Shown here: positions 1 through 64,000 of the stretch, piece after piece
Layout: every line of letters starts with the position of its first letter
Position numbering within the stretch: position 1 is the first letter of the stretch
The notes under the pieces: generated by a model
The model's database searches: none
Seen by the model: the letters and a program-made list of their open reading frames with translations, nothing else
Told to the model about the DNA's origin: nothing
Program-made: the position numbers and the translations under genes
Assembly: GCA_021296065.1 (NCBI GenBank)
Contig: JAGWBD010000002.1
Location: 1 to 64,000 of the forward strand
Origin: Anaerolineae bacterium
GTDB taxonomy: Bacteria; Chloroflexota; Anaerolineae; Aggregatilineales; Phototrophicaceae
Direction of reading: 5' to 3'
DNA length: 64,000 bases

Positions 1-234
1 GATCTGCCTGGGAAGGGCTCACGTCCCGGGGGACGAGACAAGGGGATGGAACTGGCCTGTGTCTGGAGCGTGAATGCCTGAGGGGGGGGGCTTTAACAAT
101 GAATCTGACTGAGGGCAAGGGAGCCTTGCAGAAGTTCTGTCACGTGTCTCCCCTTCCCGGAGGGGGGTGAGGGCGCCCGTCAGGGGTTCCCGCCGCGAAG
201 GGGAGCGCGGGAAAGGGGCAGGCAGAGCGGGGCT
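1..234. other. Gene-free start of window with GC hairpins
   Basis: No coding region could be supported here. The stretch lies downstream of the minus-strand ABC operon. Bases 17-45 contain 'cacgtcccgggggacgagac', which looks like a degenerate copy of the GTCC...GGAC hairpin family seen at 53991-54010 and 61481-61510. A second GC/purine-rich block sits at about 150-200. These may act as transcription ends for the operon, but there is no clear U-tract. Confidence 0.4.
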
Positions 235-1113
235 TCAGCCGCGGATGGCGCCGCGCGTCAGGCCGGCGATGATCTGGCGCTGCATCAGCACGAAGATGAC
301 CAGAATCGGCACGGTGCTGAGGAAGGAGGCGGCCATGATGGCGCCGACCTCGACGTCGTAGGGGCCGTCCATGGTGGCGATACCGATAGACAGCAGGTAC
401 TTGCTGGAATCGTGCAGCACGATCAGCGGCCAGAGGAAATCGTTCCAGGTCTGCACAAAGGTCAGGATGGCGACCACGCCCAGTCCCGGCCGCACCAGCG
501 GCAGGACGATGCGGTGAAAGATGCCGAATTCGGACGCGCCGTCGATGCGGGCGGCGTCCAGCAACTCGTTGGGGACGGATTCGGTGTATTGACGCATCAG
601 GAAAATATTGAAGGCGCTGACCAGACCTGGCACAATGATGGCGAGATAGTTATCCACCCAGCCGAAATCGGCCATCATGACGAAGAGCGGAATGAGCAAC
701 ACGTGGAAAGGCAGAATCAGCGTGGCCAGCACGGTAAAGAAGAGGAAGCGCTTGAAGCGGAAGTTGAACTTGGCGAAGGCGTAACCGGCGGCGGCGGCAA
801 AGTAGACGCCCAGCAGGGTGCGCAAACCGGCCACCCAAATGGTGTTGCCGTACCAGCGCACGAATTCCGTGTCGTTGAACAGCTTCAGGTAGTTGGCGTC
901 GGTCCACTCACGCGGAAAGATGGTGACGGGCAGCGAGTACAACTCGCCCTGAGTGCGAAAGGACGCCGTGACCATGTAGAGATAGGGAATGACCGTGAGC
1001 AGAACGCCAAAGAGCACCAGTGCATTCAGCAGGGCGATCTTCGATGGCGAATGACGCTCGCCACCGCTTGTGATGCGGGTTTCCGCCCGCAGTATGCGCG
1101 TCAGGGTGCCCAT
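235..1113 (-). CDS. Carbohydrate ABC transporter permease (MalG/UgpE type)
   Basis: This is the inner-membrane permease of a CUT1-type sugar importer. The 292-residue product is normal for the family. A short charged N-terminus is followed by about six hydrophobic segments. The EAA cytoplasmic-loop motif that docks the ATPase is readable as 'ELLDAARIDGASEFGIFHRI' (about residues 185-204). It is the last gene of a minus-strand run (dioxygenase-like, binding protein, MalF-like, this gene), with only 15 bp between it and the upstream permease, so the genes are almost certainly co-transcribed. No ATPase gene is in the operon; a shared MsiK/MalK-type ATPase elsewhere is the usual arrangement. The substrate cannot be read from sequence. 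ATG start at 1113. Confidence 0.93.
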   Translation of the reverse strand: MGTLTRILRAETRITSGGERHSPSKIALLNALVLFGVLLTVIPYLYMVTASFRTQGELYSLPVTIFPREWTDANYLKLFNDTEFVRWYGNTIWVAGLRTLLGVYFAAAAGYAFAKFNFRFKRFLFFTVLATLILPFHVLLIPLFVMMADFGWVDNYLAIIVPGLVSAFNIFLMRQYTESVPNELLDAARIDGASEFGIFHRIVLPLVRPGLGVVAILTFVQTWNDFLWPLIVLHDSSKYLLSIGIATMDGPYDVEVGAIMAASFLSTVPILVIFVLMQRQIIAGLTRGAIRG

Positions 1114-1128
1114 GGTCTCAAGCGAACG

Positions 1129-2070
1129 CTAGACCTTCCACAAACGAATGAGCAGCAACTGGACGGCGGTGATGGCGAGGATGATGAGAGTCAGCAGGTA
1201 GCCGATGGCCGAGGCGTAGCCCATGCGCGTGTTGTCGCGGAAGCCCATGAAAAACAGGTACATCAGGGGAAAGAGGCCGGCATCCAGCGGGCCGGAACCG
1301 CTTTCGAAGAGCAGGTAGGGCTGCGAGAAGAGGCTGAAGGAGCCGATTGAGCCGGTCAGGATGACGAAAATGAAAATCGGGCGCAGGAATGGCAGGGTCA
1401 CGTTGCGGAAGAGCTGCCAGCCGCTGGCGCCGTCAATGCGGGCGGATTCCTTCAGTTCCTCCGGCACCGCCTGCAACCCGGCCAGGAAGTAAAGCGAATG
1501 ATGCCCCACCCAGGTCCACAACCCCAACACAATCAGCGAGGGCATGGCGAGGTCCTTGCTCAGCCAGAAGACCGGCTCCACGCCAAAGTGGGCCAGCAGG
1601 CCATTTAACAGACCGTAACTCTGTTTGAAATAGATGAGTGTGAATATCCAGGCGACCACAATGGCCGAGGTGATATAGGGCGCGAAGAAGGCGAGGCGCG
1701 CCATGGTCTTGAAGCGCACCACGGCCGAATTGAGCGCCAGCGCCACGGCCAGCGCCAACGGCATCTGCAGGAAAGCGGTGCCAAGGGCGAACTCGGCGCC
1801 GTTGACGATGGCGGTGCGGAAGCGCTTGTCCTGGGTCAACAGGCGCTCGTAGTTGGCCAGGCCCACGTACTCGCGCTCGGACTGCAAACTGCGCACCTTG
1901 TGGAAGCTGAGGCGGAAGGAATCGATCGCCGGCCAGGCGGTGAACACCACCAGCGTGATCAGAAAGGGGATGAGCAGAACGTAGGGGAAAAAGCGGCGTT
2001 CATGGCGCGACCACCAGCTACCGGCCTGCGGCGCGCGCGTCCCCGTCGCAGTGATGCTGGAAGTGCTCAT
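1129..2070 (-). CDS. Sugar ABC transporter permease (MalF/UgpA type)
   Basis: This is the partner permease of the downstream MalG-like protein in a CUT1 sugar uptake system. The product is 313 residues, with a cytoplasmic N-terminus, about six membrane spans and an EAA loop 'ELKESARIDGASGWQLFRNV' (about residues 205-224). The ATG at 2070 is preceded by GGAGG at a good distance (reads ggaggctggcATG). It starts 11 bp after the stop of the solute-binding protein gene and ends 15 bp before the MalG-like gene. The family and membrane role are clear; the substrate is unknown. Confidence 0.93.
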   Translation of the reverse strand: MSTSSITATGTRAPQAGSWWSRHERRFFPYVLLIPFLITLVVFTAWPAIDSFRLSFHKVRSLQSEREYVGLANYERLLTQDKRFRTAIVNGAEFALGTAFLQMPLALAVALALNSAVVRFKTMARLAFFAPYITSAIVVAWIFTLIYFKQSYGLLNGLLAHFGVEPVFWLSKDLAMPSLIVLGLWTWVGHHSLYFLAGLQAVPEELKESARIDGASGWQLFRNVTLPFLRPIFIFVILTGSIGSFSLFSQPYLLFESGSGPLDAGLFPLMYLFFMGFRDNTRMGYASAIGYLLTLIILAITAVQLLLIRLWKV

Positions 2071-2081
2071 GCCAGCCTCCC

Positions 2082-3419
2082 TTACCAGGCGCGCTGCGAC
2101 AGGGAAGACCCTGTCGCAGCGTTGAACTCGAAGTCGTCGACGGCTTCTGCCAGGGCAGCGGCCGGGTCGGCGCCTTCAAGCATGACACCCTGCACGGCGA
2201 TGCGGGCGAGGGAGTCGATGAGCAGCGACCAGTAGTTGTCGATGATGGCCGGCGCCATGGCTTCGGCGGCGGTCGCGATGAATTCAGCCGGTTTCTGACC
2301 GCTGAAGTAATCGTCGGTGCGGTACAGGACGTCCTCGTCCCAGGCGGGCTTGTAGGAGGGGAAGAGGTTCATGCGGCGGAAGGCCAGCAGCGAACCCTCG
2401 ACGGTCAGGTTGGCCTCACGAATGAAGTCCCAGGCGGTGTCGGCAATTTCGCTGGCGGCGGTGATGCACATGCCGGTGCCACCGCGCGGCACGGTCAGAT
2501 GGCCGCCCTCTGCCCAGACAGGCAGGTAGCGCATCTTCCACTTGCCGGCGAGTTCGGGAGCGCGCTGCTTCATGAAGCCCTGGTACCAGGGGGCGCCCCA
2601 GATGGTGACGTAGGCGTCCTCGTTCATCAGGGCGTACTGGGCAACGCCGGCGCCCTGTTCGACGTAGACGCCGCTGTCCAGCTGTGCCTTTTGCCAGGCA
2701 AGCACCTCCGCAGCGAGCGGGTCCTCGTGCACCAGGACGTTGCCTTCGGTATCAAAGAACTGGCCGCCGGCCTGGTGGTACTGGATGAAGAAATCGGACC
2801 AGTTTGTCGTCCCGATCGGGAACAGACCGGTGCCGGCATCCCGCACGGCCGGGCCAAGCTGGTCAACGAAATCCTGCCAGGTCTCGGGGCCCTCGGCATC
2901 CAGACCCATTTCGTCAAAAAGATCATGACGATAGTAGAGCAGCACCGGGTTGACCTCGTTGCCGATGCCAAAGATCCGGTCGCGCACGGTCCATGTCTTG
3001 GTGCCCGAGACGATGGTCAGGTCGTTGAGCTGGTCGCCGAGGCGATCGTCGAGCGGAATGAAGGGCTCGTTGTCAGGGTCATGCATGAACTGACCGAGGC
3101 GGCCGGTGCCCACGTCGACGATATCCGGGATGCCGGTGCCGCCGGCGAAGACGGCCTGCAGCTTGGGCCACAGGTCGTTGTGGGGCGTAATCTCGACGTT
3201 GACGGTGACGTTGGGGTAGGCGGGCGCCCAGAGTTCTTCAATGAAGTTGCCCAACCACTCAAAGCGGTTGGTGGCGAAGTTCCACATGTTCAGGACGATC
3301 TCGTCCTGCTGCGGCGCGGAAGCCGAGACTGCCCCGGCCACAGGCGCGAGTGTTGCGGCGGCCGTGGCGCCGGCTGCGCCCCGCAGAAAATCACGACGAC
3401 TCAGTTTGCTGGCAGACAT
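2082..3419 (-). CDS. Extracellular sugar-binding protein with Tat signal
   Basis: This is the family 1 extracellular solute-binding protein that feeds the two permeases downstream. The 445-residue precursor begins with a twin-arginine signal (SRRDFL at residues 7-12, then an Ala/Gly-rich hydrophobic stretch ending near residue 30). Export in the folded state by Tat is therefore expected. Binding proteins of other CUT1 systems more often use Sec or a lipobox, as does the second one in this window at 24922. The ATG at 3419 follows the ribosome site 'gggaggaatt'. A -10-like TATACT and an inverted repeat lie just upstream. The ligand is unknown; the neighbouring phytanoyl-CoA dioxygenase-like gene gives no firm hint. 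Confidence 0.93.
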   Translation of the reverse strand: MSASKLSRRDFLRGAAGATAAATLAPVAGAVSASAPQQDEIVLNMWNFATNRFEWLGNFIEELWAPAYPNVTVNVEITPHNDLWPKLQAVFAGGTGIPDIVDVGTGRLGQFMHDPDNEPFIPLDDRLGDQLNDLTIVSGTKTWTVRDRIFGIGNEVNPVLLYYRHDLFDEMGLDAEGPETWQDFVDQLGPAVRDAGTGLFPIGTTNWSDFFIQYHQAGGQFFDTEGNVLVHEDPLAAEVLAWQKAQLDSGVYVEQGAGVAQYALMNEDAYVTIWGAPWYQGFMKQRAPELAGKWKMRYLPVWAEGGHLTVPRGGTGMCITAASEIADTAWDFIREANLTVEGSLLAFRRMNLFPSYKPAWDEDVLYRTDDYFSGQKPAEFIATAAEAMAPAIIDNYWSLLIDSLARIAVQGVMLEGADPAAALAEAVDDFEFNAATGSSLSQRAW

Positions 3420-3447
3420 GTAATTCCTCCCACACTTGTTGTCGGTT

Positions 3448-3481
3448 GGTCAGCAGGAATGTACTGACCGGCAAAAGTATA
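3448..3481 (-). promoter_or_regulatory. Putative promoter and operator of the first ABC operon
   Basis: On the minus strand a TATACT -10-like box occupies 3476-3481. Just downstream, between it and the binding-protein start, is the inverted repeat GGTCAG-N10-CTGACC (3448-3469). It is positioned about where transcription would begin, so it could be an operator. No convincing -35 box was found, so this is a tentative call. Confidence 0.35.
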
Positions 3482-3511
3482 ACACCCGACTGTACGAACC
3501 GGTAGGGACAA

Positions 3512-4282
3512 TCACGTTGTGTTACCGCTCTGCGGCAATGGCTGCCGCTCTCCCTTCAGCAGCAGGGGGATGGCATCGCTCCAGGTGGCATCGCCGGCCC
3601 TGTTCATGATCGGCTCGGCGGAGTACTGCGCCAGGTAGACGCGGCGCATGCGGTCGGTCGTGTTGGGGCCGCTGCGATGGAAAGTGCGGCTGCTGAAGAC
3701 CACCATACTGCCCGCCGGCACCAGCGCCGCGACGCCTGGATCATCGCCGTGGTAGCCGACCTTGTCGTTCGAGCTTTCCTCGATGCGATGATCGAAGAGA
3801 TCGTCCGGCTGCATGCCGGCGCGCTGGTAGGGCAGCACGTACACCGTGCCGTTCTCGACCGTCATGTCGTCCAGCGCGCACCAGCAGGAGAGGTAGGGCC
3901 GGTGATAGTGACCGATGTAGCCCGAGTCCTGGTGCCAGGCGAACTTCATGCCGCGCTCCGCCGCCTTGACGACGTACTGTTCGTGGAAAAGGTAGACGTC
4001 CTCGCCCAGCGTGGCCCGCCCGACCCCTGCCATCAGGTCGCTGAAGAGAAAGTCACGGATGGCCGCGCTTGTGCGCCACTCCTTGCTGATGAAGTAGCGC
4101 TGGCGATAGTGGCTGATGCCGTCGGTCGTGACGCCTTTGGCCTCCATTTTCGCGTCCCGCTCGGCCAACAGGCGGCCGCACTCCTCGCGCAGACCCGCCA
4201 GCACGGCCTCGGGAATCACGCGTTCAAGTATGAAGTAACCCTCGCGGCGATACTGTTCGCGCTGCGCTTCCGTGACCAACAT
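3512..4282 (-). CDS. Phytanoyl-CoA dioxygenase family protein (first of three)
   Basis: This is a predicted non-haem Fe(II)/2-oxoglutarate-dependent oxygenase of the PhyH superfamily. The 256-residue product has the metal-binding H-x-D in 'FAWHQDSGYIGHYHRP' and a distal histidine in 'SSRTFHRSGPNTTDR', followed by the arginine expected to bind 2-oxoglutarate. The substrate is unknown; family members hydroxylate very different small molecules, so the name does not imply phytanic acid metabolism. It lies 92 bp upstream of the ABC binding-protein gene on the same strand and may share its transcript. It is distinct from the pair at 57915 and 59120, being shorter and only distantly similar. ATG start with 'aggaga' 11 bp upstream. 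Confidence 0.88.
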   Translation of the reverse strand: MLVTEAQREQYRREGYFILERVIPEAVLAGLREECGRLLAERDAKMEAKGVTTDGISHYRQRYFISKEWRTSAAIRDFLFSDLMAGVGRATLGEDVYLFHEQYVVKAAERGMKFAWHQDSGYIGHYHRPYLSCWCALDDMTVENGTVYVLPYQRAGMQPDDLFDHRIEESSNDKVGYHGDDPGVAALVPAGSMVVFSSRTFHRSGPNTTDRMRRVYLAQYSAEPIMNRAGDATWSDAIPLLLKGERQPLPQSGNTT

Positions 4283-4372
4283 GGATGCACTTCTCCTGCC
4301 TGCGGCGACATCCGTCGAACAGCCAGAAGATAACAGGAATGCCCCGTTTGTGCAGTTGGATTGTCGTCGAGT

Positions 4373-5725
4373 TCAGGCCGGCTCCGGCACGCGCATGTGC
4401 CGCAGTGGCGCCCGCACGTGGCCGGGCCAGATGCGCAGCAGGCCGAAGAGCGAGCGCAGGGCCAGCCACAGAAACAGCGCCAGCCAGACCAGCAGGAAGG
4501 CCTGCGGCGCGGAGGTATCCGTGAGCAGCAGCACGGCCGCGGCAATCCCCGTGGAAACGATCATGCCGTTGCGCAGCCAGGGGTAGTCGCCGGTGCCCCA
4601 ATGGATGCCGTCGGTGACGAAGGCCAGCGCGGCCAGGGGCAGCGTCAGTGCGGCGACCAGCCAGGCAGAATTGAAGGTCGCCGCGGCTTCCGGCGGCACG
4701 AAGACCTCCCGCACGAGGGAGGTGGCGAGCAGACAGAGCAGGCAAAGCGCGACGCCGGTCGCCAGGCCCTGCAGGATGGTGACGGCGGCGGCCCGGCGCG
4801 CCTGACGCAATTGGGCGGCGCCGAGGAAGTAGCCGACCAGGCTCTGGGCGCTGGTGCCGAAGGCGTCCGACAACCAGCTGCCGAAGAGCCACAGCGTGCG
4901 CATGGCCTGGTGGGCGGCGCCGGCCTCGGGGCCGATCTGGTTGGCGACGCGGGTGGAGAGCAGCAGGAAGACTGTCAGCAGGCCGCTGCGCACCACAAGG
5001 TCGCGGCCGGCCCGCAGCAGTTGCAGAATGTCTTCCCGGTCAAAATACCAGCCAAGGCCGGGGCGGCGGCGCAGCTGCAGCATCAGCATGGCCAGGCCCA
5101 GATACTGCGCGATGACGCTGGCCAGCGCCGCGCCGGCCACGCCCAGCGCCGGCAGCGGCCCGAGGCCGTAGATGAACGGCAGGTCGAGCAAAATGTTAAT
5201 CACATTCACAATCACCGCCACCCGCAGCGGCGTGCGCATGTCCTGCAGGCCGCGTAACGCGCCGAAGCCGACCATCGTCAGCAGCACGGCCGGCGCGCCC
5301 AGCAGGCGCACGCGAATGTAGGTCACGGCCAGGTCGTGGACTTCCGGCGCCGCGCCCAGGAATTGCGCCAGCAGGTCCGGGCCGAGCAGGCCGGCCAGCA
5401 GCATCAGGACGCCGGCCGCGCCGGCCAGCAGCAGGCCGAGGCTGGTAATCTGACGCACGCGCGCCAACTGGCCGCGGCCAAACGCCTGGGCCACCTCGGT
5501 CATGGTGCTGATGCCGAGAAAGTAGAAGGTCCACAGCAGCAGGGAGATGGCCGACCCGCCCACGCCGAGGGCCGCCAGCGGCGGCGCCCCGAGGCGCGCC
5601 ACGAAAGCCGTATCGACCAGACCCGTCAGCGGCTCGGCGATTTGCGAGATGACGACCGGCAGGGTGAGCGCGAGCACCGTGCGCCGGGGCCGGGTCAGAA
5701 AGGGATGTTGCGTCGCTACGTTCAC
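4373..5725 (-). CDS. MATE family efflux transporter
   Basis: This is a twelve-span multidrug and toxin extrusion protein of 450 residues, the usual family size. It begins with a short basic N-terminus and the typical first-helix pattern (VISQIAEPLTGLVDTAFVAR, about residues 25-44), and the two six-helix halves can be followed along the sequence. It would export cationic compounds in exchange for Na+ or H+ at the inner membrane. The start is a GTG at 5725 with a weak ribosome site. It is divergent from the oligopeptidase gene and 90 bp upstream of the dioxygenase-like gene on the same strand. The closest subgroup is probably DinF/NorM-like, but this cannot be settled here. Confidence 0.93.
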   Translation of the reverse strand: MNVATQHPFLTRPRRTVLALTLPVVISQIAEPLTGLVDTAFVARLGAPPLAALGVGGSAISLLLWTFYFLGISTMTEVAQAFGRGQLARVRQITSLGLLLAGAAGVLMLLAGLLGPDLLAQFLGAAPEVHDLAVTYIRVRLLGAPAVLLTMVGFGALRGLQDMRTPLRVAVIVNVINILLDLPFIYGLGPLPALGVAGAALASVIAQYLGLAMLMLQLRRRPGLGWYFDREDILQLLRAGRDLVVRSGLLTVFLLLSTRVANQIGPEAGAAHQAMRTLWLFGSWLSDAFGTSAQSLVGYFLGAAQLRQARRAAAVTILQGLATGVALCLLCLLATSLVREVFVPPEAAATFNSAWLVAALTLPLAALAFVTDGIHWGTGDYPWLRNGMIVSTGIAAAVLLLTDTSAPQAFLLVWLALFLWLALRSLFGLLRIWPGHVRAPLRHMRVPEPA

Positions 5726-5739
5726 AGGCAGGCCGGGTG

Positions 5740-5768
5740 TTGACAGTGACGCGAGTTTTCAGCACTAT
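5740..5768 (+). promoter_or_regulatory. Putative promoter of the oligopeptidase gene
   Basis: A perfect -35 TTGACA (5740-5745) is followed after 17 bp by CACTAT (5763-5768), a weak -10. Transcription from here would start about 35 bp before the ATG at 5812, which supports that start over the earlier in-frame codons. Confidence 0.5.
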
Positions 5769-5811
5769 CGCCATTCTGTCAACAGCACCAATGCCGACAA
5801 GGGAGACCCGC

Positions 5812-7608
5812 ATGGCCCTGCCCCCTCGCAGTGAAGTCCCCATCGAAGAGACCTGGAATGCGGAGAGCGTCTACGAAACGGCCCAGGCCTGGGATGCGGA
5901 GCGCGAATCGCTGGCCGCTGCGCTGGCTGGCACGTCGTCCTTTCCCGGCACCCTCGGTCAGGGCGCCGCGCAACTGGCCGCATGGCTGGCGCTGAAGGGC
6001 GACCTGGGACGGCGCATCGAGCAGCTGGCCTTTTACGCCTTCATGTCGCAGGCGGTGGATACGGCCGACCAGGCCGCCGCCGCCATGGTCGGCCAGGTGG
6101 AAAGCCTCTACAGCCGCTATCTGGCGGCCTCCTCCTTCGCCGAGCCGGAGATCCTGGCCCTTGGTGAGGAGACGGTGCAGCGCATGGTCGCGCAGGAGCC
6201 GGCGCTGCAGGCCTACGGGCACTGGTTCGACAATCTCTTCCGCAAGGCCGCCCACGTACGCTCGGCCGAGGTGGAGGAGGTGCTGGCCATGACCAGCGAG
6301 CCCTTCGCCGCGATCGACACGACCGGCGAGGTGCTGTCCGGCGCCGACCTGCGCTTCGCCCCGGCCAGCAACAGCCAGGGCGAGGAGGTCGAGGTGGCCC
6401 AGGGCACCTTGCAGACTATCCTCGGCGAGGGCGACCGCGAGGCGCGCCGTACGGCCTGGGAAAGCTACGCCGACGGCTACCTGTCGCTGAAGCACACCTT
6501 CGCCAGCAACTACAACGCCGTCGTGCGGCGCGACGTGTTCAACGCCCGCGCCCGCCGTTACGACTCCTCGCTGGAGGCCGCGCTGTTCACCGACAACATC
6601 CCGCCCGAGGTCTTTCACAGCCTGATCGACACCTACCGCCGCCACATCCCGACCTGGCAGCGCTACTGGGCGGTGCGGCGCCGCGCGCTCGGCGTGGAGA
6701 CGCTGCAGCCCTACGACATCTGGGCGCCGATCGCCAGCGACCTGCCCAAGATCCCCTGGGAGACCGCCGTCGACTGGATCGCCGCGGGCATGGCGCCGCT
6801 GGGCGAGGACTACGTGCGCGAATTGCGAAAAGGCTGCCTTGAGCAGCGCTGGGTGGACCGTGCGCCCAATCAGGGCAAGACCCAGGGCGCTTTCTCCTAT
6901 GGCGCCTATGAGACGCACCCCTTCATCCTGATGAGCTACGACGACAGCCTCGGCGCGCTGAGCACCCTGGCGCACGAACTGGGGCACTCGATGCACTCGC
7001 TGCTGGCGCGGCGGCATCAGACCTTCCACGACAGCCAGTACACGATCTTCGTGGCCGAGGTGGCCTCCAACCTCAACCAGGCGCTGGTGCGCGACCACCT
7101 CTTCCGCAATAACGACGACCCGCAGTTTCAGATCGGCATCATCGAGGAGGCGATGGACAACCTGCATCGCTACTTCTTCATCATGCCGACCCTGGCGCGC
7201 TTCGAGCTGGAGGCGCACGAACGCGCCGAGCGCGGCCAGGCGTTGACCGCCGACGACCTCAACGAGTTGATGGCGGACCTCTTCAGCGAGGGCTACGGCG
7301 ATGAGATGCACGTCGACCGCGAGCGGGTCGGCAGCACCTGGGCGCAGTTCCGCCACCTCTACATGAACTTCTACGTCTTCCAGTACGCGACAGGGATTTC
7401 AGCCGCGCACGCGCTCTCGCGCAAGCTGCTGGACGGCGAAGCCGGCGCGGCGCAGGCCTGCCTCGAGTTCCTCAAAACGGGCGGGGCCGAGTATCCCGTG
7501 CCGGCGCTGCGGGTGGCCGGCGTGGACATGGCCGGCCCTGAGGCGGTCGAGACGACTTTCGGCATCCTCGCAGACTACGTGGACCGTCTGGATCAGTTGA
7601 CGCGGTAG
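5812..7608 (+). CDS. pepF: M3 family oligoendopeptidase F (zinc metallopeptidase)
   Basis: This is a cytoplasmic zinc peptidase that trims short peptides. The 598-residue protein has the M3 catalytic motif HELGH at residues 388-392 (HELGHSMHSL) with the third metal ligand region downstream (FVAEVASNLNQAL). The length is typical of PepF. The reading frame stays open upstream to 5737, but the ATG at 5812 is chosen. It has the ribosome site 'agggagacccgc' and lies downstream of a good promoter, and the protein aligns with family N-termini from there ('PPRSEVPIEETWNAESVYE'). It stands alone as a transcription unit with a hairpin after its stop. Confidence 0.95.
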   Translation: MALPPRSEVPIEETWNAESVYETAQAWDAERESLAAALAGTSSFPGTLGQGAAQLAAWLALKGDLGRRIEQLAFYAFMSQAVDTADQAAAAMVGQVESLYSRYLAASSFAEPEILALGEETVQRMVAQEPALQAYGHWFDNLFRKAAHVRSAEVEEVLAMTSEPFAAIDTTGEVLSGADLRFAPASNSQGEEVEVAQGTLQTILGEGDREARRTAWESYADGYLSLKHTFASNYNAVVRRDVFNARARRYDSSLEAALFTDNIPPEVFHSLIDTYRRHIPTWQRYWAVRRRALGVETLQPYDIWAPIASDLPKIPWETAVDWIAAGMAPLGEDYVRELRKGCLEQRWVDRAPNQGKTQGAFSYGAYETHPFILMSYDDSLGALSTLAHELGHSMHSLLARRHQTFHDSQYTIFVAEVASNLNQALVRDHLFRNNDDPQFQIGIIEEAMDNLHRYFFIMPTLARFELEAHERAERGQALTADDLNELMADLFSEGYGDEMHVDRERVGSTWAQFRHLYMNFYVFQYATGISAAHALSRKLLDGEAGAAQACLEFLKTGGAEYPVPALRVAGVDMAGPEAVETTFGILADYVDRLDQLTR

Positions 7609-7628
7609 CCAGGCGTATAGGTCAACTG

Positions 7629-7659
7629 ACAGGCTCGTCGATGTGGCGGGCCTGTTTCA
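7629..7659 (+). terminator. Probable terminator after pepF
   Basis: ACAGGCTC (7629-7636) can pair with GGGCCTGT (7648-7655) to form an 8-bp stem with one G-U pair. It is followed by TTTCATTT. It sits 20 bp after the pepF stop. Confidence 0.5.
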
Positions 7660-7779
7660 TTTGCGGGGATTCCTGTTTCATGATCCGCTCATTTGTGCTA
7701 TTGTGCAGCTACCATTTGCGGAGCGTTAGTCGAATTCCATCAGTTACATGGCTCTTTGATCTTTTCATGGAGGCTTGCC

Positions 7780-8916
7780 ATGCCACAGGCCGGCGACGAA
7801 TTCTTCCAGAGCAAGGATTTCCACCCGTGGTCCCGGGTGAAGGATCAGATCTTGGCATCGTATGTAACTGCATATCTCGCCAAGATTTCCAAAAGACAAG
7901 CTGACATCATTCTCATTGATGCTTTCGCTGGTCCAGGCGTTACTGAAGATGGTGAGCCTGGTTCACCGCTGATCATTATTGGTGCGGCAGAAAGGCTTGC
8001 CAAAGGGCGTTACACAGCGTACTTCGTCAACAAAAAGCGGAAACATCATCGGAAACTAAAAAGTATTTTGGAATATAGGGGGCTGGCACACTCTGCAATT
8101 GCTGTTCTCGATGACGGGCCAACATACCTGAGCACCATTGCCCAAGACTTGGGCAGGGAATCTGTTCTGCTTTACGTCGACCCGTATGGTTTAAATTGTG
8201 CATTTGGGTATCTGGAACCTTTCTTGAATCGATCTCGCGCTTATAGCACAGACCTCCTTATTAATCTTCAGATTCCTGCTGCTCACAGGCTGGCAGCGAA
8301 AAACGCAACAAACAATGGCAAGTGTGTTACGGACCGTCTCAGCTCAGGACTTGAAAGGCTAACAAGAGCGTTTGGCGGAGATTATTGGAAGGAATTCATT
8401 TATTCAGATGAGAAACCAAACATACGTGAAAAGTTACTCGCAGATGAATACAAAAGGCGGTTGGCAAGTACCGGATATCTCACTTACACGGGAGTTTGCC
8501 CGATTCAGGAGTACAGGGGTGGAGCGACGAAGTATTACTTGATTTTTGCTTCAAGGCACCCTGATGCAATGGTCATTTGCAATGATGCAATGTGTAAGTC
8601 TGTTAACGAGTACCTTTATCATCAAGAAATGGGAGAGACACTTTTTTCAGATATTTCATGGAAGGATTGGCGCGACACGAGCGAACTCGACAGAGTGGTT
8701 GTTCGGTACGTCGAAACATTTCCTGGGCGCACTCGAAAGGACTTGTGGCTACCCATCATTCAGGACAATTTCATGAATTTCACCGAATCAGAATACAAAA
8801 AGTCAGTTTCTGCCTTGGTCAATTCTGGAGAAATCATTTGCACTACGCCTATTGGCAGCCCGCAACGAAAGACCAAACGACTAAACGACAACTGCGTGCT
8901 TGAACCGCGTAGTTGA
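7780..8916 (+). CDS. tcmP: Three-Cys-motif partner protein TcmP
   Basis: This 378-residue protein is of the TcmP family, which is recurrently found beside three-Cys-motif (phage Gp37Gp68-like) proteins. The biochemical role of the pair is not established. The N-terminal half looks like a Rossmann methyltransferase fold: 'DAFAGPGVTEDGEPGSPL' starts at residue 47 and 'LLYVDPYGLNCAF' has D134 of a DPYG motif. The C-terminal 80 residues resemble a winged-helix module (GRTRKDLWLPIIQDNF). The ATG at 7780 has GGAGG seven bases upstream; the open frame extends further back but lacks family similarity. The gene is strikingly AT-rich (23 G+C in the 60 bases 8041-8100, against 40 in 6601-6660), a sign of transfer. 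It converges on its partner gene, ending 3 bp from it. Confidence 0.85.
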   Translation: MPQAGDEFFQSKDFHPWSRVKDQILASYVTAYLAKISKRQADIILIDAFAGPGVTEDGEPGSPLIIIGAAERLAKGRYTAYFVNKKRKHHRKLKSILEYRGLAHSAIAVLDDGPTYLSTIAQDLGRESVLLYVDPYGLNCAFGYLEPFLNRSRAYSTDLLINLQIPAAHRLAAKNATNNGKCVTDRLSSGLERLTRAFGGDYWKEFIYSDEKPNIREKLLADEYKRRLASTGYLTYTGVCPIQEYRGGATKYYLIFASRHPDAMVICNDAMCKSVNEYLYHQEMGETLFSDISWKDWRDTSELDRVVVRYVETFPGRTRKDLWLPIIQDNFMNFTESEYKKSVSALVNSGEIICTTPIGSPQRKTKRLNDNCVLEPRS

Positions 8917-8919
8917 CGC

Positions 8920-9696
8920 TCACAACGGAAACTCGTCGCGCCACTCGTGCCACGCCAGATTGCCCTTGAAGAACACCGGGATGCCCTGGGCGTCCAGCAG
9001 CTCCAGCAGCGACTCCGTCCAGGCGGGTTGCGGCTGAAAGAGACGACGGCCGTTGGACGCCGCGCCGATGATGGCCCACTCGAAGGGTAAACGCTCCCTT
9101 TCTGCCAGCCAGCGCGCGAACACCGGCGCGGCATCGAACCACAGCGGCTCAATGCTCAGGAAACGCACGCTGGCCTCGATAGCCTCCATGTGGCGCAGGT
9201 AGGCCGACAGCGCGCGGGCCGCGCCCTTCGCGCTCATCGTATGCCCCGCCGGCAGGCTGACCCCTACCCAGACATTCTCCGGGAAGTCGAACTCCGGCAG
9301 GCGCAGCGGGTACTTGCTCAGGGTCTGGAAGGTGTGCCAGTGCGCCTCGCCCATCACGTCGAGCACCTGGACGATCTGCTCGCGCGGGACCCAGTGGCCG
9401 AAGAGGTCGGCCATGCTGCCGACGAAGATTCCGGCCGGGTCGCGCAGACGTAAGGGATCGTTCAGCGCTTTTGGTCGCCAGTAGTGATGCTCAAAGCCAT
9501 GCACGTAGGAGTTGCGGGCGATGCGTTCGGCGACGGTCTTGGCGTAACACTCGGTGACCGAACCGTCCGGCATCTCCCAGGTGCAGCCGTGCAGGCAGCC
9601 GCCCGTCGGGTTCCATGTGTAGCCGGGCAGCACCCTGCCATCCGCCTGGCGGATGCGCGTCCACTCGATGCCCTTCGGTGCCTTCTGCCGGTTCAT
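8920..9696 (-). CDS. Three-Cys-motif protein, Gp37Gp68 / DUF5131 family
   Basis: This is the partner of TcmP. The 258-residue protein carries the family's N-terminal cysteine cluster, C34-x3-C38-x11-C50, in the context 'WNPTGGCLHGC' and 'TECYAK'. It is reminiscent of an iron-sulfur/radical-SAM-like cluster, but its chemistry is unproven. The rest is TIM-barrel-like ('GIFVGSMADLFGHWVP', 'VWVGVSLPAGHTMSAKGAA', 'SIEPLWFD'). The ATG at 9696 has a strong ribosome site (aaggtggagcg). Base composition is GC-rich like the surrounding genome, unlike tcmP, and the two genes are convergent rather than tandem as is common. A palindrome overlapping its promoter suggests repression. Confidence 0.85.
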   Translation of the reverse strand: MNRQKAPKGIEWTRIRQADGRVLPGYTWNPTGGCLHGCTWEMPDGSVTECYAKTVAERIARNSYVHGFEHHYWRPKALNDPLRLRDPAGIFVGSMADLFGHWVPREQIVQVLDVMGEAHWHTFQTLSKYPLRLPEFDFPENVWVGVSLPAGHTMSAKGAARALSAYLRHMEAIEASVRFLSIEPLWFDAAPVFARWLAERERLPFEWAIIGAASNGRRLFQPQPAWTESLLELLDAQGIPVFFKGNLAWHEWRDEFPL

Positions 9697-9720
9697 CGCT
9701 CCACCTTGCGTGGATTTAGA

Positions 9721-9753
9721 GCAAATGTTCTAACATTTGCGAGCGTTTGTCAA
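9721..9753 (-). promoter_or_regulatory. Promoter with palindromic operator for the three-Cys gene
   Basis: On the minus strand a consensus -35 TTGACA (9748-9753) is followed after 17 bp by a weak -10 GAACAT (9725-9730). The -10 region is covered by the inverted repeat GCAAATGTT-CT-AACATTTGC (9721-9740), with nine-base arms. Two direct copies of gagcgtttg lie at 9741-9749 and 9767-9775. The layout is that of a repressor operator; the repressor is not identified. Confidence 0.5.
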
Positions 9754-9785
9754 CTTTTGGTCATATGAGCGTTTGAAACTGGTCG

Positions 9786-10631
9786 TTAACCGCCGCAGGC
9801 CCAGGCGGCGGCCATCTCCCTGAAGTCCTGCATCAGCGCGCGGGTATGGGGACCGGGCGGGCCGATGAGCGTCTCGTCCACCTGGCGCACCGGGCAGACC
9901 TCCTTGCTGGAGGACGTGATGAAGGCCTCATCCGCGCGCAGCAATTCCTCCAGCGGCAGGGGACGTCGCTCGACCGGCATGCGCCTTTGCGCCAGCTCCA
10001 GCACTGCCTGGCGCGTGACGCCGTAAAGGATCTCGTCGGCCGGCGTCACCAGGCGGCCGTCGAAGACGGCGAAGAGGTTGGTCGTGGTGCCCTCCAGGGC
10101 GTGGCCCGCGCGGTTGACGTAGATGGCCTCCACGGCGCCGGCCTGTCTGGCGCGGCGCTGGGCCAGGATGGCCGACACGTATTCGATGGTCTTGGCTTCC
10201 GGCATCGGCCGCTCGCGACGGTTGGTCACGATCTTGATGCCCTCGCGGTAGCGCTCCACGGGCTGGGCGGCGAAGGGCCGCACCAGCACCACCAGGCGCG
10301 CGTTGCCGGCGGGCGTCACGTCGTCGGGGCTGTCGCCGCCCGTGACCAACAGGCGCAGGCGGGCGTCGCCTGCACCCGGATAACCGTTGCGCGCCAGGGT
10401 CTCCAGCACGACGGCGCGGATCTCCGCCAGCGGCAGCGGCAGGTCCAGCAGGACCAGTTCCGCCGAGCGTTGCAGGCGTTGCAGATGGTCGTCGAGGCGG
10501 AAGGGATGCCCGCCATAGGTGCGTGTGAAGTCGAAAATGCCGTAGCCACGCAGCACGGCGAGGTCATCGGCCGGTAACTGCGCCGCCTCACTGTCCACGT
10601 ACTCGCCGTCCACGTACCAGATGTTGGCCAT
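9786..10631 (-). CDS. Class IV PLP aminotransferase (branched-chain or D-amino acid type)
   Basis: This is a fold-type IV PLP enzyme of 281 residues. The Schiff-base lysine is K147 in 'RPMPEAKTIEYVSAILA', and the phosphate-binding stretch is 'NRAGHALEGTTTNLFAV'. The start is typical of the family (FDFTRTYGGHPFRLDDHL). Candidate activities are branched-chain amino acid transamination, D-amino acid transamination or 4-amino-4-deoxychorismate lyase; the sequence does not decide between them. The ATG at 10631 is preceded by 'ggggaggggcgcgt', a strong ribosome site, and is preferred over the upstream in-frame ATG at 10694. It is a single-gene unit whose upstream region is full of repeats. Confidence 0.9.
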   Translation of the reverse strand: MANIWYVDGEYVDSEAAQLPADDLAVLRGYGIFDFTRTYGGHPFRLDDHLQRLQRSAELVLLDLPLPLAEIRAVVLETLARNGYPGAGDARLRLLVTGGDSPDDVTPAGNARLVVLVRPFAAQPVERYREGIKIVTNRRERPMPEAKTIEYVSAILAQRRARQAGAVEAIYVNRAGHALEGTTTNLFAVFDGRLVTPADEILYGVTRQAVLELAQRRMPVERRPLPLEELLRADEAFITSSSKEVCPVRQVDETLIGPPGPHTRALMQDFREMAAAWACGG

Positions 10632-10714
10632 ACGCGCCCCTCCCCCAGGTGCCGCGCCATTGTAGCGAGGGCCCCCGCCCGAAGCATCCTGCAAGGGTAG
10701 CGAGGAGAGTCCAG

Positions 10715-10832
10715 TTTACTGGATACAGAAACTGGATGGGGTGAGCGTCATCATGCGGTTATTTGCGTCGCTACAGTTGTGGCTGGTTCCAGGCGTGGGC
10801 AATTTCTGAAATCCGCCAAACTGGCCACGCCC
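10715..10832. repeat. 118-bp dispersed intergenic repeat, copy 1
   Basis: This segment matches 58982-59099 in the same orientation over 118 bases without gaps, with 11 mismatches by direct comparison. It begins 'tttactggatacagaaactg' and ends 'gccaaactggccacgccc'. At the left end of this copy CCAGTTT and AAACTGG (10711-10735) can form a stem. Short peptides can be read through both copies, but the substitutions show no coding pattern I can support. The element lies in a 366-bp gene-free stretch (10632-10997) upstream of the aminotransferase. Confidence 0.85.
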
Positions 10833-10851
10833 GGCGACATGCTGTGCCCGC

Positions 10852-10971
10852 GGGCGACATGATATGTCGCCCCTACACCACCAAAACAATTCACAGCATC
10901 ACTGTAGGGGCGATTTATCAAATCGCCCGACCTGCCGTCATGTCGTACGCGGGCGACATGATATGTCGCCC
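10852..10971. repeat. Cluster of three 21-bp REP-like palindromes
   Basis: Three perfect palindromes with nine-base arms and a three-base centre lie in a row. They are GGGCGACAT-GAT-ATGTCGCCC at 10852-10872 and again at 10951-10971, and GGGCGATTT-ATC-AAATCGCCC at 10908-10928. The last also occurs, with the same 'ctgtag' lead-in, at 54080-54100. The cluster fills the remainder of the gene-free stretch before 10998. These look like REP-type extragenic elements, not CRISPR units: spacers are unequal and arms differ. Confidence 0.85.
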
Positions 10972-10997
10972 CTGCACCGTCCGCCGCAAGGGACGCT

Positions 10998-11399
10998 TTA
11001 GTCAGCCGCCAGTTCCCAGCGCAGAGCGGGCGTCAGCGTTCGCAATTCGGCCTGTACGCGCGCCACTTCCGCCGCGTCATCGCGGTCGGCGAGGAGCACG
11101 CGCAGCTCACGGCGGGCGGGCGCGGCCTCGCGCGCGGCGGTGGCCACCTTCGCCTTGTAACCGAGGCGACCGGCCTGCGTCGCCGCGCGCAGCGTGTCCC
11201 AGAGCGCGTCGATCTCCGCGCCGTCTGCGCTGGCGCGCAGTTCGGCGGCGCGGCGCGTCGGGCCGGGACGGAGGTCGGGCGGGGCCTTGGCCTCCAGCCA
11301 GTAATTGCCACGGATCTGTGAGGGCCGCGCCTGGTCGTCGTGCGCCACACGCGCCCGTTGCACCAGTTGAATCAGGTCGATATCGGGACGCTCGCTCAC
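10998..11399 (-). CDS. Small conserved protein, putative phosphothreonine lyase-like domain (DUF1917/Bles03-like)
   Basis: This is a 133-residue soluble protein. Two stretches resemble the family annotated as putative phosphothreonine lyase domain proteins: 'IRGNYWLEAKAPPDL' and, near the centre, 'IDALWDTLRAATQAGRLGYK' followed by AKVATA. Members of that family are normally annotated with little functional evidence, so no reaction is claimed. The C-terminal third is rich in Ala and Arg and may be helical. The start is a GTG at 11399 with a weak AGG upstream. It is divergent from the phage portal gene, 88 bp away. Confidence 0.6.
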   Translation of the reverse strand: MSERPDIDLIQLVQRARVAHDDQARPSQIRGNYWLEAKAPPDLRPGPTRRAAELRASADGAEIDALWDTLRAATQAGRLGYKAKVATAAREAAPARRELRVLLADRDDAAEVARVQAELRTLTPALRWELAAD

Positions 11400-11487
11400 C
11401 GCAATGCCTGCTTTCCCACGCTGTCAGCGGCCAGACAGGGCCGTTTCAGAAGCGTTTTCATGCATCAGTCAGAAGAAAGGATGCACC

Positions 11488-12897
11488 ATGCTGGACAGTC
11501 TTCGCAAGCGTTTGTCAGGGCGCAAACGGCGTCAAGCCCTTTTGCAGCCGCAGCCGCTAACCCAACTCAACGCCGGTTTGTGGCCCGGACAGGGCGACGA
11601 GGCGGCGCGCGCCCGCGTCTATCAGCAGTCGCCCTGGGTCTACATCGCCATCAACCGCATCGCCGAGGCGGCCGCGCTGGTGCCGCTGCAGGTCTTTCGT
11701 CTGGAGGGCGAGCGACGCCTGGCGGTGGAGCGTCATCCGCTGGAACGGCTGCTCGACGCGCCCAACCCGCAACTCAGTCGCTTTGCGCTGATGGAGCAGA
11801 CGGTGGGCATGCTGGAACTGACGGGCAACGCCTGGTGGTTACTGGCCGGCGCGGGCGGCGCGCCCGAGCAGATCTGGCCGTTGCGGCCGGACCGCATGCG
11901 CGTCGTGCCGGACGGCAAGGGCCTGGTGCGCGGCTACGTCTACGAAATTGACGGGCAGCGCATCCCGCTGGAGGCGTCGGAGGTGCTGCACTTCCGCCGC
12001 TGGCACCCCGCCAACGACTACTACGGCCTGTCGGCGCTGGAGGCCGGGCGCCTCGCCATCCGCAGCGACGTGGCCATGGCGCAGTGGAACCACAACGCCT
12101 TCGGCCAGGACAGCGGCGTGCCGGCCGGCATCGTCAGCATCCGCGACTTCGTCAGCGACGCGGACTTCGAGCGCATCAAGCGCGAGTGGCGTCAAAGTTA
12201 TGGCGGGCCGCAGCGGCGCACGGCCTTTCTGCGCGGCGGCGGCATCAGCTGGCAGAACATCGGCCTGAGCCACAACGAGCTCGACTTCCTCAAGGGGCGC
12301 GAGGCGCAGCGCAACGAGATCCTCAACCTCTTCGGCATCCCGGTCGGCCTGGTCAGCGAAAACGCCACCGAGGCCAACGCGCGCGTGGCGGAGCGGCTCT
12401 TCATCGAGCGCACGCTCTGGCCGCGCCTGGTGCGCATTGCCAGCGTGGTCACGCAGCAACTGCTGCCCTTCTGGCCTGGCGAGCACCTGGCGCAATTCGA
12501 GGACATTCGTCCTACCGACAGCCGCGCGCGGCTCGACGAGATTCGCACGGCCATGCCGGTGCTCAGCATCAATGAAGTGCGCGAGCGTTTCTACCAGTTG
12601 CCGGCTGCCCCCTGGGGCTCATTGCCGGCGGGTATGGCCGCAGCGACTGCGCCAGGGGAGAATGCAGCCGCAGCGACGCCCGCCAAAGCGGCCCTGCAGG
12701 AACTGGGGCGCTGGGAGCGCTTCACGTTGCGGCGTCAGGGCGGCAAGGCTGAACGACCGTTTGAGGTGCGGGAGTTGCCGGCGGAACTGGCCTTTGAGGT
12801 GGCGGCGCAGTTGCAGGCGGCGAATGACGCCGACGATTTGCAAGGCATCTTCCGCGAGGCGCGCGCGCTGCTGCGGGACGGGCAGGCGGGCGACTGA
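11488..12897 (+). CDS. Phage portal protein, HK97 family
   Basis: This portal forms the dodecameric ring at the capsid vertex through which DNA passes. The 469-residue protein matches the HK97-type portal layout. It has an N-terminal 'QSPWVYIAINRIAEAAALVP', the central 'LEAGRLAIRSDVAMAQWNHN' and 'FGQDSGVPAGIVSIRDF', and the stem region 'KGREAQRNEILNLFGIPVGL' followed by 'NATEANARVAERLFIERTLW'. The ATG at 11488 has 'agaaagg' at a good distance and is preferred to upstream in-frame codons. It is the first of a broken series of phage structural genes and has no terminase in front of it. Its neighbours are cellular genes. Base composition matches the genome, suggesting long residence. Confidence 0.92.
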   Translation: MLDSLRKRLSGRKRRQALLQPQPLTQLNAGLWPGQGDEAARARVYQQSPWVYIAINRIAEAAALVPLQVFRLEGERRLAVERHPLERLLDAPNPQLSRFALMEQTVGMLELTGNAWWLLAGAGGAPEQIWPLRPDRMRVVPDGKGLVRGYVYEIDGQRIPLEASEVLHFRRWHPANDYYGLSALEAGRLAIRSDVAMAQWNHNAFGQDSGVPAGIVSIRDFVSDADFERIKREWRQSYGGPQRRTAFLRGGGISWQNIGLSHNELDFLKGREAQRNEILNLFGIPVGLVSENATEANARVAERLFIERTLWPRLVRIASVVTQQLLPFWPGEHLAQFEDIRPTDSRARLDEIRTAMPVLSINEVRERFYQLPAAPWGSLPAGMAAATAPGENAAAATPAKAALQELGRWERFTLRRQGGKAERPFEVRELPAELAFEVAAQLQAANDADDLQGIFREARALLRDGQAGD

Positions 12898-12918
12898 AGG
12901 GCCGACGCTTCACGCAAC

Positions 12919-13030
12919 GGCATCAGGGACAAGCGGCGAAGCTGCCGCTCCCTGATTGCCGCTCTCGAAGCATTAAGTTGCATTGATCGAATGTGCTGCC
13001 GCCCCGCTGACCTGCAGGTATCGGCGGGGC
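12919..13030. terminator. Two hairpins between convergent portal and membrane-protein genes
   Basis: GGCATCAGGGA (12919-12929) faces TCCCTGATTGCC (12949-12960), with an inner GCGGC/GCCGC stem between. A second hairpin pairs GCCCCGCTGA (13001-13010) with TCGGCGGGGC (13021-13030). Neither has a U-tract. Their position between converging stop codons suggests bidirectional transcription ends. Confidence 0.5.
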
Positions 13031-13050
13031 GCTGAGAGTCGGAGATTTTC

Positions 13051-13521
13051 CTAGTCCGACGGCCCTGGCACGACCTGGCCGGCCATGATATGGAGCGTCG
13101 GAACGGCAAAGAGCAGGGTCGCTGCACCGGCAATCAGGATGATGATGCCGGTGCCGATCGCCATTTCAGCGAGGGAAAAGCCCATCACCGCCATGTTGAG
13201 CGCGCTGCGGAGCGCGACGCCATCGATGAAGGAAGCGCGTCTGGGGTCATCCCGCTCCAGCGCGGAATATGGCCCCCACCTGCCAAGCGTGTGTGCCTTG
13301 ATGACGTCCGCCTGCGCGCGCGCCGTTGCGGCGTCCGTGACAAGCACGTCTGGAATGGTCGCGTCGCCGCTGGTCATCACTTCCTCGGACCTGAGTTCGC
13401 GTTCGATGTCGGCATAAGCTTCCGAGCCGCGCACAATCATGAAGAGGCCGGCCGCGACCAGCAAAATCCCCACGACGGCTACGGAAAGCCAGGGTCCGTG
13501 ACGCCTTGCGTTGTATTGCAT
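13051..13521 (-). CDS. Two-span membrane protein of the family often labelled 'LigA'
   Basis: This is a 156-residue integral membrane protein. It has one hydrophobic span near the N-terminus ('WLSVAVVGILLVAAGLFMIV'), an extracytoplasmic stretch of about 75 residues ('IPDVLVTDAATARAQADVIK') and a second span near the C-terminus ('MAIGTGIIILIAGAATLLFA'). The pattern, including 'YSALERDDPRRASFIDG', matches small membrane proteins often annotated as aromatic ring-opening dioxygenase LigA. No dioxygenase residues are present, so that label should not be carried over. The ATG at 13521 follows 'aggaggagaacg'-like purines and is preferred to the upstream start. Function unknown. Confidence 0.7.
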   Translation of the reverse strand: MQYNARRHGPWLSVAVVGILLVAAGLFMIVRGSEAYADIERELRSEEVMTSGDATIPDVLVTDAATARAQADVIKAHTLGRWGPYSALERDDPRRASFIDGVALRSALNMAVMGFSLAEMAIGTGIIILIAGAATLLFAVPTLHIMAGQVVPGPSD

Positions 13522-13835
13522 CGTTCTCCTCTTTCCTCCCTGTCCCCTGCCCGGTCGTCCGGGCAATTTGTGCCGGAGACTCCTGTCCCTGTTTTCGCTT
13601 TCCTGCAGTACCGGCGCCCAAATGATGTCGGAGCCGGATGGTCCGAAACAGGGTGCGTGGCGTCCCCTTGACTTCAGCCTATGCGAAGCCAGATTGGTAT
13701 TTCGTTAGAACCTGGAGCAGCAGTTGAACGGGAATTCAGGTGACCGCGCCGTCAACCAGGCGTGCCCGGCCGGCAGGTCCTGCAGCGTGGATTGATCGCA
13801 TACCGGCATCGCTGCGCCAGTCCCCGACGATTGAT
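13522..13835. other. Gene-free spacer, 314 bp
   Basis: The spacer lies between the start of the two-span membrane protein and the stop of the inositol monophosphatase gene, both on the minus strand. No reading frame with a credible start, no strong hairpin and no clear promoter were recognised. It should hold the promoter of the membrane-protein gene. Confidence 0.4.
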
Positions 13836-14639
13836 TCAGACCATGTCTGCTGCGGCGGGACCGAGTTCATGCAACAACGGCTCGTGCAGACGGCCGTTGC
13901 TGGCCAGCAACTGCGCGCCCGTCAGACCTGTTTCGCGGCCGCTGTAGTCGCTCACGCGACCGCCGGCCTCGCGCAGCAGCAGCAGCCCTCCGAGAAAGTC
14001 CCATGGACTCAGGCCGCGTTCGAAGTAGCCATCGAGGCGGCCGCAGGCGACCCAGGCCAACTCCAGCGCCGAGGAACCCAGCCAGCGCAGTCCCCGCGTC
14101 CGTGGCAGCAAACGCAGCATCGGGGCGTTGCGCGCAGCGCCGTGGACGGGATGCCGCGAATAGCCGCAGGAAAGTATCGCGTTCTGCAGCGAGTCGGTCG
14201 AGGACACCTGCAGCGGCCGGCCGTTGAGCGTCGTGCCGCCGCCGCGCCGCGCGCTGAACAGTTCACCGGCGACCGGGTCGAGCACCAGCCCCACCTGGGG
14301 CGTCATCTCCCGGTCACAGAGCGCCATGCTGACCGAGAAGAAGGGCAGCGCGCCGGCGAAGTTGCTGGTGCCGTCGATGGGGTCGATGTACCAGTGCCAG
14401 TCGGCGCTGGCGGGCGCACCGGCGTGGCCGCCCTCCTCGCCGACAATGTGATGCCCCGGGAAGGCCGCGGCCAGTGCCGCGACGAGGAAAGCCTCCACCT
14501 CGCGGTCCGCCTCCGTGGCGATGTCGAAGACCGAGGACTTGCTCACTTCCTGGTGCTGCTGCCCGAGGCGCTGCAACACCCGCGCGCCGGCCTCCCGGAT
14601 GATGCCGCTGGCGATGTCCTGTACGGCTTCCGCTTCCAC
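13836..14639 (-). CDS. Inositol monophosphatase family protein
   Basis: This is a Mg2+-dependent sugar/inositol phosphate phosphatase of 267 residues, the usual length. Metal-site motifs are visible: GEEGG (about residue 68) and 'WYIDPIDGTSNF' (D-P-I-D-G-T-S, about residues 84-95). The C-terminal signature appears as 'LSPWDFLGGLLLLREAGG', where the canonical WDxAAG has become WDFLGG with the essential Asp kept. Substrates could be inositol phosphate, histidinol phosphate or 3'-phosphoadenosine phosphate. The GTG start at 14639 has 'agaggagcgggc' upstream. It is divergent from the secreted hydrolase gene. Confidence 0.92.
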   Translation of the reverse strand: MEAEAVQDIASGIIREAGARVLQRLGQQHQEVSKSSVFDIATEADREVEAFLVAALAAAFPGHHIVGEEGGHAGAPASADWHWYIDPIDGTSNFAGALPFFSVSMALCDREMTPQVGLVLDPVAGELFSARRGGGTTLNGRPLQVSSTDSLQNAILSCGYSRHPVHGAARNAPMLRLLPRTRGLRWLGSSALELAWVACGRLDGYFERGLSPWDFLGGLLLLREAGGRVSDYSGRETGLTGAQLLASNGRLHEPLLHELGPAAADMV

Positions 14640-14781
14640 GCCCGCTCCTCTTCAATGTGCGCGTCATGGCAGGCGCGCCGCATCGTCCCTGCCATGCGTT
14701 GCCGCGGCCCGGCGTTCGCGCCAGACTAGCGCCCGCGCTACAGTCTTGCCAACGCAAATTGACATTTGATTGGGGAACAAA

Positions 14782-15741
14782 ATGCCTTTCAGAAGGTACT
14801 CAAGGCTTGCCCTGTCGTGCCTCACGCTGCTGCTGACGCTCACCCTGCTCGCGACCCCGTTGACGGCGCAGGACAGCCTCGCCGACGCCGCGGCCGCCCT
14901 GGCCGGCTCGATGGCAGAGCACAGCGTCAGCGAGAGCGACGTCAGCATTGACAACATGGGTCACAACATCGTCGGCACCCTGGCCATGCCGGAGGGTGAG
15001 GGTCCCTTCCCGGTGGTCCTGCTGTTGCACGGCTTCACCGGCACGCGCCACGAACTGCCGGTGCTGGGCACGGAAGACACGATGTTCAGCCGCAGTGCGC
15101 GCTGGCTGGGCGAGCGCGGAGTCGCCAGCCTGCGCATCGACTTCATCGGCTCCGGTGACAGCGACGGCGCCTGGGAGGACACCACCTTCAGCGGCCAGAT
15201 CTCTGACGCCATTGCGGCGCTCGATTATCTGGCGATGATGGAGGGCGTAGACAGCGGGCGCATCAGCATCCTCGGCCTGAGCCAGGGCGGCCTGGTGGCC
15301 GCCTCCGCTGCCGGACGCGATGACCGCGTCAGCAACGTCGTGCTGTGGTCGGCCGTGTCGAATCCCGTGATGAGTTACGGCCTTCTGCTGGGCTATGACA
15401 CCTTGCTCTCCGGTGCGGCGGCCGGCGAGGAAGTGACGACTATCGAATTGCCCTGGGGCGCGGAAACTTCGCTCAGGGGACCCTTCTTCGAGGACATCTT
15501 CCTGGTGGACCCGGTGGCCGAAATCGGCGCCTACGGCGGCCCGCTGCTGGTTGTCGTGGGCGAGCGCGACACCACCGTGACACCGATGCCGCACGCCGGT
15601 CAGGTCTTCCTTGACTACCATGAGGGCGCTGAAGCGCTGGTCGTGCTGGATGGCGACCACGTCTTCGACGTGCTGTCGGAACGGCCGGAAGTGATTGACG
15701 AGGCGCTGGCCTACAGCCTGGCCTGGCTGCAGGGCAACTAG
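14782..15741 (+). CDS. Secreted alpha/beta hydrolase
   Basis: This is an exported serine hydrolase of 319 residues. A Sec signal peptide (basic MPFRRYSR, then a Leu-rich core ending at 'TPLTAQ', about residue 32) precedes an alpha/beta hydrolase domain. The oxyanion region is 'VVLLLHGFTGTRHE' and the nucleophile is Ser in 'ILGLSQGGLVAAS'. The acid is Asp in 'VVVGERDTTVTP' and the base is His in 'LDGDHVFDV'. The fold is that of dienelactone hydrolase/esterase-like enzymes; the substrate is unknown. The ATG at 14782 has 'gggga' six bases upstream and is preferred over a TTG 12 bp earlier. Confidence 0.9.
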   Translation: MPFRRYSRLALSCLTLLLTLTLLATPLTAQDSLADAAAALAGSMAEHSVSESDVSIDNMGHNIVGTLAMPEGEGPFPVVLLLHGFTGTRHELPVLGTEDTMFSRSARWLGERGVASLRIDFIGSGDSDGAWEDTTFSGQISDAIAALDYLAMMEGVDSGRISILGLSQGGLVAASAAGRDDRVSNVVLWSAVSNPVMSYGLLLGYDTLLSGAAAGEEVTTIELPWGAETSLRGPFFEDIFLVDPVAEIGAYGGPLLVVVGERDTTVTPMPHAGQVFLDYHEGAEALVVLDGDHVFDVLSERPEVIDEALAYSLAWLQGN

Positions 15742-16155
15742 CCGCCTGTTGCTGCAGGGCGCCGCCACCAGCCCGCCCCGGGCCGGGCGTCCTGACGCGA
15801 TCCCGGCAATACTGCAGGCCCCACGCCCCACGCGGGCGAGGGGCCTGTTTCACGATTTGCCCGCAACGGTGCGGGAAGGGCACACCTGGTACCCACGTGG
15901 CGGCCGTCTTCTGCCAGGCTGATTCTGTAGCAGCGCCCCTGGGCCGGGCCGCAAGCCCCTACAAGTAACAACGGCGACGACCACGCGCGCTCGCGCCTGC
16001 CGGTGTCGGAGCGCGCCAGGCCCTCACCCACATTGGCCCCCGCCCCTGCACCATCGCTGCCAGCCGCGTGCGGACGGACCGAGGGGAAGTCACAGGCGTC
16101 GGACGGCCCCGGTCCGCGTCTGCATTGCCGCGAGCAGGGGCCACAGGGAGAAGGC
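15742..16155. other. Gene-free spacer before the capsid gene, 414 bp
   Basis: An open frame runs into the capsid gene from 16003, but it lacks phage similarity before 16156 and has no ribosome site. A GC-rich inverted segment near 15835-15880 ('gcccgcaacggtgcgggaag') could form a hairpin behind the hydrolase gene. A promoter for the capsid transcript is expected but I could not identify one. Confidence 0.4.
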
Positions 16156-17916
16156 ATGCAAAACACTCTGAAGACCCTTGACGCCAGGGGACGCATCGGC
16201 GGTTATCTCGTCGTGTGGGGCGGCCCCGAAGAGCGCGACCTGCAGGGCGAGTACTTCACAGCGGAGACCGAACTGGGCCTGGGCTGGTACCCGCAGCGAC
16301 CGCTGCTTTATCAGCACGGGCTGGACGGCGCGCTCAAGGCGGCGGTGATCGGCGCCATAGACACGCTGGTGCCGGACGAGACCGGCGTGTGGGCCGAGGC
16401 GCAGCTGGACCTGCGTCAGCGCTGGGCGCGCGCCGTCCGGCGCCTGATCGAGAAGGGCGTGCTGGGCTGGTCGTCGGGCAGCCTGGCGCATCTGGTCGAG
16501 GTGGCGGAGGACGGCTACATCCGCCGCTGGCCGATCGTCGAGGGCAGTCTGACGCCCACGCCGGCCCAGCCCCGCCGCAGCGACGCCCGTACCCTGAAGA
16601 GCGCCTGGGAGGCGCTGGGCATGGATACGTCGCTGCTCGTTGAACCCCTCACAGCAGAAGACTGGGAAACACAGGGAGAGGATATGACAGAAGAAAACAC
16701 GACGACGGCGCGCAGGCGCCTGCCGCTGGCCAGCGCCGACGAGGCCCTGAAAGCGACCCGCGTCAGCAGCCCCTACGACTCGCTGGGGGCCATGGACATG
16801 CTGCACGGCTACATGCTGCTGAGCGCGACGCGCCAGTTCCGCGGCGTCAGCGAGCGCTACGGCAACGCCCTCGCCCACAAGCTGCAGCGCGAGGGCCTGA
16901 GCGCGGTCAAGGCCGACGAACTCAGCCACAGCACCCAGGCCGGCTTCGGCGACGAGTGGGTGCCGGACCTGTGGAGCAGTCAGATCTGGCAACAGGCGCG
17001 CCTGGAAAACGCCATCCTGCCGCTCTTCCAGTCGATCGAAATGCCCTCCAACCCCTTTGAGTTGCCGGTCGAGGGCGCGGACCCGAGCGTGTACTTCGTG
17101 CCGGAGACCAGCGACGAGGCCCATCTGACTCTCGGCAGCGGCAACCCCATTCCGGAGAGCAAGATCGGCAGCGGCAAGGTGCAACTGAACGCGAAGAAGC
17201 TGGCGCTGCGCGTCGGCTTCAGCGCGGAACTGGTGGAAGACGCCATCGTGCCGGTGCTGGCCATCTACCGCGAGCAGGCCATGCGCGCCATCACCGACAG
17301 CATCGATCACGTGCTGCTCAACGGCGACACGGCCAGCAGCGGCAACGTCAACAGCAACGGCGCTACGCCCGACGCCAACAGCCGCTACAAGGCCTTTGAC
17401 GGCCTGCGCAAGCAGGCGCTGGTGAGCCACAGCGGCGGTCGCGTCAACGCCAACGGCGGGCCGACGCTGGCGCTGCTGCGCTCGGCGCGCTTCAAACTGG
17501 CGGCGCGTCACGCGGCCCGACCGGCGGACCTGGCCTGGATCGTGGACAGCGGCAGTTACGCCAAACTGCTGGGACTGGATGAATTCCTGACCATGGACAA
17601 GGCCGGGCCGCAGGCCACGGCGCGCAGCGGGCAAATCGGTTTCATGGATGGCGCGCCGGTGATCGTCAGCGCGGAGATGCCGCTGAGCGAGGGCGCGGCC
17701 GGCAAGGTCAACGCGACGAGCGTCAGCAGCAACACAAAGGGCACGGCGCTCTGCGTGGCGCGGCCGGGCTGGTTCGTGGGCTATCGCCGCCGCATCGCGG
17801 TCAGCCTGGACTACCTGCCCTATTACGACAGTTACCAGTTGACGGCCACCGTGCGCCTGGCCTTCGTCAGCCAGGACAGCGAAGTGGCCAGCGCCCTGAC
17901 CAACATCACGGTCTGA
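16156..17916 (+). CDS. Prohead protease-major capsid protein fusion (HK97-like)
   Basis: One 586-residue frame joins two phage morphogenesis proteins. Residues 1 to about 150 resemble the S78 prohead protease: 'YLVVWGGPEERDLQGEYF', H54 in YQHG, the serine cluster 'GWSSGSLAH' (S106-S109) and 'WPIVEGSLTPTPAQPR'. After a linker, residues from about 177 on form an HK97-fold capsid protein ('SQIWQQARLENAILPLFQSI', 'LALRVGFSAELVEDAIVPVL', 'AWIVDSGSYAKLLGL', and a C-terminal 'DYLPYYDSYQLTATVRLAFV'). The ATG at 16156 has 'gggagaagg' upstream. An internal ATG at 16684 with its own ribosome site could give the capsid alone. A strong terminator follows. No other phage gene is adjacent. Confidence 0.88.
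   Translation: MQNTLKTLDARGRIGGYLVVWGGPEERDLQGEYFTAETELGLGWYPQRPLLYQHGLDGALKAAVIGAIDTLVPDETGVWAEAQLDLRQRWARAVRRLIEKGVLGWSSGSLAHLVEVAEDGYIRRWPIVEGSLTPTPAQPRRSDARTLKSAWEALGMDTSLLVEPLTAEDWETQGEDMTEENTTTARRRLPLASADEALKATRVSSPYDSLGAMDMLHGYMLLSATRQFRGVSERYGNALAHKLQREGLSAVKADELSHSTQAGFGDEWVPDLWSSQIWQQARLENAILPLFQSIEMPSNPFELPVEGADPSVYFVPETSDEAHLTLGSGNPIPESKIGSGKVQLNAKKLALRVGFSAELVEDAIVPVLAIYREQAMRAITDSIDHVLLNGDTASSGNVNSNGATPDANSRYKAFDGLRKQALVSHSGGRVNANGGPTLALLRSARFKLAARHAARPADLAWIVDSGSYAKLLGLDEFLTMDKAGPQATARSGQIGFMDGAPVIVSAEMPLSEGAAGKVNATSVSSNTKGTALCVARPGWFVGYRRRIAVSLDYLPYYDSYQLTATVRLAFVSQDSEVASALTNITV
16674..16686 (+). promoter_or_regulatory. Internal ribosome site and start within the capsid fusion
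   Basis: GGGAGAGG (16674-16681) precedes an in-frame ATG (16684-16686) at the junction between the protease part and the capsid part. Use of this start would produce a 410-residue capsid subunit from the same message, in addition to the fusion. Confidence 0.55.
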
Positions 17917-17940
17917 GGCTGGCTGGCTGGTGGAATCACG

Positions 17941-17980
17941 CGCCGGGGACGAGGATTTCCTGTCCCCGGCGTTTTTCTTT
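17941..17980 (+). terminator. Intrinsic terminator after the capsid gene
   Basis: A perfect 10-bp stem CGCCGGGGAC (17941-17950) / GTCCCCGGCG (17962-17971) with an 11-base loop is followed directly by TTTTTCTTT. This is the clearest Rho-independent terminator in the window and closes the capsid transcript. Confidence 0.88.
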
Positions 17981-17982
17981 AC

Positions 17983-18576
17983 TCAGGCGTCGGGTGCATG
18001 GCGGGCGATAAGCTCTCTGGCGAGAGCGCGCAGGTCCTCGTCGTCGGGCATGTCGGTGCCAAGGCGTCGCGGGATGCGCTCAACCATGAACCCGACGACC
18101 CGTTCGTTTTCCTGCGGGTCACGACGCACAATGACATCGGGCTGGTCGTCGGCAGTCTCGTAATCAGAGTGGCCGATGTCGCTCCTCAAATCGACGTAAA
18201 GGATCTCGCCGAAGCCATAGTAACTCCAGGTGACGTCCGGATCGCTGTCAAGCATCCGCGGCGCCATGCTTCCCCTGGCGTGGCGACAGGTCTGTCCGTG
18301 CTGCGCGACAAGCCGGTCAGCAAGTTGGTGCAGGGCTTCTGCCGCAGGGGCGTCTGTTTCCAGCAGACGCGATACGTACTTCAGCGACATACCAACACAA
18401 CGATTGTCCCAATCGCTGCGACGCAGAAAGACATCGGGGAAGCCTTCGAGGCTGAGAAAGTACGTGCTGCCTTTATATGGTTCCAGCATGACATGCAAAA
18501 CATCCTGAGAAGGATCGTACTCAATTGAAAGTGTCGGGTTGGGATGAGGTTGTGTACGGGAATGCATCAGCGTCAT
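17983..18576 (-). CDS. Protein with two DUF2283-like repeats, possible antitoxin
   Basis: This 197-residue protein appears to hold two copies of one short beta-rich module, each beginning with an 'E/D-Y-D...D-V-L-H/Y-V' strand. The first copy is near residue 17 ('LSIEYDPSQDVLHVML') and the second near residue 116 ('WSYYGFGEILYVDLRS'). Each copy includes a charged turn followed by V-G-(M/F) ('NRCVGMSLKYVSRLL'; 'ERVVGFMVERIPRRL'). The pattern is DUF2283-like, a family of small proteins of unknown role often beside toxin-like genes. It overlaps the upstream gene by 4 bases (ATGA), so the two are translationally coupled. No experiment is implied by the antitoxin suggestion. Confidence 0.6.
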   Translation of the reverse strand: MTLMHSRTQPHPNPTLSIEYDPSQDVLHVMLEPYKGSTYFLSLEGFPDVFLRRSDWDNRCVGMSLKYVSRLLETDAPAAEALHQLADRLVAQHGQTCRHARGSMAPRMLDSDPDVTWSYYGFGEILYVDLRSDIGHSDYETADDQPDVIVRRDPQENERVVGFMVERIPRRLGTDMPDDEDLRALARELIARHAPDA

Positions 18577-18944
18577 TCTCCCAGAGGTGGCGAATAAGCG
18601 GTGGAGACGAATCCCGTCCGTTGCCCGCCGGCCTCAGGTGGATAAAGATACTTTACCTCAACCAGAATCTCGTGTTCACGACTGCTAAAGGCAGCCGACA
18701 AACTTGACGGGACCACCTTGAAATACTGGATGAAGATCCCCGCGGGGTCTTCTTTCTTCACATGGTCGGGAGCGCTGATGGCCTGAACGATCAGGTCCCG
18801 CAGCGCGAGCATCTCGGGATGCCCGCCGAGGATATGCGCCCACTCCTCGGGAGCAAGAAGAACGGGTACGCCATCCGGGTCCAGGGCGAGCGTTTGGGGC
18901 ACATCAGACGGGGCAGTTTCGAGGCGTTGCCAGAAATCGTTCAT
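18573..18944 (-). CDS. Small PBECR-like (RelE/EndoU-like nuclease fold) protein
   Basis: This 123-residue protein has the sequence pattern 'WAHILGGHPEML', then 'LIVQAISAPDHV', then 'LVEVKYLYPPEAGG' and a terminal 'GFVSTAYSPP'. The pattern resembles phage-associated barnase/EndoU/ColicinE5-D/RelE-like nuclease domains: conserved W-x-H...HPE, an 'I..AI..PD' helix and a closing 'V-S/T-A-Y' strand. No catalytic residue can be assigned with certainty. It is the first gene of a two-gene unit, overlapping the DUF2283-like gene by ATGA, which suits a toxin-antitoxin-like pair. The weak ribosome site upstream of the ATG at 18944 is a caution. Confidence 0.55.
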   Translation of the reverse strand: MNDFWQRLETAPSDVPQTLALDPDGVPVLLAPEEWAHILGGHPEMLALRDLIVQAISAPDHVKKEDPAGIFIQYFKVVPSSLSAAFSSREHEILVEVKYLYPPEAGGQRTGFVSTAYSPPLGE

Positions 18945-18999
18945 GCGGGCGGCGATGGACTGGCGACAGTGTGTTGGCGAAGAGGGCTACCTTATCGCA

Positions 19000-19503
19000 T
19001 CAACGCTCCGTGTTGCCATCGTCGAAGACGCCGGAGGGATGGCAACCGCGGCCCGCTGCCTGCGCCTCCGCCTCCAGCCCGCGGAAGCGGTCGGCGAAGC
19101 GGGTGTTCGGCTCCCAGACGAAATTCTCGGCGAAACCGTCACGCACCAGGGCCTCGTTGACGAAAACGTCGCCCACGTAGATGTAGCGCAGCAGGCGGCC
19201 GTAGCGGTCGGTCTCTTCGGCGCCGCGCACCAGCGTCACCGTCTGCCTCCCGACCAGACGCCGGTTGGCCGCCGTCGCCGCGTTCGAGCAGGGCTCGTCG
19301 CGCTCGGGCGTGTTGATGCCGATGTAGCGCACGCGGCGATTGCGTCGGTTGAGCGCCACTTCGATCGTGTCGCCGTCGATGACGCGCAGGACGCGCGCTT
19401 CTTCACCGACGACGGGAGTGGGCGTCGGCGGCAAGGGCGCGGGCTGCTCTTCCACGCCGGCGAAGAGCAGCGTGAACAGCAGGAGGAGAATCACAACGAT
19501 CAT
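19000..19503 (-). CDS. Secreted thermonuclease family protein (SNase-like)
   Basis: This is a 167-residue exported staphylococcal-nuclease-like protein. A hydrophobic N-terminus (MIVVILLLLFTLLFAGVEEQ) acts as a signal or membrane anchor, followed by a Pro/Thr-rich linker. The SNase core is complete: 'VLRVIDGDTIEVALN' (Ca2+-binding Asp and first Arg region), 'VRYIGINTPERDEP' and 'ETDRYGRLLRYIYVGDVFVN'. It probably degrades nucleic acid outside the cytoplasm. The ATG at 19503 starts directly at the signal. It is on the same strand as, and downstream of, the sugar-acid dehydratase gene, but is separated by 138 bp. Confidence 0.88.
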   Translation of the reverse strand: MIVVILLLLFTLLFAGVEEQPAPLPPTPTPVVGEEARVLRVIDGDTIEVALNRRNRRVRYIGINTPERDEPCSNAATAANRRLVGRQTVTLVRGAEETDRYGRLLRYIYVGDVFVNEALVRDGFAENFVWEPNTRFADRFRGLEAEAQAAGRGCHPSGVFDDGNTER

Positions 19504-19641
19504 GGCGCACCTGACCCGGACAGGAATCGGATTTTCGCTTGCATGGAAAGCCCTTTCCTGTTCCTTGCCGCCGCCTGTTTCTGTTGTTCCTGACCTGGTT
19601 TCAAAGCAGACTTCGTTCCGCGTCCGCCTTTCCTGCCCCGT

Positions 19642-21354
19642 TCACACGTCCTGCAGACTCTCGTGGCGCAGGAAGTCGAAGTCGACGCCGAGGGGGGCCT
19701 GTTGCACCGACTCGCGGTAGAGCCGTTCGTAGCCGCGGGCAGCGACCGGCGGCTGCGGGCGCGCTTCTTCGCCGCGGCGCAGTAGCTCGCGTTCGTCGAC
19801 CAGCAGGTCAAGCCGTCGGCGCTGCGCATCAAGGCCGATGCGGTCGCCGCTGCGCGCCAGGCCGAGGGGCCCGCCGAGCGCCGCTTCCGGCGCCACGTGC
19901 AGCACGATGGTGCCGAAGGCCGTGCCGCTCATGCGCGCGTCGGAGATGCGCAACATGTCACGCTGACCCGTCAACTTGCGCGGGATCGGCAGGTAGCCGG
20001 CCTCGGGCATGCCCGGCCCGCCCAGCGGACCGGCGTTCTGCAGCAGCAGGCAGTCGTCCGGGCGCACGTCGAGCGCCGGATCGTCGATGAGCGCGGCCAG
20101 GTCGCTCAGTGAGGAGAACACGACGGCGCGCGCCTCCGTCTGCAGCAGCGAGGGGCTGGCGGCCGAGCGCTTGAGCACGCTGCCGTCGGGCGCGAGGCTG
20201 CCGCGCAGGGCGATCAGCGCGCCCTGCTCCTGCAAGGGATTGTCCAGCGGGCGGATCACGTCCTGCCAGTCCGGCCAGACAAAGGGCTGCGCCAGTTGCT
20301 CGCCGAGGGTCGCGCCGGTCACCGTCAAGGCTTCCGCATGCAGTTGCCCGCGCAGGGCCTGCAACACCACCGGCAGCCCGCCGGCGCGATGAAAGTCTTC
20401 CATGTAGGCGGCGCCCGAGGGCTTGAGGCCGACCAGCACCGGCGTGCTTGCCGCCAGGTCGTCGAGCCGCTCCAGTTCCAGTTTGATGCCGAGCCGGCCG
20501 GCGATGGCGGTCAGGTGAATGACGGCGTTGGTCGAGCCGCCGATGGCCTGCAGCACGCGCAGGGCGTTGTCGAAGGCCGCTTCCGTCATGATGCGGGACG
20601 GGGTGAGCCGGTTTTCGGCCAGCGCCACGGCCTGGATACCGCTGAACTCGCCATGGCGCAGGCGGTCGGCATGCACGGCCGGGATGGCCGCCCCGCCCGG
20701 CAGCATCATGCCCAGCGCCTCACTGAGGCAGGCCATGGTGCTGGCCGTACCCATCACGCCGCAGGTGCCGGCGGTGGGCGCCAGCTGCGCCTCGATGCCG
20801 TCGATGGTGGCGCGCTCCAGTTCGCCGCGGCGGTAGGCCGCCCAGAAACGACGGCAATCGGTGCAGGCGCCGATGCGCTCGCCCTCGTGGCTGCCGGTGA
20901 GCATGGGGCCGGCGGCCAGCGCGATGGCGGGGATGTCCGCGCTGGCGGCGCCCATCAGCAGGGCCGGCAGGGTCTTGTCGCAGCCGCCCATCAGCACCAC
21001 CGCGTCCAGTGGCTGGGCGCGCAGCATGGCCTCGACGTCGAGCGCCATCAGGTTGCGCAGGAACATGCTGGTCGGGCTGAGGAAAATCTCTCCAAGGGAG
21101 ATGACCGGGAACTCCAGCGGCAGACCGCCGGCCTGCCACACGCCGCGTTTGACCGCTTCCGCCAGTTCACGCAGGCCGCGATGGCAGTTGTTCAGTTCGC
21201 TCCAGGTGTTGAGGATGCCGACGACGGGCTTGCCCAGGCTTTGCGGCGTGTGGCCCATCGCGCTGGCGAATGAGCGCCGCAGATACTGCGCAAACTCGCG
21301 ATCGCCGTATTCGGTCAGTCCGCCGGCAAGGCCCGGCGGTCGCTCTTCGGTCAT
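19642..21354 (-). CDS. IlvD/Edd family dehydratase, probable sugar-acid dehydratase
   Basis: This is an iron-sulfur dehydratase of 570 residues, the length of L-arabonate/D-xylonate dehydratases. It has the cluster cysteines in 'VLMGGCDKTLPALLMGA', 'IGACTDCRRFW' and 'APTAGTCGVMGTASTMACLS', and the C-terminal 'ISDARMSGTAFGTIVLHVAP'. It would convert a pentonate or hexonate to its 2-keto-3-deoxy acid. The next gene upstream is an aldehyde dehydrogenase of the type that oxidises 2-oxoglutarate semialdehyde; together they fit a Weimberg-like oxidative pentose route, though the intermediate dehydratase or an aldolase is missing here. The ATG at 21354 (7 bp after the dehydrogenase stop, with gagg upstream) is chosen over earlier in-frame codons. 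Confidence 0.88.
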   Translation of the reverse strand: MTEERPPGLAGGLTEYGDREFAQYLRRSFASAMGHTPQSLGKPVVGILNTWSELNNCHRGLRELAEAVKRGVWQAGGLPLEFPVISLGEIFLSPTSMFLRNLMALDVEAMLRAQPLDAVVLMGGCDKTLPALLMGAASADIPAIALAAGPMLTGSHEGERIGACTDCRRFWAAYRRGELERATIDGIEAQLAPTAGTCGVMGTASTMACLSEALGMMLPGGAAIPAVHADRLRHGEFSGIQAVALAENRLTPSRIMTEAAFDNALRVLQAIGGSTNAVIHLTAIAGRLGIKLELERLDDLAASTPVLVGLKPSGAAYMEDFHRAGGLPVVLQALRGQLHAEALTVTGATLGEQLAQPFVWPDWQDVIRPLDNPLQEQGALIALRGSLAPDGSVLKRSAASPSLLQTEARAVVFSSLSDLAALIDDPALDVRPDDCLLLQNAGPLGGPGMPEAGYLPIPRKLTGQRDMLRISDARMSGTAFGTIVLHVAPEAALGGPLGLARSGDRIGLDAQRRRLDLLVDERELLRRGEEARPQPPVAARGYERLYRESVQQAPLGVDFDFLRHESLQDV

Positions 21355-21361
21355 GGCCGCC

Positions 21362-22792
21362 TCAGAAGGCCAGCGAGACGAAGCGCGTTTCGAGGTATTC
21401 CTGCAGGCCTTCCTGACCGCCCTCACGACCGAAGCCACTCTGCTTCATGCCGCCGAAGGGCGCCTGCGCCACCGCCGGCACCAGGTCGTTGATGCCGACG
21501 ACGCCAAACTCCAGCTCCTCGGCGACGCGCACCATGTTGCCGACGTCGCGCGTGATGGCGTAGCCCGCCAGGCCGTAGGGGGTGCCGTTGGCCTGGGCCA
21601 GCGCGTCGTCCAGCGAGCGGTAGGAGGACACAGCCATCACCGGGCCGAAGACTTCTTCGCAGCTCAGGCGCATGTCGTCCGTGATGTTGGTCAGGATCGT
21701 CGGCTTGTAGAACCAGCCCTCATCCATCCCTTGAGGCCGGCCGGCGCCGGTGACCACTTTCGCGCCGCGCTGCAGGGCATCCCCGACAAAGTCCTCGACC
21801 TTGTTGCGACCGGCTTCGGTGACCATCGGGCCGACGGTGACGCCATCTTCCAGGCCATTGCCGATCACCAGACGCTCGGCGGCGGCCACGCTGGCCTCGA
21901 GGAAGTCCTCGTAGGCGGGCTGCTCGACGTAAAAGCGCGAGGGCGAGATGCAGACCTGGCCGTTGTTGCGGAACTTGGCCGTGACGGAACTCTCGGCGGC
22001 CTGCTCGATGTCGCTGTCGGCGAAGACGATCACCGGCGCGCTGCCGCCCAGTTCCAGCGAGAGGCGCTTGAAGTGCGGCGCGGCGTTGCGCATCAGGATG
22101 CTGCCCACCCGCTGCGAGCCTGTGAAACTGATCTTGTCGACCTCGGGGCTGTCGGTGAAGGCCTCGCCCATGCCGGCCGGGTCGCCGTTGACGAGGTTGA
22201 GCACGCCCGGCGGCAGGCCGGCCTCGACCAGCAGGCTGGCCAGCAGCATGGAACTGAGCGGCGTCAGTTCGCTGGGACGACCGACCACAGTACAGCCGGC
22301 GGCCAGACCGGCGGCCCACTTGCGCGCGGGCAGGATGCCCGGGAAGTTCCAGGCCGTGATGGCGGCCGCCACGCCGACGGGCCGCACGATGGTCATCAAA
22401 CGCTTGTTCGCCACGTGGGAGGGGATCAGCCGACCGTAGGCGCGCTTGCCCTCCTCGGCGAACCAGTCGAAGACGTCGGCGGCCGAGCCCCACTCGCCCT
22501 TCGCCTCGGCCAGGGGCTTGCCGCATTCCTGCGTCATGGCCCGCGCCAGTTCGTCCACGCGCTCGCGGACCAGTTCGCCCGTCCGCCGCAAAATGGCCCC
22601 GCGCTCCCAGGCGCCGGCCTCGCGCCATTGCGGCAGGGCGCGGCGCGCGGCGGCGATGGCCGGCGCCACGTCAGCGGCGCTGCCGAAGGGCACTTCCATA
22701 ACGACCTCGCCGGTGGCCGGGTTGTCCACCGGGAAGGTGCGTCCGTCCAGCGCGTCGACCCAGTCGCCGTCGATCAGCATTTTGCAGGGCAT
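21362..22792 (-). CDS. NAD(P)-dependent aldehyde dehydrogenase (semialdehyde type)
   Basis: This is an aldehyde dehydrogenase of 476 residues. The catalytic cysteine is in 'KFRNNGQVCISPSRFYVE', the general-base glutamate in 'LSLELGGSAPVIVF', and the cofactor-loop motif in 'ISFTGSQRVGSILM'. Similarity is to the succinate-semialdehyde / 2-oxoglutarate-semialdehyde branch. The role inferred from context is the last step of oxidative sugar-acid breakdown, delivering a TCA-cycle acid. The true start is the ATG at 22792 with GGAGGAAATT directly upstream; the long open frame continues back into the dehydrogenase gene but is spurious. It follows the Gfo/Idh gene by 100 bp and precedes the IlvD/Edd gene by 7 bp. 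Confidence 0.92.
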   Translation of the reverse strand: MPCKMLIDGDWVDALDGRTFPVDNPATGEVVMEVPFGSAADVAPAIAAARRALPQWREAGAWERGAILRRTGELVRERVDELARAMTQECGKPLAEAKGEWGSAADVFDWFAEEGKRAYGRLIPSHVANKRLMTIVRPVGVAAAITAWNFPGILPARKWAAGLAAGCTVVGRPSELTPLSSMLLASLLVEAGLPPGVLNLVNGDPAGMGEAFTDSPEVDKISFTGSQRVGSILMRNAAPHFKRLSLELGGSAPVIVFADSDIEQAAESSVTAKFRNNGQVCISPSRFYVEQPAYEDFLEASVAAAERLVIGNGLEDGVTVGPMVTEAGRNKVEDFVGDALQRGAKVVTGAGRPQGMDEGWFYKPTILTNITDDMRLSCEEVFGPVMAVSSYRSLDDALAQANGTPYGLAGYAITRDVGNMVRVAEELEFGVVGINDLVPAVAQAPFGGMKQSGFGREGGQEGLQEYLETRFVSLAF

Positions 22793-22892
22793 AATTTCCT
22801 CCAGGCGTTCCTGTGAGCCTGACAATGTGAGGGATTGTAGCACGGGAGCCAGGGGCGGCGACGCGCCAGCTATTTGATTGCTGTCCCGCGGG

Positions 22893-23954
22893 CTACAGGG
22901 AAACGACCCGGTTCTCGCGCGCCGATTGTTGGGCGGCCAGCGCAAAGCGCAATACCTCGCTGCCTTCGGCGCCCGTGAGCACAGGGGGTTGACCCGCGTG
23001 CAGCGCGTCAATGAAGTGGCGCGTGGACAGAATGAAACTGTGCTCCCAGCCGACGGGCATGTCCGAAAAGCTGCGCACCTGGCGGTCACGATAGAGGATG
23101 ACCGGCGGCCGGTCGTAAAGCTTGCCGTGGCCGCGCGTGACCTCGATGACGCCGCGCGTGCCGGTAATCTCGACGCGGTCATCCTGCGCGTAGTAGGGCG
23201 ACCAGATTTCCATGTCGCGCGAATACACCACCTCGAGCGAGCCGTAGCGGCCGCCGGGGAATTTCCAGGAGACGATGGCGGGCGCGTCGAGGATGTTGCC
23301 AGGCTCGCGCTCGGTCTCGTCGATCCAGGCGTGCACGGCCTCCGCCTGGCCCATGAAGTGCCAGCCGAGGGCAAACTTGTGGTGGCCGTCGTCGAAGACC
23401 AGCGGGCCGCCGCCGCACTGCTCGGGCGTGAAGCGCCAGGCCTCCGCCGCCCGCGGAATGGGCCACGAGTCCGGACTGGTAGCCGAGTTGCTTTTGATGC
23501 GGATGGTGAGCGGATCGCCAATTTCGCCGGCGTCGATGAGCGCTTTCGCGCGCATCACGGGCGGGTAGAAAACGAAATTTTCAAAGACCTTGAAGACGAT
23601 GCCCGCCTTGTCGGCGGCGCGGTTCATTGCCTCGGCGTCGTCCAGATTGAGCGCCATGGGCTTCTGCAGCGAAATGTTCACCCCGGCCGCGGCGGCGTCC
23701 AGCATGACCGGGCAGTGCAGGTGGTGCGGCACGAGGATTTCGACCAGGTCGAGCTCCGCGCGCGCCAGCATCTCGCGATGATCGCCGTAGATCTGCGCCG
23801 GTTCCACATTCCAGGCATTGCCGCGCTGTTGCGCCAGTTCCACCAGCGTGTCGCAGACGGCCACAATGCGCGCCCCCGGGTTTTGCAGATATTCCAGCGC
23901 GTGCAGATCGGAGATGCGTCCGGTGCCGATGAAGCCAACCCGCAATTCGCTCAC
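22893..23954 (-). CDS. Gfo/Idh/MocA family oxidoreductase
   Basis: This is a 353-residue NAD(P)-dependent dehydrogenase, most likely of a sugar or sugar acid. The N-terminal Rossmann domain begins 'LRVGFIGTGRISDLHALEYL'. The family's E-K-P motif reads 'ISLQKPMALN', so the lysine is kept but Glu is replaced by Gln. The C-terminal half carries the substrate-site histidines in 'LVFDDGHHKFALGWHFM'. The GTG start at 23954 overlaps the upstream iclR stop by four bases (GTGA), with GGAGG eight bases upstream. In the operon it could carry out the first oxidation step before the IlvD/Edd dehydratase. The substrate is not deducible. Confidence 0.9.
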   Translation of the reverse strand: MSELRVGFIGTGRISDLHALEYLQNPGARIVAVCDTLVELAQQRGNAWNVEPAQIYGDHREMLARAELDLVEILVPHHLHCPVMLDAAAAGVNISLQKPMALNLDDAEAMNRAADKAGIVFKVFENFVFYPPVMRAKALIDAGEIGDPLTIRIKSNSATSPDSWPIPRAAEAWRFTPEQCGGGPLVFDDGHHKFALGWHFMGQAEAVHAWIDETEREPGNILDAPAIVSWKFPGGRYGSLEVVYSRDMEIWSPYYAQDDRVEITGTRGVIEVTRGHGKLYDRPPVILYRDRQVRSFSDMPVGWEHSFILSTRHFIDALHAGQPPVLTGAEGSEVLRFALAAQQSARENRVVSL

Positions 23955-24721
23955 ACATCGCCTCCATCGGACGGCTGGTCCTCATGGCGATAGGCCAGAC
24001 GGTCGCTCAGCGCCTGGCCGACCCTGGACACGACCAGGGCGAGATCGTGAATTCGCGACAGAGTCAGGCGCGCGCCGGGTCCGGAGATACCGATCGCGCC
24101 GACCAGTTCGCCATCCAGGCCGTAGAGCGGCACGGCGACGCAGCGCACATCGTAGCTGAATTCCTCGTCGTCGATGGCGTAGCCCTGGCGCCGCGCCTGC
24201 TCAAGGTGCATGCGCAGGGTGTCGGCATCGGTGATGGTGCGCGGCGTAAAACGCTCCAGTAGCTCCGGCAGGCGATTGTCGCCAAAGGCCAGCAGGACCT
24301 TGCCCAGCGCCGTGCTGTGCAACGGCGCCAGCGTCCCCACGCCGGTGGAGACGCGCAGCGAGGCCGTGGCCTCGACCTGGTCCAGATACAGCACCTGGTC
24401 GCTGGCGCGGACGGCAATGTGCGCGCATTCCTGGGTCTGCGCCACCAGTTCGCGCAGGTAGGGCCGCGCCTGGTCGCGCAGCGGCGTGCGGTTGAGCAGG
24501 CTCTGGCCCAGGCGGACCAGACGGGGACCGAGTGTGTAGCGACGGGTCTCGCTGGACTGCTCCACGTAGCCGTAAATGGCCAGGGTCTTCATGATGCGCG
24601 AGGCGGTACTCTTGTCGATATCGATGCGCCGCGCGAGCCTGGTCACGCCCATGCCGTCCGTCTCCGCCTCAAGAATATCAAGGGCGCGCAGACCTCTGGC
24701 GAGGGACTGGATTTCGGACAT
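23951..24721 (-). CDS. IclR family transcriptional regulator
   Basis: This is a 256-residue regulator. The N-terminal winged helix (about residues 5-65) includes 'LARRIDIDKSTASRIMKTLA'. The C-terminal IclR effector domain includes 'LHSTALGKVLLAF' and 'YAIDDEEFSYDVRCVAVPLY', then 'GAIGISGPGARLT'. The ATG at 24721 follows 'ccggaggacagtcgtc'; the open frame continues upstream through the promoter and is rejected. It heads the minus-strand catabolic operon, is divergent from the uptake operon, and overlaps the Gfo/Idh gene by four bases. An operator palindrome overlaps its own -10, indicating autoregulation. The inducer is probably a pathway intermediate. Confidence 0.93.
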   Translation of the reverse strand: MSEIQSLARGLRALDILEAETDGMGVTRLARRIDIDKSTASRIMKTLAIYGYVEQSSETRRYTLGPRLVRLGQSLLNRTPLRDQARPYLRELVAQTQECAHIAVRASDQVLYLDQVEATASLRVSTGVGTLAPLHSTALGKVLLAFGDNRLPELLERFTPRTITDADTLRMHLEQARRQGYAIDDEEFSYDVRCVAVPLYGLDGELVGAIGISGPGARLTLSRIHDLALVVSRVGQALSDRLAYRHEDQPSDGGDV

Positions 24722-24754
24722 GACGACTGTCCTCCGGGGTGTCGTTTGTTGGGA

Positions 24755-24783
24755 ATTGTACAATCCAGGTTGGAATACGTCAA
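24755..24783 (-). promoter_or_regulatory. iclR promoter overlapped by ATTGTACAAT operator
   Basis: On the minus strand a -35 TTGACG (24778-24783) and a -10 TACAAT (24755-24760) are spaced by exactly 17 bp. The perfect palindrome ATTGTACAAT (24755-24764) covers the -10 box, the expected position of an autorepressor site. The start codon lies 34 bp downstream. Confidence 0.7.
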
Positions 24784-24809
24784 CAATTGCAAAAATCCCT
24801 GCGGATTCC

Positions 24810-24850
24810 TTGACAATCGATAAACCGGGTTGTATCCTGTGCAATTGTAC
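24810..24850 (+). promoter_or_regulatory. Promoter and operator of the sugar uptake operon
   Basis: A consensus -35 TTGACA (24810-24815) and a -10 TATCCT (24833-24838) are separated by 17 bp. Immediately downstream, at the predicted start of transcription, is GCAATTGTAC (24841-24850), sharing the GTACAATT core with the iclR operator on the opposite strand. Repression by the divergent IclR protein is the natural inference. Confidence 0.7.
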
Positions 24851-24921
24851 CGGCCAGAGGCCGCGCCGCCACGAGGGAGCGTGGACCACAGGCCAAATTA
24901 ACAGATGGTTGCGAAAGGAAT

Positions 24922-26199
24922 ATGGACATGACCCGTTTGCACCGTGCTCTTGTTCTCTTGCTGGTGCCGCTGCTGACATTTGGCGCGGTTGCCTCCGTCG
25001 TCGCCCAGGAGGAGGTCAACATCTCGCACTACTTCGGCGGCGAGTTGAACCTGGAAAATCTCAATACCGTGATGGCCAACTTCACCGATGCCAGCGGCAT
25101 CTCTGTTGTGGACAGCCCCATCGGCCATGAGGACTTCAAGGCCGGCATCCTCGCGGGCGTTGCCAGCGGCGTGTTGCCGGACGTCTTCTCCTACTGGGCA
25201 GGCGCGCGCGTGCAGTTCGTGGTCGACGCCGGCGCCCTGCAGCCCATCGGCGCCATGTGGGACGCTGCCGGTCTGGATGACGTGGTGCCGGCCGGCGTGG
25301 CCGACGCCGCCACGCTTTACAATGGCGAGCGCTACTTCGTGCCCTTCAACATTCATTACGCCGCCTTCTTCTACAATCCGAAGGTCTGGGCCGAGGCCGG
25401 CATCGAGGTGCCCGACAGCTGGGAGGGCCTGATGGATGCCTTCGCCGAGTTCGAGATGCAGGGCATCGACCCCATCGCGCTCGGCTCCAAATTCCGCTGG
25501 CCGGGGCAATTCTGGTTTGACTACCTGTTGCTGCGCACGGCCGGGCCAGACTATCGCGCCGCACTCATGGCCGGTGACGCTTCCTATGAAGATCCTGAAG
25601 TCGTCCACGCGATGACAGTGTGGCAATCGCTCATCGACGCCGGCTACTTCGTCGACGGCGCCAACGCCTACGACTGGGTGGACGCAGCCGATCAGGTCGC
25701 CAACGGCCAGGCAGCCGTCACCCTGATGGGCACCTGGATCGGCGGCCACTGGAAGGGCGATGGCCTCGTGCCGGGCGAAGATTACGACTTCTTCGAATTC
25801 CCGCCGGTGCACCCACATCTCCACATCGACGTGCCGCAGGCGGGCGTCGGCCCGATTGACGGCTGGGTCATGACGGCCAACGCCGACCCCGCCAGCGCCG
25901 GCGCGTTGATGGAATTCCTCGTCAACGACGTCGACACGCAGACCCTGTGGAACACCAGCTTCGGCTCCATCTCGCCCAACGTCAACGTCGACCCGATGGC
26001 CTACGACGTGGTGGCGGCCAAGGCGGGCGCGAGCATCGCCAACGCCGCAGTCTACGCCTTCAACTACGACCTGGCCACCACGCCGCCGGTGGCGGAGTGC
26101 GGCCTCGACATGTTCTCGGCCTTCATGGATGACTCCAGCGACATCGCCGCCACCCTGGCGACGACCCAGGCCTGCGCTGAAGAAGGCTTCATGCAGTAG
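24922..26199 (+). CDS. Extracellular solute-binding protein of the sugar(-acid) ABC importer
   Basis: This is a family 1 solute-binding protein of 425 residues with a Sec signal peptide (MDMTRLHRALVLLLVPLLTF, cleaved near 'VVAQ', residue 29). The mature part has typical features: 'GVASGVLPDVFSYWAGARVQ', 'PFNIHYAAFFYNPKVWAEAG' and 'AAVTLMGTWIGGHW'. The ATG at 24922 has 'gaaagga' upstream. It is the first gene of the uptake operon divergent from iclR, and a hairpin terminator after it should make it more abundant than the permeases. The ligand is probably the sugar or sugar acid degraded by the divergent operon; the identity is not visible. Confidence 0.93.
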   Translation: MDMTRLHRALVLLLVPLLTFGAVASVVAQEEVNISHYFGGELNLENLNTVMANFTDASGISVVDSPIGHEDFKAGILAGVASGVLPDVFSYWAGARVQFVVDAGALQPIGAMWDAAGLDDVVPAGVADAATLYNGERYFVPFNIHYAAFFYNPKVWAEAGIEVPDSWEGLMDAFAEFEMQGIDPIALGSKFRWPGQFWFDYLLLRTAGPDYRAALMAGDASYEDPEVVHAMTVWQSLIDAGYFVDGANAYDWVDAADQVANGQAAVTLMGTWIGGHWKGDGLVPGEDYDFFEFPPVHPHLHIDVPQAGVGPIDGWVMTANADPASAGALMEFLVNDVDTQTLWNTSFGSISPNVNVDPMAYDVVAAKAGASIANAAVYAFNYDLATTPPVAECGLDMFSAFMDDSSDIAATLATTQACAEEGFMQ

Positions 26200-26244
26200 G
26201 GGCAGGCAAGCAATCGTTGCGTTCGTTCACGCGGACGCCACACC

Positions 26245-26282
26245 AGGCGGGGCATGCAGGCTGTGCCCCGCCTGAACTTTTT
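26245..26282 (+). terminator. Intercistronic terminator between binding protein and permeases
   Basis: A perfect 10-bp stem AGGCGGGGCA (26245-26254) / TGCCCCGCCT (26264-26273) with a nine-base loop is followed by gaacTTTTTC. Placed between the binding-protein stop and the first permease, it probably allows partial read-through, giving excess binding protein. Confidence 0.8.
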
Positions 26283-26326
26283 CAACCGGCCAGGACGCGA
26301 CCACTCACCTGCGTTACGATAGCCGC

Positions 26327-27217
26327 ATGAAACTCTCGCTCAAGGCCTCCCAACGGCTCTGGACCTTTGCCTTTCTCGTGGTGCCGCTCAGCCTCTACTT
26401 CGTGGTGGTGATTGGCCCGCTGCTGGCGACCGCCTGGCTCAGCCTGACGAACTACACCTTCAGCGCCTTCGCCTCGCCGGAATTCGCAGGGCTGGTCAAC
26501 TACCAGCGACTGACGGGCGACGATTACTTCCATACCTCCCTTTACAACACGCTGATCTGGATGGTGGCGGCGCTGGTCCTGCCCACCGGCGGCGGTCTGA
26601 TTCTGGCGCTGCTGCTGCACGGGCGCGTGCGCGGCGCCAACGTCTTCAAGTCGCTTTTCTACCTGCCGATCACCATTTCGATGATCGTCATCGCCCAGAC
26701 CTGGCAGTGGATGTACCAGCCGGACTGGGGCCTGCTCAACACCCTGCTGAAGACGATCGGCGTGGAGAAGTGGAAGGTCTTCTGGCTCAGCACACGCGGC
26801 CTGGCACTGGGGGCCATCATCTTCGCCTGGTCCTGGCAACAGGTTGGCCTCTCGATGGTCATCTTCCTCGCCGGCCTGACTTCCCTGCCCGGCGAGATGC
26901 TGGAAGCGGCGCAAATCGACGGCGCCAATTACCGGCAGTCGCTGCGGCGCATCGTGATCCCGCTGCTGTTGCCTTCCAGCGTGGTCGTCATCGCGCTGGC
27001 GGTGATCAACTCGCTGCGCAGCTTCGACCTCGTCTGGGTGCTCAACGAAGGCGGCTCGGGCTCCTCCACGCTTGCTGTGCAGATGTACCGCGAGACCTTC
27101 AAGTCGCTGCGCGCGGGCTATGGCAGCGCGGTCTCGATGGTGCTCTTCGCCATCGCCGCCGTCATCATCGTCATCTACTTCCGCCGCGTGCGCCGCCTGG
27201 AACATCTCTATGACTGA
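26327..27217 (+). CDS. Sugar ABC transporter permease (MalF type), second system
   Basis: This is a 296-residue inner-membrane permease with six predicted spans and a clear EAA loop 'EMLEAAQIDGANYRQSLRRI' (about residues 190-209). The ATG at 26327 is taken because it opens directly before the first basic/hydrophobic segment; no strong ribosome site precedes it, so some translation may depend on read-through or an unstructured leader. The gene overlaps the next permease by eight bases. No ATPase is encoded in the operon, as in the first transporter of the window. Specificity presumably follows the binding protein upstream. Confidence 0.92.
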   Translation: MKLSLKASQRLWTFAFLVVPLSLYFVVVIGPLLATAWLSLTNYTFSAFASPEFAGLVNYQRLTGDDYFHTSLYNTLIWMVAALVLPTGGGLILALLLHGRVRGANVFKSLFYLPITISMIVIAQTWQWMYQPDWGLLNTLLKTIGVEKWKVFWLSTRGLALGAIIFAWSWQQVGLSMVIFLAGLTSLPGEMLEAAQIDGANYRQSLRRIVIPLLLPSSVVVIALAVINSLRSFDLVWVLNEGGSGSSTLAVQMYRETFKSLRAGYGSAVSMVLFAIAAVIIVIYFRRVRRLEHLYD

Positions 27218-28082
27218 GCTGGCGGGCGCCAACATCGCCGCAAGGGAGCGTGAGCGCGCCCAAAACTGGAGCCGCCGGGCACTCTACGTCGCGCTGATCG
27301 CGCTGGTCGTGGTCTACTCGGTGCCGACCTTCGGCGTGCTGCTCAGCTCCGTCCAGCGGGACCGCGAAATCTCGCGCCACGGCCTCTGGCGCATTCCGGA
27401 CGAGATCACGCTGGAGAACTACGAGCGCGCCCTCGGCGGCACCAACGTGCCCAACTACCTGCTTAACTCGGTGGTCGTCACCGTGACGGCGACGGCCGTC
27501 TCAATCGCCTTCGGCGTGCTGACCGGCTACGTCTTCAGCCGCCTCGCCTTCCGCGGCAGCGAAATTCTCTACCTGATCGTGGTGGCCGGCCTCTTCTTCC
27601 CGCCGCAGATCGTGATCATCCCGCTGCAACAGCTATTCAGCCGCACAATCATCAACGACACGATTCTGGTGCTCATCGTGGTGCACGTCGCCTTCGGCCT
27701 GCCCATCACCACCATGCTTCTGCGCAATTTCTTCTCGACCATCCCCGGCGCGCTGCGCGAGGCGGCCATCATCGACGGCGCCAACGAGGGCCAGATCCTG
27801 CTGCGCGTGATGGTGCCGCTGGTGTTGCCGGCGCTGGCCGTGCTGGCCACGCTGCAGTTCACCTGGATCTGGAATGACTTCCTCTGGCCCTTCATCCTGA
27901 TCAAGAACGACGCGGCGCGCACCATCATGGCCGGCATCGTGCTGCTCAAGGGCCCCTATGACAAGGCATGGGGTCTGCAGGGCGCGCTCTCGGTGATCGC
28001 CAGCCTGCCGACCCTGCTGATCTTCCTCTTCTTCCAGCGCTACTTCATCCGCGGCCTGACCTTCGGGGCGGTGAAGGGGTAA
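27210..28082 (+). CDS. Carbohydrate ABC transporter permease (MalG type), second system
   Basis: This is a 290-residue partner permease. After a charged N-terminus, a first span (ALYVALIALVVVYSVPTFGV) is followed by five more. The EAA loop reads 'ALREAAIIDGANEGQILLRV' (about residues 185-204), and the protein ends with the common 'FIRGLTFGAVKG'. The ATG at 27210 lies inside the end of the previous gene, indicating translational coupling. It ends the uptake operon. The next promoter, for the DUF2335 pair, lies about 50-75 bp downstream, so read-through between the two is possible. Confidence 0.92.
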   Translation: MTELAGANIAARERERAQNWSRRALYVALIALVVVYSVPTFGVLLSSVQRDREISRHGLWRIPDEITLENYERALGGTNVPNYLLNSVVVTVTATAVSIAFGVLTGYVFSRLAFRGSEILYLIVVAGLFFPPQIVIIPLQQLFSRTIINDTILVLIVVHVAFGLPITTMLLRNFFSTIPGALREAAIIDGANEGQILLRVMVPLVLPALAVLATLQFTWIWNDFLWPFILIKNDAARTIMAGIVLLKGPYDKAWGLQGALSVIASLPTLLIFLFFQRYFIRGLTFGAVKG

Positions 28083-28120
28083 GCAGCAAAATAGCACTCA
28101 CCAACCACTTAATTTCCAAG

Positions 28121-28159
28121 TGTACAATTGTTGCCACAGATGGTTGGCTGGTCTATAGT
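28121..28159 (+). promoter_or_regulatory. Promoter of the DUF2335 pair, with upstream GTACAATT motif
   Basis: TTGCCA (28131-28136) and TATAGT (28154-28159) are spaced by 17 bp and lie 30 bp before the ATG at 28189. Directly abutting the -35 is TGTACAATTG (28121-28130), containing the same GTACAATT core as the two IclR-region operators. This may be chance or may bring the pair under related control. Confidence 0.55.
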
Positions 28160-28188
28160 GTCAGACTTGTATTGGGTGGGAGGACAAG

Positions 28189-28419
28189 ATGGGAGCTGAG
28201 CGGTTGCGCAGCAGAATTCATCTGTTCGCACGCCCGTCGTTTCTCACGGGAGTGGCACGGGTGATAGATTTTGGTGGGGTATTGAGTTCTTACAATGTGT
28301 CACCCTCTAACCGAGAAGCAGATTACTACGCCTCCTTGTCTGACTGGCTGTCAGTAGGGGACGACTTAGAATTCGCTCTGGAGCAATATGAAGAAACTAC
28401 ACATGAGGCTACACCGTGA
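28189..28419 (+). CDS. Small protein paired with DUF2335 membrane protein
   Basis: This is a 76-residue, acidic, apparently soluble protein. Its core 'VARVIDFGGVLSSYNVSPSN' followed by 'ADYYASLSDWLSVGDDLEFA' resembles small proteins I know to precede DUF2335 genes; no function is known. The ATG at 28189 has 'gggaggacaag' upstream. The gene overlaps the next one by four bases (GTGA). It lies in an AT-rich islet unlike the rest of the window, which suggests acquisition by transfer. Confidence 0.65.
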   Translation: MGAERLRSRIHLFARPSFLTGVARVIDFGGVLSSYNVSPSNREADYYASLSDWLSVGDDLEFALEQYEETTHEATP

Positions 28420-28889
28420 CGGACAGCCAAGGTGACATTGATGATGTCGAGGCTCGACCTGAAAAGCAAGTCACTACAACTGTCACTCAAGTAGAGACAC
28501 GTTACTCGGGCCCTATTCCGCCACCTAGTGCCTTGGCCAAATATGAAGAGATTATGCCGGGCAGCGCCGATCGCATACTACGTATGGCTGAGACACAGGC
28601 ACAACATCGACAAAGCCTAGAATCCACTGTAATTGCTTCAGATGTGTGGACTGAAAGGGCTGGACTGGTCGCAGCAGGTTTACTTGGTGCGATAATCCTT
28701 GTCGGAAGTATTTGGCTTATTGGCAGCGGTAGGGATGTGGAAGGGTTCGTGATAATAATAGGAGAAAGTATCTTATTCCTAAGCGTTTTCTTCTATTCAC
28801 GAAAGAGAAGGCAAATTGAAAGAAGCCAGCAACAAGAAATGCTAATTGCTGCCCGTGAAGGACGCGAATCTCTCCGAGAGGATGTCTGA
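28416..28889 (+). CDS. DUF2335 family membrane protein
   Basis: This is a 157-residue membrane protein. The hydrophilic N-terminal half contains the DUF2335 signature 'IPPPSALAKYEEIMPGSADR' plus 'ILRMAETQAQHRQ'. Two closely spaced membrane segments follow ('AGLVAAGLLGAIILVGSIWL' and 'VIIIGESILFLSVFFYS'), and the C-terminal tail is basic and helical. The start is a GTG at 28416 overlapping the upstream stop. It is very AT-rich: 20 G+C in bases 28741-28800. DUF2335 proteins are scattered in mobile regions of bacteria; their role is unknown. Coupling to the small upstream gene argues that the two act together. Confidence 0.85.
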   Translation: MTDSQGDIDDVEARPEKQVTTTVTQVETRYSGPIPPPSALAKYEEIMPGSADRILRMAETQAQHRQSLESTVIASDVWTERAGLVAAGLLGAIILVGSIWLIGSGRDVEGFVIIIGESILFLSVFFYSRKRRQIERSQQQEMLIAAREGRESLREDV

Positions 28890-28996
28890 GAATTATTGTT
28901 TCGTCAATCTCTGCAGAACCTGACTGATCTTTTGCAGCCCCTACCATCAAATCCAATGTTTCAATCTCATTCCCATAAACCGCGACAGGAGCGCCC

Positions 28997-29983
28997 TTGA
29001 AGCTGCTGGTGACCGGCGGCGCAGGCTACATCGGCAGCCACGTGACCCACCTGCTGGTCGCGCGCGGCGACGAGGTCACGGTCTGCGACAACCTCGTCAA
29101 CGGCCATCGCGCGGCCGTGCATCCGGGGGCCCGCTTCATTCAGGGCGACCTGCTGCACGCGGACACCCTGCGCGCGCTCTTCGACGGCCGGCGTTACGAC
29201 GGCATCCTGCACTTCGCGGCCTATACCCTGGTCAACGAGAGCATGGAAAGGCCCTGGCGCTACCTGCGCGACAACGTGCTGGCCGGCGGCAACCTGCTGC
29301 AGGCCGCGGCGGAGCACAGGGTGCCGCGCTTCATCCTCTCCTCCACCGCCAACCTCTACGAGGAGCCGCAACGTCTGCCCATCAGCGAGGACGAGCCGGT
29401 GCAGCCCGGCAGCCCCTACGGCGAGGGCAAGCACATGATCGAGCGCATGCTCAGCTGGATGAACCGCCTGCAGGGCATGGCCGGTTGCAGCCTGCGTTAC
29501 TTCAACGCCGCCGGCGCCCATCCGCAGGGCCACATCGGCGAGGACCACCGGCCGGAGACCCATCTGATTCCACTGGTACTGCAGGTGGCCCTCGGCCAGC
29601 GCGATGAAATCACCGTCTTCGGCGACGACTACGCCACGCCGGACGGCAGCTGCATCCGCGACTACATCCACGTGATGGACCTCGCCGCGGCCCACATTCT
29701 CGCGCTCGACGCCCTGGCCGAGGGAGAGCTGCGCGCCTGCAACCTCGGCAGCGGCCACGGCTATTCCGTGCTGGAGGTGCTGGCGAGCGCGCGCCAGATC
29801 ACCGGCCACGCGATACCCGCCCGCATCGGCCCGCGCCGCGCCGGCGACCCCGCCCGCCTGGTGGCCGACAACGCCGCCCTGCGGGACTGGCTGGGCTGGC
29901 AGCCGCAGCACAGGGCGCTGCATCCGATCATCGCCAGCGCCTGGAACTGGCATCGCCAACACCCCCGCGGATACCCGGAGTAA
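28997..29983 (+). CDS. galE: UDP-glucose 4-epimerase
   Basis: This is an NAD-dependent short-chain epimerase interconverting UDP-glucose and UDP-galactose. The 328-residue protein starts with '[20 protein letters not shown]' (GxxGxxG). It keeps the catalytic '[10 protein letters not shown]' and YGEGK (Y-x3-K), and has the GalE-specific '[18 protein letters not shown]' and '[19 protein letters not shown]'. The start is a TTG at 28997 with AGGAG six bases upstream, which fits the family N-terminus exactly. It stands alone and is GC-rich, so the AT-rich islet ends just before it. Confidence 0.95.
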
Positions 29984-30136
29984 ACGCCATGTCCATCAGC
30001 CTGCGGCATGCTTGCTGGCAGGTTGCAATTCGGTCCGCTTTCCCATAGATTCGCGGGGCCCGCTCGACACAGGCTTGTCCCTGTGCCGATGCAACAACCG
30101 GCGGGTCAGCCAAAAAGTCAGAAGCTGTAACGGTCA

Positions 30137-32392
30137 ATGAGTAACGTCAGCTCTTTCCTGCCCCCCAACGCGGGTTTCCGCCACGCCCTGCGCCATGCGC
30201 TGCGACCGGCGATTCTTGCGCGCAGCGTGGCGGCCAGCGCCATCATGTGGCTGATCATGGCGAGCGTGAGCCCCTCCTATCCCAGCCTGATTTTCCAGGG
30301 CGAACTGGCCGCTTACTTTGCGGCGGGACTGGGGATCGCACTGACGAGCAACATCGTCGTCGTGGTGGTCACCTCGCTCTTCAGTTCGGACCACTCGACC
30401 ATATCCCAGCCGCAGAGCACGGCGGCCATCTTCCACGGCCTGATTGTCGGCGCGGTGGTTGCCGCCGCGCCCCCTGACACGCCGCCGGAGAGTCTGTTTG
30501 CGCTGGCAGTATGGAGCGTCGTGCTTTCCTCCATCCTTGCCGGTGTCATCGTGCTGTTGCTGGGGATGCTGCATGCCGGCAGCCTGATTCGCTACGTCCC
30601 CTTTCCCATCATTGGCGGCTACATGGCGGGCCTGGGATGGATCTTGCTGCAGGCCGGTTTCAAGGTCGCCGTTGGTCTCCGGGTGAGCGTCGAGGCGTTG
30701 CCGGTCCTCACGACGGGCGATGTTTTCCTGCGCTGGTTGCCGGCATTTGTCTTCGGGGCAGTCGTACTGGGGCTGCAGACCCGCAGCCGCAGCGTGTTCA
30801 TCGTGCCGGGCGCAGTGATCGCCTCACTGGTCCTGTTCAATCTGGCCGCTCTCCTTGCCGGCAGCAATGTGGATGGCCTGATTGAAGCGGGATGGCTCCT
30901 GCCCCGCGTGCCGGACACCATCCACTGGCAATTGCCGGACATCTCCGCCCTCGGCCACCTAAGCCCGCAAATGGTCCTCGCAAGCCTCGGCGGCATCGCG
31001 ACCCTGGTCGTCGTCTGTACGCTTGAGCTCTTTTTCAGGGTCAGCGGGCAGGAACTGGTCATCAACCGGGAGCTGGATTTCAACCGCGAATTCGTCGTCA
31101 ACGGCGCGGCCAATGTCGCCTCCGGCGCAGTGGGTGGCGGTATCGCGGGTTATCCGATCCCATCTTATCCCCTGCTGATAGAAAACCTGGGCGCCTACGG
31201 TCGGCTGGCCGGCATCATCCTGGCGCTGATGTACGGGCTGACCATGCTCTTCGGCGGCGGCGTCTACACGCTTGTTCCCCGCTTTCTGCCGGACGGTCTG
31301 TTGATGTACTTCGGTTTGCGCTACATGAAGGAATGGCTGATTGACAGCCGCTCGTTTTTGCCGCCGAGGGACTACGTCATCGTCGGCATCATTGTGCTGG
31401 CCACCGCGCTGATTGGCTTCCTGCCAGGAATCGCCATCGGACTGTTCATGGCGATCGCGTTCTTTGTGCTGGAATACAGCCGCCAGGACATCATTAAGCA
31501 GGAGTTTTCCGCCAGCAGCCATCGCAGCAACCTGGAACGCTCCTTCGCACAGAACCGCTTGTTGCAGGCGGAGGGCAGGGAGGTCCTGGTCTTTCGCCTG
31601 CAGGGATTCGTGTTCTTCGGCACCACCTACCGCTTTTGCGAACATGTCAAGTCGGAGATTGTGGATGAAGCCTTCGAGCCGCTGCGCTTCCTCATTCTCG
31701 ACTTTCAGTCGGTGAGCGGCATTGACGTTTCCACGGTCCATGACTTCCGAAAACTGAAAAAGCTGGCTGACAGAAGCAAGGTCGAATTGCTGATATGCAA
31801 TCCGCTGCCGCAATTGCGTCCCTTGCTGACAGAAATTGCAGTCGCGGCGCATCGCGCCGGAGAGTCGCTGCTGTTCAACGATCTGGATCATGCGCTGGAG
31901 TGGTGCGAGAACATATTGCTTGACGAAGCCGGTCTGCTGGATGCCGGCCACGTCACGGTCGAGGAGCAACTTGCGCACCACACGGCGATCAGTGCCAGCG
32001 ACGTCGACGCGCTGCACCGCTATTTCGAACGCATGGAGACCCGGGTTGGCGACGCTGTCTTCAAACCGGGTGACGACCCGGACGCCTTTTACTTCATCGA
32101 ATCCGGTCGCGTCGACATTCTCCTGCAGGGGGAAGATGGACAGGAGCTGCGACTGCGCAGTATGACGGCCGGCACCATCGTCGGCGAGGTGGGCTTCTAT
32201 CTGAACAAGGTTCGTTCGGTGTCGGTCATCGCAACCGAAGCTGGTGTGCTGCACCGGCTGGACCAGAAGGCCCTGCGGCGGATGGAAGGGGAGCACCCCA
32301 AAATCGCGGCGGCGATTCAGGTGTTGATCACGCGCGTGCTTTCGGACCGGCTTACCAACAGCAACCGCCTGATACAGGAACTGATGGGCTGA
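30137..32392 (+). CDS. SulP anion transporter with STAS and cyclic-nucleotide-binding domains
   Basis: This is a 751-residue protein in three parts. The first ~430 residues are a SulP/SLC26 transporter core of about 12-14 spans ('PYPIIGGYMAGL'-like region, and 'TLELFFRVSGQELVINRELD' within the anion-site region). Next comes a STAS domain around residues 480-600 ('VFRLQGFVFFGTTYRFCEHV', 'LDFQSVSGIDVSTVHDF'). Last is a CRP-type cNMP-binding domain from about residue 630 ('VFKPGDDPDAFYFIESGRVD', then 'GTIVGEVGFYLNKVRSVSVI'). It should carry bicarbonate, sulfate or a related anion under control by a cyclic nucleotide. It stands alone; the ATG at 30137 lacks a strong ribosome site. Confidence 0.93.
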   Translation: MSNVSSFLPPNAGFRHALRHALRPAILARSVAASAIMWLIMASVSPSYPSLIFQGELAAYFAAGLGIALTSNIVVVVVTSLFSSDHSTISQPQSTAAIFHGLIVGAVVAAAPPDTPPESLFALAVWSVVLSSILAGVIVLLLGMLHAGSLIRYVPFPIIGGYMAGLGWILLQAGFKVAVGLRVSVEALPVLTTGDVFLRWLPAFVFGAVVLGLQTRSRSVFIVPGAVIASLVLFNLAALLAGSNVDGLIEAGWLLPRVPDTIHWQLPDISALGHLSPQMVLASLGGIATLVVVCTLELFFRVSGQELVINRELDFNREFVVNGAANVASGAVGGGIAGYPIPSYPLLIENLGAYGRLAGIILALMYGLTMLFGGGVYTLVPRFLPDGLLMYFGLRYMKEWLIDSRSFLPPRDYVIVGIIVLATALIGFLPGIAIGLFMAIAFFVLEYSRQDIIKQEFSASSHRSNLERSFAQNRLLQAEGREVLVFRLQGFVFFGTTYRFCEHVKSEIVDEAFEPLRFLILDFQSVSGIDVSTVHDFRKLKKLADRSKVELLICNPLPQLRPLLTEIAVAAHRAGESLLFNDLDHALEWCENILLDEAGLLDAGHVTVEEQLAHHTAISASDVDALHRYFERMETRVGDAVFKPGDDPDAFYFIESGRVDILLQGEDGQELRLRSMTAGTIVGEVGFYLNKVRSVSVIATEAGVLHRLDQKALRRMEGEHPKIAAAIQVLITRVLSDRLTNSNRLIQELMG

Positions 32393-32586
32393 GGGCACCT
32401 TCCCGGCGTCCCGGCGAACGAGGTGAGGCCCGTTTCACTGCCCAGGCATGACCTGGCATGGCATCGGGCCGACCGGCGTCTGGCGGAGTCTGACCCGCAA
32501 CAGCTGTCCACGCGGGAGTGCGGCGCGTTCAGGGTAAACTGTCCATCGCATTCGCCCGGCGTCCTGAACCTGGATTGAAGCGTGCC

Positions 32587-33609
32587 ATGAAATACGACGT
32601 TCAGACCTTCGGCCTGCAACCCCACCTTGAGCATCTCTACGCGACGCAGCCGCGACGTATGGCCCTGCGCGCGGAGACGGCGGAGCAGTTGTGCCACTGG
32701 CAAGCGGAACTGCGCGCGGAAGTCGTCCGTCTGCTGGGCCTGGCGGGACGGCCGCCGCTACCGCCGCCCGACGCGCGGCAGCTGTCTTCGCGCGACTGCG
32801 GCGACTACGTCGAGGAACTGCATGCGCTGGACGTCGGCGAGCGGGCGCAATTGCCCGTTTACCTGCTGCGGCCGAAGACCCCGCCGCCCTGGAAGCCGGT
32901 CATCGTTTTCCACGGCCACAACCCCTCCGTGCAGTACGTCCTCGGCAACTACCCTGACGCAGAGACAGAACGCGAGCATCTGGCGCGCGACGTTAACTAC
33001 GCCCAGGCGCTGGCGCGGCAGGGTTACCTCGTCTGCGCGCCGGAGCAGCGCGGCTTCGGTACGCGCCTCAGCGACCAGCACACGACCAAAAGCTGTCGTC
33101 ACCTGGCCTTTTCCTATCTACTGGAGGGGCGCACCTTACTTGGCGAGCGCTGCCGCGACGGCATGCAGGCCATCGACTGGCTGCTTCAGCGCGATGACAT
33201 CGTGCCGCACGTGTTGGGCGCGACCGGCAACTCCGGCGGCGGCACCACGACCCTGTGGCTGGCGGCCATCGAAGAGCGCATCTCGGTCGCCGTGCCCTCC
33301 TGCTACTTCTGCGCCTTCAAGGACTCGATCCTTGACATCGTCCACTGCGAGTGCAACTACGTGCCGGGCATCCTCGAACTGGCGGAAATGGGCGAACTGG
33401 CGGCCTTGCTGGCGCCGCGCCCCATGCGCGTCATCGCCGGCGAGCGCGACCCAATCTTCCCGATCGAAGCGGTGCGTGAGCAGTACCGCACGGCCGAGCG
33501 CGCCTGGGCGCTGGCCGGCGCGTCGGAGCGCCTGTCACTGGCCGTGCACCCTGGCGAACACGCCTACCACCACGCTTCCAGCCAGGACTGGTTCCGCCGC
33601 TGGCTCTGA
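32587..33609 (+). CDS. Alpha/beta hydrolase (dienelactone hydrolase-like)
   Basis: This is a cytoplasmic serine hydrolase of 340 residues without a signal peptide. The oxyanion region is 'VIVFHGHNPSVQYV', the nucleophile serine lies in 'GATGNSGGGTTTLWLAA', the acid in 'RVIAGERDPIFPIEAV' and the base in 'HPGEHAYHH'. The sequence 'VNYAQALARQGYLVCAPEQR' and a Cys-rich stretch 'SCYFCAFKDSILDIVHCECN' resemble hydrolases of the DLH/acetyl-xylan-esterase-like group that are frequent near sugar-use genes. The ATG at 32587 opens at the conserved N-terminus; the frame is open further upstream without similarity. Confidence 0.88.
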   Translation: MKYDVQTFGLQPHLEHLYATQPRRMALRAETAEQLCHWQAELRAEVVRLLGLAGRPPLPPPDARQLSSRDCGDYVEELHALDVGERAQLPVYLLRPKTPPPWKPVIVFHGHNPSVQYVLGNYPDAETEREHLARDVNYAQALARQGYLVCAPEQRGFGTRLSDQHTTKSCRHLAFSYLLEGRTLLGERCRDGMQAIDWLLQRDDIVPHVLGATGNSGGGTTTLWLAAIEERISVAVPSCYFCAFKDSILDIVHCECNYVPGILELAEMGELAALLAPRPMRVIAGERDPIFPIEAVREQYRTAERAWALAGASERLSLAVHPGEHAYHHASSQDWFRRWL

Positions 33610-33644
33610 GCCGACCTCAACGCTTCCCCATGCTTGTCGCAAAG

Positions 33645-33660
33645 TCTAACGCCCGTTAGA
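33645..33660. promoter_or_regulatory. Small palindrome ahead of the methyltransferase gene
   Basis: TCTAAC-GCCC-GTTAGA lies between the hydrolase stop and the methyltransferase start and is followed by tttgtcc. It could be a short terminator for the hydrolase or an operator for the methyltransferase; it is too short to decide. Confidence 0.35.
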
Positions 33661-33713
33661 TTTGTCCTGAGCCGTTCACGGCTCGTTTGTTAACAGGGAC
33701 GCAGCGGGTAACC

Positions 33714-35315
33714 ATGGCCGAACCCAACTTCCAGAATCGCACACTCTACCACGGCGACAACCTTGACTTTCTGCGCGGCATGAACAGCGAGACCGTGCAC
33801 CTCATCGCCACCGACCCGCCCTTTAACAAGAACCGCGACTTCCATGCCACACCGGACAGCCTGGCGGCGGGCGCGAAGTTCAGAGACCGCTGGTCCTGGG
33901 AGCGGGACGTGCACGATGAGTGGACGGACAGCATCAAGGACGACTGGCCGGCGGTCTGGGAGGTGATCGACGCGGCGCGGGCGGCCTACGGCGATGACAT
34001 GGGCGCTTTCCTTTGCTGGCTGGGCGTGCGTCTGATGGAGATGCACCGTGTGCTGCGCGCAGATGGCAGTTTGTATATGCACTGCGACCCGACCGCCAGC
34101 CACTATCTCAAGGCAATGTTAGACGCGATTTTCGGGGGCGACAATTTTCGCAATGAGATTACTTGGAAGCGGACAAGTGCCAAAGGGTTGGCGTACAGGA
34201 ATTTGCCAAACAATCACGACATATTGCTAAGGTACTCCAAATCCGGGGCGTGGATTTGGAATCCGCAATTTGTTCCCCATGACCCAAATTATGTTGAGAA
34301 ATTCTACAGGTTCATTGAAGAAGATACGGGCAGGCGCTAAAGACTTGACAATCTGGCAAATCCGAACAAGGATCGCCCGAATCTGACATATGAATTTCTC
34401 GGCGTTACACGCGTGTGGCGCTGGACAAGGGAACGGATGCTAGAGGCGTACGAAAATGGCCTTGTCATTCAAACAAAGCCGGGATCTGTTCCCGCCCTTA
34501 AGAGATACCTTGACGAACAGAAGGGAAGGCCAATCGGCAGCGTGTGGACGGACATACAGCCAGTACAATCCCAAGCCAAGGAACGCACAGGTTACCCCAC
34601 ACAGAAGCCGCTCGCGCTTTACGAACGCATCATCCAGGCCAGCAGCAACGAAGGTGACTTTGTGCTCGATCCCTTCTGCGGCTGCGCCACCACGCCCGTC
34701 GCCGCTGAACAACTAAATCGTCAGTGGGTCGGTATGGACATTTGGGACGGCGCGAGAGACATCGTTCTGCAACGCCTGGCGGAAGAAGGCATGGTCACCG
34801 CCGACAGCGACCACGGCCTGATGTTCCCGCACGACGTGCATGTCGAGACTACGCCGCCCGAGCGCAGTGACGACAACGAGGTCGCCGCGCCCTCTTTCAA
34901 GCTGCGAATCCGGCGTCCGCGGGAACCTTGGCAGCGCATCAGCCACAAGAGCATGACGAACGTGTTGGCCGTGGCGCAGGCATCCGGCGACGGCGTCATG
35001 TGCGCCGGTTGCGGCCGCGTGATGGAGCGTGAATTCATGCAACTCGACCACATCACGCCCAGGTCCGACCGCGGCGAAAATCACATCCTCAACCGCATCC
35101 TGCTTTGCGGCCCCTGCAACCGGCGCAAGCGCGATTACCTGACCCTGCGCGGCCTGATGCGAGAGAACAAAAAGAAGGCGGTCGCCTGGATGAAAGACGA
35201 AGACAGGGCGAAACTGGCGCAGGACAGCGCCCGCGACAGGGCCGAATGGCTGCGCGACAACTTCGACACACCCGAATGCCAGGCCCTGATCGCCGGGCGC
35301 AGCGGCCCCGCCTGA
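33714..35315 (+). pseudogene. DNA methyltransferase-HNH fusion, interrupted by an in-frame stop
   Basis: Restored, this is a 533-residue beta-class DNA methyltransferase fused to an HNH nuclease-like domain. Part one (33714-34340) has the catalytic DPPF in 'LIATDPPFNKNRDF' and 'DGSLYMHCDPTASHYLKAML'. Part two continues in the same frame with 'YPTQKPLALYERIIQASSN' and the SAM-binding 'VLDPFCGCATTPVAAEQL'. It ends with an HNH module, C-x2-C 'CAGCGRVM', 'LDHITPRSDRGENHILNRIL' and 'CGPCNRRKRD'. TAA at 34338-34340 interrupts 'EEDTGRR*RLDNLANPNK' where TAT/TAC (Tyr) is likely. One base change, sequencing error or strain variation could explain it. The middle, 34120-34560, is AT-rich. The later open frame starts at 34413. 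Confidence 0.85.
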
Positions 35316-35325
35316 CCGCCGCCGC

Positions 35326-36432
35326 TCAGTCTTCCTGCGGCGGCAGCGGCGACTTCTTGCGGCTGCTGGCCGCGCCGAATTGCTCCAGGTCCGCCGGGTC
35401 CTGATAGCGCTGACCGTTGGGCAGGGTCGCGCCGCTCAGGTCCGCTGCGCGGAAACTGGCGCTGCGGATGTCCGCGCTCTGCAGGTTGGCCTCGACCAGG
35501 CTGGCCTCGCGCAGGTTGGCGCGGTGCAGGCTGGCCCCGCTCAGGTCCGCGCCGCGCAGATCGGCCGCGCGCAGGTCCGCGCCGCTGAGACGCGCGCCGC
35601 GCAAATCGCTGCCGGCCAGGGTCGCGTCCGTCAGCAACGCGCCGGCGAGATTGGCGCCCTTCAGCCGCGCTTCGTCCAGGTCGGCATCGGCCAGGTTGGC
35701 GTCGCCGACGTCGGCGCCGGTCAGGTCCGCCGAACCGAGTTGCGCCTCGCTCAGGTCCGCGCCGCGCAGGACGGCCCCACTCAGGCGCGCGCCGCGCAGG
35801 TCGGCCTCGGCCAGGACGGCATCGTGCAGATTGGCGCCGCTGAGGTCCGCGCCGCGCAGGTCGCGGCCGGCGAGGTTCTCGTTGCCCAGGTCGCGGCCGC
35901 TGAGGTCGCTGCCGGCCAGGCTCTCCGCTTCCCCCTCATCGCCGTCGGCGTCCACGATCACCACGCGCCGGCGACGGTCGGTACTGCCGCTGGTCTCCAG
36001 GTCGATGCCGATGTCGGACATGGCGCGGCGGATGGTGTCGCGCGTCTGGGTGACGAGCGTGTCGCGCAGGGTGCGGCTGACCTCGCCGAAATCGATGTCA
36101 TCGAGGTCCAGGTCGATGTCGACCTGGGGCCGGCGCCGGGCCCGCAGCAGGCTCTCCAGGTAGCCGGCCAGCTGGCTGCAGGCCAGGCTGACCTGGGTGA
36201 TGAGCTGCGCTTCGTCGAGGTCCGGCTCGGGCTCCAGGCGCAGGGTCTCGCAGACGAAGACGTCGTCGGGCAGACGCTCTGCCGCGCGGGCCTGCAGGCT
36301 GCTGTAGCTGCGCAGGATCATCGCGCCGGTGCCGGCCGTGGCGTCGGCGCGTATGGCGTGGCGAAGGGACTGGTCCAGCGCTTTCAGCGCGCGGACGATC
36401 TGCTGCAACTGGTCGCGGGTTTCCTCGTTCAT
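35326..36432 (-). CDS. Pentapeptide-repeat protein
   Basis: This is a 368-residue protein. The first 180 residues are helical and acidic ('VDIDLDLDDIDFGEVSRTLR'). Then about 30 A(D/N)LxG/x-type pentapeptides run to near the C-terminus ('ADLSGANLHDAVLAEADLRG', 'ADLTGADVGDANLADADLDE'), forming a right-handed square beta-helix. The tail 'QYG/SSRKKSPLPPQED'-like end is basic then acidic. Function is unknown; some pentapeptide proteins mimic DNA and inhibit gyrase, but nothing here shows that. The ATG at 36432 has 'agagga' upstream. It lies 67 bp after the sigma-factor gene on the same strand, so it may be the regulated partner. Confidence 0.9.
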   Translation of the reverse strand: MNEETRDQLQQIVRALKALDQSLRHAIRADATAGTGAMILRSYSSLQARAAERLPDDVFVCETLRLEPEPDLDEAQLITQVSLACSQLAGYLESLLRARRRPQVDIDLDLDDIDFGEVSRTLRDTLVTQTRDTIRRAMSDIGIDLETSGSTDRRRRVVIVDADGDEGEAESLAGSDLSGRDLGNENLAGRDLRGADLSGANLHDAVLAEADLRGARLSGAVLRGADLSEAQLGSADLTGADVGDANLADADLDEARLKGANLAGALLTDATLAGSDLRGARLSGADLRAADLRGADLSGASLHRANLREASLVEANLQSADIRSASFRAADLSGATLPNGQRYQDPADLEQFGAASSRKKSPLPPQED

Positions 36433-36499
36433 CACATAGTCCTCTCTGTGCCTGGGGGATACGGGCGGTTTGGCAGCGTTTCAACCTTGTCGAACTGTT

Positions 36500-37174
36500 T
36501 CATGACGGACTCGCGCTCAGGCCGGATGCCGTATCGCCGTCCAGCTCGGCCAGCACCCAGGGGGGCACCAGGCGGCGCAGCGTGCGACGGGCATGCGACA
36601 GACGCGAACGGACGGTGCCGGGGTTGGTGTTGGTGGCCACGGCGATCTCGGCGTAGCTCATTTGCTCCTCGGCATAGAGGATGAGCGCCTGGCGCTGGTT
36701 TTCCGGCAACTTCTCCATCGCCTCACGCACCACCAGCTGGATGAAGAGCCAGTGCGCCAGTTCGTCGGTCGGCTCGGCCGGGTCCGGCAGGGTTTCCGCC
36801 AGCGAAAAGGACTCGCCCTCCGGCTCCTCGTCCAGCGAGACGCTCTGAAAGCGTCCCTGGCGGCGCAGTTCATCGTAGCAGCGGTTGCGCGCCATGCGAA
36901 ACAGGTAGGGCCGCAGCCCGCGCCGGGCGTCGATCCGGTCGCTCTTGCGATAGAGACTGAAAAACACGTCCTGCACGATATCGTCCTCGGCATCGCTGTC
37001 GCCGATCAGGCGCCGCACGTAGCGTCGCAGGGGGCTTTCCATACGCTGCATAAGCGACACGAAAGCCTCATCATCGCCAGCCTGCAACGCGCGCAGCAGG
37101 TCGTTCTCGTCGGCACGGCCCCGCTCCTCCTGCTCATGCGCCTCTTCTTCAGCCAGCGTCGGGCCCGACAGCAT
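36500..37174 (-). CDS. ECF-type RNA polymerase sigma factor
   Basis: This is a sigma-70 family, extracytoplasmic-function-like factor of 224 residues. Region 2 is seen in 'VRRLIGDSDAEDDIVQDVFF' and 'GLRPYLFRMARNRCYDELRR'. Region 4 is seen in 'LPENQRQALILYAEEQMSYA' and 'EIAVATNTNPGTVRSRLSHA'. The N-terminal 30 residues are Glu-rich. The ATG at 37174 has GAGGAG eight bases upstream, better than two in-frame ATGs further back. No anti-sigma factor is adjacent; the pentapeptide-repeat protein directly downstream is the only co-oriented neighbour. It is divergent from the phage connector gene, 112 bp away. Confidence 0.92.
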   Translation of the reverse strand: MLSGPTLAEEEAHEQEERGRADENDLLRALQAGDDEAFVSLMQRMESPLRRYVRRLIGDSDAEDDIVQDVFFSLYRKSDRIDARRGLRPYLFRMARNRCYDELRRQGRFQSVSLDEEPEGESFSLAETLPDPAEPTDELAHWLFIQLVVREAMEKLPENQRQALILYAEEQMSYAEIAVATNTNPGTVRSRLSHARRTLRRLVPPWVLAELDGDTASGLSASPS

Positions 37175-37286
37175 CCACTCGCTCCTCGTTACACCCCTTC
37201 TACGCATTGATGGCGACGCCTGTTCAATTGCGGCGCCGGAACCCGCCTTTTGGTCCATTCATCGACCGGTCACAAGGGAGCTGACC

Positions 37287-38051
37287 ATGTATACCCTGGC
37301 AACAGCGAAACAACTGCGAACCCGCCTGGATCTCGAACCCGGCAACAGCGCGGGCGACGAGCGTCTGTGGCGCGCGCTGAGCGCCGCCAGCGCGCGCATC
37401 GAAAGGGACAGCGGCCGCCGTTTCACGCCGCGACTGGCCACATTGCCTCACGCAGCCCGCCACCCGCGCGAGCTGGCCCTGCTGGACGACCTGCTGCACT
37501 TGCAACGCCTCGGCAACGGCGACGCCCGCGATATCGACCTCAGCGACGTGCAGACCCTGCCCGCCGCGGCGGAGGGCAGCGCCAGCGTACTGCGCCTGAC
37601 TGGCGAGCAGCGCTTCAGCGGGCCTGGCGCCATCCAGGTGAGCGGCCTCTGGGGCTGGCACGATCGCTGGTCACAGGCCTGGCGCAGCGGCGTTGACACG
37701 CTGCAGGACGACCCGCTGACGGCTGCGCCGACGACCCTGCTCGTCAGCGACAGTGGTCGCTTCCAGCCAGGTCAGTTGCTGCGCGTCGGCGACGAGTACC
37801 TGCGTCTGCTGGCCAGCGACGGCAGCAACCAGGAATTGCAGGTGCAGCGCGGCGCGCAGGGCACGACGGCCACCCATCACAGCCAGGGCAGCGCCATCGA
37901 CGTCTACCAGCCGGCGGCGGCCGTCAATCTGCTCTGCCTGCGCCTGGCGGCGTGGCTCTACCGCGAGCCGGCGCGCATCCCCGCCGCCGACCTGCCCGCC
38001 GACGTCGCCAGCGAACTGCGCGCCCTGCGCCGCGAGAGCGCCGCGTCCTGA
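37287..38051 (+). CDS. Phage head-tail connector (gp6-like) protein
   Basis: This 254-residue protein begins like phage DNA-packaging/head-tail connector proteins of the gp6 family ('YTLATAKQLRTRLDLEPGNS', 'LWRALSAASARIERDSGRRF'). An inserted beta-rich middle resembles adaptor decorations (GAIQVSGLWGWHD; 'TLLVSDSGRFQPGQLLRVGD'), followed by a helical C-terminus ('NLLCLRLAAWLYREPARIPA'). It would sit beneath the portal ring. The ATG at 37287 has 'aagggagctgacc' upstream. It is isolated among cellular genes, 19 kb from the capsid gene and 2 kb from the tail genes, but on the same strand and in the expected order. A hairpin follows its stop. Confidence 0.82.
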   Translation: MYTLATAKQLRTRLDLEPGNSAGDERLWRALSAASARIERDSGRRFTPRLATLPHAARHPRELALLDDLLHLQRLGNGDARDIDLSDVQTLPAAAEGSASVLRLTGEQRFSGPGAIQVSGLWGWHDRWSQAWRSGVDTLQDDPLTAAPTTLLVSDSGRFQPGQLLRVGDEYLRLLASDGSNQELQVQRGAQGTTATHHSQGSAIDVYQPAAAVNLLCLRLAAWLYREPARIPAADLPADVASELRALRRESAAS

Positions 38052-38066
38052 GGTCCGGAATCGAAA

Positions 38067-38088
38067 GGGGCGCGGTCGCCCGCGCCCC
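38067..38088. terminator. Hairpin between convergent connector and secreted-protein genes
   Basis: GGGGCGCGG (38067-38075) and CCGCGCCCC (38080-38088) form a perfect 9-bp stem with loop TCGC. There is no U-tract. It lies 16 bp after the connector stop and just downstream of the opposing gene, suggesting a bidirectional end point. Confidence 0.55.
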
Positions 38089-38111
38089 CTGGCTTGAGAC
38101 CGCCGCGGCGG

Positions 38112-39002
38112 TCAGGCGTTGCTGGTCTCCGTCGTCTCGTCGTCGTCCATGGCCCCGTCGCTGTCCTTGTCGCCATGCGACCGGCCACGCCAGCCAAAAC
38201 CTTTCTCGCGCGCCGAAAATTCGCCGTGCACCAGCGCCTCAAGCGTCTCCGCCATGCCTTCCCGGTAGCTGGCAGCCCGTTCCGCGTCGAGTCTGCCTGA
38301 CTCGACGGCCGCGTCCACCATGGCGTTGGCATGCTCGCTTATCGCGGCGATGAAGGCATCCACGTCGCCGCCGTTGGCCTCGATCAGGCTGGCCAGCGAG
38401 TTGCCCTCACGCAGCGCGCCCTGGAGTTCGACGATCTCAAGGCCGGTGGCTTCCAGCAGCATCCCGGCCACGTCGCTCGCGGCCCCCGACCCGAAGAGGC
38501 CGTACATTTCCAACGCGCCGCGGCCGGCGAAGCCCTTCGGCCCCCCCATGCCACGCCTGCCAAAGCCGCGTGTGTCCGCGTCCTGCATGCCGACGCCGTA
38601 CTCGCCGCGCACCATGGCCTCAATTCGCTCGGTGATGTTCGCGGTCGCGTTTTCCGTGGCCAGTGCAGTGGCCTCCGCGATGAAGGCATCCACGTCGCCG
38701 CCGTTGGCCTCGATCAGACTGGCAAGACTGTCACCGTCGCTCAGGGCCTCGTACAACTCAGCGAACCCAAGGCCCGTGGCCTCCGTGACCAGGTCCATCA
38801 AGGCTGGCAGGCCGGGCATCCCAAAGCCGCGGCCCATGCCGCGCCCGCCGAAGCCGTGAAAGCCGCGACCGAAACCGTCGTGCTGTTTGGCGCTGCTGTC
38901 CTCATCGCTGCTGCCGCCGTCGTCCTGGGCCATGATCAGGCCGGCGCCCAGGGGGAGCACGACGATCAGCAGGATAGTCAAAAACAGGTTGCGGGTGTTC
39001 AT
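38112..39002 (-). CDS. Secreted protein with two 110-residue repeats
   Basis: This is a 296-residue exported protein: signal peptide 'TRNLFLTILLIVVLPLGAGL' ending near 'IMAQ', then a Gly/Phe/Arg-rich linker (about residues 40-60). Two copies of a helical module follow, each containing 'SLASLIEANGGDVDAFIA' and a preceding 'EATGLxxxEL' helix. A C-terminal Asp/Glu-rich tail closes the protein. The copies are offset by exactly 110 codons. The module resembles short helical repeats of secreted proteins in Gram-positive and Chloroflexi-type genomes ('GKSLAEIAEANG...'), for which no function is known. The ATG at 39002 has 'aaaggacgtga' upstream. Confidence 0.75.
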   Translation of the reverse strand: MNTRNLFLTILLIVVLPLGAGLIMAQDDGGSSDEDSSAKQHDGFGRGFHGFGGRGMGRGFGMPGLPALMDLVTEATGLGFAELYEALSDGDSLASLIEANGGDVDAFIAEATALATENATANITERIEAMVRGEYGVGMQDADTRGFGRRGMGGPKGFAGRGALEMYGLFGSGAASDVAGMLLEATGLEIVELQGALREGNSLASLIEANGGDVDAFIAAISEHANAMVDAAVESGRLDAERAASYREGMAETLEALVHGEFSAREKGFGWRGRSHGDKDSDGAMDDDETTETSNA

Positions 39003-39137
39003 TTCACGTCCTTTCCCGTCTCTCAATGCAGACCTGCCTCTTGCAGGCCATGACTAGCATGCCAGTCTTTTGTCACGCGGCGATTGCCAGATTGTAAAAG
39101 ATATGTAAAGCGCATGAGCGTCCGATAATCGCGGCGC

Positions 39138-39947
39138 CTAATGGTCTGCATAGGGGTCCGGCAACACCAGATGGCGGTCCTGCGGCGGGCGCGTGTACTG
39201 GCCCTCGCGCGCCGGCCGCGGCGGCAGTTTGAGCGGGCCGGGCATCACGTCTTCGTGCGGGATGTGTTCCAGCAGGTGCCGGATGCAGATCAGCCTGGCG
39301 CGGCGCTTGTCGTCGGTGTCGATCTGGTACCAGCGCGCCTCGGGGATGTCGCAGTGTTCCAGCATGATGTCCTTGGCCTTGGAAAACTCGACCCAGCGCT
39401 GCCGCGTCTCAAGGTCGATGGGGCTCAGCTTCCAGCGGCGCATGGGGTCATGCGCGCGCGCCTGGAAGCGTCGCTCCTGCTCCTCGTCGCTGACCGAAAG
39501 GTAGTACTTGAACAGCAGGATGCCGGAGCGCACCAGCATGCGCTCGAATTGCGGGCAACTACGCAGAAAGTCCCAGTATTCCGCCTCGCTGCAAAAGTCC
39601 ATGACGCGCTCCACGCCGGCCCGGTTGTACCAGCTGCGGTCGAAGAGCACGATTTCGCCCGCGGCGGGCATGTGGGGCACGTAGCGCTGAAAGTACCACT
39701 GCGTGCGTTCGACGTCGGAGGGCTTGCCGAGCGCCACCACACGCACGCCGCGCGTATCGAGCGGCTGGACGATGCGCTTGATCAGGCCGCCCTTGCCGGC
39801 CGCGTCGCGGCCCTCGAAGAGCACCAGCACGCGCAGTCCGGTGTGCTTCACCCAGTATTGCAGCCGGACCAGACCGAGTTGCAGTTGCACCAGCTCGGCC
39901 TCGTAGAACTTGCGGTTTAGCCGTTTGCGTTTCTTCTTCTTCGCCAT
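39138..39947 (-). CDS. ppk2: Polyphosphate kinase 2
   Basis: PPK2 family enzyme of 269 residues, which transfers phosphate between inorganic polyphosphate and nucleotides. The Walker A is GRDAAGKGG (residues 46-54), the Walker B-like lid region is 'IVLFDRSWYNRAGVERVM', and the conserved 'RWKLSPIDLETRQRWVEFSK' follows. The size and single domain fit class I PPK2, which favours GDP/ADP phosphorylation, but the class cannot be proven by eye. The very basic N-terminus (MAKKKKRKRLNRKF) is unusual in its charge density. It is a single-gene unit, divergent from the phage tail genes. Confidence 0.94.
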   Translation of the reverse strand: MAKKKKRKRLNRKFYEAELVQLQLGLVRLQYWVKHTGLRVLVLFEGRDAAGKGGLIKRIVQPLDTRGVRVVALGKPSDVERTQWYFQRYVPHMPAAGEIVLFDRSWYNRAGVERVMDFCSEAEYWDFLRSCPQFERMLVRSGILLFKYYLSVSDEEQERRFQARAHDPMRRWKLSPIDLETRQRWVEFSKAKDIMLEHCDIPEARWYQIDTDDKRRARLICIRHLLEHIPHEDVMPGPLKLPPRPAREGQYTRPPQDRHLVLPDPYADH

Positions 39948-40087
39948 GAGACAACCCTCGCCGTCGGGTCGGGTGGCGGGGAGTGTAACGCAAACGGACG
40001 GACAGGGCTGTTGGGGACGCCCTCACCCCCCGGCCCCAGGTCCTTGCCTGCATTCAACAGACCCTTATGTCCAAAAGGAGGTTCACC

Positions 40088-40558
40088 TTGCCGCCATTAC
40101 GCGACGCATTGACCCGTCTGGCCGGGCTGGAAGTGCCCGGCATCGCCCACAACTTCGCCATCGACCAGCTGCCCGCCGTGCTCGACCGCAGCCAGGCGCC
40201 GGCCCTGCTGGTGCTGCTGCCCGGCCTGCGCGAGCGCGAGGCTTCGCTCTTCCGCGAGCAGGGCGAGGCCTTCAGCGCCCTGACATTCAGCGAGAGCCCG
40301 CGCCAGGCCACTGTGCTGGTGACCCACCTGCTGCTGGTTTCGCCGCGGGGCTCCGCCGCCGGTCTGCGCGGCAACCTGCCCGCGCTGGTGGACGGCATCG
40401 ACGCCTGCCTCAGAGCCCTCACCGCCGACGTCACTCTCGGCGATGCCCTGGCGACACCGACGCAGGTTCGCGTCGAGCCCGGCGCCTTTCGTTACGGCGG
40501 CGTCGACTGGCAGGGCTGTGCCTTCCGCCATCGCTGGCTGCTGGAGTTGCAACCATGA
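40088..40558 (+). CDS. Phage tail terminator/completion-like protein
   Basis: This 156-residue protein is the first gene of the phage tail block. Its layout resembles tail terminator or head-tail completion proteins: an N-terminal helix (LRDALTRLAGLEVPGIAHNF), a central beta-strand 'VLVTHLLLVSPRGSAAGL', a long helix 'LPALVDGIDACLRALTADV' and a final strand with 'FRYGGVDWQGCAFRHRWLLE'. The start is taken as TTG at 40088 because AAAGGAGG lies exactly six bases before it; an in-frame ATG at 40067 has no ribosome site. It overlaps the next gene by ATGA. The family assignment rests on shape and position. Confidence 0.6.
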   Translation: MPPLRDALTRLAGLEVPGIAHNFAIDQLPAVLDRSQAPALLVLLPGLREREASLFREQGEAFSALTFSESPRQATVLVTHLLLVSPRGSAAGLRGNLPALVDGIDACLRALTADVTLGDALATPTQVRVEPGAFRYGGVDWQGCAFRHRWLLELQP

Positions 40559-42075
40559 GCCTGCGCTGGAGCGTGTATCTCGATCACGACGACGACGGCC
40601 GCTTCGACGGCCCCGACGAAGACATCAGCCAGGCGGTGCTGGCGATTCGCTGGCGCCGCGGCATGGAAGGCCCCCACGACAGCGTCGCGCAGCCGGGTCA
40701 GGCGGAGGTCACCCTGCGCAACCGCGACGGTCGCTTCTCGCCGGAGCGCGGCGAACTGGCGCCGGGCCGTCTGCTGCAGATCCGTAGCCATGACGGCGCG
40801 CAGTCCCGCGTCCACTTCAGCGGCCACGTCGCCCGCGTCGAGCCGCAGGCCGGCGCCCACGGTGCGCGCCGCGCCCTGCTGATCGCGCAGGATGCCAGCG
40901 CGCAACTGGCCGCCTACCCCATTCGTCTGCCGCCCATGAACGCCCGCCACGCGGACGAGATCATCGCGCGCTGCCTCGACGCCGTGCCCCTGCGTCGCGC
41001 GCGCCTGCAGGGCACCTGGCTGCTGGGGCAGGCCAGTCACAGCGAACTGGGAAGCAACACGCGCCTGGCCCCGCTCAACATCCGCCGTCATCCGGGGCGC
41101 GACCCGGACCGGCTGGCCCGCGTCGGCGATACCTGGTTGGCGGGAATCCCGGCTTTGGCGGCCATCGCCGAAGTCTGCGCCGCCGTGCGCGGCCGCTTCC
41201 ATATCGACCACGAGGGACAGGCCGTCTACCTCAGCCGCCATCACCTGCTGCAACACATCGAGGCGCAGGCCAGCTTCCGCGATGACATGCAGGGCCTGCG
41301 TTACAGCTGGGCCGACGAGCGCGTCAGTCAGGTCGAGGTGCTGCTGACGCCACGACGGCAGGGCCCGCCCGACACGGTGGTCTGGACCCTGCTGCAGTCG
41401 CTGCCCGTCCTGCGCTCACAGCGGGTGTTACTGCGTTTTCGCGACGAATACGGCCAGCCCTGCGCCGCGCTGGACCTGATGGCGCCGGCCGCCGGGCGCG
41501 ACTGGCGCGCCAACGCCAGCCCCGACGGCAGCGGCGCGGAGCTCACGGCGCGAGTGACACTGCTGCTGCGCGAGGTCGGCATCAGCGCGGCGCTGCTGGA
41601 GATACGCAACAGCGCCCGCGTGACCGCCTGGCTGCAGACCGGCGCGCGCTTGCGCGGCACGCCACTCTACCGAGGCGATCCGCTGTTGGTGACTCAACGC
41701 AGCCTGGGCAGCCAGAACCGCCATGGCCCGGCCACGCTGCGCCTCGACCTGCCCGCGCTCGACTCGCTGACCCAGGCCCGCTCCCTCGCCCGCTTTGAAC
41801 TGGCCCGCCGCCAGGCGCCGCGCGGATTCGTTCACAGCATGCAGCTGGAAGGCGCGGCGCAGGTGCGGCCGGCCCTGGCGCGGCGACTCTTCGATCGCAT
41901 CCGCATCGGCGAAACGCAGACCGGCCACCAGGACGACTACTTCATCATCGGCGAGGCGTTCGAGGTCTCGCCGGACAGCCGCCCGCGCCTTAGCTGGCGC
42001 CTGGAGAGCGCCGGCAAGCCCTTCTGGTCGCTCGGCCGGCGCCGTCTCAACCGCGACGCCGTGCTGGCCTGGTAA
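40555..42075 (+). CDS. Phage tail/baseplate-like protein
   Basis: This 506-residue protein begins with a beta-rich module common at the N-terminus of phage tail proteins in this kind of genome: 'LRWSVYLDHDDDGRFDGPDE', then 'VLAIRWRRGMEG' and 'GQAEVTLRNRDGRFSPERGE'. The middle has domain features of tail hub/gpD-like proteins ('HADEIIARCLDAVPL', 'FHIDHEGQAVYLSRHHLLQH'), and the C-terminus returns to beta structure with 'DDYFIIGEAFEVSPDSRPRL'. The start ATG overlaps the previous stop. It likely forms part of the tail tip; the exact role is inferred. The protein is Arg-rich and GC-rich like the host. Confidence 0.7.
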   Translation: MSLRWSVYLDHDDDGRFDGPDEDISQAVLAIRWRRGMEGPHDSVAQPGQAEVTLRNRDGRFSPERGELAPGRLLQIRSHDGAQSRVHFSGHVARVEPQAGAHGARRALLIAQDASAQLAAYPIRLPPMNARHADEIIARCLDAVPLRRARLQGTWLLGQASHSELGSNTRLAPLNIRRHPGRDPDRLARVGDTWLAGIPALAAIAEVCAAVRGRFHIDHEGQAVYLSRHHLLQHIEAQASFRDDMQGLRYSWADERVSQVEVLLTPRRQGPPDTVVWTLLQSLPVLRSQRVLLRFRDEYGQPCAALDLMAPAAGRDWRANASPDGSGAELTARVTLLLREVGISAALLEIRNSARVTAWLQTGARLRGTPLYRGDPLLVTQRSLGSQNRHGPATLRLDLPALDSLTQARSLARFELARRQAPRGFVHSMQLEGAAQVRPALARRLFDRIRIGETQTGHQDDYFIIGEAFEVSPDSRPRLSWRLESAGKPFWSLGRRRLNRDAVLAW

Positions 42076-42111
42076 CCCCATCCACCCCGTTCATCGAATA
42101 CAGGAGCAACC

Positions 42112-42636
42112 ATGACCCCCACCTGGCACACACCGCTCACCTGGCAGGTCGATCAACTGGTGACCGAGGCCGACCTCAACGGCCAGTTGCGCGACAACCT
42201 GACCTTTCTGAAAGACCCGCCCACCGCCTTCGTGCGCCTCGACGAGGAAGCGGACTACACCACCAGCAGCGACGAGTTCGTCGACGTCGACCGCGAGCGC
42301 CTGGCCCTGAAGCTGACCACGGCCGGTGGCGATCTACTGGTCGTTTACTTCGGCATGCTGTTCAATGGCTTCAGCGGCGGCGGCGTGGCCCTCGACGTCG
42401 CGCTGGATGGCAGGCGCGTCGGCAGGGACGACGGCCTGTTGATCGGGGGCATCTCGGACCGCAGCTGGACGTCGGTCAGTTTTACGGCGCTGGTGCGCGA
42501 CCTGGCCGCGGGGTCGCACCAGCTTTACCTGCAATGGAAACGCACGAAACAAACCGGCGTCGCGCAAATGCTGGCGGGCGCCGGCACCCTCAACCTTGAC
42601 GTTCATCCCCAGTTCTGGGCGCGGGAGATCAGCTGA
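42112..42636 (+). CDS. Phage tail-associated protein
   Basis: This 174-residue protein opens with 'WHTPLTWQVDQLVTEADLNG' and 'QLRDNLTFLKDPP', a leader pattern seen in tail-fibre-like proteins of prophage regions. After it comes a beta-sandwich-like domain (residues ~50-170; 'LLVVYFGMLFNGFSGGGVAL', 'RSWTSVSFTALVRDLAAGSH'). It may decorate the tail or bind a receptor. The ATG follows 'caggagcaacc'. It is separated from the upstream tail gene by 36 bp and from the next gene by one base, so all are one operon. Confidence 0.65.
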   Translation: MTPTWHTPLTWQVDQLVTEADLNGQLRDNLTFLKDPPTAFVRLDEEADYTTSSDEFVDVDRERLALKLTTAGGDLLVVYFGMLFNGFSGGGVALDVALDGRRVGRDDGLLIGGISDRSWTSVSFTALVRDLAAGSHQLYLQWKRTKQTGVAQMLAGAGTLNLDVHPQFWAREIS

Positions 42637-42637
42637 C

Positions 42638-43027
42638 ATGCGCGAGATCGTCATCAGCAACATGCAGGGCGTGAACGTGGAGGCCCTCGACGCCAGCCTG
42701 CGCGCCCTGCCCGACGCGGCGGTGAAGGGCATCAGCCTGCGCCGCGGCAGCGTCATCGTGCACCTCGGCGCGGACGCCGACGACAAACAGGCCGTCGCCA
42801 TTCGCAGCCTCGTCAGCGGCCATGACCCAAAGCAACCGAGCGCGGCGCAGCGGGCGCAGAAAACGCGCGAAGCGCAGATCAGGACGGCGCACGACGATGC
42901 AAAAGCGGCGCGTCAGGCGGTGGCCGACGCCACGACCCTCACGGAGCAGGTGACCCTGCTGACGCGCCGCATCGACTGGCTTGAGCAACTGCTGGAGGCC
43001 CTGGTCGCCGGCGAGAAGTCCCTTTAG
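42638..43027 (+). CDS. Small phage-operon protein with C-terminal coiled coil
   Basis: This is a 129-residue protein. The N-terminal part ('EIVISNMQGVNVEALDASLR') looks like a small alpha/beta fold ('VKGISLRRGSVIVHLGADAD'), followed by a long charged helix (AQRAQKTREAQIRTAHDDAK). The helix ends in a Leu heptad pattern, 'LTEQVTLLTRRIDWLEQLLE', probably a coiled coil. No family was recognised. It begins one base after the preceding tail gene and is the last gene of the phage tail block; a GC-rich hairpin follows. Confidence 0.65.
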   Translation: MREIVISNMQGVNVEALDASLRALPDAAVKGISLRRGSVIVHLGADADDKQAVAIRSLVSGHDPKQPSAAQRAQKTREAQIRTAHDDAKAARQAVADATTLTEQVTLLTRRIDWLEQLLEALVAGEKSL

Positions 43028-43045
43028 GCCGCAACAACCATCATC

Positions 43046-43072
43046 CCGGCCCCGTCACACTGACGGGGCCGG
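43046..43072. terminator. Hairpin at the convergence of tail operon and giant gene
   Basis: CCGGCCCCGTC (43046-43056) and GACGGGGCCGG (43062-43072) form a perfect 11-bp stem with loop ACACT. It includes the stop codon of the minus-strand giant gene and lies 19 bp past the last tail-gene stop. There is no U-tract on either strand. Confidence 0.55.
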
Positions 43073-46000
43073 CCCTGACGCCCGGTCGCAGGTGACGCTG
43101 ACCGCGTAGTAGCCCGGCCCGCTCATGCGCCAGGTCAGGCTGCTGGAGTCGTCATCCAGCCCCAGATCAAAACGATACAGGCCGTTGCGCCAGTCGGTGC
43201 GCGGCGAATAACTCTGCACGATCAGCGACTCGCCCGTTTCGATGACATCCTCGTACATCTCATCGACCGGCAGCGGCCCCTCTGCGTCCGGCAGCCAGAC
43301 CTCGACCTCCACGAAGTCCCGTTCCGAACCGCCCCGCGTGATCCACAGGTCCTTCCAGTCCACCTGTTCCGGCGGGAACTCCAGCACCAGCAGCGTGCAG
43401 CCGGTCGCCTCGTCCTTATGGAGCGCGCCGGTCCGCACGTCGGCGTCGGCTTCAAGCGGCGTGGGCGTCGGCGTCAGGGTGGGCGTGGGCGTGGGGCTGG
43501 GCGTCCAGGTGAGCGTGGCGGTGGGCGTCACCGTGGCGGGCGGCACAGACCGGTCGCAGGAAATGTAAATCACCTGATCGCCGCCGCGCTTCAGGTCCCA
43601 GAAAACTTCACTGACCCTGCCATCCAGCTCGATCTGCAGACGATACATCCCGTCGGGCCAGCTGCCGAAGTTGCGGTAGATCTGCCAGACGAAGGGCTCG
43701 CCTGAATCGTCGAAGGTCTCGTTGCGCCGACTGGAATACTCGTAGGGTTGACTGTCGCCGGGGCGGTAGACCCAGGCCTCCACCTCTTCCTGCCTGCTGT
43801 CCGTAAACACCAGATGAAAGTGCCCGTCCAGACCTTCATGGTCGAGGAACAGATCACAACCGGTAATGAAGTCGCGCAGGTTTTCCCCCCGGCCCAGCAC
43901 CCTGGCCCGGGTGGGAACGGGCGTGCGCGTTGGTGAAGACGTGGCTGTGGCGGTCGGGCTGGGCGTGGGCATGGCCGTCGGGGTCAGGGTCGCCACGGGC
44001 AATTGATTCTCGTCCGTGTTGCAGAAGACGTAAATGAGCTGGTCGCCGCCGCGCTCAAGTTCCCAGAGCCCCTGGGTGGTCCTGCCGTCCAGCTCGATTT
44101 CGAGGCGATACAGCCCGTCGATCCAGGGAGACGTCACCGAGTAGTATTGCCAGATGAATGGCTCGTCGGATTCGGCGAAGACGTCATCAATGCGGTCCGT
44201 GTGACGCAGCGGCGCGTCGGAGCCGGGGCGGTAGACCCGGGCCTCGATGTCCTCGTACCTGTCTCCCGCCAGCGCCAGGTTCAGATCGCCATCCAGGGCA
44301 TCCGGATCGACAATAATGTCGCAGCCAGTGTGGTCATCCCGATAGATCACGTCCGTCTCCAGCACCCTGGGCGGCGTGGGCTCGACGGAGACCTGCGCCT
44401 CATCCCGGCCGGCCCCCTGTCTGTCCGGGGACGGGGCCGACCCGGTCAGATTGAGGTCAGGCGCGTCACAAAGAACCGTGATGATCTGGTCGCCCGCGTT
44501 TTCGAGTTGCCAGTCGAAGCGGCTGCTCTTGCCATCCAGGCTGATTTCAAGCTGCCAGGTCCCGTCCCGCCAGGTGTCGTCGGTCTTGTAGTACTGCCAG
44601 TCAAGCGGCAGGTCCGCTTCCTCAATGTCGTCCCGGAAGCGGCCGGAAAAGGGGACCTGCGAACTTTCGCCAGGGCGGTAAACCCTGACGACCACGTCTT
44701 CCGGTCTGGGTGAGGTAATCCAGATGTTCAGGTCGCCATCCAGCGTTCTGTCGGAGACCAGGATTTCACAGCCCGTGTGGTCATCACGCCAGGCCACGTC
44801 CGTCTCCAGCAACCTGGGCGACGCAGCGGCGGGCGCGGGCGTGGCAGGGGTCGCAGGAATGGCGCGGGTCTCTTCGCAAATGATCAGGAAGAACTGGTCC
44901 GTCGGAAATTCCATGCGCCAGGCGTAGGCGCTGATGCGGCCATCCAGTTCCACCTCCAGACGGTAAAGCCCCCAGGGCCAGTCCAGGTCGGCGCTGTAGT
45001 TTTGCCTGATGATGGGCGGTTCACCCTCAACCAGGTATCTTTCGACACGGTCGCTGAAGGGCAACGCCTGCCCGGCGCCAGGGCGAAAGAGCCTGACCTC
45101 GACCTCGGCCCGGCGCTCACCCGAGAGCACCACGTCAAGGTCCTGGCCCGGGCTTTCCGGGGCGAGGCGCACCAGGCAGCCGTTTTGTGCGTCGCGAAGC
45201 GTGTCCCCGACTTCCATAACAATGGCGGGGGTGGGGTCGGCTGTGACGCCCGCCGCCGGGACCTGGGAGATTTGCGTGGCTGCCGCCGAAATCGGCCCTG
45301 GGCCGGTCTCACTGTCGAGCGTTTCCGGATCGTTGCAAATGATAAAGATGGCCGTTCCGCCGGACCGGGCCGGAACCCACTCCACCAGGTTGGACCTGCC
45401 GTCCAGTTCGATCAACAGACGGTAGGGCTCGCCTGCGCTGACCAGAACGCCCTGATAGACGTGCTCGATCATGGTGCCGTCGGACTCTTCGAGACTGATC
45501 GTCGAGCGATCGGAATACGTCAGGGGTTCACTCGCTCCGGGCGCAAAAAAGTCAAAGCGGACATCCTCATGGCGCTCGCCTCCCACCATGATGTGCAGCA
45601 CGTCAAACAGTTGCCGGGCGCCGAGCAGGACCGTGCAGCCGGTCCTTTCGTCCAGAATCATGCTGGTGTCTTCAAGCACCATGTCCGGCGCGCGCGTCGT
45701 CAGCCAGCCGGCCAGCCAGACCGGTTCGCCGTTCACCAGCGCCTGATACCAGTCGCCCTCGACGGCGTAGACCGGCAGGTTTGTCCCTCCCGCCACCTGG
45801 CCGACCCGCTCACAATCCGCGCTGGCGCAGGCGCGCAGGTTCAGGGTGTTGTTCGTGACCGCCTGGAACAGGGGAGCACCCTGACCGGGTTCTTCGGCAT
45901 CCGGCACCCTGGGCGGGGTGGGCGTGGGGCCGACTGTGACCTCCGCACGCTCCTGCCCGGGCGGGTCCTCGTCGCAGAGGATGAGAAGCGACTGGTCGCG

Positions 46001-47839
46001 CGGCGCTTCCATGTGCCAGACAAATTCGCTGACCTGACCCTCCAGTTCCAGCTCCAGTCGGTAAAGCCCGGCCGGCCAGCCCTGGTCCGCGGCGTAAAAT
46101 TGCAGCAGGTAGGGCGCGTCGCTGTCCGTAAAAGTCCTGTTCAGACGCCCGTCAGACGTCCTGGGACGGATCTCGTCAGGTCCAAAGACCCTGACTGCGA
46201 GGTCCTCCTGGCGCTCACCCTGGAGCAGGAGATTCAGGTCATCGTCCACGCTCTCCGGGAAGAGCACGACGATGCAGCCGGTGATCGGATCATGGTGTGA
46301 CTCTTCCAGTTCCAGCATGACCGGCGCCTGATCCGACGCGGACTCGCCCGTCGGCGACTCATCGCAATCGACGAAGAGAAAGTATTTGCCCAGGGACTCC
46401 ATGTTCCAGACTAGGGCGCTGCCGCTTTCGCCAAGCTTCAGTTCGATGCTATAGAGGCCCGGCCGCCAGTTCAAATCGCTGGCATAGGTTTGGGCGATGT
46501 ACGCTTCGCCATCGTCGAACTGGCCGACTTGTTTCTCAGGCTCCGCCATCAGAGCCGTATCGTCGTCGGGAAGAAACAGCTCGACCCGGACCTCGCGTCG
46601 CTGTTCCCCGATGTAAATGACCTCGAAACCCGCCTGCTCCTCTCCCGCGGTCGCGACGAGGTTGCAGCCAGTTTCCCGGTCGCGGTAAATCTCTCCGGTC
46701 AAGAGCAATTGTGGCGGCGCATCGCCGGTCACGAGCGTGTCGGCAAGACGCTCACATTCGACGAGCAGCGCATACCTGCCCGGACTTTCCATTTCCCAGC
46801 CAAATACACTGCTGACTTCGCCCAGGTTCAGTTCGATGCGATAGAGACCGGCACGCCAGTTCGCGTCGCGGGAATAAAACAGGGCTACGTGCGCTTCGCC
46901 CTCGTCAGGTTGATCTTCCTCTTTCTCACGCTCGGGCTGCAGCGCTGTTTCTTCTCCGGGTAGAAACAGGTAAACCCGGGCCTCCCGCCGCCTTTCCCCG
47001 AGCAGCAGGACATCCAGACCCGCTTGCCCCTGCAGTGCGGACAGAAAGAGGTTGCAGCCGGTTTCCTGGTCGCGGTAAATCTGTTCGGCCACCAGCATCC
47101 GTACCGGAGCCTCGCCGGTCACAGACGCGGCGGCGGGTCGTTCGCAATCGACGAGCAGCGAGTATTCGCCCGGGCCAGGCATTTCCCATTCAAATTCACT
47201 ACTGAGTTCGCCCAGGCCCAATGCAAAGCGATAGCGGCCCGCGGGCCAGCGCAGGCTTGCCGGCCAGGTGCGGACAGTGACGGGATTGCCCATCACGTCC
47301 GTAAGGGACTCCCGGCTGTCCGCCAGCGGCAGGGCGCTGGCGGCGCCAGGCAGGAAAACGTCCACGCGCACCTCGCGTCGGCCGTCTCCCGCCAGCAATA
47401 GCGCAAGGTCGCCGGCCTCGTCGGCCACCTTGCCCACGAGAAGCTTGCAGCCGGTGACGGGTTCCTCCCAGGTCTCGCCCATCGCCAGCAATTTGACGCG
47501 AGTCGGCGTCGGGTCCGTCGCAGGCAGACGCGTCGTCAGCCAGCCGGCCAGCCACACCGGTTCCCCGTCCACCAGCACCTGGTACCAGTCCCCCTCAACG
47601 GCGAGGACCGGCAGTTCCGTCCCGCCGGCCACCTGGCCGACCCGGGCGCAGTCCGTGCTGCCACAGGCGCGCAGGTTCAGGGTGTCATTGGTGACCACGC
47701 GAAACAGGGCGTCATCCTGGGCGCTGACCGCAATTGCCAGCAGCAGTCCGGTCGCGAACAGCAGGACCAGCAAAGGAATCTTTATCCTGCGGCCTGTGGG
47801 CGCTGCAGCTGGTGTAATGTGCCTGGATGCTTGCTTCAT
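43055..47839 (-). CDS. Giant secreted protein: two SH3 domains and ten Cys-paired repeats
   Basis: This is a 1594-residue exported protein. After a signal segment ('IPLLVLLFATGLLLAIAVSA') come two bacterial SH3 domains, one at the N-terminus and one in the middle ('NDTLNLRACGSTDCARVGQV' and the near-copy 'NNTLNLRACASADCERVGQV'). Around them are ten repeats of about 100-130 residues. Each opens with D-x2-T/N-G-C ('YRDRETGCNL', 'WRDDHTGCEI', 'LRDAQNGCLV'), contains a 'VxLFxPG' strand and a 'W..GLYR.EL.L.G..S.F.W' motif, and ends in a second Cys ('VDCERP', 'ILCDED', 'VTCDRA'). The C-terminal linkers are TPTP-rich. The repeat family was not recognised. ATG at 47839 overlaps the sulfatase-like stop (ATGA). 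Confidence 0.82.
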   Translation of the reverse strand: MKQASRHITPAAAPTGRRIKIPLLVLLFATGLLLAIAVSAQDDALFRVVTNDTLNLRACGSTDCARVGQVAGGTELPVLAVEGDWYQVLVDGEPVWLAGWLTTRLPATDPTPTRVKLLAMGETWEEPVTGCKLLVGKVADEAGDLALLLAGDGRREVRVDVFLPGAASALPLADSRESLTDVMGNPVTVRTWPASLRWPAGRYRFALGLGELSSEFEWEMPGPGEYSLLVDCERPAAASVTGEAPVRMLVAEQIYRDQETGCNLFLSALQGQAGLDVLLLGERRREARVYLFLPGEETALQPEREKEEDQPDEGEAHVALFYSRDANWRAGLYRIELNLGEVSSVFGWEMESPGRYALLVECERLADTLVTGDAPPQLLLTGEIYRDRETGCNLVATAGEEQAGFEVIYIGEQRREVRVELFLPDDDTALMAEPEKQVGQFDDGEAYIAQTYASDLNWRPGLYSIELKLGESGSALVWNMESLGKYFLFVDCDESPTGESASDQAPVMLELEESHHDPITGCIVVLFPESVDDDLNLLLQGERQEDLAVRVFGPDEIRPRTSDGRLNRTFTDSDAPYLLQFYAADQGWPAGLYRLELELEGQVSEFVWHMEAPRDQSLLILCDEDPPGQERAEVTVGPTPTPPRVPDAEEPGQGAPLFQAVTNNTLNLRACASADCERVGQVAGGTNLPVYAVEGDWYQALVNGEPVWLAGWLTTRAPDMVLEDTSMILDERTGCTVLLGARQLFDVLHIMVGGERHEDVRFDFFAPGASEPLTYSDRSTISLEESDGTMIEHVYQGVLVSAGEPYRLLIELDGRSNLVEWVPARSGGTAIFIICNDPETLDSETGPGPISAAATQISQVPAAGVTADPTPAIVMEVGDTLRDAQNGCLVRLAPESPGQDLDVVLSGERRAEVEVRLFRPGAGQALPFSDRVERYLVEGEPPIIRQNYSADLDWPWGLYRLEVELDGRISAYAWRMEFPTDQFFLIICEETRAIPATPATPAPAAASPRLLETDVAWRDDHTGCEILVSDRTLDGDLNIWITSPRPEDVVVRVYRPGESSQVPFSGRFRDDIEEADLPLDWQYYKTDDTWRDGTWQLEISLDGKSSRFDWQLENAGDQIITVLCDAPDLNLTGSAPSPDRQGAGRDEAQVSVEPTPPRVLETDVIYRDDHTGCDIIVDPDALDGDLNLALAGDRYEDIEARVYRPGSDAPLRHTDRIDDVFAESDEPFIWQYYSVTSPWIDGLYRLEIELDGRTTQGLWELERGGDQLIYVFCNTDENQLPVATLTPTAMPTPSPTATATSSPTRTPVPTRARVLGRGENLRDFITGCDLFLDHEGLDGHFHLVFTDSRQEEVEAWVYRPGDSQPYEYSSRRNETFDDSGEPFVWQIYRNFGSWPDGMYRLQIELDGRVSEVFWDLKRGGDQVIYISCDRSVPPATVTPTATLTWTPSPTPTPTLTPTPTPLEADADVRTGALHKDEATGCTLLVLEFPPEQVDWKDLWITRGGSERDFVEVEVWLPDAEGPLPVDEMYEDVIETGESLIVQSYSPRTDWRNGLYRFDLGLDDDSSSLTWRMSGPGYYAVSVTCDRASGPAPSV

Positions 47840-49347
47840 TCGATGTACCCCAGCGCTCGTAGTGTCCCCGCCACGCCGGCGTCTGGCTCCCACTCGCGCG
47901 TCGCCTGCTGCGTCGCGGGCAGGGCAGCCAGCATCTCCCGCCGCAGACGCTGCGCCAGTCCCGGCTGCTGCGGCGCCAGGTTGCGCCATTCGAAGGGATC
48001 CTGCTGCGTGTCGTAAAGCGCTTCCACCTCCTCGCCGCAGAGCAGCAGCCGATGGCGCCCGCTGACCATGGCGCGACGCGGTTGCGCCAGACGCTTGCGC
48101 GCCAGCAAGCCCGGGTGGCGCTGTCGCAAAAGTGCCAGCAACGTCTCGGGGGGCCAGGCCTCGCTGAAGACCCGGTCCGCGTCATCCTGTCCCTGCGCCG
48201 CCGTCGCCAGGTCCAGACGCGCCACGTCGGCGTCCGGCGCGGCCGCGTCCATTGGCGCGTCCAGGCCGGCAGTTGCCAGCGTTGTATGGAAGACGCGGCG
48301 CGTGGAGACGGGTGTGTTCACGCGCTGGCCGGCGGGGAAGCGCCCTGCGGGGTCATACACCAGCAGCGGCACCTGCACCAGCTCCTGTGGCACCCCGAAG
48401 CCGTGGCCCATGAAACCGTGCTCGCCGTGGGTCTCGCCGTGGTCCGCGACGACGATGATCTGGGTATCGGCCAGCGCGCCCATACGCTCCAGCGTCTGGA
48501 ACAGGCGCGCCAGTTGTGCATCCTGCTGCAGGATTTCGGCGTCGTAGGCATCCAGCAGCGCCTGGCGCTCGTCCGCCGTCAGCATTGGCTCCGGCGGCAG
48601 GGTCCAGCGCGCGGCGCGGGCGTTGAAGCGGCGCACAAACCGCCGCGCCTGCGGCCCGTGGTCGGGCGCGATGCGTTGCAGGGCTTCCCGCCGCGGACGC
48701 CAGGGCAAATGGGCGCCCATCAGGTTGAGAAAGATGAAGTGGCGCGCGTCCGCGTCCCCGGCGCGTTGCTGGCGAAACCAGTCGCAGAGGTCTTCGATGG
48801 AGCTGGCGCCATCGCCCCTGAAGCGAATCAGCCGGGTCCACAGGGGCGCCAGACGCGGGCGCATGGCGGCGCGAAAAAGCAGGTTCGAGCGGGCGCCCCG
48901 CTGCTGGACGGGTTGCATGAGGCGCCCCCAGGCCCTGCCCTGCGCGCGTACGCGCAGGGCCGGTCGGCAGCGAGCGACGCCGGCGTAACTGAAGAACTGC
49001 GTGAAGCCGCGCTGCAGGCCGCAATCCAGCGCGGCCAGCAGGGGATTGTTGCAGAAAGCTGTCGTCTGCCAGCCGGCGGTCTGCAGGATTTCCGCAAGCG
49101 TCGCGTGTCGCAGCCCCAGGCGGTCGTTCACCTGGCTGAGCTGATGGACGGAGGGATAACGGCCGGTGAAGAGCGAGGCGTGCGCCGGCAGGGTCCACTG
49201 CGCCGGCGACCAGGCGCGGCCGAAAAGTGCAGCGCGGCCGGCGAAGTCGTTGAGCGCCGGCGCGGTCGGTCGTTGGTAGCCGTAGGTGGAAAGGTGATCG
49301 CGCCGCAGGGTGTCGAGGACGACGAGCAGGATGTGGCGCGCGCTCAT
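47836..49347 (-). CDS. Sulfatase-like hydrolase of the alkaline phosphatase superfamily
   Basis: This 503-residue enzyme has the sulfatase fold. It starts 'HILLVVLDTLRRDHLSTYGY' (metal Asp12) and has the metal-binding 'IIVVADHGETHGEHGFMGHG' and a late 'ALYDTQQDPFEWRNLAPQ'. The nucleophile motif reads T52-L-P-A-H56 in 'QWTLPAHASLFTG', not C/S-x-P-x-R. A formylglycine cannot be made there, and Thr probably acts directly, as in phosphodiesterases and phosphoethanolamine-transferase-like members. No signal peptide is visible. The ATG at 49347 begins at the fold start. It is translationally coupled to the giant secreted protein downstream, which suggests a shared surface role. Confidence 0.88.
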   Translation of the reverse strand: MSARHILLVVLDTLRRDHLSTYGYQRPTAPALNDFAGRAALFGRAWSPAQWTLPAHASLFTGRYPSVHQLSQVNDRLGLRHATLAEILQTAGWQTTAFCNNPLLAALDCGLQRGFTQFFSYAGVARCRPALRVRAQGRAWGRLMQPVQQRGARSNLLFRAAMRPRLAPLWTRLIRFRGDGASSIEDLCDWFRQQRAGDADARHFIFLNLMGAHLPWRPRREALQRIAPDHGPQARRFVRRFNARAARWTLPPEPMLTADERQALLDAYDAEILQQDAQLARLFQTLERMGALADTQIIVVADHGETHGEHGFMGHGFGVPQELVQVPLLVYDPAGRFPAGQRVNTPVSTRRVFHTTLATAGLDAPMDAAAPDADVARLDLATAAQGQDDADRVFSEAWPPETLLALLRQRHPGLLARKRLAQPRRAMVSGRHRLLLCGEEVEALYDTQQDPFEWRNLAPQQPGLAQRLRREMLAALPATQQATREWEPDAGVAGTLRALGYIE

Positions 49348-49477
49348 TGAACAATCCGCCTGGTCATGGTGTATCGGCGATGCATACCCTGTCGCCATGC
49401 ATTGCCGTCAGATCAGTGAGAAGGAACCTTGTTTCCATGCTGCTCCCTCATGACAGGTACACGATTCTCGTGTCCGG

Positions 49478-49670
49478 TCAGTGCTCTTCAATGTGATCCG
49501 CCAGCAGCCAGGCCAGGTCATCGCCATGCGCGAAGCGGCTCAATTGCGAACCCGGTCGACGACGCGTATCCAGCACCTTTGTGATGCCATGTTCTCGCAG
49601 CAAGCCAAAGAACCCGGCCGCCGTCTTTTGTGTGAAACCGATGGTGCAAATGGTCGACAGGTTGTGGCAT
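49478..49670 (-). pseudogene. Truncated N-terminal DUF488-like fragment
   Basis: The frame encodes 'STICTIGFTQKTAAGFFGLL' and 'LDTRRRPGSQLSRFAHGDDL', the N-terminal half of a DUF488 protein (TIGFT; D-x-R; S-Q-L-x-x-F). It stops after about 65 residues, so the C-terminal CxE...CHR half is missing. No in-frame ATG precedes it: the ATG at 49670, adjacent to the upstream TAA, is out of frame. Removing one C in 'aaATGCCACAAC' would restore M-H-N-L-S-T. A decayed gene is most likely, but a rare start codon or a base error is possible. Confidence 0.6.
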
Positions 49671-50135
49671 TTAGATGCCCAGGGCCAGTTGTGGCGAAGT
49701 CTCAGGCACCATGTGACGTGAAAGGTCGCCTTCCCTGCTTGCCTCATAGCCTCGCTGACGGGCTATTTTTCCCAGAATGTCAGCCATAAGGAAGCGGTGA
49801 CATTCCCGACTGTCTGACCCTGTGTTGCAGTAACAGGTGAGGACGAGTCGTTTGTCCTCGTCAATGGCATCCCGGATGAGATCATGAAACACCTGCGCAT
49901 ATCTCGCGTAGCGTTTGCGCAGCAAGTCCTGATACTGCCTGGTGTAGGTTGGCCAGTCTATTCGATCCTCCTTAAAGTCCAGCACCATTCGCCACTCCGG
50001 CGCCATTAATCTGCCGGCCTCCTCGTTGGCCGATTTCCTTGTGATATCAAGCACGCGTTCGTCCGACGCTGCCTTGTGGTTAATGCGCGCAGTGGCGATG
50101 CGCAAGACCTGCGCCTTCAACCTACTGTCCGTCAT
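49671..50135 (-). CDS. DUF488-related protein with C-x-C and CHR motif
   Basis: This is a 154-residue cytoplasmic protein. It has 'VLDITRKSANEEAGRLMAPE', then 'WPTYTRQYQDLLRKRYARYA', and the characteristic C-terminal 'RLVLTCYCNTGSDSRECHRF' followed by 'LMADILGKIARQ'. It corresponds to proteins described as DUF488-like, with the Cys pair and CHR triad of that superfamily (resembling small phage/plasmid-encoded proteins). No function is known. The ATG at 50135 has 'gaagggaaccggc' upstream. The gene abuts the DUF488 N-terminal fragment (TAA directly followed by ATG). Confidence 0.72.
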   Translation of the reverse strand: MTDSRLKAQVLRIATARINHKAASDERVLDITRKSANEEAGRLMAPEWRMVLDFKEDRIDWPTYTRQYQDLLRKRYARYAQVFHDLIRDAIDEDKRLVLTCYCNTGSDSRECHRFLMADILGKIARQRGYEASREGDLSRHMVPETSPQLALGI

Positions 50136-50250
50136 GCCGGTTCCCTTCATCCGATTCCAAGTATAACGCGCGGCGCAGTCCCTGTTGCCACAGGGAACTA
50201 CTTGCGGCACAATAACCGCGGCTCTTCCAATCAAGCAAAGGAGGCCGTTG

Positions 50251-51339
50251 ATGCGCAGCAAAAAAGCCCTGTTGATCGTGATTGCGCTCTGCCTGCTGAC
50301 CATGCCCACAGTGGCGCAGGAGGCCGAAGCCACGGCCGAAATCAGTTGGCCGCCGCCTGTTTATCTCCTGCGCGGCGAGGTCTCCCTCAGGGGCACGGTT
50401 AACCTGCCTGGCATGACCAGTTATTACATTGAATATCGCGCGCTGGATGACGACCTTATGGCGCCGGACTCGCGCGCCTACCTGCCGGTTACCCTGCCAT
50501 CCGGCACACCCGTCGTGGATGACGTGCTGGGCACCTGGGATACGGGCATCGTTGCCGATGGTCTTTACGAGTTGCGGCTGAATGTCGTGACCCCTGGCGG
50601 CGAGATGATGCGCCAGGTGCTCGGGCCCCTGCGCGTGGAAAACGAACGCATGCCGGACGAAGGCATGGGGGTGGTCATGGAAGAAGAGACGCCTGTGCCC
50701 GATGAATCGCCAAGAGTGACGGCGCGCGTCAACGCCAACGTTCGCACGGGCGACAGCACCAGCTTCCGCGCCATCGACGCCCTGCTCACCGGCGAAAGCG
50801 CGCCGATTCTGGGCGTCAGCAGCAGGGGCAGCGGCTGGTACCAGATCGCCCTGCCCAACGGGCGCCGCGGCTGGATCTCGGACGTTGTGGTGCTGGTGTC
50901 GGGCAACATTGAAAACCTGCCGCGCATCGTGCCGCCGCCGCTGCCGCCCCCGCCGACGATTACACCGGTTCCCGCCAACGCCGACCTGATCGTCGAGTGG
51001 ATCAACTTTGAACCTGAGCAGCCGCGTTGCAACGAGGCGGTTAAAATCACGGCGCAGATTGCCAACATCGGTTCGGGCAACTCGGGCGCCAGCGGCGTCA
51101 TCCTGGTGCAGGACTGGCACATCAACACCGGGACGATCAGCGCGACCACCAGCGGTGGCTTCCCTGCCCTCGAGCCCGGCCAACGCTTTACTGCGGTCAT
51201 GAACCTGACCGTGACCACCTTTTACAATGAAGGCCATCGTCTGGTGATCACGCTCGACACCGCCAACGCAGTGGCGGAGAGCAACGAAGGCAACAACAGC
51301 GCCAGTCGCGACTATACGCTGGCGCAGGCCGGCTGCTGA
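50251..51339 (+). CDS. Secreted SH3/CARDB protein, copy 1
   Basis: This is a 362-residue exported protein. The signal peptide 'RSKKALLIVIALCLLTMPTV' is cut near 'VAQ'. An Ig-like domain follows (residues ~30-130; 'PVYLLRGEVSLRGTVNLPGM'), then an SH3b domain ('VTARVNANVRTGDSTSFRAI', 'GWYQIALPNGRRGWISDVVV'), a Pro-rich hinge (PPPLPPPP) and a C-terminal CARDB-like beta-sandwich ('AVKITAQIANIGSGNSGASG' and 'AVAESNEGNNSASRDYTL'). The whole architecture repeats in the next gene, so this is a tandem duplication. It probably acts at the cell surface as a binding/adhesion protein. The ATG at 50251 has 'aaaggaggccgttg' upstream. Confidence 0.85.
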   Translation: MRSKKALLIVIALCLLTMPTVAQEAEATAEISWPPPVYLLRGEVSLRGTVNLPGMTSYYIEYRALDDDLMAPDSRAYLPVTLPSGTPVVDDVLGTWDTGIVADGLYELRLNVVTPGGEMMRQVLGPLRVENERMPDEGMGVVMEEETPVPDESPRVTARVNANVRTGDSTSFRAIDALLTGESAPILGVSSRGSGWYQIALPNGRRGWISDVVVLVSGNIENLPRIVPPPLPPPPTITPVPANADLIVEWINFEPEQPRCNEAVKITAQIANIGSGNSGASGVILVQDWHINTGTISATTSGGFPALEPGQRFTAVMNLTVTTFYNEGHRLVITLDTANAVAESNEGNNSASRDYTLAQAGC

Positions 51340-51397
51340 GGCAAGGTCAACCTCACCGGCGTCATTGCATGGTGAGGGCATCGCCGCGAGAAACGAT

Positions 51398-51427
51398 ACC
51401 GCCCTGGAGGCCACCCTCCAGGGCGGT
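51398..51427 (+). terminator. Strong hairpin between the paralogous SH3/CARDB genes
   Basis: ACCGCCCTGGAGG (51398-51410) and CCTCCAGGGCGGT (51415-51427) form a perfect 13-bp stem with loop CCAC, 58 bp after the first gene's stop. The following sequence (cagcagaaatttg) has only a short T-run. It probably separates the two transcripts. Confidence 0.65.
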
Positions 51428-51573
51428 CAGCAGAAATTTGATGCAGAAGGCGATCATGCGTTCCTGAGCCCCCTGCCCGGGGGACTCGCGTGGCCGGGTG
51501 AAGCTGTCCGTTTGCCAGAGCAGAATTCATGCGGCACTATTGTGGCGACATAAAAAGTCTGTGGAGGCCTGTG

Positions 51574-52698
51574 ATGCGCAGCAAGTTAATCTCCATGTTC
51601 GCGGTTGTGCTGTGTCTGCTGGTCCTGCCCGTCGTGGCGCAGGAAGCGGAGGAACCAACGGCAGAGATCACCTGGCCACCGGCAGTCTATGTCCTGCGCG
51701 GCGAGGTCTCCCTGAGAGGCACTGTCAACCTCCCCGACATGACCAGTTTCTTCATAGAGTATCGCGCGCTGGATGATGACCTCGGCGCGCCCGACTCACG
51801 CCCCTGGCTACCTGTCTCCCTGCCATCCACCACAGCCGTGGTCGACGACGTGCTGGGCGCCTGGGATACCACTGCCGTGGAGGATGGCCTCTATGAACTG
51901 CGTCTGAACGTGCTTTCCGGCGGCGGCGACATGGCTCACCAGGTCGTATGGCCGCTGCGTGTCGAAAACCAGGACATGATGGCCGGCGACATGACCATGG
52001 TGATAGAGGAGGCGACGGAGGAGACGATGGCCGTCTCCGATGATTCGCCCAGGGTGACGGCTCGCGTCAACGCCAACGTGCGCTCCGGCGACAGCACCCG
52101 TTTCCGCATCATCGGCGTCCTGCGCAACGGCGACAGCGCGCCCGCGCTTGGCATCAGCAGTCGCGGCTCCGGCTGGTTCCGCATTGAACTGTCGGACGGC
52201 CGCCCCGGCTGGATTTCGCCCACTGTGGTAAACGCGTCGGGCGCGACCGACGACCTGCCACAGATCGTGCCGCCACCGCTGCCGCCACCGCCGCCGACTG
52301 TCGTCCCCACCGGCGACGTTGATCTGGTCGCCGGTCACATGCGCCACGGCTCGCCAGGAGGGGTAATTGTTTGCGGTGTGGGCTTTGTCGTTGAGGTTGA
52401 CGTGGCCAACTTCGGCACGACTCCTTCACCCGGAGGCAGGGTCCGTTTTCTTGACTATGGCCTCAAGAACGACGGGGGTCGGCGGGATGACGTTGCGCAA
52501 GAGACAATCGGGGAGTTCCCGCCCATCGCGCCCGGCCAGACCGTCGGCGCCAAGGCGTGGCTGACCGTATCTCGCCACGTCAACAGCAATCACGTTATCT
52601 ACGCGCAGGTCAACTTCGACAATGCGATTCCCGAGCGGACCAATGCGAACAACAACACGCAGATGGGCCTCTACAAACTCCAAAGAGGGAATTGCTAG
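51574..52698 (+). CDS. Secreted SH3/CARDB protein, copy 2
   Basis: This 374-residue paralogue of the preceding protein has the same domain order: signal peptide ('RSKLISMFAVVLCLLVLPVV'), Ig-like domain ('AVYVLRGEVSLRGTVNLPDM'), SH3b domain ('VTARVNANVRSGDSTRFRII', 'GWFRIELSDGRPGWISPTVV'), PPPLPPPP hinge and a C-terminal beta domain. The first two-thirds are close to copy 1. The C-terminal domain has diverged ('DLVAGHMRHGSPGGVIVCGV', then 'INDNAIPERTNANNNT'-like end), suggesting separate binding targets. The ATG at 51574 follows 'ggaggcctgtg'. Confidence 0.85.
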   Translation: MRSKLISMFAVVLCLLVLPVVAQEAEEPTAEITWPPAVYVLRGEVSLRGTVNLPDMTSFFIEYRALDDDLGAPDSRPWLPVSLPSTTAVVDDVLGAWDTTAVEDGLYELRLNVLSGGGDMAHQVVWPLRVENQDMMAGDMTMVIEEATEETMAVSDDSPRVTARVNANVRSGDSTRFRIIGVLRNGDSAPALGISSRGSGWFRIELSDGRPGWISPTVVNASGATDDLPQIVPPPLPPPPPTVVPTGDVDLVAGHMRHGSPGGVIVCGVGFVVEVDVANFGTTPSPGGRVRFLDYGLKNDGGRRDDVAQETIGEFPPIAPGQTVGAKAWLTVSRHVNSNHVIYAQVNFDNAIPERTNANNNTQMGLYKLQRGNC

Positions 52699-52857
52699 CA
52701 GGCAATTGCGCCAGATGCCCGGTTGCAGCAGGAAGGAGAACGGCGGGTTGCCGGCGCAACACTGCCTGCCCTGGTCACAGGATCCGCGCAGGGCGCTGCA
52801 GGTCCGCCTGACGGCCGCGTCCGCGCGGACCTGGCGCCACTGGACGTCGCTGCTTCC

Positions 52858-53169
52858 ATGAAGCACTGGCTTTACCGCATCCAGCCGCTGCGTCTCAAGA
52901 TGCTCGTCACGGGCGGCACGGAAGAGGAAAAAGCCATACTTGAGCAGCACTTCGCGTATCTGCAAGGGCTCTGTAACGAGGGCAGGGTGCATCTGGCCGG
53001 CCGCACCCTGCTGGCCGATTACCACAGCTTCGGCATCGTCATCTTTGAGGCGCCTGACGAAGACGCGGCGCTGGCCGTCATGCACAAGGACCCGGGCGTG
53101 CAACAGCGCCTCTTCCGCGCCGAACTTTTCCCCTGGCGCACAGCGCTGCCATTGCCTTCCAATGAATGA
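52858..53169 (+). CDS. YciI-like protein
   Basis: This 103-residue protein of the YCII superfamily has the pattern 'WLYRIQPLRLKMLVTGGTEE', 'EQHFAYLQGLCNEGRVHLAG', 'FGIVIFEAPDEDAALAVMHK' and 'FRAELFPWRTAL', with the His of the usual catalytic-like pair (H in 'EQHF') and Asp 'DP' at 'HKDPGV'. The fold is ferredoxin-like and the substrate unknown. The ATG at 52858 is chosen because the domain begins directly after it, although no ribosome site is evident and the frame is open upstream to 52723. It is followed by the SDR gene after 48 bp. Confidence 0.85.
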   Translation: MKHWLYRIQPLRLKMLVTGGTEEEKAILEQHFAYLQGLCNEGRVHLAGRTLLADYHSFGIVIFEAPDEDAALAVMHKDPGVQQRLFRAELFPWRTALPLPSNE

Positions 53170-53217
53170 ATTTGACCGGGACGGGGACGCGCTCCCGGGG
53201 ACGCCGCAGGAGGTCTC

Positions 53218-53967
53218 ATGACTGCCGATTTGCAGGGTAAGGTCATTCTCGTCACCGGGGCGGCGCAGGGCATCGGCGCGGCCACGGCCGAACTCTGCGC
53301 ATTGCGTGGCGCCCGCGTCGTCATCGCCGACCACAAGGCCAGCGGTGAAGCGCGCGCCGCGGCCATCCGCGACGAGGGCGGCTGCGCGGACTTTCTGCAG
53401 ACGGACGTGCGCCAGCAAGATGAGGTCAGGGCCCTCATCGACTTTGTGCGCGAGCGCCACGGCGGGCTGGACAAGGTGGTCTGCGCCGCCGGCGTCCTGC
53501 CCGGCCCCTGGCTCTCGCCCGAAGAGATGCCGCTGGAGGACTTCAAACGCGCCCTCGACGTCAACATCACCGGGGTTTTCCTCTGCGCCAAATACAGCGC
53601 GCCCCTGCTTGAGGCCAGCGGTCGTGGCGTCTTCGTCGTCATCGCGTCCGGCGCCGGCGTCTTCGGTCCCAGTTCCTCGCTGGCCTACGCCTCCGGCAAG
53701 GGCGGCGCCAACGGCCTCTCCATGACCCTGCAGGAGCGCCTTGCGGACCGCGGCATTCGCGTCAACACCATCTACCCCGGCAACATCATCACCGAAATCA
53801 AGCTCAGCGTGGATATCGCCCGCGCACGTCGCGAAGGTCGACCGGAGCAGGACGCGCACGATTACGCCAGCGAGCACTACGGCATGCCCGAAGGCGTCGC
53901 GAAAGTCATCGGCTTCGTCCTCAGCGACGAGGCCGACTACCTGCGCGGCGGTGTGCGTACCCGTTAG
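53218..53967 (+). CDS. SDR family oxidoreductase
   Basis: This is a classical short-chain dehydrogenase/reductase of 249 residues. It has a TGxxxGIG cofactor motif in 'VILVTGAAQGIGAATAELCA', 'VVCAAGVLPGPW', the catalytic Ser in 'VIASGAGVFGPSSSLAYA', and the Y-x3-K as YASGK. The early strand ends in 'VVIADHK', consistent with an NAD(H) preference. The substrate is unknown. The ATG at 53218 has 'gcaggaggtctc' upstream. It sits after the YciI-like gene and may share its transcript. The last codons (GGVRTR) lie inside a 40-bp sequence repeated 186 bp downstream. Confidence 0.9.
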   Translation: MTADLQGKVILVTGAAQGIGAATAELCALRGARVVIADHKASGEARAAAIRDEGGCADFLQTDVRQQDEVRALIDFVRERHGGLDKVVCAAGVLPGPWLSPEEMPLEDFKRALDVNITGVFLCAKYSAPLLEASGRGVFVVIASGAGVFGPSSSLAYASGKGGANGLSMTLQERLADRGIRVNTIYPGNIITEIKLSVDIARARREGRPEQDAHDYASEHYGMPEGVAKVIGFVLSDEADYLRGGVRTR

Positions 53968-54386
53968 ACACGCCCTTACCCCAAACCCTTTCCCGTCCTG
54001 GGGGACGGGAGCCCTTCCGCTCAGTCGGGGGAGCCCTTCCCAAAAAGAGGGCGCCAGGGAATGGCGCCCCTGGCTGTAGGGGCGATTTATCAAATCGCCC
54101 GGCAGGCGCCGAACACGCATCGCCGGCGACGCGGCGGTGTGCACCCGTTAGGCTCGCCCTCACCCCAAATCCCTCTCCCTCAGGGAGGGGGACTTTATGC
54201 AGCACTCTGCTTCAACGCTCTCCCCGGCCAATGCATAGTCTCCCCCTCTCTCCGGGAAGGGCTCCCGCGACCGAGCGGGACAGGGGGTCGGGGGGGGAAG
54301 GGGTGAGGCCCCCTTCCAATTCCGAACCCGCAAAGCCCCGGAAACGTAATCCTCTGTATACTATGGACAGGGAATTCGCCTTGCCC
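53968..54386. repeat. Repeat-rich intergenic region, 419 bp
   Basis: No gene could be supported. Contents in order are as follows. A hairpin TCCCGTCC-TGGG-GGACGGGA (53991-54010) is preceded by 'accccaaaccct'. A REP-like palindrome lies at 54080-54100. A partial second copy (54133-54172) repeats the sequence 53947-53988 that spans the SDR stop codon ('ggcggtgtgc...cccgttag...cgccct...accccaaa'). Another purine/pyrimidine block of the same family runs through 54240-54310. A TATACT -10-like box lies at 54356-54361 before the NfeD gene. Confidence 0.65.
54080..54100. repeat. REP-like palindrome, distant copy
   Basis: GGGCGATTT-ATC-AAATCGCCC, identical to 10908-10928, including the preceding 'ctgta'. 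It lies in the gene-free stretch after the SDR gene. Confidence 0.85.
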
Positions 54387-55013
54387 ATGATTCAACTTGC
54401 GCCGGACATCGTCTATCTCGGCCTCGTTCTCGGCCTGTGGCTGGGAGTTACGGCGACCTTCGTGCCGGGCACGGGCCTGCTTGAGTTGCTCGCCGTCGCG
54501 GGCATCTGCGGCTCGCTGCTGCTGCTGACCGGCATGCCGGTCAACTGGATCGGCGTGCTGCTGGTGGTGGCGGGCGCTTCGGCCTTCATGTTGCTGCCCT
54601 TCCTGCTGCGGCCGCGCCATACCCTGCTGACCGGCGCCGGTCTGGCCCTGCAGGTGGCCGGCGGCCTGCTGATGTTCCCCGCCGGCGGGGTCTCGCCGCT
54701 GATCATCGGCCTCAGCGTGGCGCTCGCGCTGCTTTACTGGCGCTTCGCCCTCTTGCCGGCGCTGGCCCGTGTGCGCAAGGCACCACCGGCCCTGGCCCTG
54801 GACGACTTCCAGGGCGAAACCGGACGCGTTACGCGCGCGCTGGACCCGGTCGGCACGGTCCTCCTGCGCGGCGAACTGTGGAGCGCGACCAGCGATCGAC
54901 CGCTGGCGACGGGCGTCGAAGTCGTCGTCATCGGGCGCGAGGGGCTGAACCTGCGCGTGAGCGAGCGAGCGCAGGCCATGGCCGTTGACGAAAGCCTCAT
55001 GTCCACCGAGTGA
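54387..55013 (+). CDS. NfeD family membrane protein
   Basis: This is a 208-residue membrane protein. Four to five hydrophobic segments ('IVYLGLVLGLWLGVTATFVP', 'TGLLELLAVAGICGSLLLLT', 'LTGAGLALQVAGGLLMFPAG') are followed by a soluble OB-fold domain from about residue 140 ('LDDFQGETGRVTRALDPVGT', 'LATGVEVVVIGREGLNLRVS'). NfeD proteins partner SPFH proteins in membrane microdomains. The next gene, 18 bp on, encodes just such a partner. The ATG at 54387 is preferred over the ATG at 54363, which overlaps the predicted -10; a TTG at 54381 is a third option. Confidence 0.88.
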   Translation: MIQLAPDIVYLGLVLGLWLGVTATFVPGTGLLELLAVAGICGSLLLLTGMPVNWIGVLLVVAGASAFMLLPFLLRPRHTLLTGAGLALQVAGGLLMFPAGGVSPLIIGLSVALALLYWRFALLPALARVRKAPPALALDDFQGETGRVTRALDPVGTVLLRGELWSATSDRPLATGVEVVVIGREGLNLRVSERAQAMAVDESLMSTE

Positions 55014-55031
55014 CAATGACTGGAGTCCCCC

Positions 55032-55925
55032 ATGCCTTTTGATCCCGGTTCCATTCTCGCGGTCCTTTTCGTGATTTTCGTGGTGCTCGTCATCGTGCGC
55101 CACGTGCACATCGTGCCGGAATACCAGCGTCTGGTCGTGCTGGCGCTGGGCCGCTACGCCGGTACGCGCGGCCCCGGCGTCGTCATCATCATTCCCGTCC
55201 TCGAACGCGCCATTCGCGTCGACATGCGCGAAAGGTTCCTTGATATCCCGGCGCAGACGGCCATCACCCAGGACAACGCGCCAATCTCCATCGATTTCCT
55301 CGTCTACTATCGCGTCGTCGATCCCGAAAGTTCGGTCATTTCAGTCGATCACGTGGTGCACGCCTCCACCAACATCGCCACCACCACCCTGCGCGCCGTC
55401 ATCGGCGACATCTCGCTCGACGACGTGCTCTCCAAACGCGAACAGATCAACGACACCCTGCGCGTCAAACTGGATGAAGTCACCGAGCGCTGGGGCCTGA
55501 AGATCACCAGCGTCGAAATTCGCGAAATCGAGCCGCCGCGCGACGTGCAGGACGCCATGAACCGACAGATGAGCGCCGAGCGTGAACGTCGCGCCGAGGT
55601 CACGCGCGCCAGCGGCGAACGTGAGGCCTCCGTCACCGTGGCCGAAGGCGAGAAGCAGGCCGCAATCCTGCGCGCCGAAGGCGCCCGCCAGTCTGCCATC
55701 CTGCAGGCCGAGGGCGAGAAACAGGCGCAGCTACTGAAGGCCGAGGGTTACGCCGCGGCGCTGAAGGCCATCGAGGAAGAAGCGCACCAGGCCGGTGACA
55801 ACACCCTGCAGCTCGAATACCTGAACACCCTGCGTGATATCGGCAGCAGCCCGGCCACCAAACTGGTGCTGCCGCTGGATATTCTGCGTATGGCGCAGCG
55901 TTTCACCGGCGCAGGCGAGGAATAG
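55032..55925 (+). CDS. SPFH/stomatin-like protein (slipin)
   Basis: This 297-residue protein has an N-terminal membrane hairpin (GSILAVLFVIFVVLVIVRHV) followed by a band-7/PHB domain ('HIVPEYQRLVVLALGRYAGT' to 'KLDEVTERWGLKITSVEIRE'). A long Glu/Ala/Arg helix then drives oligomerisation ('EREASVTVAEGEKQAAILRA'). It likely scaffolds a membrane microdomain or regulates a membrane protease, acting with the NfeD protein encoded just upstream. The length and pattern match the slipin group. The ATG at 55032 has 'ggagtcccc' upstream. It forms a two-gene operon with the NfeD gene. Confidence 0.93.
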   Translation: MPFDPGSILAVLFVIFVVLVIVRHVHIVPEYQRLVVLALGRYAGTRGPGVVIIIPVLERAIRVDMRERFLDIPAQTAITQDNAPISIDFLVYYRVVDPESSVISVDHVVHASTNIATTTLRAVIGDISLDDVLSKREQINDTLRVKLDEVTERWGLKITSVEIREIEPPRDVQDAMNRQMSAERERRAEVTRASGEREASVTVAEGEKQAAILRAEGARQSAILQAEGEKQAQLLKAEGYAAALKAIEEEAHQAGDNTLQLEYLNTLRDIGSSPATKLVLPLDILRMAQRFTGAGEE

Positions 55926-55975
55926 CGACCGGGACGTGTTGGCGGGCAATTCAGCCGCCAGCCTGAACAGCGTCC

Positions 55976-56734
55976 TTACTGCAGAACCTGTAACAAAAGC
56001 CACAACACCGCCGCGGCCAGCAGTGTGCCGTCCATACGGTCCAGCAGGCCGCCGTGCCCCGGCAGCAGGGTGCCGCTGTCATCCGCCCGCCACTGTCGCT
56101 TCAGCAAGGACTCCAGCAGGTCGCCGCCAAGCGTGGCCAGGGCCACGCCCAGATTGAGTGGCAACGCCAACGCCAGCGGCATACCCCCCGCAGCGGCCAG
56201 CGCCAGCCCGGCGGCAACGCCCGCCAGCAAGCCCAGCAGGGCCCCCTCGACCGTCTTGCCCGGCGAGATGGCCGGCGCCAGGCGGTGGCGACCGAAACGA
56301 CGCCCGCCCAGCATCGCGGCGCTGTCCGCGCTCCAGTTGTTGGCGAAGAGCAGCAGCGTCCACAGCCGACCCTGCTCGCCGCTGCGCAGCAGGAGCAGCA
56401 AACCCAGCGCCGCGCCGACGTAAAGCGCAGCGACAGTCCCCAGGAGGAGCGCGCGTCTGCTGCGCAAGCCGGACAGCGGCGGCATCAGCAGGGCCAGCAG
56501 CAACCAGGGTTGGCCGTAGGCCAGCGCCAGGCTGATCGCCGGGACGCAGAGCGCCATGGCAACGGCCACGCGCCGCGGGGCCCGCCCCGGCAATTGGGCC
56601 AGTTCGTAGCCGCCCAGCGCGCCCGCCAGTAGCACCGCCAGCAGAAAGCCCGGTCCGCCCGCAGCGACCAGCAGCAGAATCAGCGGGCCGACCAGCAGCG
56701 CGGTGCGCACCCGTTTGCGCAGGTTGCCGTCCAT
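55976..56734 (-). CDS. cdsA: Phosphatidate cytidylyltransferase
   Basis: CdsA makes CDP-diacylglycerol from phosphatidate and CTP at the inner membrane. The 252-residue protein has about eight membrane spans. The family signature is near the C-terminus, 'LGGDLLESLLKRQWRADDSG' followed by 'LLPGHGGLLDRMDG', with the upstream 'ISPGKTVEG'. The ATG at 56734 begins directly at the conserved 'NLRKRVRTA'. It is divergent from lspA and convergent with the slipin gene. The usual partner uppS/dxr genes of a cell-envelope cluster are absent here. Confidence 0.93.
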   Translation of the reverse strand: MDGNLRKRVRTALLVGPLILLLVAAGGPGFLLAVLLAGALGGYELAQLPGRAPRRVAVAMALCVPAISLALAYGQPWLLLALLMPPLSGLRSRRALLLGTVAALYVGAALGLLLLLRSGEQGRLWTLLLFANNWSADSAAMLGGRRFGRHRLAPAISPGKTVEGALLGLLAGVAAGLALAAAGGMPLALALPLNLGVALATLGGDLLESLLKRQWRADDSGTLLPGHGGLLDRMDGTLLAAAVLWLLLQVLQ

Positions 56735-56829
56735 GGTCAGTCCTCGCTGCCGCGCCGGCGCCGGGAAGGGGCGCAGGCTTGCCTGGCGCTGGCCCGCGCC
56801 GTTACAATCGACGCAGGACAGGAGACCGC

Positions 56830-57327
56830 ATGCGACGCTACTGGCTGCAATTGCTGGGCATCTCGGGCAGCGTCCTGCTCGCCGACCAGGCCAGCAAGGC
56901 GCTGGTTCAGGCGCGTCTGCTGCCGGGCCAAAGCCTGGCGCCGCTGCCGACGCTGGAGTCCTGGTTCCGCTTTACCCACAACCAAAACCGGGGCGCGGCC
57001 TTTGGCATTCTGCCCGTGGCCGCCGACGTCTTCCTGCTCATCGCCGTGATCTTTGTGGTCGTTCTGCTCTGGTACTATCCGCGCCTGGCCCTTGCCGGCC
57101 CCCTGACGCGCCTCGCCAGCGGCCTGATCGGCGGCGGCGCGCTGGGCAACGCCGTCGACCGCCTGCAACACGGCCATGTCATCGATTTCATCCACTACCA
57201 GATTCCCGGCGTCATCTCCAACGTCTCCAACCTGGCGGACCACGCCATCGTGCTGGGGGCCCTGCTGTTGCTGCTTGACAGCTGGCTGCCCGCGCGACGC
57301 CGGCAACGGGCCTTCAGGGAGAGTTGA
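56830..57327 (+). CDS. lspA: Lipoprotein signal peptidase (signal peptidase II)
   Basis: LspA is the aspartic membrane peptidase that removes signal peptides from prolipoproteins. The 165-residue protein has four spans and both catalytic aspartates: D110 in 'GNAVDRLQHGHVIDFI' and D137 in 'NVSNLADHAIVLGALL'. The conserved 'THNQNRGAAFGIL' is also present. The ATG at 56830 has 'caggagaccgc' upstream and is preferred to an in-frame start at 56779. A predicted lipoprotein gene begins six bases after its stop, an obvious potential substrate. Confidence 0.95.
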   Translation: MRRYWLQLLGISGSVLLADQASKALVQARLLPGQSLAPLPTLESWFRFTHNQNRGAAFGILPVAADVFLLIAVIFVVVLLWYYPRLALAGPLTRLASGLIGGGALGNAVDRLQHGHVIDFIHYQIPGVISNVSNLADHAIVLGALLLLLDSWLPARRRQRAFRES

Positions 57328-57333
57328 GAACCC

Positions 57334-57894
57334 ATGACTATCTCTCATCGACGCAGCGTCGGCTTGCTGCTGGTCACACTGGTCTTGCTGGCCGCCTGTA
57401 GCGACCTCGTTCCCACCGGCAGCGACACGGCCGATCAGGCGACCTCGGCGCAGCAATTCATCCCCGAGCTGGAAGGCTACGTCCAGAGCGACGCCTCCAG
57501 CATCACCGACGCCATCACGACCCTCGGCGGCAGCGCTTCCCTGCTCAGCGGCAACCCCGGCCTCACCGCCGCCATCACGATCATCGACGGGCTGATCCAG
57601 TGTTATGAGGAAGTGGGCGCCATCGCCGCCAACATCTATGTGCTGGATACCGTGCTCCAGGGTCAGGGCCTCAGCGTGGGCGCGGTCGCCGTCATCAACC
57701 AGGAACGCCTCGCCCGCAATTTCCTCAATTGCGCGCTGCCCGAATCCCAACTCTTCTCCGCCCAGGCGAACAGCATGGAACCCTGCAGCGGCAGCGGTAC
57801 GCTGCTGGTTGCCAACGAGCACATCCACTATCTTTACGCGGCGACCGACCCGCTGCTCTGCCTCGCCTTCCAGAACCACTTCGACGCGCTCTAG
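57334..57894 (+). CDS. Predicted lipoprotein of unknown function
   Basis: This is a 186-residue exported protein with a lipobox: basic start, hydrophobic core 'GLLLVTLVLLAACSDL', and Cys near residue 22. The mature part is mildly acidic and Ala/Thr/Gly-rich. It holds four cysteines after the lipobox ('GLIQCYEEVG', 'FLNCALPE', 'MEPCSGSG', 'LLCLAFQ'), probably two disulfides. No family was recognised. It sits immediately downstream of lspA in the same transcript, an arrangement that may tie its processing to the peptidase. Confidence 0.8.
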   Translation: MTISHRRSVGLLLVTLVLLAACSDLVPTGSDTADQATSAQQFIPELEGYVQSDASSITDAITTLGGSASLLSGNPGLTAAITIIDGLIQCYEEVGAIAANIYVLDTVLQGQGLSVGAVAVINQERLARNFLNCALPESQLFSAQANSMEPCSGSGTLLVANEHIHYLYAATDPLLCLAFQNHFDAL

Positions 57895-57914
57895 CCGCGG
57901 CCGGCAAGGCGCGC

Positions 57915-58889
57915 TCAGCAGGAGGGGTGGTTGATGTCCCAGCGATCGAAACTGACCTCTTCGTAGTCCGGCGCGGCCATGTGCGCGCGCGCGTCGTACC
58001 ACAGTTGCGCCCAGGCCCTGGCATCGCGCAGTTCGCTGGCCGGGTTGGCGCGGCTGCGCGCCACAAAGCCGGGGAACTCGCCGCGCCCGGTCGGCTGACC
58101 GGTCGGGTTGTAGCGCAGGTCGAAACTCAAGCGCACCGAGTCGCTCAGGTTCGGCAGTGAGGCGTGCTTGGTGTAACGCGTCATGAAGAGCACGTCGCCG
58201 CGGCGCATCGGCTGGGGCACAGCCGCCTCGCGCTGCAGCGCTTCCTCGATCAGGCGCGGCCCGCCATAGGAGGGGCAATGGACCTGCAGGCCCTCCACGT
58301 GACTGTAGGGGATGATCTCCAGGCAGCCGGCCTCGACCGGCGCGTCCCACAACGGGAACCAGACCGTGAGCATCTCCGTGTCGTCCGCGTCCCGGGTCAC
58401 CACGCCGTTGTCCTGGTGCCAGGGGGTGATGCCCAGTTGAATCTGCCCGGCGTCAGGGTCCCAGGGCGAGCGGTCTTCCGGCGGCTTGAGACGGACGTGC
58501 TGCACCGGGTTGGAATAGATCTCCGGCCCGATGAACTGTTCAACGACGTCCAGCAGCCGTTCGTTGCGCAACATGTTGAACACGGCCGGCCCGACCCACA
58601 GCGGCGTATCCCGCCTGACGCCACCCTTGGGCAGCGAAAAGTCAAAGTATTGCCTGTGTACGTCCTGGCTCTCCTCGCAGATGCGCAGGAAGCGCTCGTT
58701 GAAGTCGAGCTCCGCGTAACGCTGGCGGATGCGGCCCCCCGCGTACAACTCGTCGGCCAGGTTGTCCAGCACCGTATGGTATTCGGCGATGATCGGGTCC
58801 AGGGCGGCGACCGGGTCCAGCAGGCCCTCCACCAGCAGACAGCCTTTTTCGTTAAATTCGTCCAGTTGACCGCGGCTTAACAGACTCAT
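57915..58889 (-). CDS. Phytanoyl-CoA dioxygenase family protein, paralogue A
   Basis: This is an Fe(II)/2-oxoglutarate oxygenase-like protein of 324 residues. The metal-binding H-x-D is in 'LGITPWHQDNGVVTRDADDT', followed by 'MLTVWFPLWDAPVEAGCLEI'. The distal His is in 'FMTRYTKHASLPNLSDSVRL' and the 2-oxoglutarate-binding Arg follows in 'SVRLSFDLRYNPTGQPTGRG'. It is clearly a close paralogue of the next gene (59120); the two share most of their length. The substrate is unknown; such genes are multiplied in some marine and sponge-associated bacteria. The ATG at 58889 has 'cagggagcggg' upstream. Confidence 0.9.
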   Translation of the reverse strand: MSLLSRGQLDEFNEKGCLLVEGLLDPVAALDPIIAEYHTVLDNLADELYAGGRIRQRYAELDFNERFLRICEESQDVHRQYFDFSLPKGGVRRDTPLWVGPAVFNMLRNERLLDVVEQFIGPEIYSNPVQHVRLKPPEDRSPWDPDAGQIQLGITPWHQDNGVVTRDADDTEMLTVWFPLWDAPVEAGCLEIIPYSHVEGLQVHCPSYGGPRLIEEALQREAAVPQPMRRGDVLFMTRYTKHASLPNLSDSVRLSFDLRYNPTGQPTGRGEFPGFVARSRANPASELRDARAWAQLWYDARAHMAAPDYEEVSFDRWDINHPSC

Positions 58890-58981
58890 CCCGCTCCCTG
58901 CCTTCCACTCCTGTTTCGCCGCGTAACTATAGCGCGAATTGCGGTCCCGGTCAGCACTTCAGGCAGCGGGGGAGTGTCTGA

Positions 58982-59099
58982 TTTACTGGATACAGAAACT
59001 GGATGCGGGGAGCGTCATCGTGCGGATATTTGCGTCGCCACAGTTGTCGCTGCTTCCAGGTGGGGGCAATTTCTGAAATCTGCCAAACTCGCCACGCCC
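58982..59099. repeat. 118-bp dispersed intergenic repeat, copy 2
   Basis: 107 of 118 bases match 10715-10832, in the same orientation and without gaps. It fills the space between the two dioxygenase paralogues, ending 20 bp before the stop codon of paralogue B. Frames through it are not supported as genes. Confidence 0.85.
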
Positions 59100-59119
59100 A
59101 ACCGGTGGGGCGGGCCTGC

Positions 59120-60100
59120 CTAACAGCCCGGGAAATCAACGCTCCAGCGGTTGTAGCTGAAGTCCTCGAAGCCCGGCGCGGCCATACGCGCGCGCGCGTC
59201 ATACCACAGTTGCGCCCAGGTGCGCGGGTCGCGCAGTTCGCTCTGCGGATTCTTGCGGCTGCGCGCCACGAAACCGGGGAAGACCTCGCGCCCGGTCGGC
59301 TGGCCGGTCGGGTTGTAGCGCAGGTCGAAACTCCAGCGCATGCTGTCACTGTGGTTGGACAGGGAAGAGTGCTTCGTGTAGCGCGTCATGAAGAGCACGT
59401 CGCCGCGCCGCATCGGCAGCGCCAGCGCCTCCTCACGCTCGATCACCGCGTCATGCAGCCTCGGCCCGCCGCCCGTGGGCGAGGCACAGTGCCGTCGCAG
59501 GCCATGCAGGTGACTGTAAGGGATCACCTCCAGGCAACCGGCCTCGACCGGCGCGTCCCACAGCGGAAACCAGACGGTGATCATCTCCGTCTCGTCGGCA
59601 TCCTCGTTCACCACGCCGCCGTCCTGGTGCCAGGGCGTGGCGCCCACCTGGACCTGCCCGGTCTTCGGGTTGCGCGGCGTGCGATGCTCGGGCGGTTTCA
59701 TGCGCACGTGCTGCACCGGGTTGGAATAGATTTCGGGACCGATTAACTGCTCGACGGCGTCCAGCAGCTTCTCGTTGCGAATCATGTGGAAGATCGCCGG
59801 CCCCACCCACAGCGGCGCGTCCGGCTTAACGTTGCGTTTGGGCAACATGAAGTCGAAATACTGGCTGTGTATGCGCCCGCTCTCTTCGCAGATGCGCATG
59901 TAGCGCTCGTTGAAATCGAAGGCCGTGTAGCGCTCGCTGATCTCACCCTTTGCGTAGAGCTCGTCGGCCAGGCTGTCGAGCACGCCATGGTACTCGTCGA
60001 TGACGGGGTCCAGATCGGCGACCGGATCCAGCAGGCCCTCCGCCACGACATAGCCCTGCTCGCAAAAAGTATTCAGTTGCTCCCTGTTCAAGCGGGCCAT
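59120..60100 (-). CDS. Phytanoyl-CoA dioxygenase family protein, paralogue B
   Basis: This 326-residue protein has the same oxygenase scaffold as paralogue A: 'VGATPWHQDGGVVNEDADET', 'MITVWFPLWDAPVEAGCLEV', distal His in 'FMTRYTKHSSLSNHSDSMRW' and the Arg in 'WSFDLRYNPTGQPTGREVFP'. The differences cluster at the N-terminus and in the loop before the distal His ('LHGLRRHCASPTGGGPRLHD'), where substrate choice is expected. The ATG at 60100 has 'caggagggcagg' upstream; the frame is open further back but lacks similarity. Tandem with paralogue A, separated by the 118-bp repeat. Confidence 0.9.
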   Translation of the reverse strand: MARLNREQLNTFCEQGYVVAEGLLDPVADLDPVIDEYHGVLDSLADELYAKGEISERYTAFDFNERYMRICEESGRIHSQYFDFMLPKRNVKPDAPLWVGPAIFHMIRNEKLLDAVEQLIGPEIYSNPVQHVRMKPPEHRTPRNPKTGQVQVGATPWHQDGGVVNEDADETEMITVWFPLWDAPVEAGCLEVIPYSHLHGLRRHCASPTGGGPRLHDAVIEREEALALPMRRGDVLFMTRYTKHSSLSNHSDSMRWSFDLRYNPTGQPTGREVFPGFVARSRKNPQSELRDPRTWAQLWYDARARMAAPGFEDFSYNRWSVDFPGC

Positions 60101-60193
60101 CCTGCCCTCCTGCCTGCCTGGCGCCAACTTCACCATGCTACTATAACGCATTGTGCCACAGGGTCCGCAGTCCAGCGCGCAGGGAGGTGCGTC

Positions 60194-61447
60194 ATGGCCA
60201 CAGCCCGCATCCGTCATCTGATTCTGCTGCTACTCGGCGTCTGGCTCTGCGCGGCGCTGCTGATCCCCCTGCTGGCGCGGCCGCTCTTCGCCCCGCCTCC
60301 CGTGGACGAACTACAACTCTTCCTGCTGATGGGCCTCACCGGCAGCGGGAGCATTCTCATCGCCTGGCGCATCGGCCAGCCAGGCCTCGGCCAGCGTCTG
60401 CGTCGCCTGCGTGACGGACTCATGCTGCTCAGCCTGCTGACCATCCTGACGCTCTTCGTCAACTTCTGGTTGCTGGCGCGGCAGATGTTTCTCGACGCCC
60501 ACGACCTCGGCCTCAGCGCCGTGCTGCTGGTCTTTGGCGCCTTCACCGCGCTCGGCTGCGGCTACTTCATCAGCAACGCCTTCACGCCGCGCATCCGCGC
60601 CCTCGCCCGCGGTGCGGAGCGCATCGCCCGCGGCGAGACGGGCACCCGCGTCAATGCGGAGGGCCAGGACGAACTGGCGGCCCTCGCCCGCAGCTTCAAC
60701 ATGATGGCCGAACGCCTTGAGGAAGCCGCCGAACGCCGCGAACGACTCGAACAGGGCCGGCGCGACCTGATCGCCTGGACCAGCCACGACCTGCGCACGC
60801 CGCTGGCCTCGCTGCGCCTGGTCATCGAGGCCCTCGTTGACGGCGTCGCCGGCGACGAGGCCACGCAGCAGCGTTACCTGCAAACCGCGCAGCGTGAGAT
60901 CCGCAACCTCAGCGAACTCATCGACGACCTCTTCGAACTCTCCCAGCTGGAAAGCGGCCACGTCGAGCTGCAATTGCAGCGCAGTTCCCTCGGTGACCTG
61001 CTCTCGGATACGCTGGGCGCCCTGCGACCCGTCGCCCGCCGCCGTGAGGTGCAACTGGAGGGCGAGATCGGCAAGGACGTCGACCCGGTTTTGATCGACC
61101 CCGAAAAAATCCAGCGCGTGCTCTATAACCTGGTAACCAACGCCATCCGCCACACGCCGGCCGGCGGCAGCGTACGCCTCGCCGCCGCCAGCGGATCGCA
61201 GCAGGTGAGCGTCACGGTCAGCGACAGTGGCGAGGGCATCGCCGCGGCGGACCTGCCCCAGGTCTTCGAGCGCTTCTGGCGCGGCGAACAGGCTCGCACC
61301 CGTGACCAGGACGGCGAGCGCGGCGCCGGCCTCGGCCTGGCCATCGCCCGCGGCCTGGTCGAGGCGCATCAGGGCCGCATCGAGGTGAGCAGTCAACCGG
61401 GCGCGGGCACGCAGTTCCGTTTCACCCTGCCGCGCAGCCTCGCCTGA
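60194..61447 (+). CDS. Sensor histidine kinase
   Basis: This is a membrane sensor kinase of 417 residues. Three or four hydrophobic segments (residues ~5-125) lead into a HAMP-like linker ('ARGAERIARGETGTRVNAEG'), a HisKA helix pair with the phosphoacceptor H198 in 'IAWTSHDLRTPLASLRLVIE', and a complete HATPase domain (N box 'YNLVTNAIRHTPAGG', G1 'VSDSGEGI', G2 'GAGLGLAIARGLVEAHQGRI'). There is no large periplasmic sensor domain. No response regulator is adjacent within the window. The ATG at 60194 has 'agggaggtgcgtc' upstream. It precedes clpB, with a hairpin between them. Confidence 0.93.
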   Translation: MATARIRHLILLLLGVWLCAALLIPLLARPLFAPPPVDELQLFLLMGLTGSGSILIAWRIGQPGLGQRLRRLRDGLMLLSLLTILTLFVNFWLLARQMFLDAHDLGLSAVLLVFGAFTALGCGYFISNAFTPRIRALARGAERIARGETGTRVNAEGQDELAALARSFNMMAERLEEAAERRERLEQGRRDLIAWTSHDLRTPLASLRLVIEALVDGVAGDEATQQRYLQTAQREIRNLSELIDDLFELSQLESGHVELQLQRSSLGDLLSDTLGALRPVARRREVQLEGEIGKDVDPVLIDPEKIQRVLYNLVTNAIRHTPAGGSVRLAAASGSQQVSVTVSDSGEGIAAADLPQVFERFWRGEQARTRDQDGERGAGLGLAIARGLVEAHQGRIEVSSQPGAGTQFRFTLPRSLA

Positions 61448-61480
61448 ACGGGAACGGGAATCGCAGGCCCTCACCCCAAA

Positions 61481-61510
61481 CCCTGTCCCGTCCTGGGGGA
61501 CGGGACAGGG
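61481..61510 (+). terminator. Hairpin after the sensor kinase gene
   Basis: CCCTGTCCCGTCC (61481-61493) and GGACGGGACAGGG (61498-61510) form a perfect 13-bp stem with loop TGGG, preceded by 'accccaaa'. The same core occurs at 53991-54010. There is no U-tract; it may be a dispersed element used as a transcription end. Confidence 0.6.
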
Positions 61511-61615
61511 GCCGCCTGACCCGCGCCAACGTCCTTCATACGTCCCGCTGACGCTTCTCTTGCGTACGACTGCCATGCTGGCAGGAAAGTCGCACGCAAG
61601 GGGAGGAGCGTGTCC

Positions 61616-64000
<2,385 letters not shown>

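Follow-up and report, generated by a model that had tools for sequence, protein, structure and literature searches.

The TcmP and DUF5131 families recur side by side in bacterial genomes, and the pairs they form have family names and no known function. Here we describe a pair in which one gene is exchanged and the other is kept. In the window, a stretch of 64,000 nucleotides from an Anaerolineae genome, tcmP occupies a site at which unrelated alleles have taken its place, with only this one gene exchanged, and DUF5131 has been inherited with the chromosome. We lean, if only slightly, towards explaining the pair as a two-gene antiphage system with a constant DUF5131 and an exchangeable TcmP; the exchange is observed directly, and the defence role and the chemistry are inferred. 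The pattern of exchange separates the partner that diversifying pressure acts on from the one that serves as the fixed enzyme.

Replacement of tcmP at one chromosomal site

The tcmP gene (7780–8916, + strand) runs from an ATG at 7780 to a stop codon ending at 8916 and encodes 378 amino acids. Its product matches TIGR04474 over residues 16–273 (E=1.7e-36, 126.5 bits against a curated cut-off of 53), which places it in the family, and it is type 1 of the six TcmP types that we find in this slot. The constant partner (8920–9696, − strand), a three-Cys, radical-SAM-like gene, encodes 258 amino acids and belongs to PF07505/DUF5131 (phage Gp37/Gp68), with a match over residues 27–251 (E=1.1e-32, 113.9 bits against a gathering threshold of 28.9). 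Its PHROGs class is phrog_2045, a function-unknown entry, and the model of the radical SAM mobile pair protein A (TIGR04471) reaches just 32.1 bits here against a curated cut-off of 355. The sequence-only reading that drew attention to this locus had described a convergent pair with a 3-bp gap, AT-rich in tcmP and GC-rich in its partner, and the measurements agree: 3 bp separate the two stop codons, and the GC content is 0.466 for tcmP, 0.662 for DUF5131 and 0.655 for the window. The difference is also seen at third codon positions (GC3 of 0.47 versus 0.87), and tcmP is the GC minimum of the 64 kb (mean 0.655, SD 0.042 over segments of 1137 bp). The source is a metagenome-assembled genome of 2.82 Mb, in 178 contigs and 85% complete, which carries one copy of each gene above the cut-offs.

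Upstream of DUF5131, in its promoter region, lies an inverted repeat, GCAAATGT-TCTA-ACATTTGC (9721–9740). The sequence CATTTGCG is found twice upstream of tcmP (7658 and 7713) and elsewhere on the + strand only at 9734.

Two congeners carry the same site, G400 (locus L223, JAPPOB010000007.1) and G401 (L222, JAPOVC010000018.1). In all three genomes the gene order is M3 peptidase, tcmP, DUF5131, aminotransferase. The conserved left neighbour, the M3 peptidase (PF01432; 5809–7608, + strand), is 92% identical to its counterparts in both congeners; the class IV aminotransferase on the right (PF01063; 9786–10694, − strand) is 85–86% identical, a MATE transporter 87–88%, and the DNA flanking the pair 86–88%. 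DUF5131 follows its surroundings, with 90 and 93% identity between the window and the congeners and 87% between G400 and G401. The TcmP proteins are 17%, 22% and 19% identical in the three comparisons, i.e. they are the products of three unrelated genes.

The edges of the exchanged piece can be placed closely. On the left, flank homology with both congeners stops at 7701, the last base of a conserved promoter-like stretch, CGCTCATTTGTGCTAT (7686–7701, + strand); as CGCTCATYTGTGCTAT this stretch is common to all three congeners, and it ends 79 bp ahead of the tcmP start. On the right, homology resumes within the last 30 bases of DUF5131, at 8927 in the comparison with G401 and at 8949 in that with G400. 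The exchanged piece is therefore tcmP alone, set behind a resident promoter-like stretch. The window allele is 45–53% identical to alleles of other genera (loci L224, L227, L229, L230 and L238) and 36–45% identical to tcmP genes from other families in the phylum (G222, G013, G022 and G228), which adjoin a DUF5131 with a CX6CX2C motif.

That the pair as a whole had recently entered an empty site was considered and rejected, as other tcmP alleles occupy the site in both congeners. An apparent absence of tcmP from these congeners, obtained when searching with the window TcmP alone, was a limit of sensitivity; the family profile found the genes there. Accompanied by DUF5131 genes that are almost the same, the three tcmP genes form a natural allele set in one genetic background, and a direct swap experiment is therefore feasible.

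A phage portal gene (PF04860; 11404–12897, + strand) and a capsid-family gene (PF05065; 16003–17916, + strand) lie amid host metabolic genes near the pair, and both congeners share the portal region with a DNA conservation of about 87%. An intergenic repeat lies at about 10654–11000, and partial copies of it are found by the dozen in all three genomes of the genus.

Exchange, gene order and composition among relatives

How general is the exchange? Named genomes scanned with the DUF5131 subfamily yielded 64 loci, of which 53 (L222–L274) belong to the subfamily at an identity of at least 43%. Forty-four of these have tcmP, four end at a contig edge and five lack tcmP despite having room for it. 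Among the five, L250 is surrounded by phage-like replication genes (DnaB-like, helicase and DNA methylase, by reading), L267, L271 and L273 have other genes in place of tcmP, and L270 (3752–4797) holds a frameshifted DUF5131 with no adjoining tcmP, where the pair seems to have decayed together.

After leaving out three loci with a TcmP shorter than 230 amino acids and adding the window, 42 pairs were available for typing. They fall into six TcmP types, which are the same whether the identity threshold is set at 0.30 or 0.35 (a threshold of 0.40 separates one member and gives seven), and the mutual identity of the types is roughly 14–26%. In 859 of the 861 comparisons DUF5131 is the more similar of the two proteins, and the two sets of identities correlate at 0.10. 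On an IQ-TREE phylogeny of DUF5131, whose bootstrap is not fully settled, TcmP type changes 18 times (minimum 5), and shuffled labels give a mean of 19.1 changes, with values as low in 54 of 200 shuffles; the types are scattered on the tree like shuffled labels. The phylogenetic check proposed with the sequence-only reading thus shows differing histories for tcmP and DUF5131 within the subfamily, and congruent vertical descent is not seen.

For 100 pairs of loci with a DNA-homologous flank beyond tcmP, the TcmP type differs in 75, and the aligned fraction is 0.2% for tcmP against 88% for DUF5131. In 202 ordered pairs, the median point at which homology breaks off is 46 bp inside the DUF5131 stop, and the median point of its return is 68 bp upstream of tcmP, both being approximate BLAST edges. 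The loci L230 and L238 share tcmP genes that are 90% identical (dS 0.36) beside DUF5131 genes that are 81% identical (dS 1.19); since the dS of tcmP is the lower one, tcmP has moved alone. Within this type dN/dS is about 0.16, and for both genes it is well below 1 in the usable comparisons (one ratio was unusable and one came from a near-identical pair). A clean swap is also found in another family of the phylum, in a tandem pair with a CX6CX2C partner: between G133 and G010/G149, DUF5131 is 90–91% identical, TcmP 20–21% and the flanking DNA 88–91%, with one edge of the swap just ahead of tcmP and the other within the opening codons of DUF5131.

Some counts point the other way. In a set drawn from the phylum, plasmids and phages, a related TcmP is kept in 17 of the 20 close DUF5131 pairs (above 75% identity, among the 55 members other than the window). 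With the window included (56 members) there is a weak correlation between TcmP and DUF5131 identities (r=0.27), a value that 0 of 2000 permutations reached, and this implies some joint descent of the two genes. The exchange of tcmP is thus not universal.

Among 400 genomes of the same phylum, tcmP is matched in 82 and DUF5131 in 100 (E<=0.001). The pairing script took 96 tcmP rows and 99 DUF5131 rows from these searches; the rows omitted were a second tcmP fragment and those with the weakest DUF5131 matches (E of 3.4e-6 or weaker, except one at G136). A DUF5131 match lies within 3 kb of 58 of the 96 tcmP matches; the other 38, contig ends included, have none at that distance. In orientation, 47 of the 58 pairs are tandem (25 with tcmP first, 22 with DUF5131 first), 10 are convergent, including the window, and one is divergent; at the G310 locus two tcmP genes have one DUF5131 in common. 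Outside the phylum, convergent pairs are found in the Gordonia phage Jablanski, where the pair sits between the immunity repressor and the integrase, and on a Streptomyces longhuiensis and a Nocardia plasmid; the pair on a plasmid of Streptomyces sp. A144 is tandem. Closer to the window, the order is fixed: the pairs of its taxonomic family are convergent in 18 of 18 cases (window not counted), as are all 44 named loci of its DUF5131 subfamily with both genes, two sets that overlap.

The composition of the pair is likewise widespread. The tcmP gene has the lower GC content in 54 of the 57 phylum pairs other than the window, with a mean difference of 0.065, and in 43 of the 44 subfamily loci, so both the convergent order and an AT-rich tcmP are the norm in the subfamily. 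These surveys reshape part of what had been proposed from the locus itself. The convergent order can no longer be regarded as an anomaly, nor can a lower-GC tcmP serve as general proof of two sources. What remains unusual is the size of the window difference (−0.195), which is extreme and matched by just 1 of the 57 other phylum pairs. Of the proposed alternatives, replacement of one member or assembly from two sources, the former is borne out by an orthologous DUF5131 (87–93%) beside unrelated tcmP genes at the same site, and the unlike composition fails as a sign of the latter. A shift typical of tcmP had been named as a finding that would weaken the proposal, and the shift is largely of that kind. 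We also note a second AT-rich dip in the window, at 27850–28889 (GC about 0.5), where a gene for a DUF2335 membrane protein lies (28416–28889).

The two genes also occur in viruses and on plasmids. Of 50,697 phage records, 127 match DUF5131 and 5 match TcmP, the TcmP search being the less sensitive one. None of 80 viral DUF5131 loci (L292–L371) has a TcmP match within about 4 kb, using a profile built mostly from this phylum, and therefore the virus version seems to work without TcmP. Thirteen of the 80 have the CX3CX11C spacing of the window protein, and type-1 tcmP was absent from the viral scan. In Mycobacterium phage Estave1, DUF5131 is found among methyltransferase, HNH and helicase genes. 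On the Sinorhizobium meliloti plasmid pSymA (L291, 10221–13266), DUF5131, TcmP and a second, oppositely oriented TcmP stand in a row; the adjoining 845-aa gene is presumed to be hna from the gene numbering in the accessible part of PMC12445080.

Predicted folds of the two proteins

The AlphaFold2 model of DUF5131 (pLDDT 87.7) is closest to spore photoproduct lyase (Z 13.7, rmsd 3.1, 204 aligned residues), followed by RlmN (Z 11.8) and viperin (Z 10.7). We therefore predict a radical-SAM barrel for this protein. Its three cysteines, C34-x3-C38-x11-C50 (CLHGC...ECYAK; 9547–9597, − strand), are spaced CX3CX11C in 22 of 22 family members, in place of the canonical radical-SAM motif CX3CX2C. Across the phylum, plasmid and phage set, 54 of 56 DUF5131 proteins have CX6CX2C, and the related L275 and L276 proteins have CX3CX2C, so that the spacing varies within the family. 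Radical-SAM enzymes with other cysteine spacings are known, and the CX3CX11C motif therefore lowers the likelihood of membership without excluding it. The sequence profile of DUF5131 has no match to any radical-SAM structure in the PDB, and a PDB sequence search with the protein gave chance matches only. On the strength of the model, we infer that DUF5131 is a [4Fe-4S] radical-SAM enzyme of the spore photoproduct lyase/RlmN kind that would act on a nucleic-acid base.

The sequence-only reading had suggested a methyltransferase-like fold for TcmP and pointed to the residues DPYG, and here the predicted structure agrees. The AlphaFold2 model (pLDDT 89.8) is best matched by RlmJ (Z 16.6, rmsd 3.2, 217 aligned residues), and we predict a class I methyltransferase fold with an RlmJ-like arrangement. 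A TcmP profile also ranks RlmJ first among PDB sequences, with a weak match (E=0.15) over the D-x-x-AG-x-G and GSP motifs; the PDB sequence search with TcmP itself returned no relative. In an alignment of 38 TcmPs, K21, D47, G53, D134 and G137 are invariant. Two of these, D47 and G53, delimit a stretch resembling the SAM-binding motif I (DAFAGPG; 7918–7938, + strand), and D134 and G137 enclose DPYG at the position of motif IV (residues 134–137; 8179–8190, + strand), where P135 is conserved in at least 90%. The corresponding motif of N6-adenine methyltransferases, the RlmJ family among them, is DPPY, and position 137 is a glycine in all 38 TcmPs. Having DP-x-G in place of DPPY makes catalysis by TcmP doubtful, and the protein may bind SAM without carrying out the N6-adenine methyltransferase reaction. 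The model thus suggests an RlmJ-like, SAM-binding and presumably nucleic-acid-binding partner.

A candidate defence pair, its rivals and known systems

From the evolutionary pattern and the company of the genes, we consider the pair to be probably a defence system; the earlier suggestion of a nucleic-acid modification or defence role is plausible. At the level of single-model matches, both genes hit the A and B models of the PADLOC candidates PDC-M41 and PDC-M30, and they are adjacent. As described in the available part of its source, PDC is a candidate list derived from guilt-by-embedding; there, PDC-M30 is reported in 32 of 100 Pseudomonas aeruginosa strains, 68.8% of which were phage-resistant (PMC10855318), a correlation along with which many other systems are carried. 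The company in other replicons gives further hints of defence, namely the S. meliloti row beside the presumed hna and the Jablanski pair between repressor and integrase. The immediate neighbours of the pair in the window are metabolic genes, with no other defence genes, and this counts against a defence role. Also weighing against it are the limited generality of the exchange, the occurrence of either gene in places where the other is missing (38 of 96 phylum tcmP matches, 80 of 80 viral DUF5131 loci) and the weak or absent profile links to RlmJ and to radical-SAM structures. In the open-licence PMC literature, as far as its text was accessible, we found mentions of the families in tables (PMC12429752, PMC12445080) and in the PDC survey and no experiment on any member; descriptions of tcmP exchange were likewise absent from that literature.

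How might such a pair work? An incoming tcmP allele replaces a piece that starts just downstream of the resident promoter-like stretch and reaches the 3′ end of DUF5131. The new TcmP could bring the radical enzyme to its target or sense the invader, and DUF5131 would then carry out radical-SAM chemistry on a nucleic-acid base. This division of labour, in which TcmP targets and DUF5131 reacts, is a tentative proposal that we rate as rather doubtful. One DUF5131 subfamily stands beside six TcmP types, and therefore any contact between the two would use features common to all types, or the partners would share a substrate. A swap of tcmP may change the target range or allow escape from phage inhibitors, in parallel with the exchange of hsdS alleles beside constant hsdM and hsdR. 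Where a recognition part is under phage pressure, whole-gene replacement of alleles beside a constant enzyme is expected, as is established for hsdS exchange in the sources available to us.

The nearest rival is a pair for nucleic-acid repair or modification, acting e.g. on a damaged or unusual base, with no part in defence, where tcmP would vary with the lesions or substrates or through carriage on mobile elements. In its favour are the predicted resemblance of DUF5131, first to a DNA-repair enzyme (spore photoproduct lyase) and next to RlmN, the viral genes without TcmP (0 of 80) and the Estave1 copy amid methyltransferase, HNH and helicase genes. However, in-place exchange for unrelated alleles is not usual among housekeeping repair partners, tcmP is present in only about a fifth of the genomes of the phylum (82 of 400) and the pair has the status of a PADLOC candidate, so we judge repair unlikely. 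A toxin–antitoxin pair, in which one member neutralizes the other, is improbable: adjacent genes with a patchy distribution would suit it, and L270 looks as if both had been lost together, but six TcmP types with one DUF5131 subfamily are unlike a matched binding pair, each gene stands alone elsewhere and both have predicted enzyme folds. Even less credit is due to the idea that two genes of different origin are neighbours by accident and share no function. It is true that GC differs (0.47 versus 0.66) and that tcmP alleles do come from elsewhere; yet the convergent order is the same in 44 of 44 subfamily loci with both genes, a DUF5131 match lies no more than 3 kb away for 58 of the 96 tcmP matches in the phylum, and tcmP is missing with room to spare in just 5 of 53 subfamily loci, one of them amid phage-like replication genes and one a broken copy. 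Very fast evolution of tcmP with no replacement, which would account for the lower similarity of TcmP in 859 of 861 comparisons, is hardly credible given the separate clusters of the six types, their spread on the DUF5131 tree, the low dN/dS within a type (about 0.16 for L230/L238) and a window tcmP that is 45–53% identical to those of other genera but 17–22% to those of congeners sharing 90–93% of DUF5131.

Returning to the antiphage reading, its fullest form would be a new immune pair: a constant radical-SAM enzyme acting on nucleic acid, with its target set by a TcmP that derives from a methyltransferase and is exchangeable as a whole gene. Single-gene alleles would circulate between genera behind a resident promoter, and viruses would keep the lone enzyme, possibly for self-protection or counter-defence. 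Taken with all its parts, this remains a speculative picture, possible but in our estimate not the probable one. If the defence reading is true, radical-SAM chemistry on nucleic acid joins the known antiphage activities, with specificity changed by whole genes.

In comparison with known families and systems, the window pair passes the cut-offs of both TIGR04474 and PF07505, and its DUF5131 differs from 54 of 56 relatives in having CX3CX11C where these have CX6CX2C. PDC-M41 and PDC-M30 are likewise two-gene pairs; the allele exchange, the fixed convergent order and the CX3CX11C motif found here are not part of the candidates' descriptions in the portion of the source available. The predicted fold of DUF5131 resembles those of spore photoproduct lyase and RlmN (Z 13.7 and 11.8), and it differs from both in sequence (about 10% identity, another cysteine spacing and no sequence-profile match). 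TcmP has the predicted fold of RlmJ, a 23S rRNA A2030 N6-methyltransferase (Z 16.6, with the weak profile match), and differs in having DP-x-G instead of DPPY and an extra C-terminal part. The closest likeness in mode of action, judged from the accessible sources, is to Type I restriction-modification, where a constant enzyme gene also stands beside an exchanged partner gene. The pair is not itself of this type: there is no hsdM or hsdR beside tcmP, whose neighbours beyond the pair are the M3 peptidase and the class IV aminotransferase. Compared with hsdS exchange, a whole gene is replaced here, and the exchanged partner has a predicted methyltransferase fold.

Follow-up and report, generated by a model that had tools for sequence, protein, structure and literature searches.

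An exported giant protein of Chloroflexota carrying ten copies of an unnamed, cysteine-paired domain

Bacterial Ig-like surface proteins and adhesins carry a signal peptide, a long tandem array of Ig-like domains and a putative envelope-binding domain, and Ig- and filamin-type folds also serve in tandem-domain rods. In the classical Ig domain, the cysteines sit in strands B and F with about 55-75 residues between them. Cell-wall peptides are ligands of SH3b domains in other bacteria. The protein described here, encoded in a 64,000-nucleotide stretch of DNA (the window) from an uncultured bacterium of Anaerolineae type, has likewise arranged parts, in the order signal peptide, SH3b, repeats R1-R4, SH3b, repeats R5-R10. 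We propose that it is an exported, SH3b-held acidic rod whose Ig-like domains serve in adhesion or in contact with a matrix, derived from a duplicated module, and we give this proposal as a whole about an even chance of being right.

Architecture of the protein and its repeats

The giant gene occupies 43055..47839, as first annotated, and lies on the minus strand: ORF reading places its ATG at 47839 and the end of its stop codon at 43055, and the frame is complete. Its product of 1,594 amino acids and 176 kDa is highly acidic (pI 4.3) and contains 24 cysteines, of which 20 make up ten repeat pairs and four belong to C-x4-C motifs in the SH3b domains. The signal peptide region, recognized from hydrophobicity and sequence, comprises residues 1-43 (47711..47839, minus strand). 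The sole hydrophobic segment of the protein is N-terminal, near residue 30 (19-residue windows centred on 26-33), and is followed by SAQ; this computation backs the export signal and supports assignment of the giant protein as exported. Hydrophobicity windows over the whole protein revealed no C-terminal transmembrane segment, and neither an LPXTG-like nor an SLH anchor came to light in it, so that the protein might be released. The Pro/Thr-rich linkers of the initial annotation are present, mainly before R9 and R10 and also after SH3b-1 and after R4.

The ten repeats were delineated by alignment and all lie on the minus strand: R1 (47135..47497, Cys131-Cys232), R2 (46745..47104, Cys262-Cys362), R3 (46355..46714, Cys392-Cys492), R4 (45965..46324, Cys522-Cys622), R5 (45326..45685, Cys735-Cys835), R6 (44867..45226, Cys888-Cys988), R7 (44459..44818, Cys1024-Cys1124), R8 (44012..44371, Cys1173-Cys1273), R9 (43547..43906, Cys1328-Cys1428) and the C-terminal R10 (43079..43447, Cys1481-Cys1584). 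When each repeat was left out in turn and scored against a profile of the other nine, it reached 72-133 bits, versus at most 10.4 bits for 500 shuffles of each, which bears out the original count of ten; R5 was the most divergent. The length first given, 100-130 residues, can be narrowed, as the domain itself has about 120 amino acids and its alignment is nearly gap-free. Of the two motifs first described, the opening D-x2-(T/N)-G-C holds in nine repeats and has E for D in R1, and the middle V-x-L-F-x-P-G exists but was drawn too strictly: the actual pattern is V-x-(V/L/F)-(F/Y/W)-x-P-(G/D), within which the proline alone is invariant across the window's repeats. The closing cysteine was correctly identified. 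Every repeat has exactly two cysteines, spaced 100 residues apart in eight of the ten, 101 in R1 and 103 in R10. Across 61 copies from 23 genomes these two positions (Cys17 and Cys117 in repeat numbering) are the only invariant columns, and both are kept in remote members too.

Both SH3 domains of the initial annotation were recovered, as two stretches matching SH3_3 (PF08239) over the Pfam gathering cut-off of 27 bits (60.9 bits, E 1.4e-16). SH3b-1 spans residues 52-100 (47540..47686, minus strand), has its own C-x4-C pair and is separated from R1 by a linker. SH3b-2, located by Pfam, module comparison and a pair model within residues 650-718 (45686..45892, minus strand), also carries a C-x4-C pair and runs straight into R5, a junction that it shares with relatives that have a single module. 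The model of SH3b-2 with R5 (pLDDT 92.9) has a pTM of 0.83, which suggests that the two hold a fixed relative arrangement; the best matches of its SH3b part are bacterial SH3b domains, with Z up to 11.9.

Family searches and predicted fold of the repeat

Two repeat profiles were used, a first one and a deeper one, A3. The domain had been described at the outset as unrecognized, and a high-scoring Pfam match had been named beforehand as the result that would overturn this. Scanned singly, 61 of 61 members gave no Pfam family over its curated cut-off, and their weak matches (best E 0.0015) were scattered over 26 unrelated families, each of them hit by 1-3 members. In the whole giant protein, SH3_3 alone exceeded the Pfam cut-off. 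NCBIfam and PHROGs matched the SH3b part or gave local matches that were short or weak, and named no family for the repeat, and neither profile had a significant match among PDB sequences. No match was found among plasmids with one repeat as query or among phage records with the whole giant protein, and literature on SH3 proteins of Chloroflexota yielded no useful lead. Several candidate identities were rejected: PPC (PF04151; best E 0.086) and P_proprotein (PF01483; best E 0.032), both below cut-off, DUF6440 (E 4e-5 with the whole protein, under cut-off), a 28-residue local match at the start of R2/R3, and PHROG 8801, a 19-residue local match at the same place.

The single-repeat structure prediction suggested with the initial annotation was performed with AlphaFold2 on R8 and the 61-sequence alignment. 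It produced a confident model of nine strands (pLDDT 93.3, pTM 0.87), in which Cys17 starts strand 17-22, second in predicted order and the earliest of the long strands, and the last strand, 111-117, finishes at Cys117. These predicted positions are what a staple near both ends of the domain would be expected to show. Together, the invariance of the cysteines and their strand positions lend good support to the early claim of one disulfide per repeat, and such a bond probably holds each domain.

The closest solved fold is DUF4426 (PA0388, PDB 3uc2), with an rmsd of 2.9 over 93 residues, 4% identity and a Z-score of 6.7, which is below 8 and may merely reflect a common arrangement. Transthyretin-like, filamin, Ig constant-type and beta-2-microglobulin folds follow at Z of about 5 (VIA). 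Foldseek comparison with Ig domains gave probabilities up to 0.99, but with E > 0.001 and TM of about 0.4, and against viral models it returned no match with E < 0.001. The disulfide pattern of classical Ig domains was not found, as the repeat cysteines are 100 residues apart on the second predicted and the last strand. Considering that the Z-scores are about 5-6.7 and that Foldseek E-values exceed 0.001, we describe the predicted fold as an Ig-like beta-sandwich in the broad sense only, to which no specific family name can be given. The repeat is a real, still unnamed domain family, new by sequence and ordinary by predicted fold.

Relatives, ancestral module and copy number

A3 matched 27 of 98 genomes of the window's own family, in 8 of 24 genera, and 33 of 154 genomes of the order; the matches outside the family were three genomes of one sister family and three weak ones. 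The weak matches (G043, G054 and G775; 2,092-aa frames in another family of the order, E 4e-4 to 9e-4) were rejected as chance because G043, the one read, begins with a Ser/Thr kinase. The first profile matched 5 of 298 genomes of the class, all five in the window's family, and the single match of A3 among 400 sampled genomes of the phylum was the window's own genome, which holds no further copy of the domain by the same profile. Judged by these profile matches in Chloroflexota samples, with other phyla covered by one scan of genome contigs for close relatives, the repeat domain appears lineage-restricted.

Relatives are mostly exported proteins with a length of about 270-390 amino acids, at whose C-terminal end one SH3b is followed directly by one domain. 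In one large genus, some members contain two or three domains but lack a recognized SH3b, and a few relatives have a transmembrane-like segment ahead of one domain. In another genus, three adjoining exported genes (L091, 2897-7170) carry divergent copies of the domain, numbering two, three and three, respectively, with no recognized SH3b, apparently an independent expansion through gene duplication. The unit of SH3b and one domain is kept across many genera, and because it prevails among relatives and its direct junction persists in SH3b-2 and R5, the single module looks ancestral. Since most relatives carry one domain, a stalk cannot have been the original role of the family.

These relatives bear on a tentative alternative, to which we assign distinctly less than an even chance: the module would be secreted and act as a ligand-binding or inhibitor unit, its target being a polysaccharide, a peptide or a protease, and the array would raise avidity or the number of sites, not length. 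Consistent with this, most genera have one SH3b with one domain and an often different N-terminal part, and the relative L009 has a C-terminal extension beyond the domain. The single-domain group shows strong conservation, perhaps beyond structural need, of the segment F-x-D-T-G-(E/D)-P-Y-I-x-Q-x-Y, whose F-x-D-T-G-E-P-Y-I-x-Q-x-Y form is the best candidate for a putative ligand site. Against this alternative, the window's repeats match the segment more weakly, and no Pfam match of the whole protein or the 61 members names a ligand or inhibitor.

At the same locus, after a sulfatase gene, species of the genus carry 2 repeats (G001), 10 (window) and 12 (G002). In a repeat tree, whose few columns leave the deep forks unsure, repeats of the window and G002 pair as orthologs with high support. 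In G002 the R6 and R7 types each occur twice, which would fit a duplication of the R6-R7 pair. R10, which has orthologs in both other species, clusters with the last repeat of G001, and the C-terminal domain would for this reason be old. Between the window and G002 the order of R2 and R3 (46355-47104) is swapped, with high support, relative to L023 repeats 3 and 2, which suggests recombination inside the array. By a simple NG86 estimate, dN/dS of orthologous repeats is mostly 0.2-0.5; because it is high in R3 (0.78) and R4 (0.69), constraint on some of the repeats may be weak.

The source genome is metagenome-assembled, 85% complete and in 178 contigs, as would suit a non-functional or assembly-made expansion. 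We disfavour this explanation as highly improbable: on an independent contig of another species, 12 orthologous repeats occupy this locus, the repeats are 18-52% identical to one another, too different for assembly artefacts, and dN/dS is below 1. The repeat tree and the three versions within one genus instead agree with the initial suggestion of a protein built by duplication, and support growth of the array by tandem duplication of the domain within the genus.

Gene neighbourhood, proposed role and known systems

The upstream gene (47836..49398, minus strand) encodes a member of the sulfatase/alkaline-phosphatase superfamily (PF00884). At the position of the sulfatase Cys/Ser this protein carries T (QWTLPAHASLFTGRYP), a difference that presumably indicates a phosphodiesterase or phosphotransferase and not a sulfatase. 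The start of the array gene overlaps its stop by 4 nt (ATGA), so co-translation is likely, and the two genes adjoin in both other species of the genus. The overlap and shared gene order would suit an array protein that acts as surface scaffold or anchor for this enzyme. We consider such a partnership unlikely, given that the genes are 174 nt apart in G002, that no signal peptide is obvious in the sulfatase-like protein, and that no sulfatase gene was seen beside those single-domain relatives of other genera whose surroundings were inspected (L087, L088 and L090).

Phage-like genes at 37287-38051 and 40067-43027 (plus strand), near a polyphosphate kinase 2 gene, converge on the array gene. They include a head-tail adaptor-like protein (PHROG 442, E 2e-5), and further ones resemble tail or baseplate parts by eye and have no PHROG matches. 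Because comparable genes adjoin the locus in the genus's other two species, the group may be a remnant that has been conserved or domesticated. On the upstream side of the sulfatase gene, 50185-51339 and 51529-52698 (plus strand) encode a pair of exported paralogs that combine SH3_3 with a C-terminal part of CARDB type; at least one of them has orthologs nearby in the other two species, which makes the region rich in exported SH3b proteins.

In the proposed rod, the signal peptide would export the protein and the two SH3b domains would keep it at the cell envelope, with the ten Ig-like domains projecting outward as an acidic rod. A disulfide would staple each domain from first core strand to last strand and confer resistance to unfolding outside the cell, and the Pro/Thr linkers would space the last domains. 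Adhesion or a part in the extracellular matrix would be the most likely role, and a plausible one. The array would have arisen by tandem duplication from a module of SH3b and one domain in the window's genus. A bolder reading, which we hold to be rather doubtful, is that the repeat founds a lineage-specific superfamily of disulfide-stapled Ig-like domains whose rigid SH3b unit binds a specific envelope or environmental ligand, with copy number tuned by duplication and shuffling between close species.

What the locus adds is an undescribed domain family, with a 61-sequence alignment ready for naming in Pfam and a confident model, in a lineage for which metagenomes are almost the sole source, and one locus with a 2-to-12-copy difference within a genus; ideas on surface-protein evolution stay as they were. 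Among known families, two copies of SH3_3 pass the cut-off, in the same order in relatives; they cover about 100 of 1,594 residues, and the lineage adds an extra C-x4-C pair. By structure comparison, filamin, beta-2-microglobulin and myosin-binding protein C share the broad fold class with the repeat, but these Ig/filamin-type folds match at Z of about 5 with no sequence relation, and the Cys pair of the repeat would link its first core strand to its last, whereas classical Ig domains link B to F. Compared with bacterial Ig-like surface proteins, the array has no known bacterial Ig-like Pfam match, shows no sortase or membrane anchor and appears confined to one lineage. A tandem Ig-like surface protein is a familiar kind of object; the domain family from which this one is made is undescribed.
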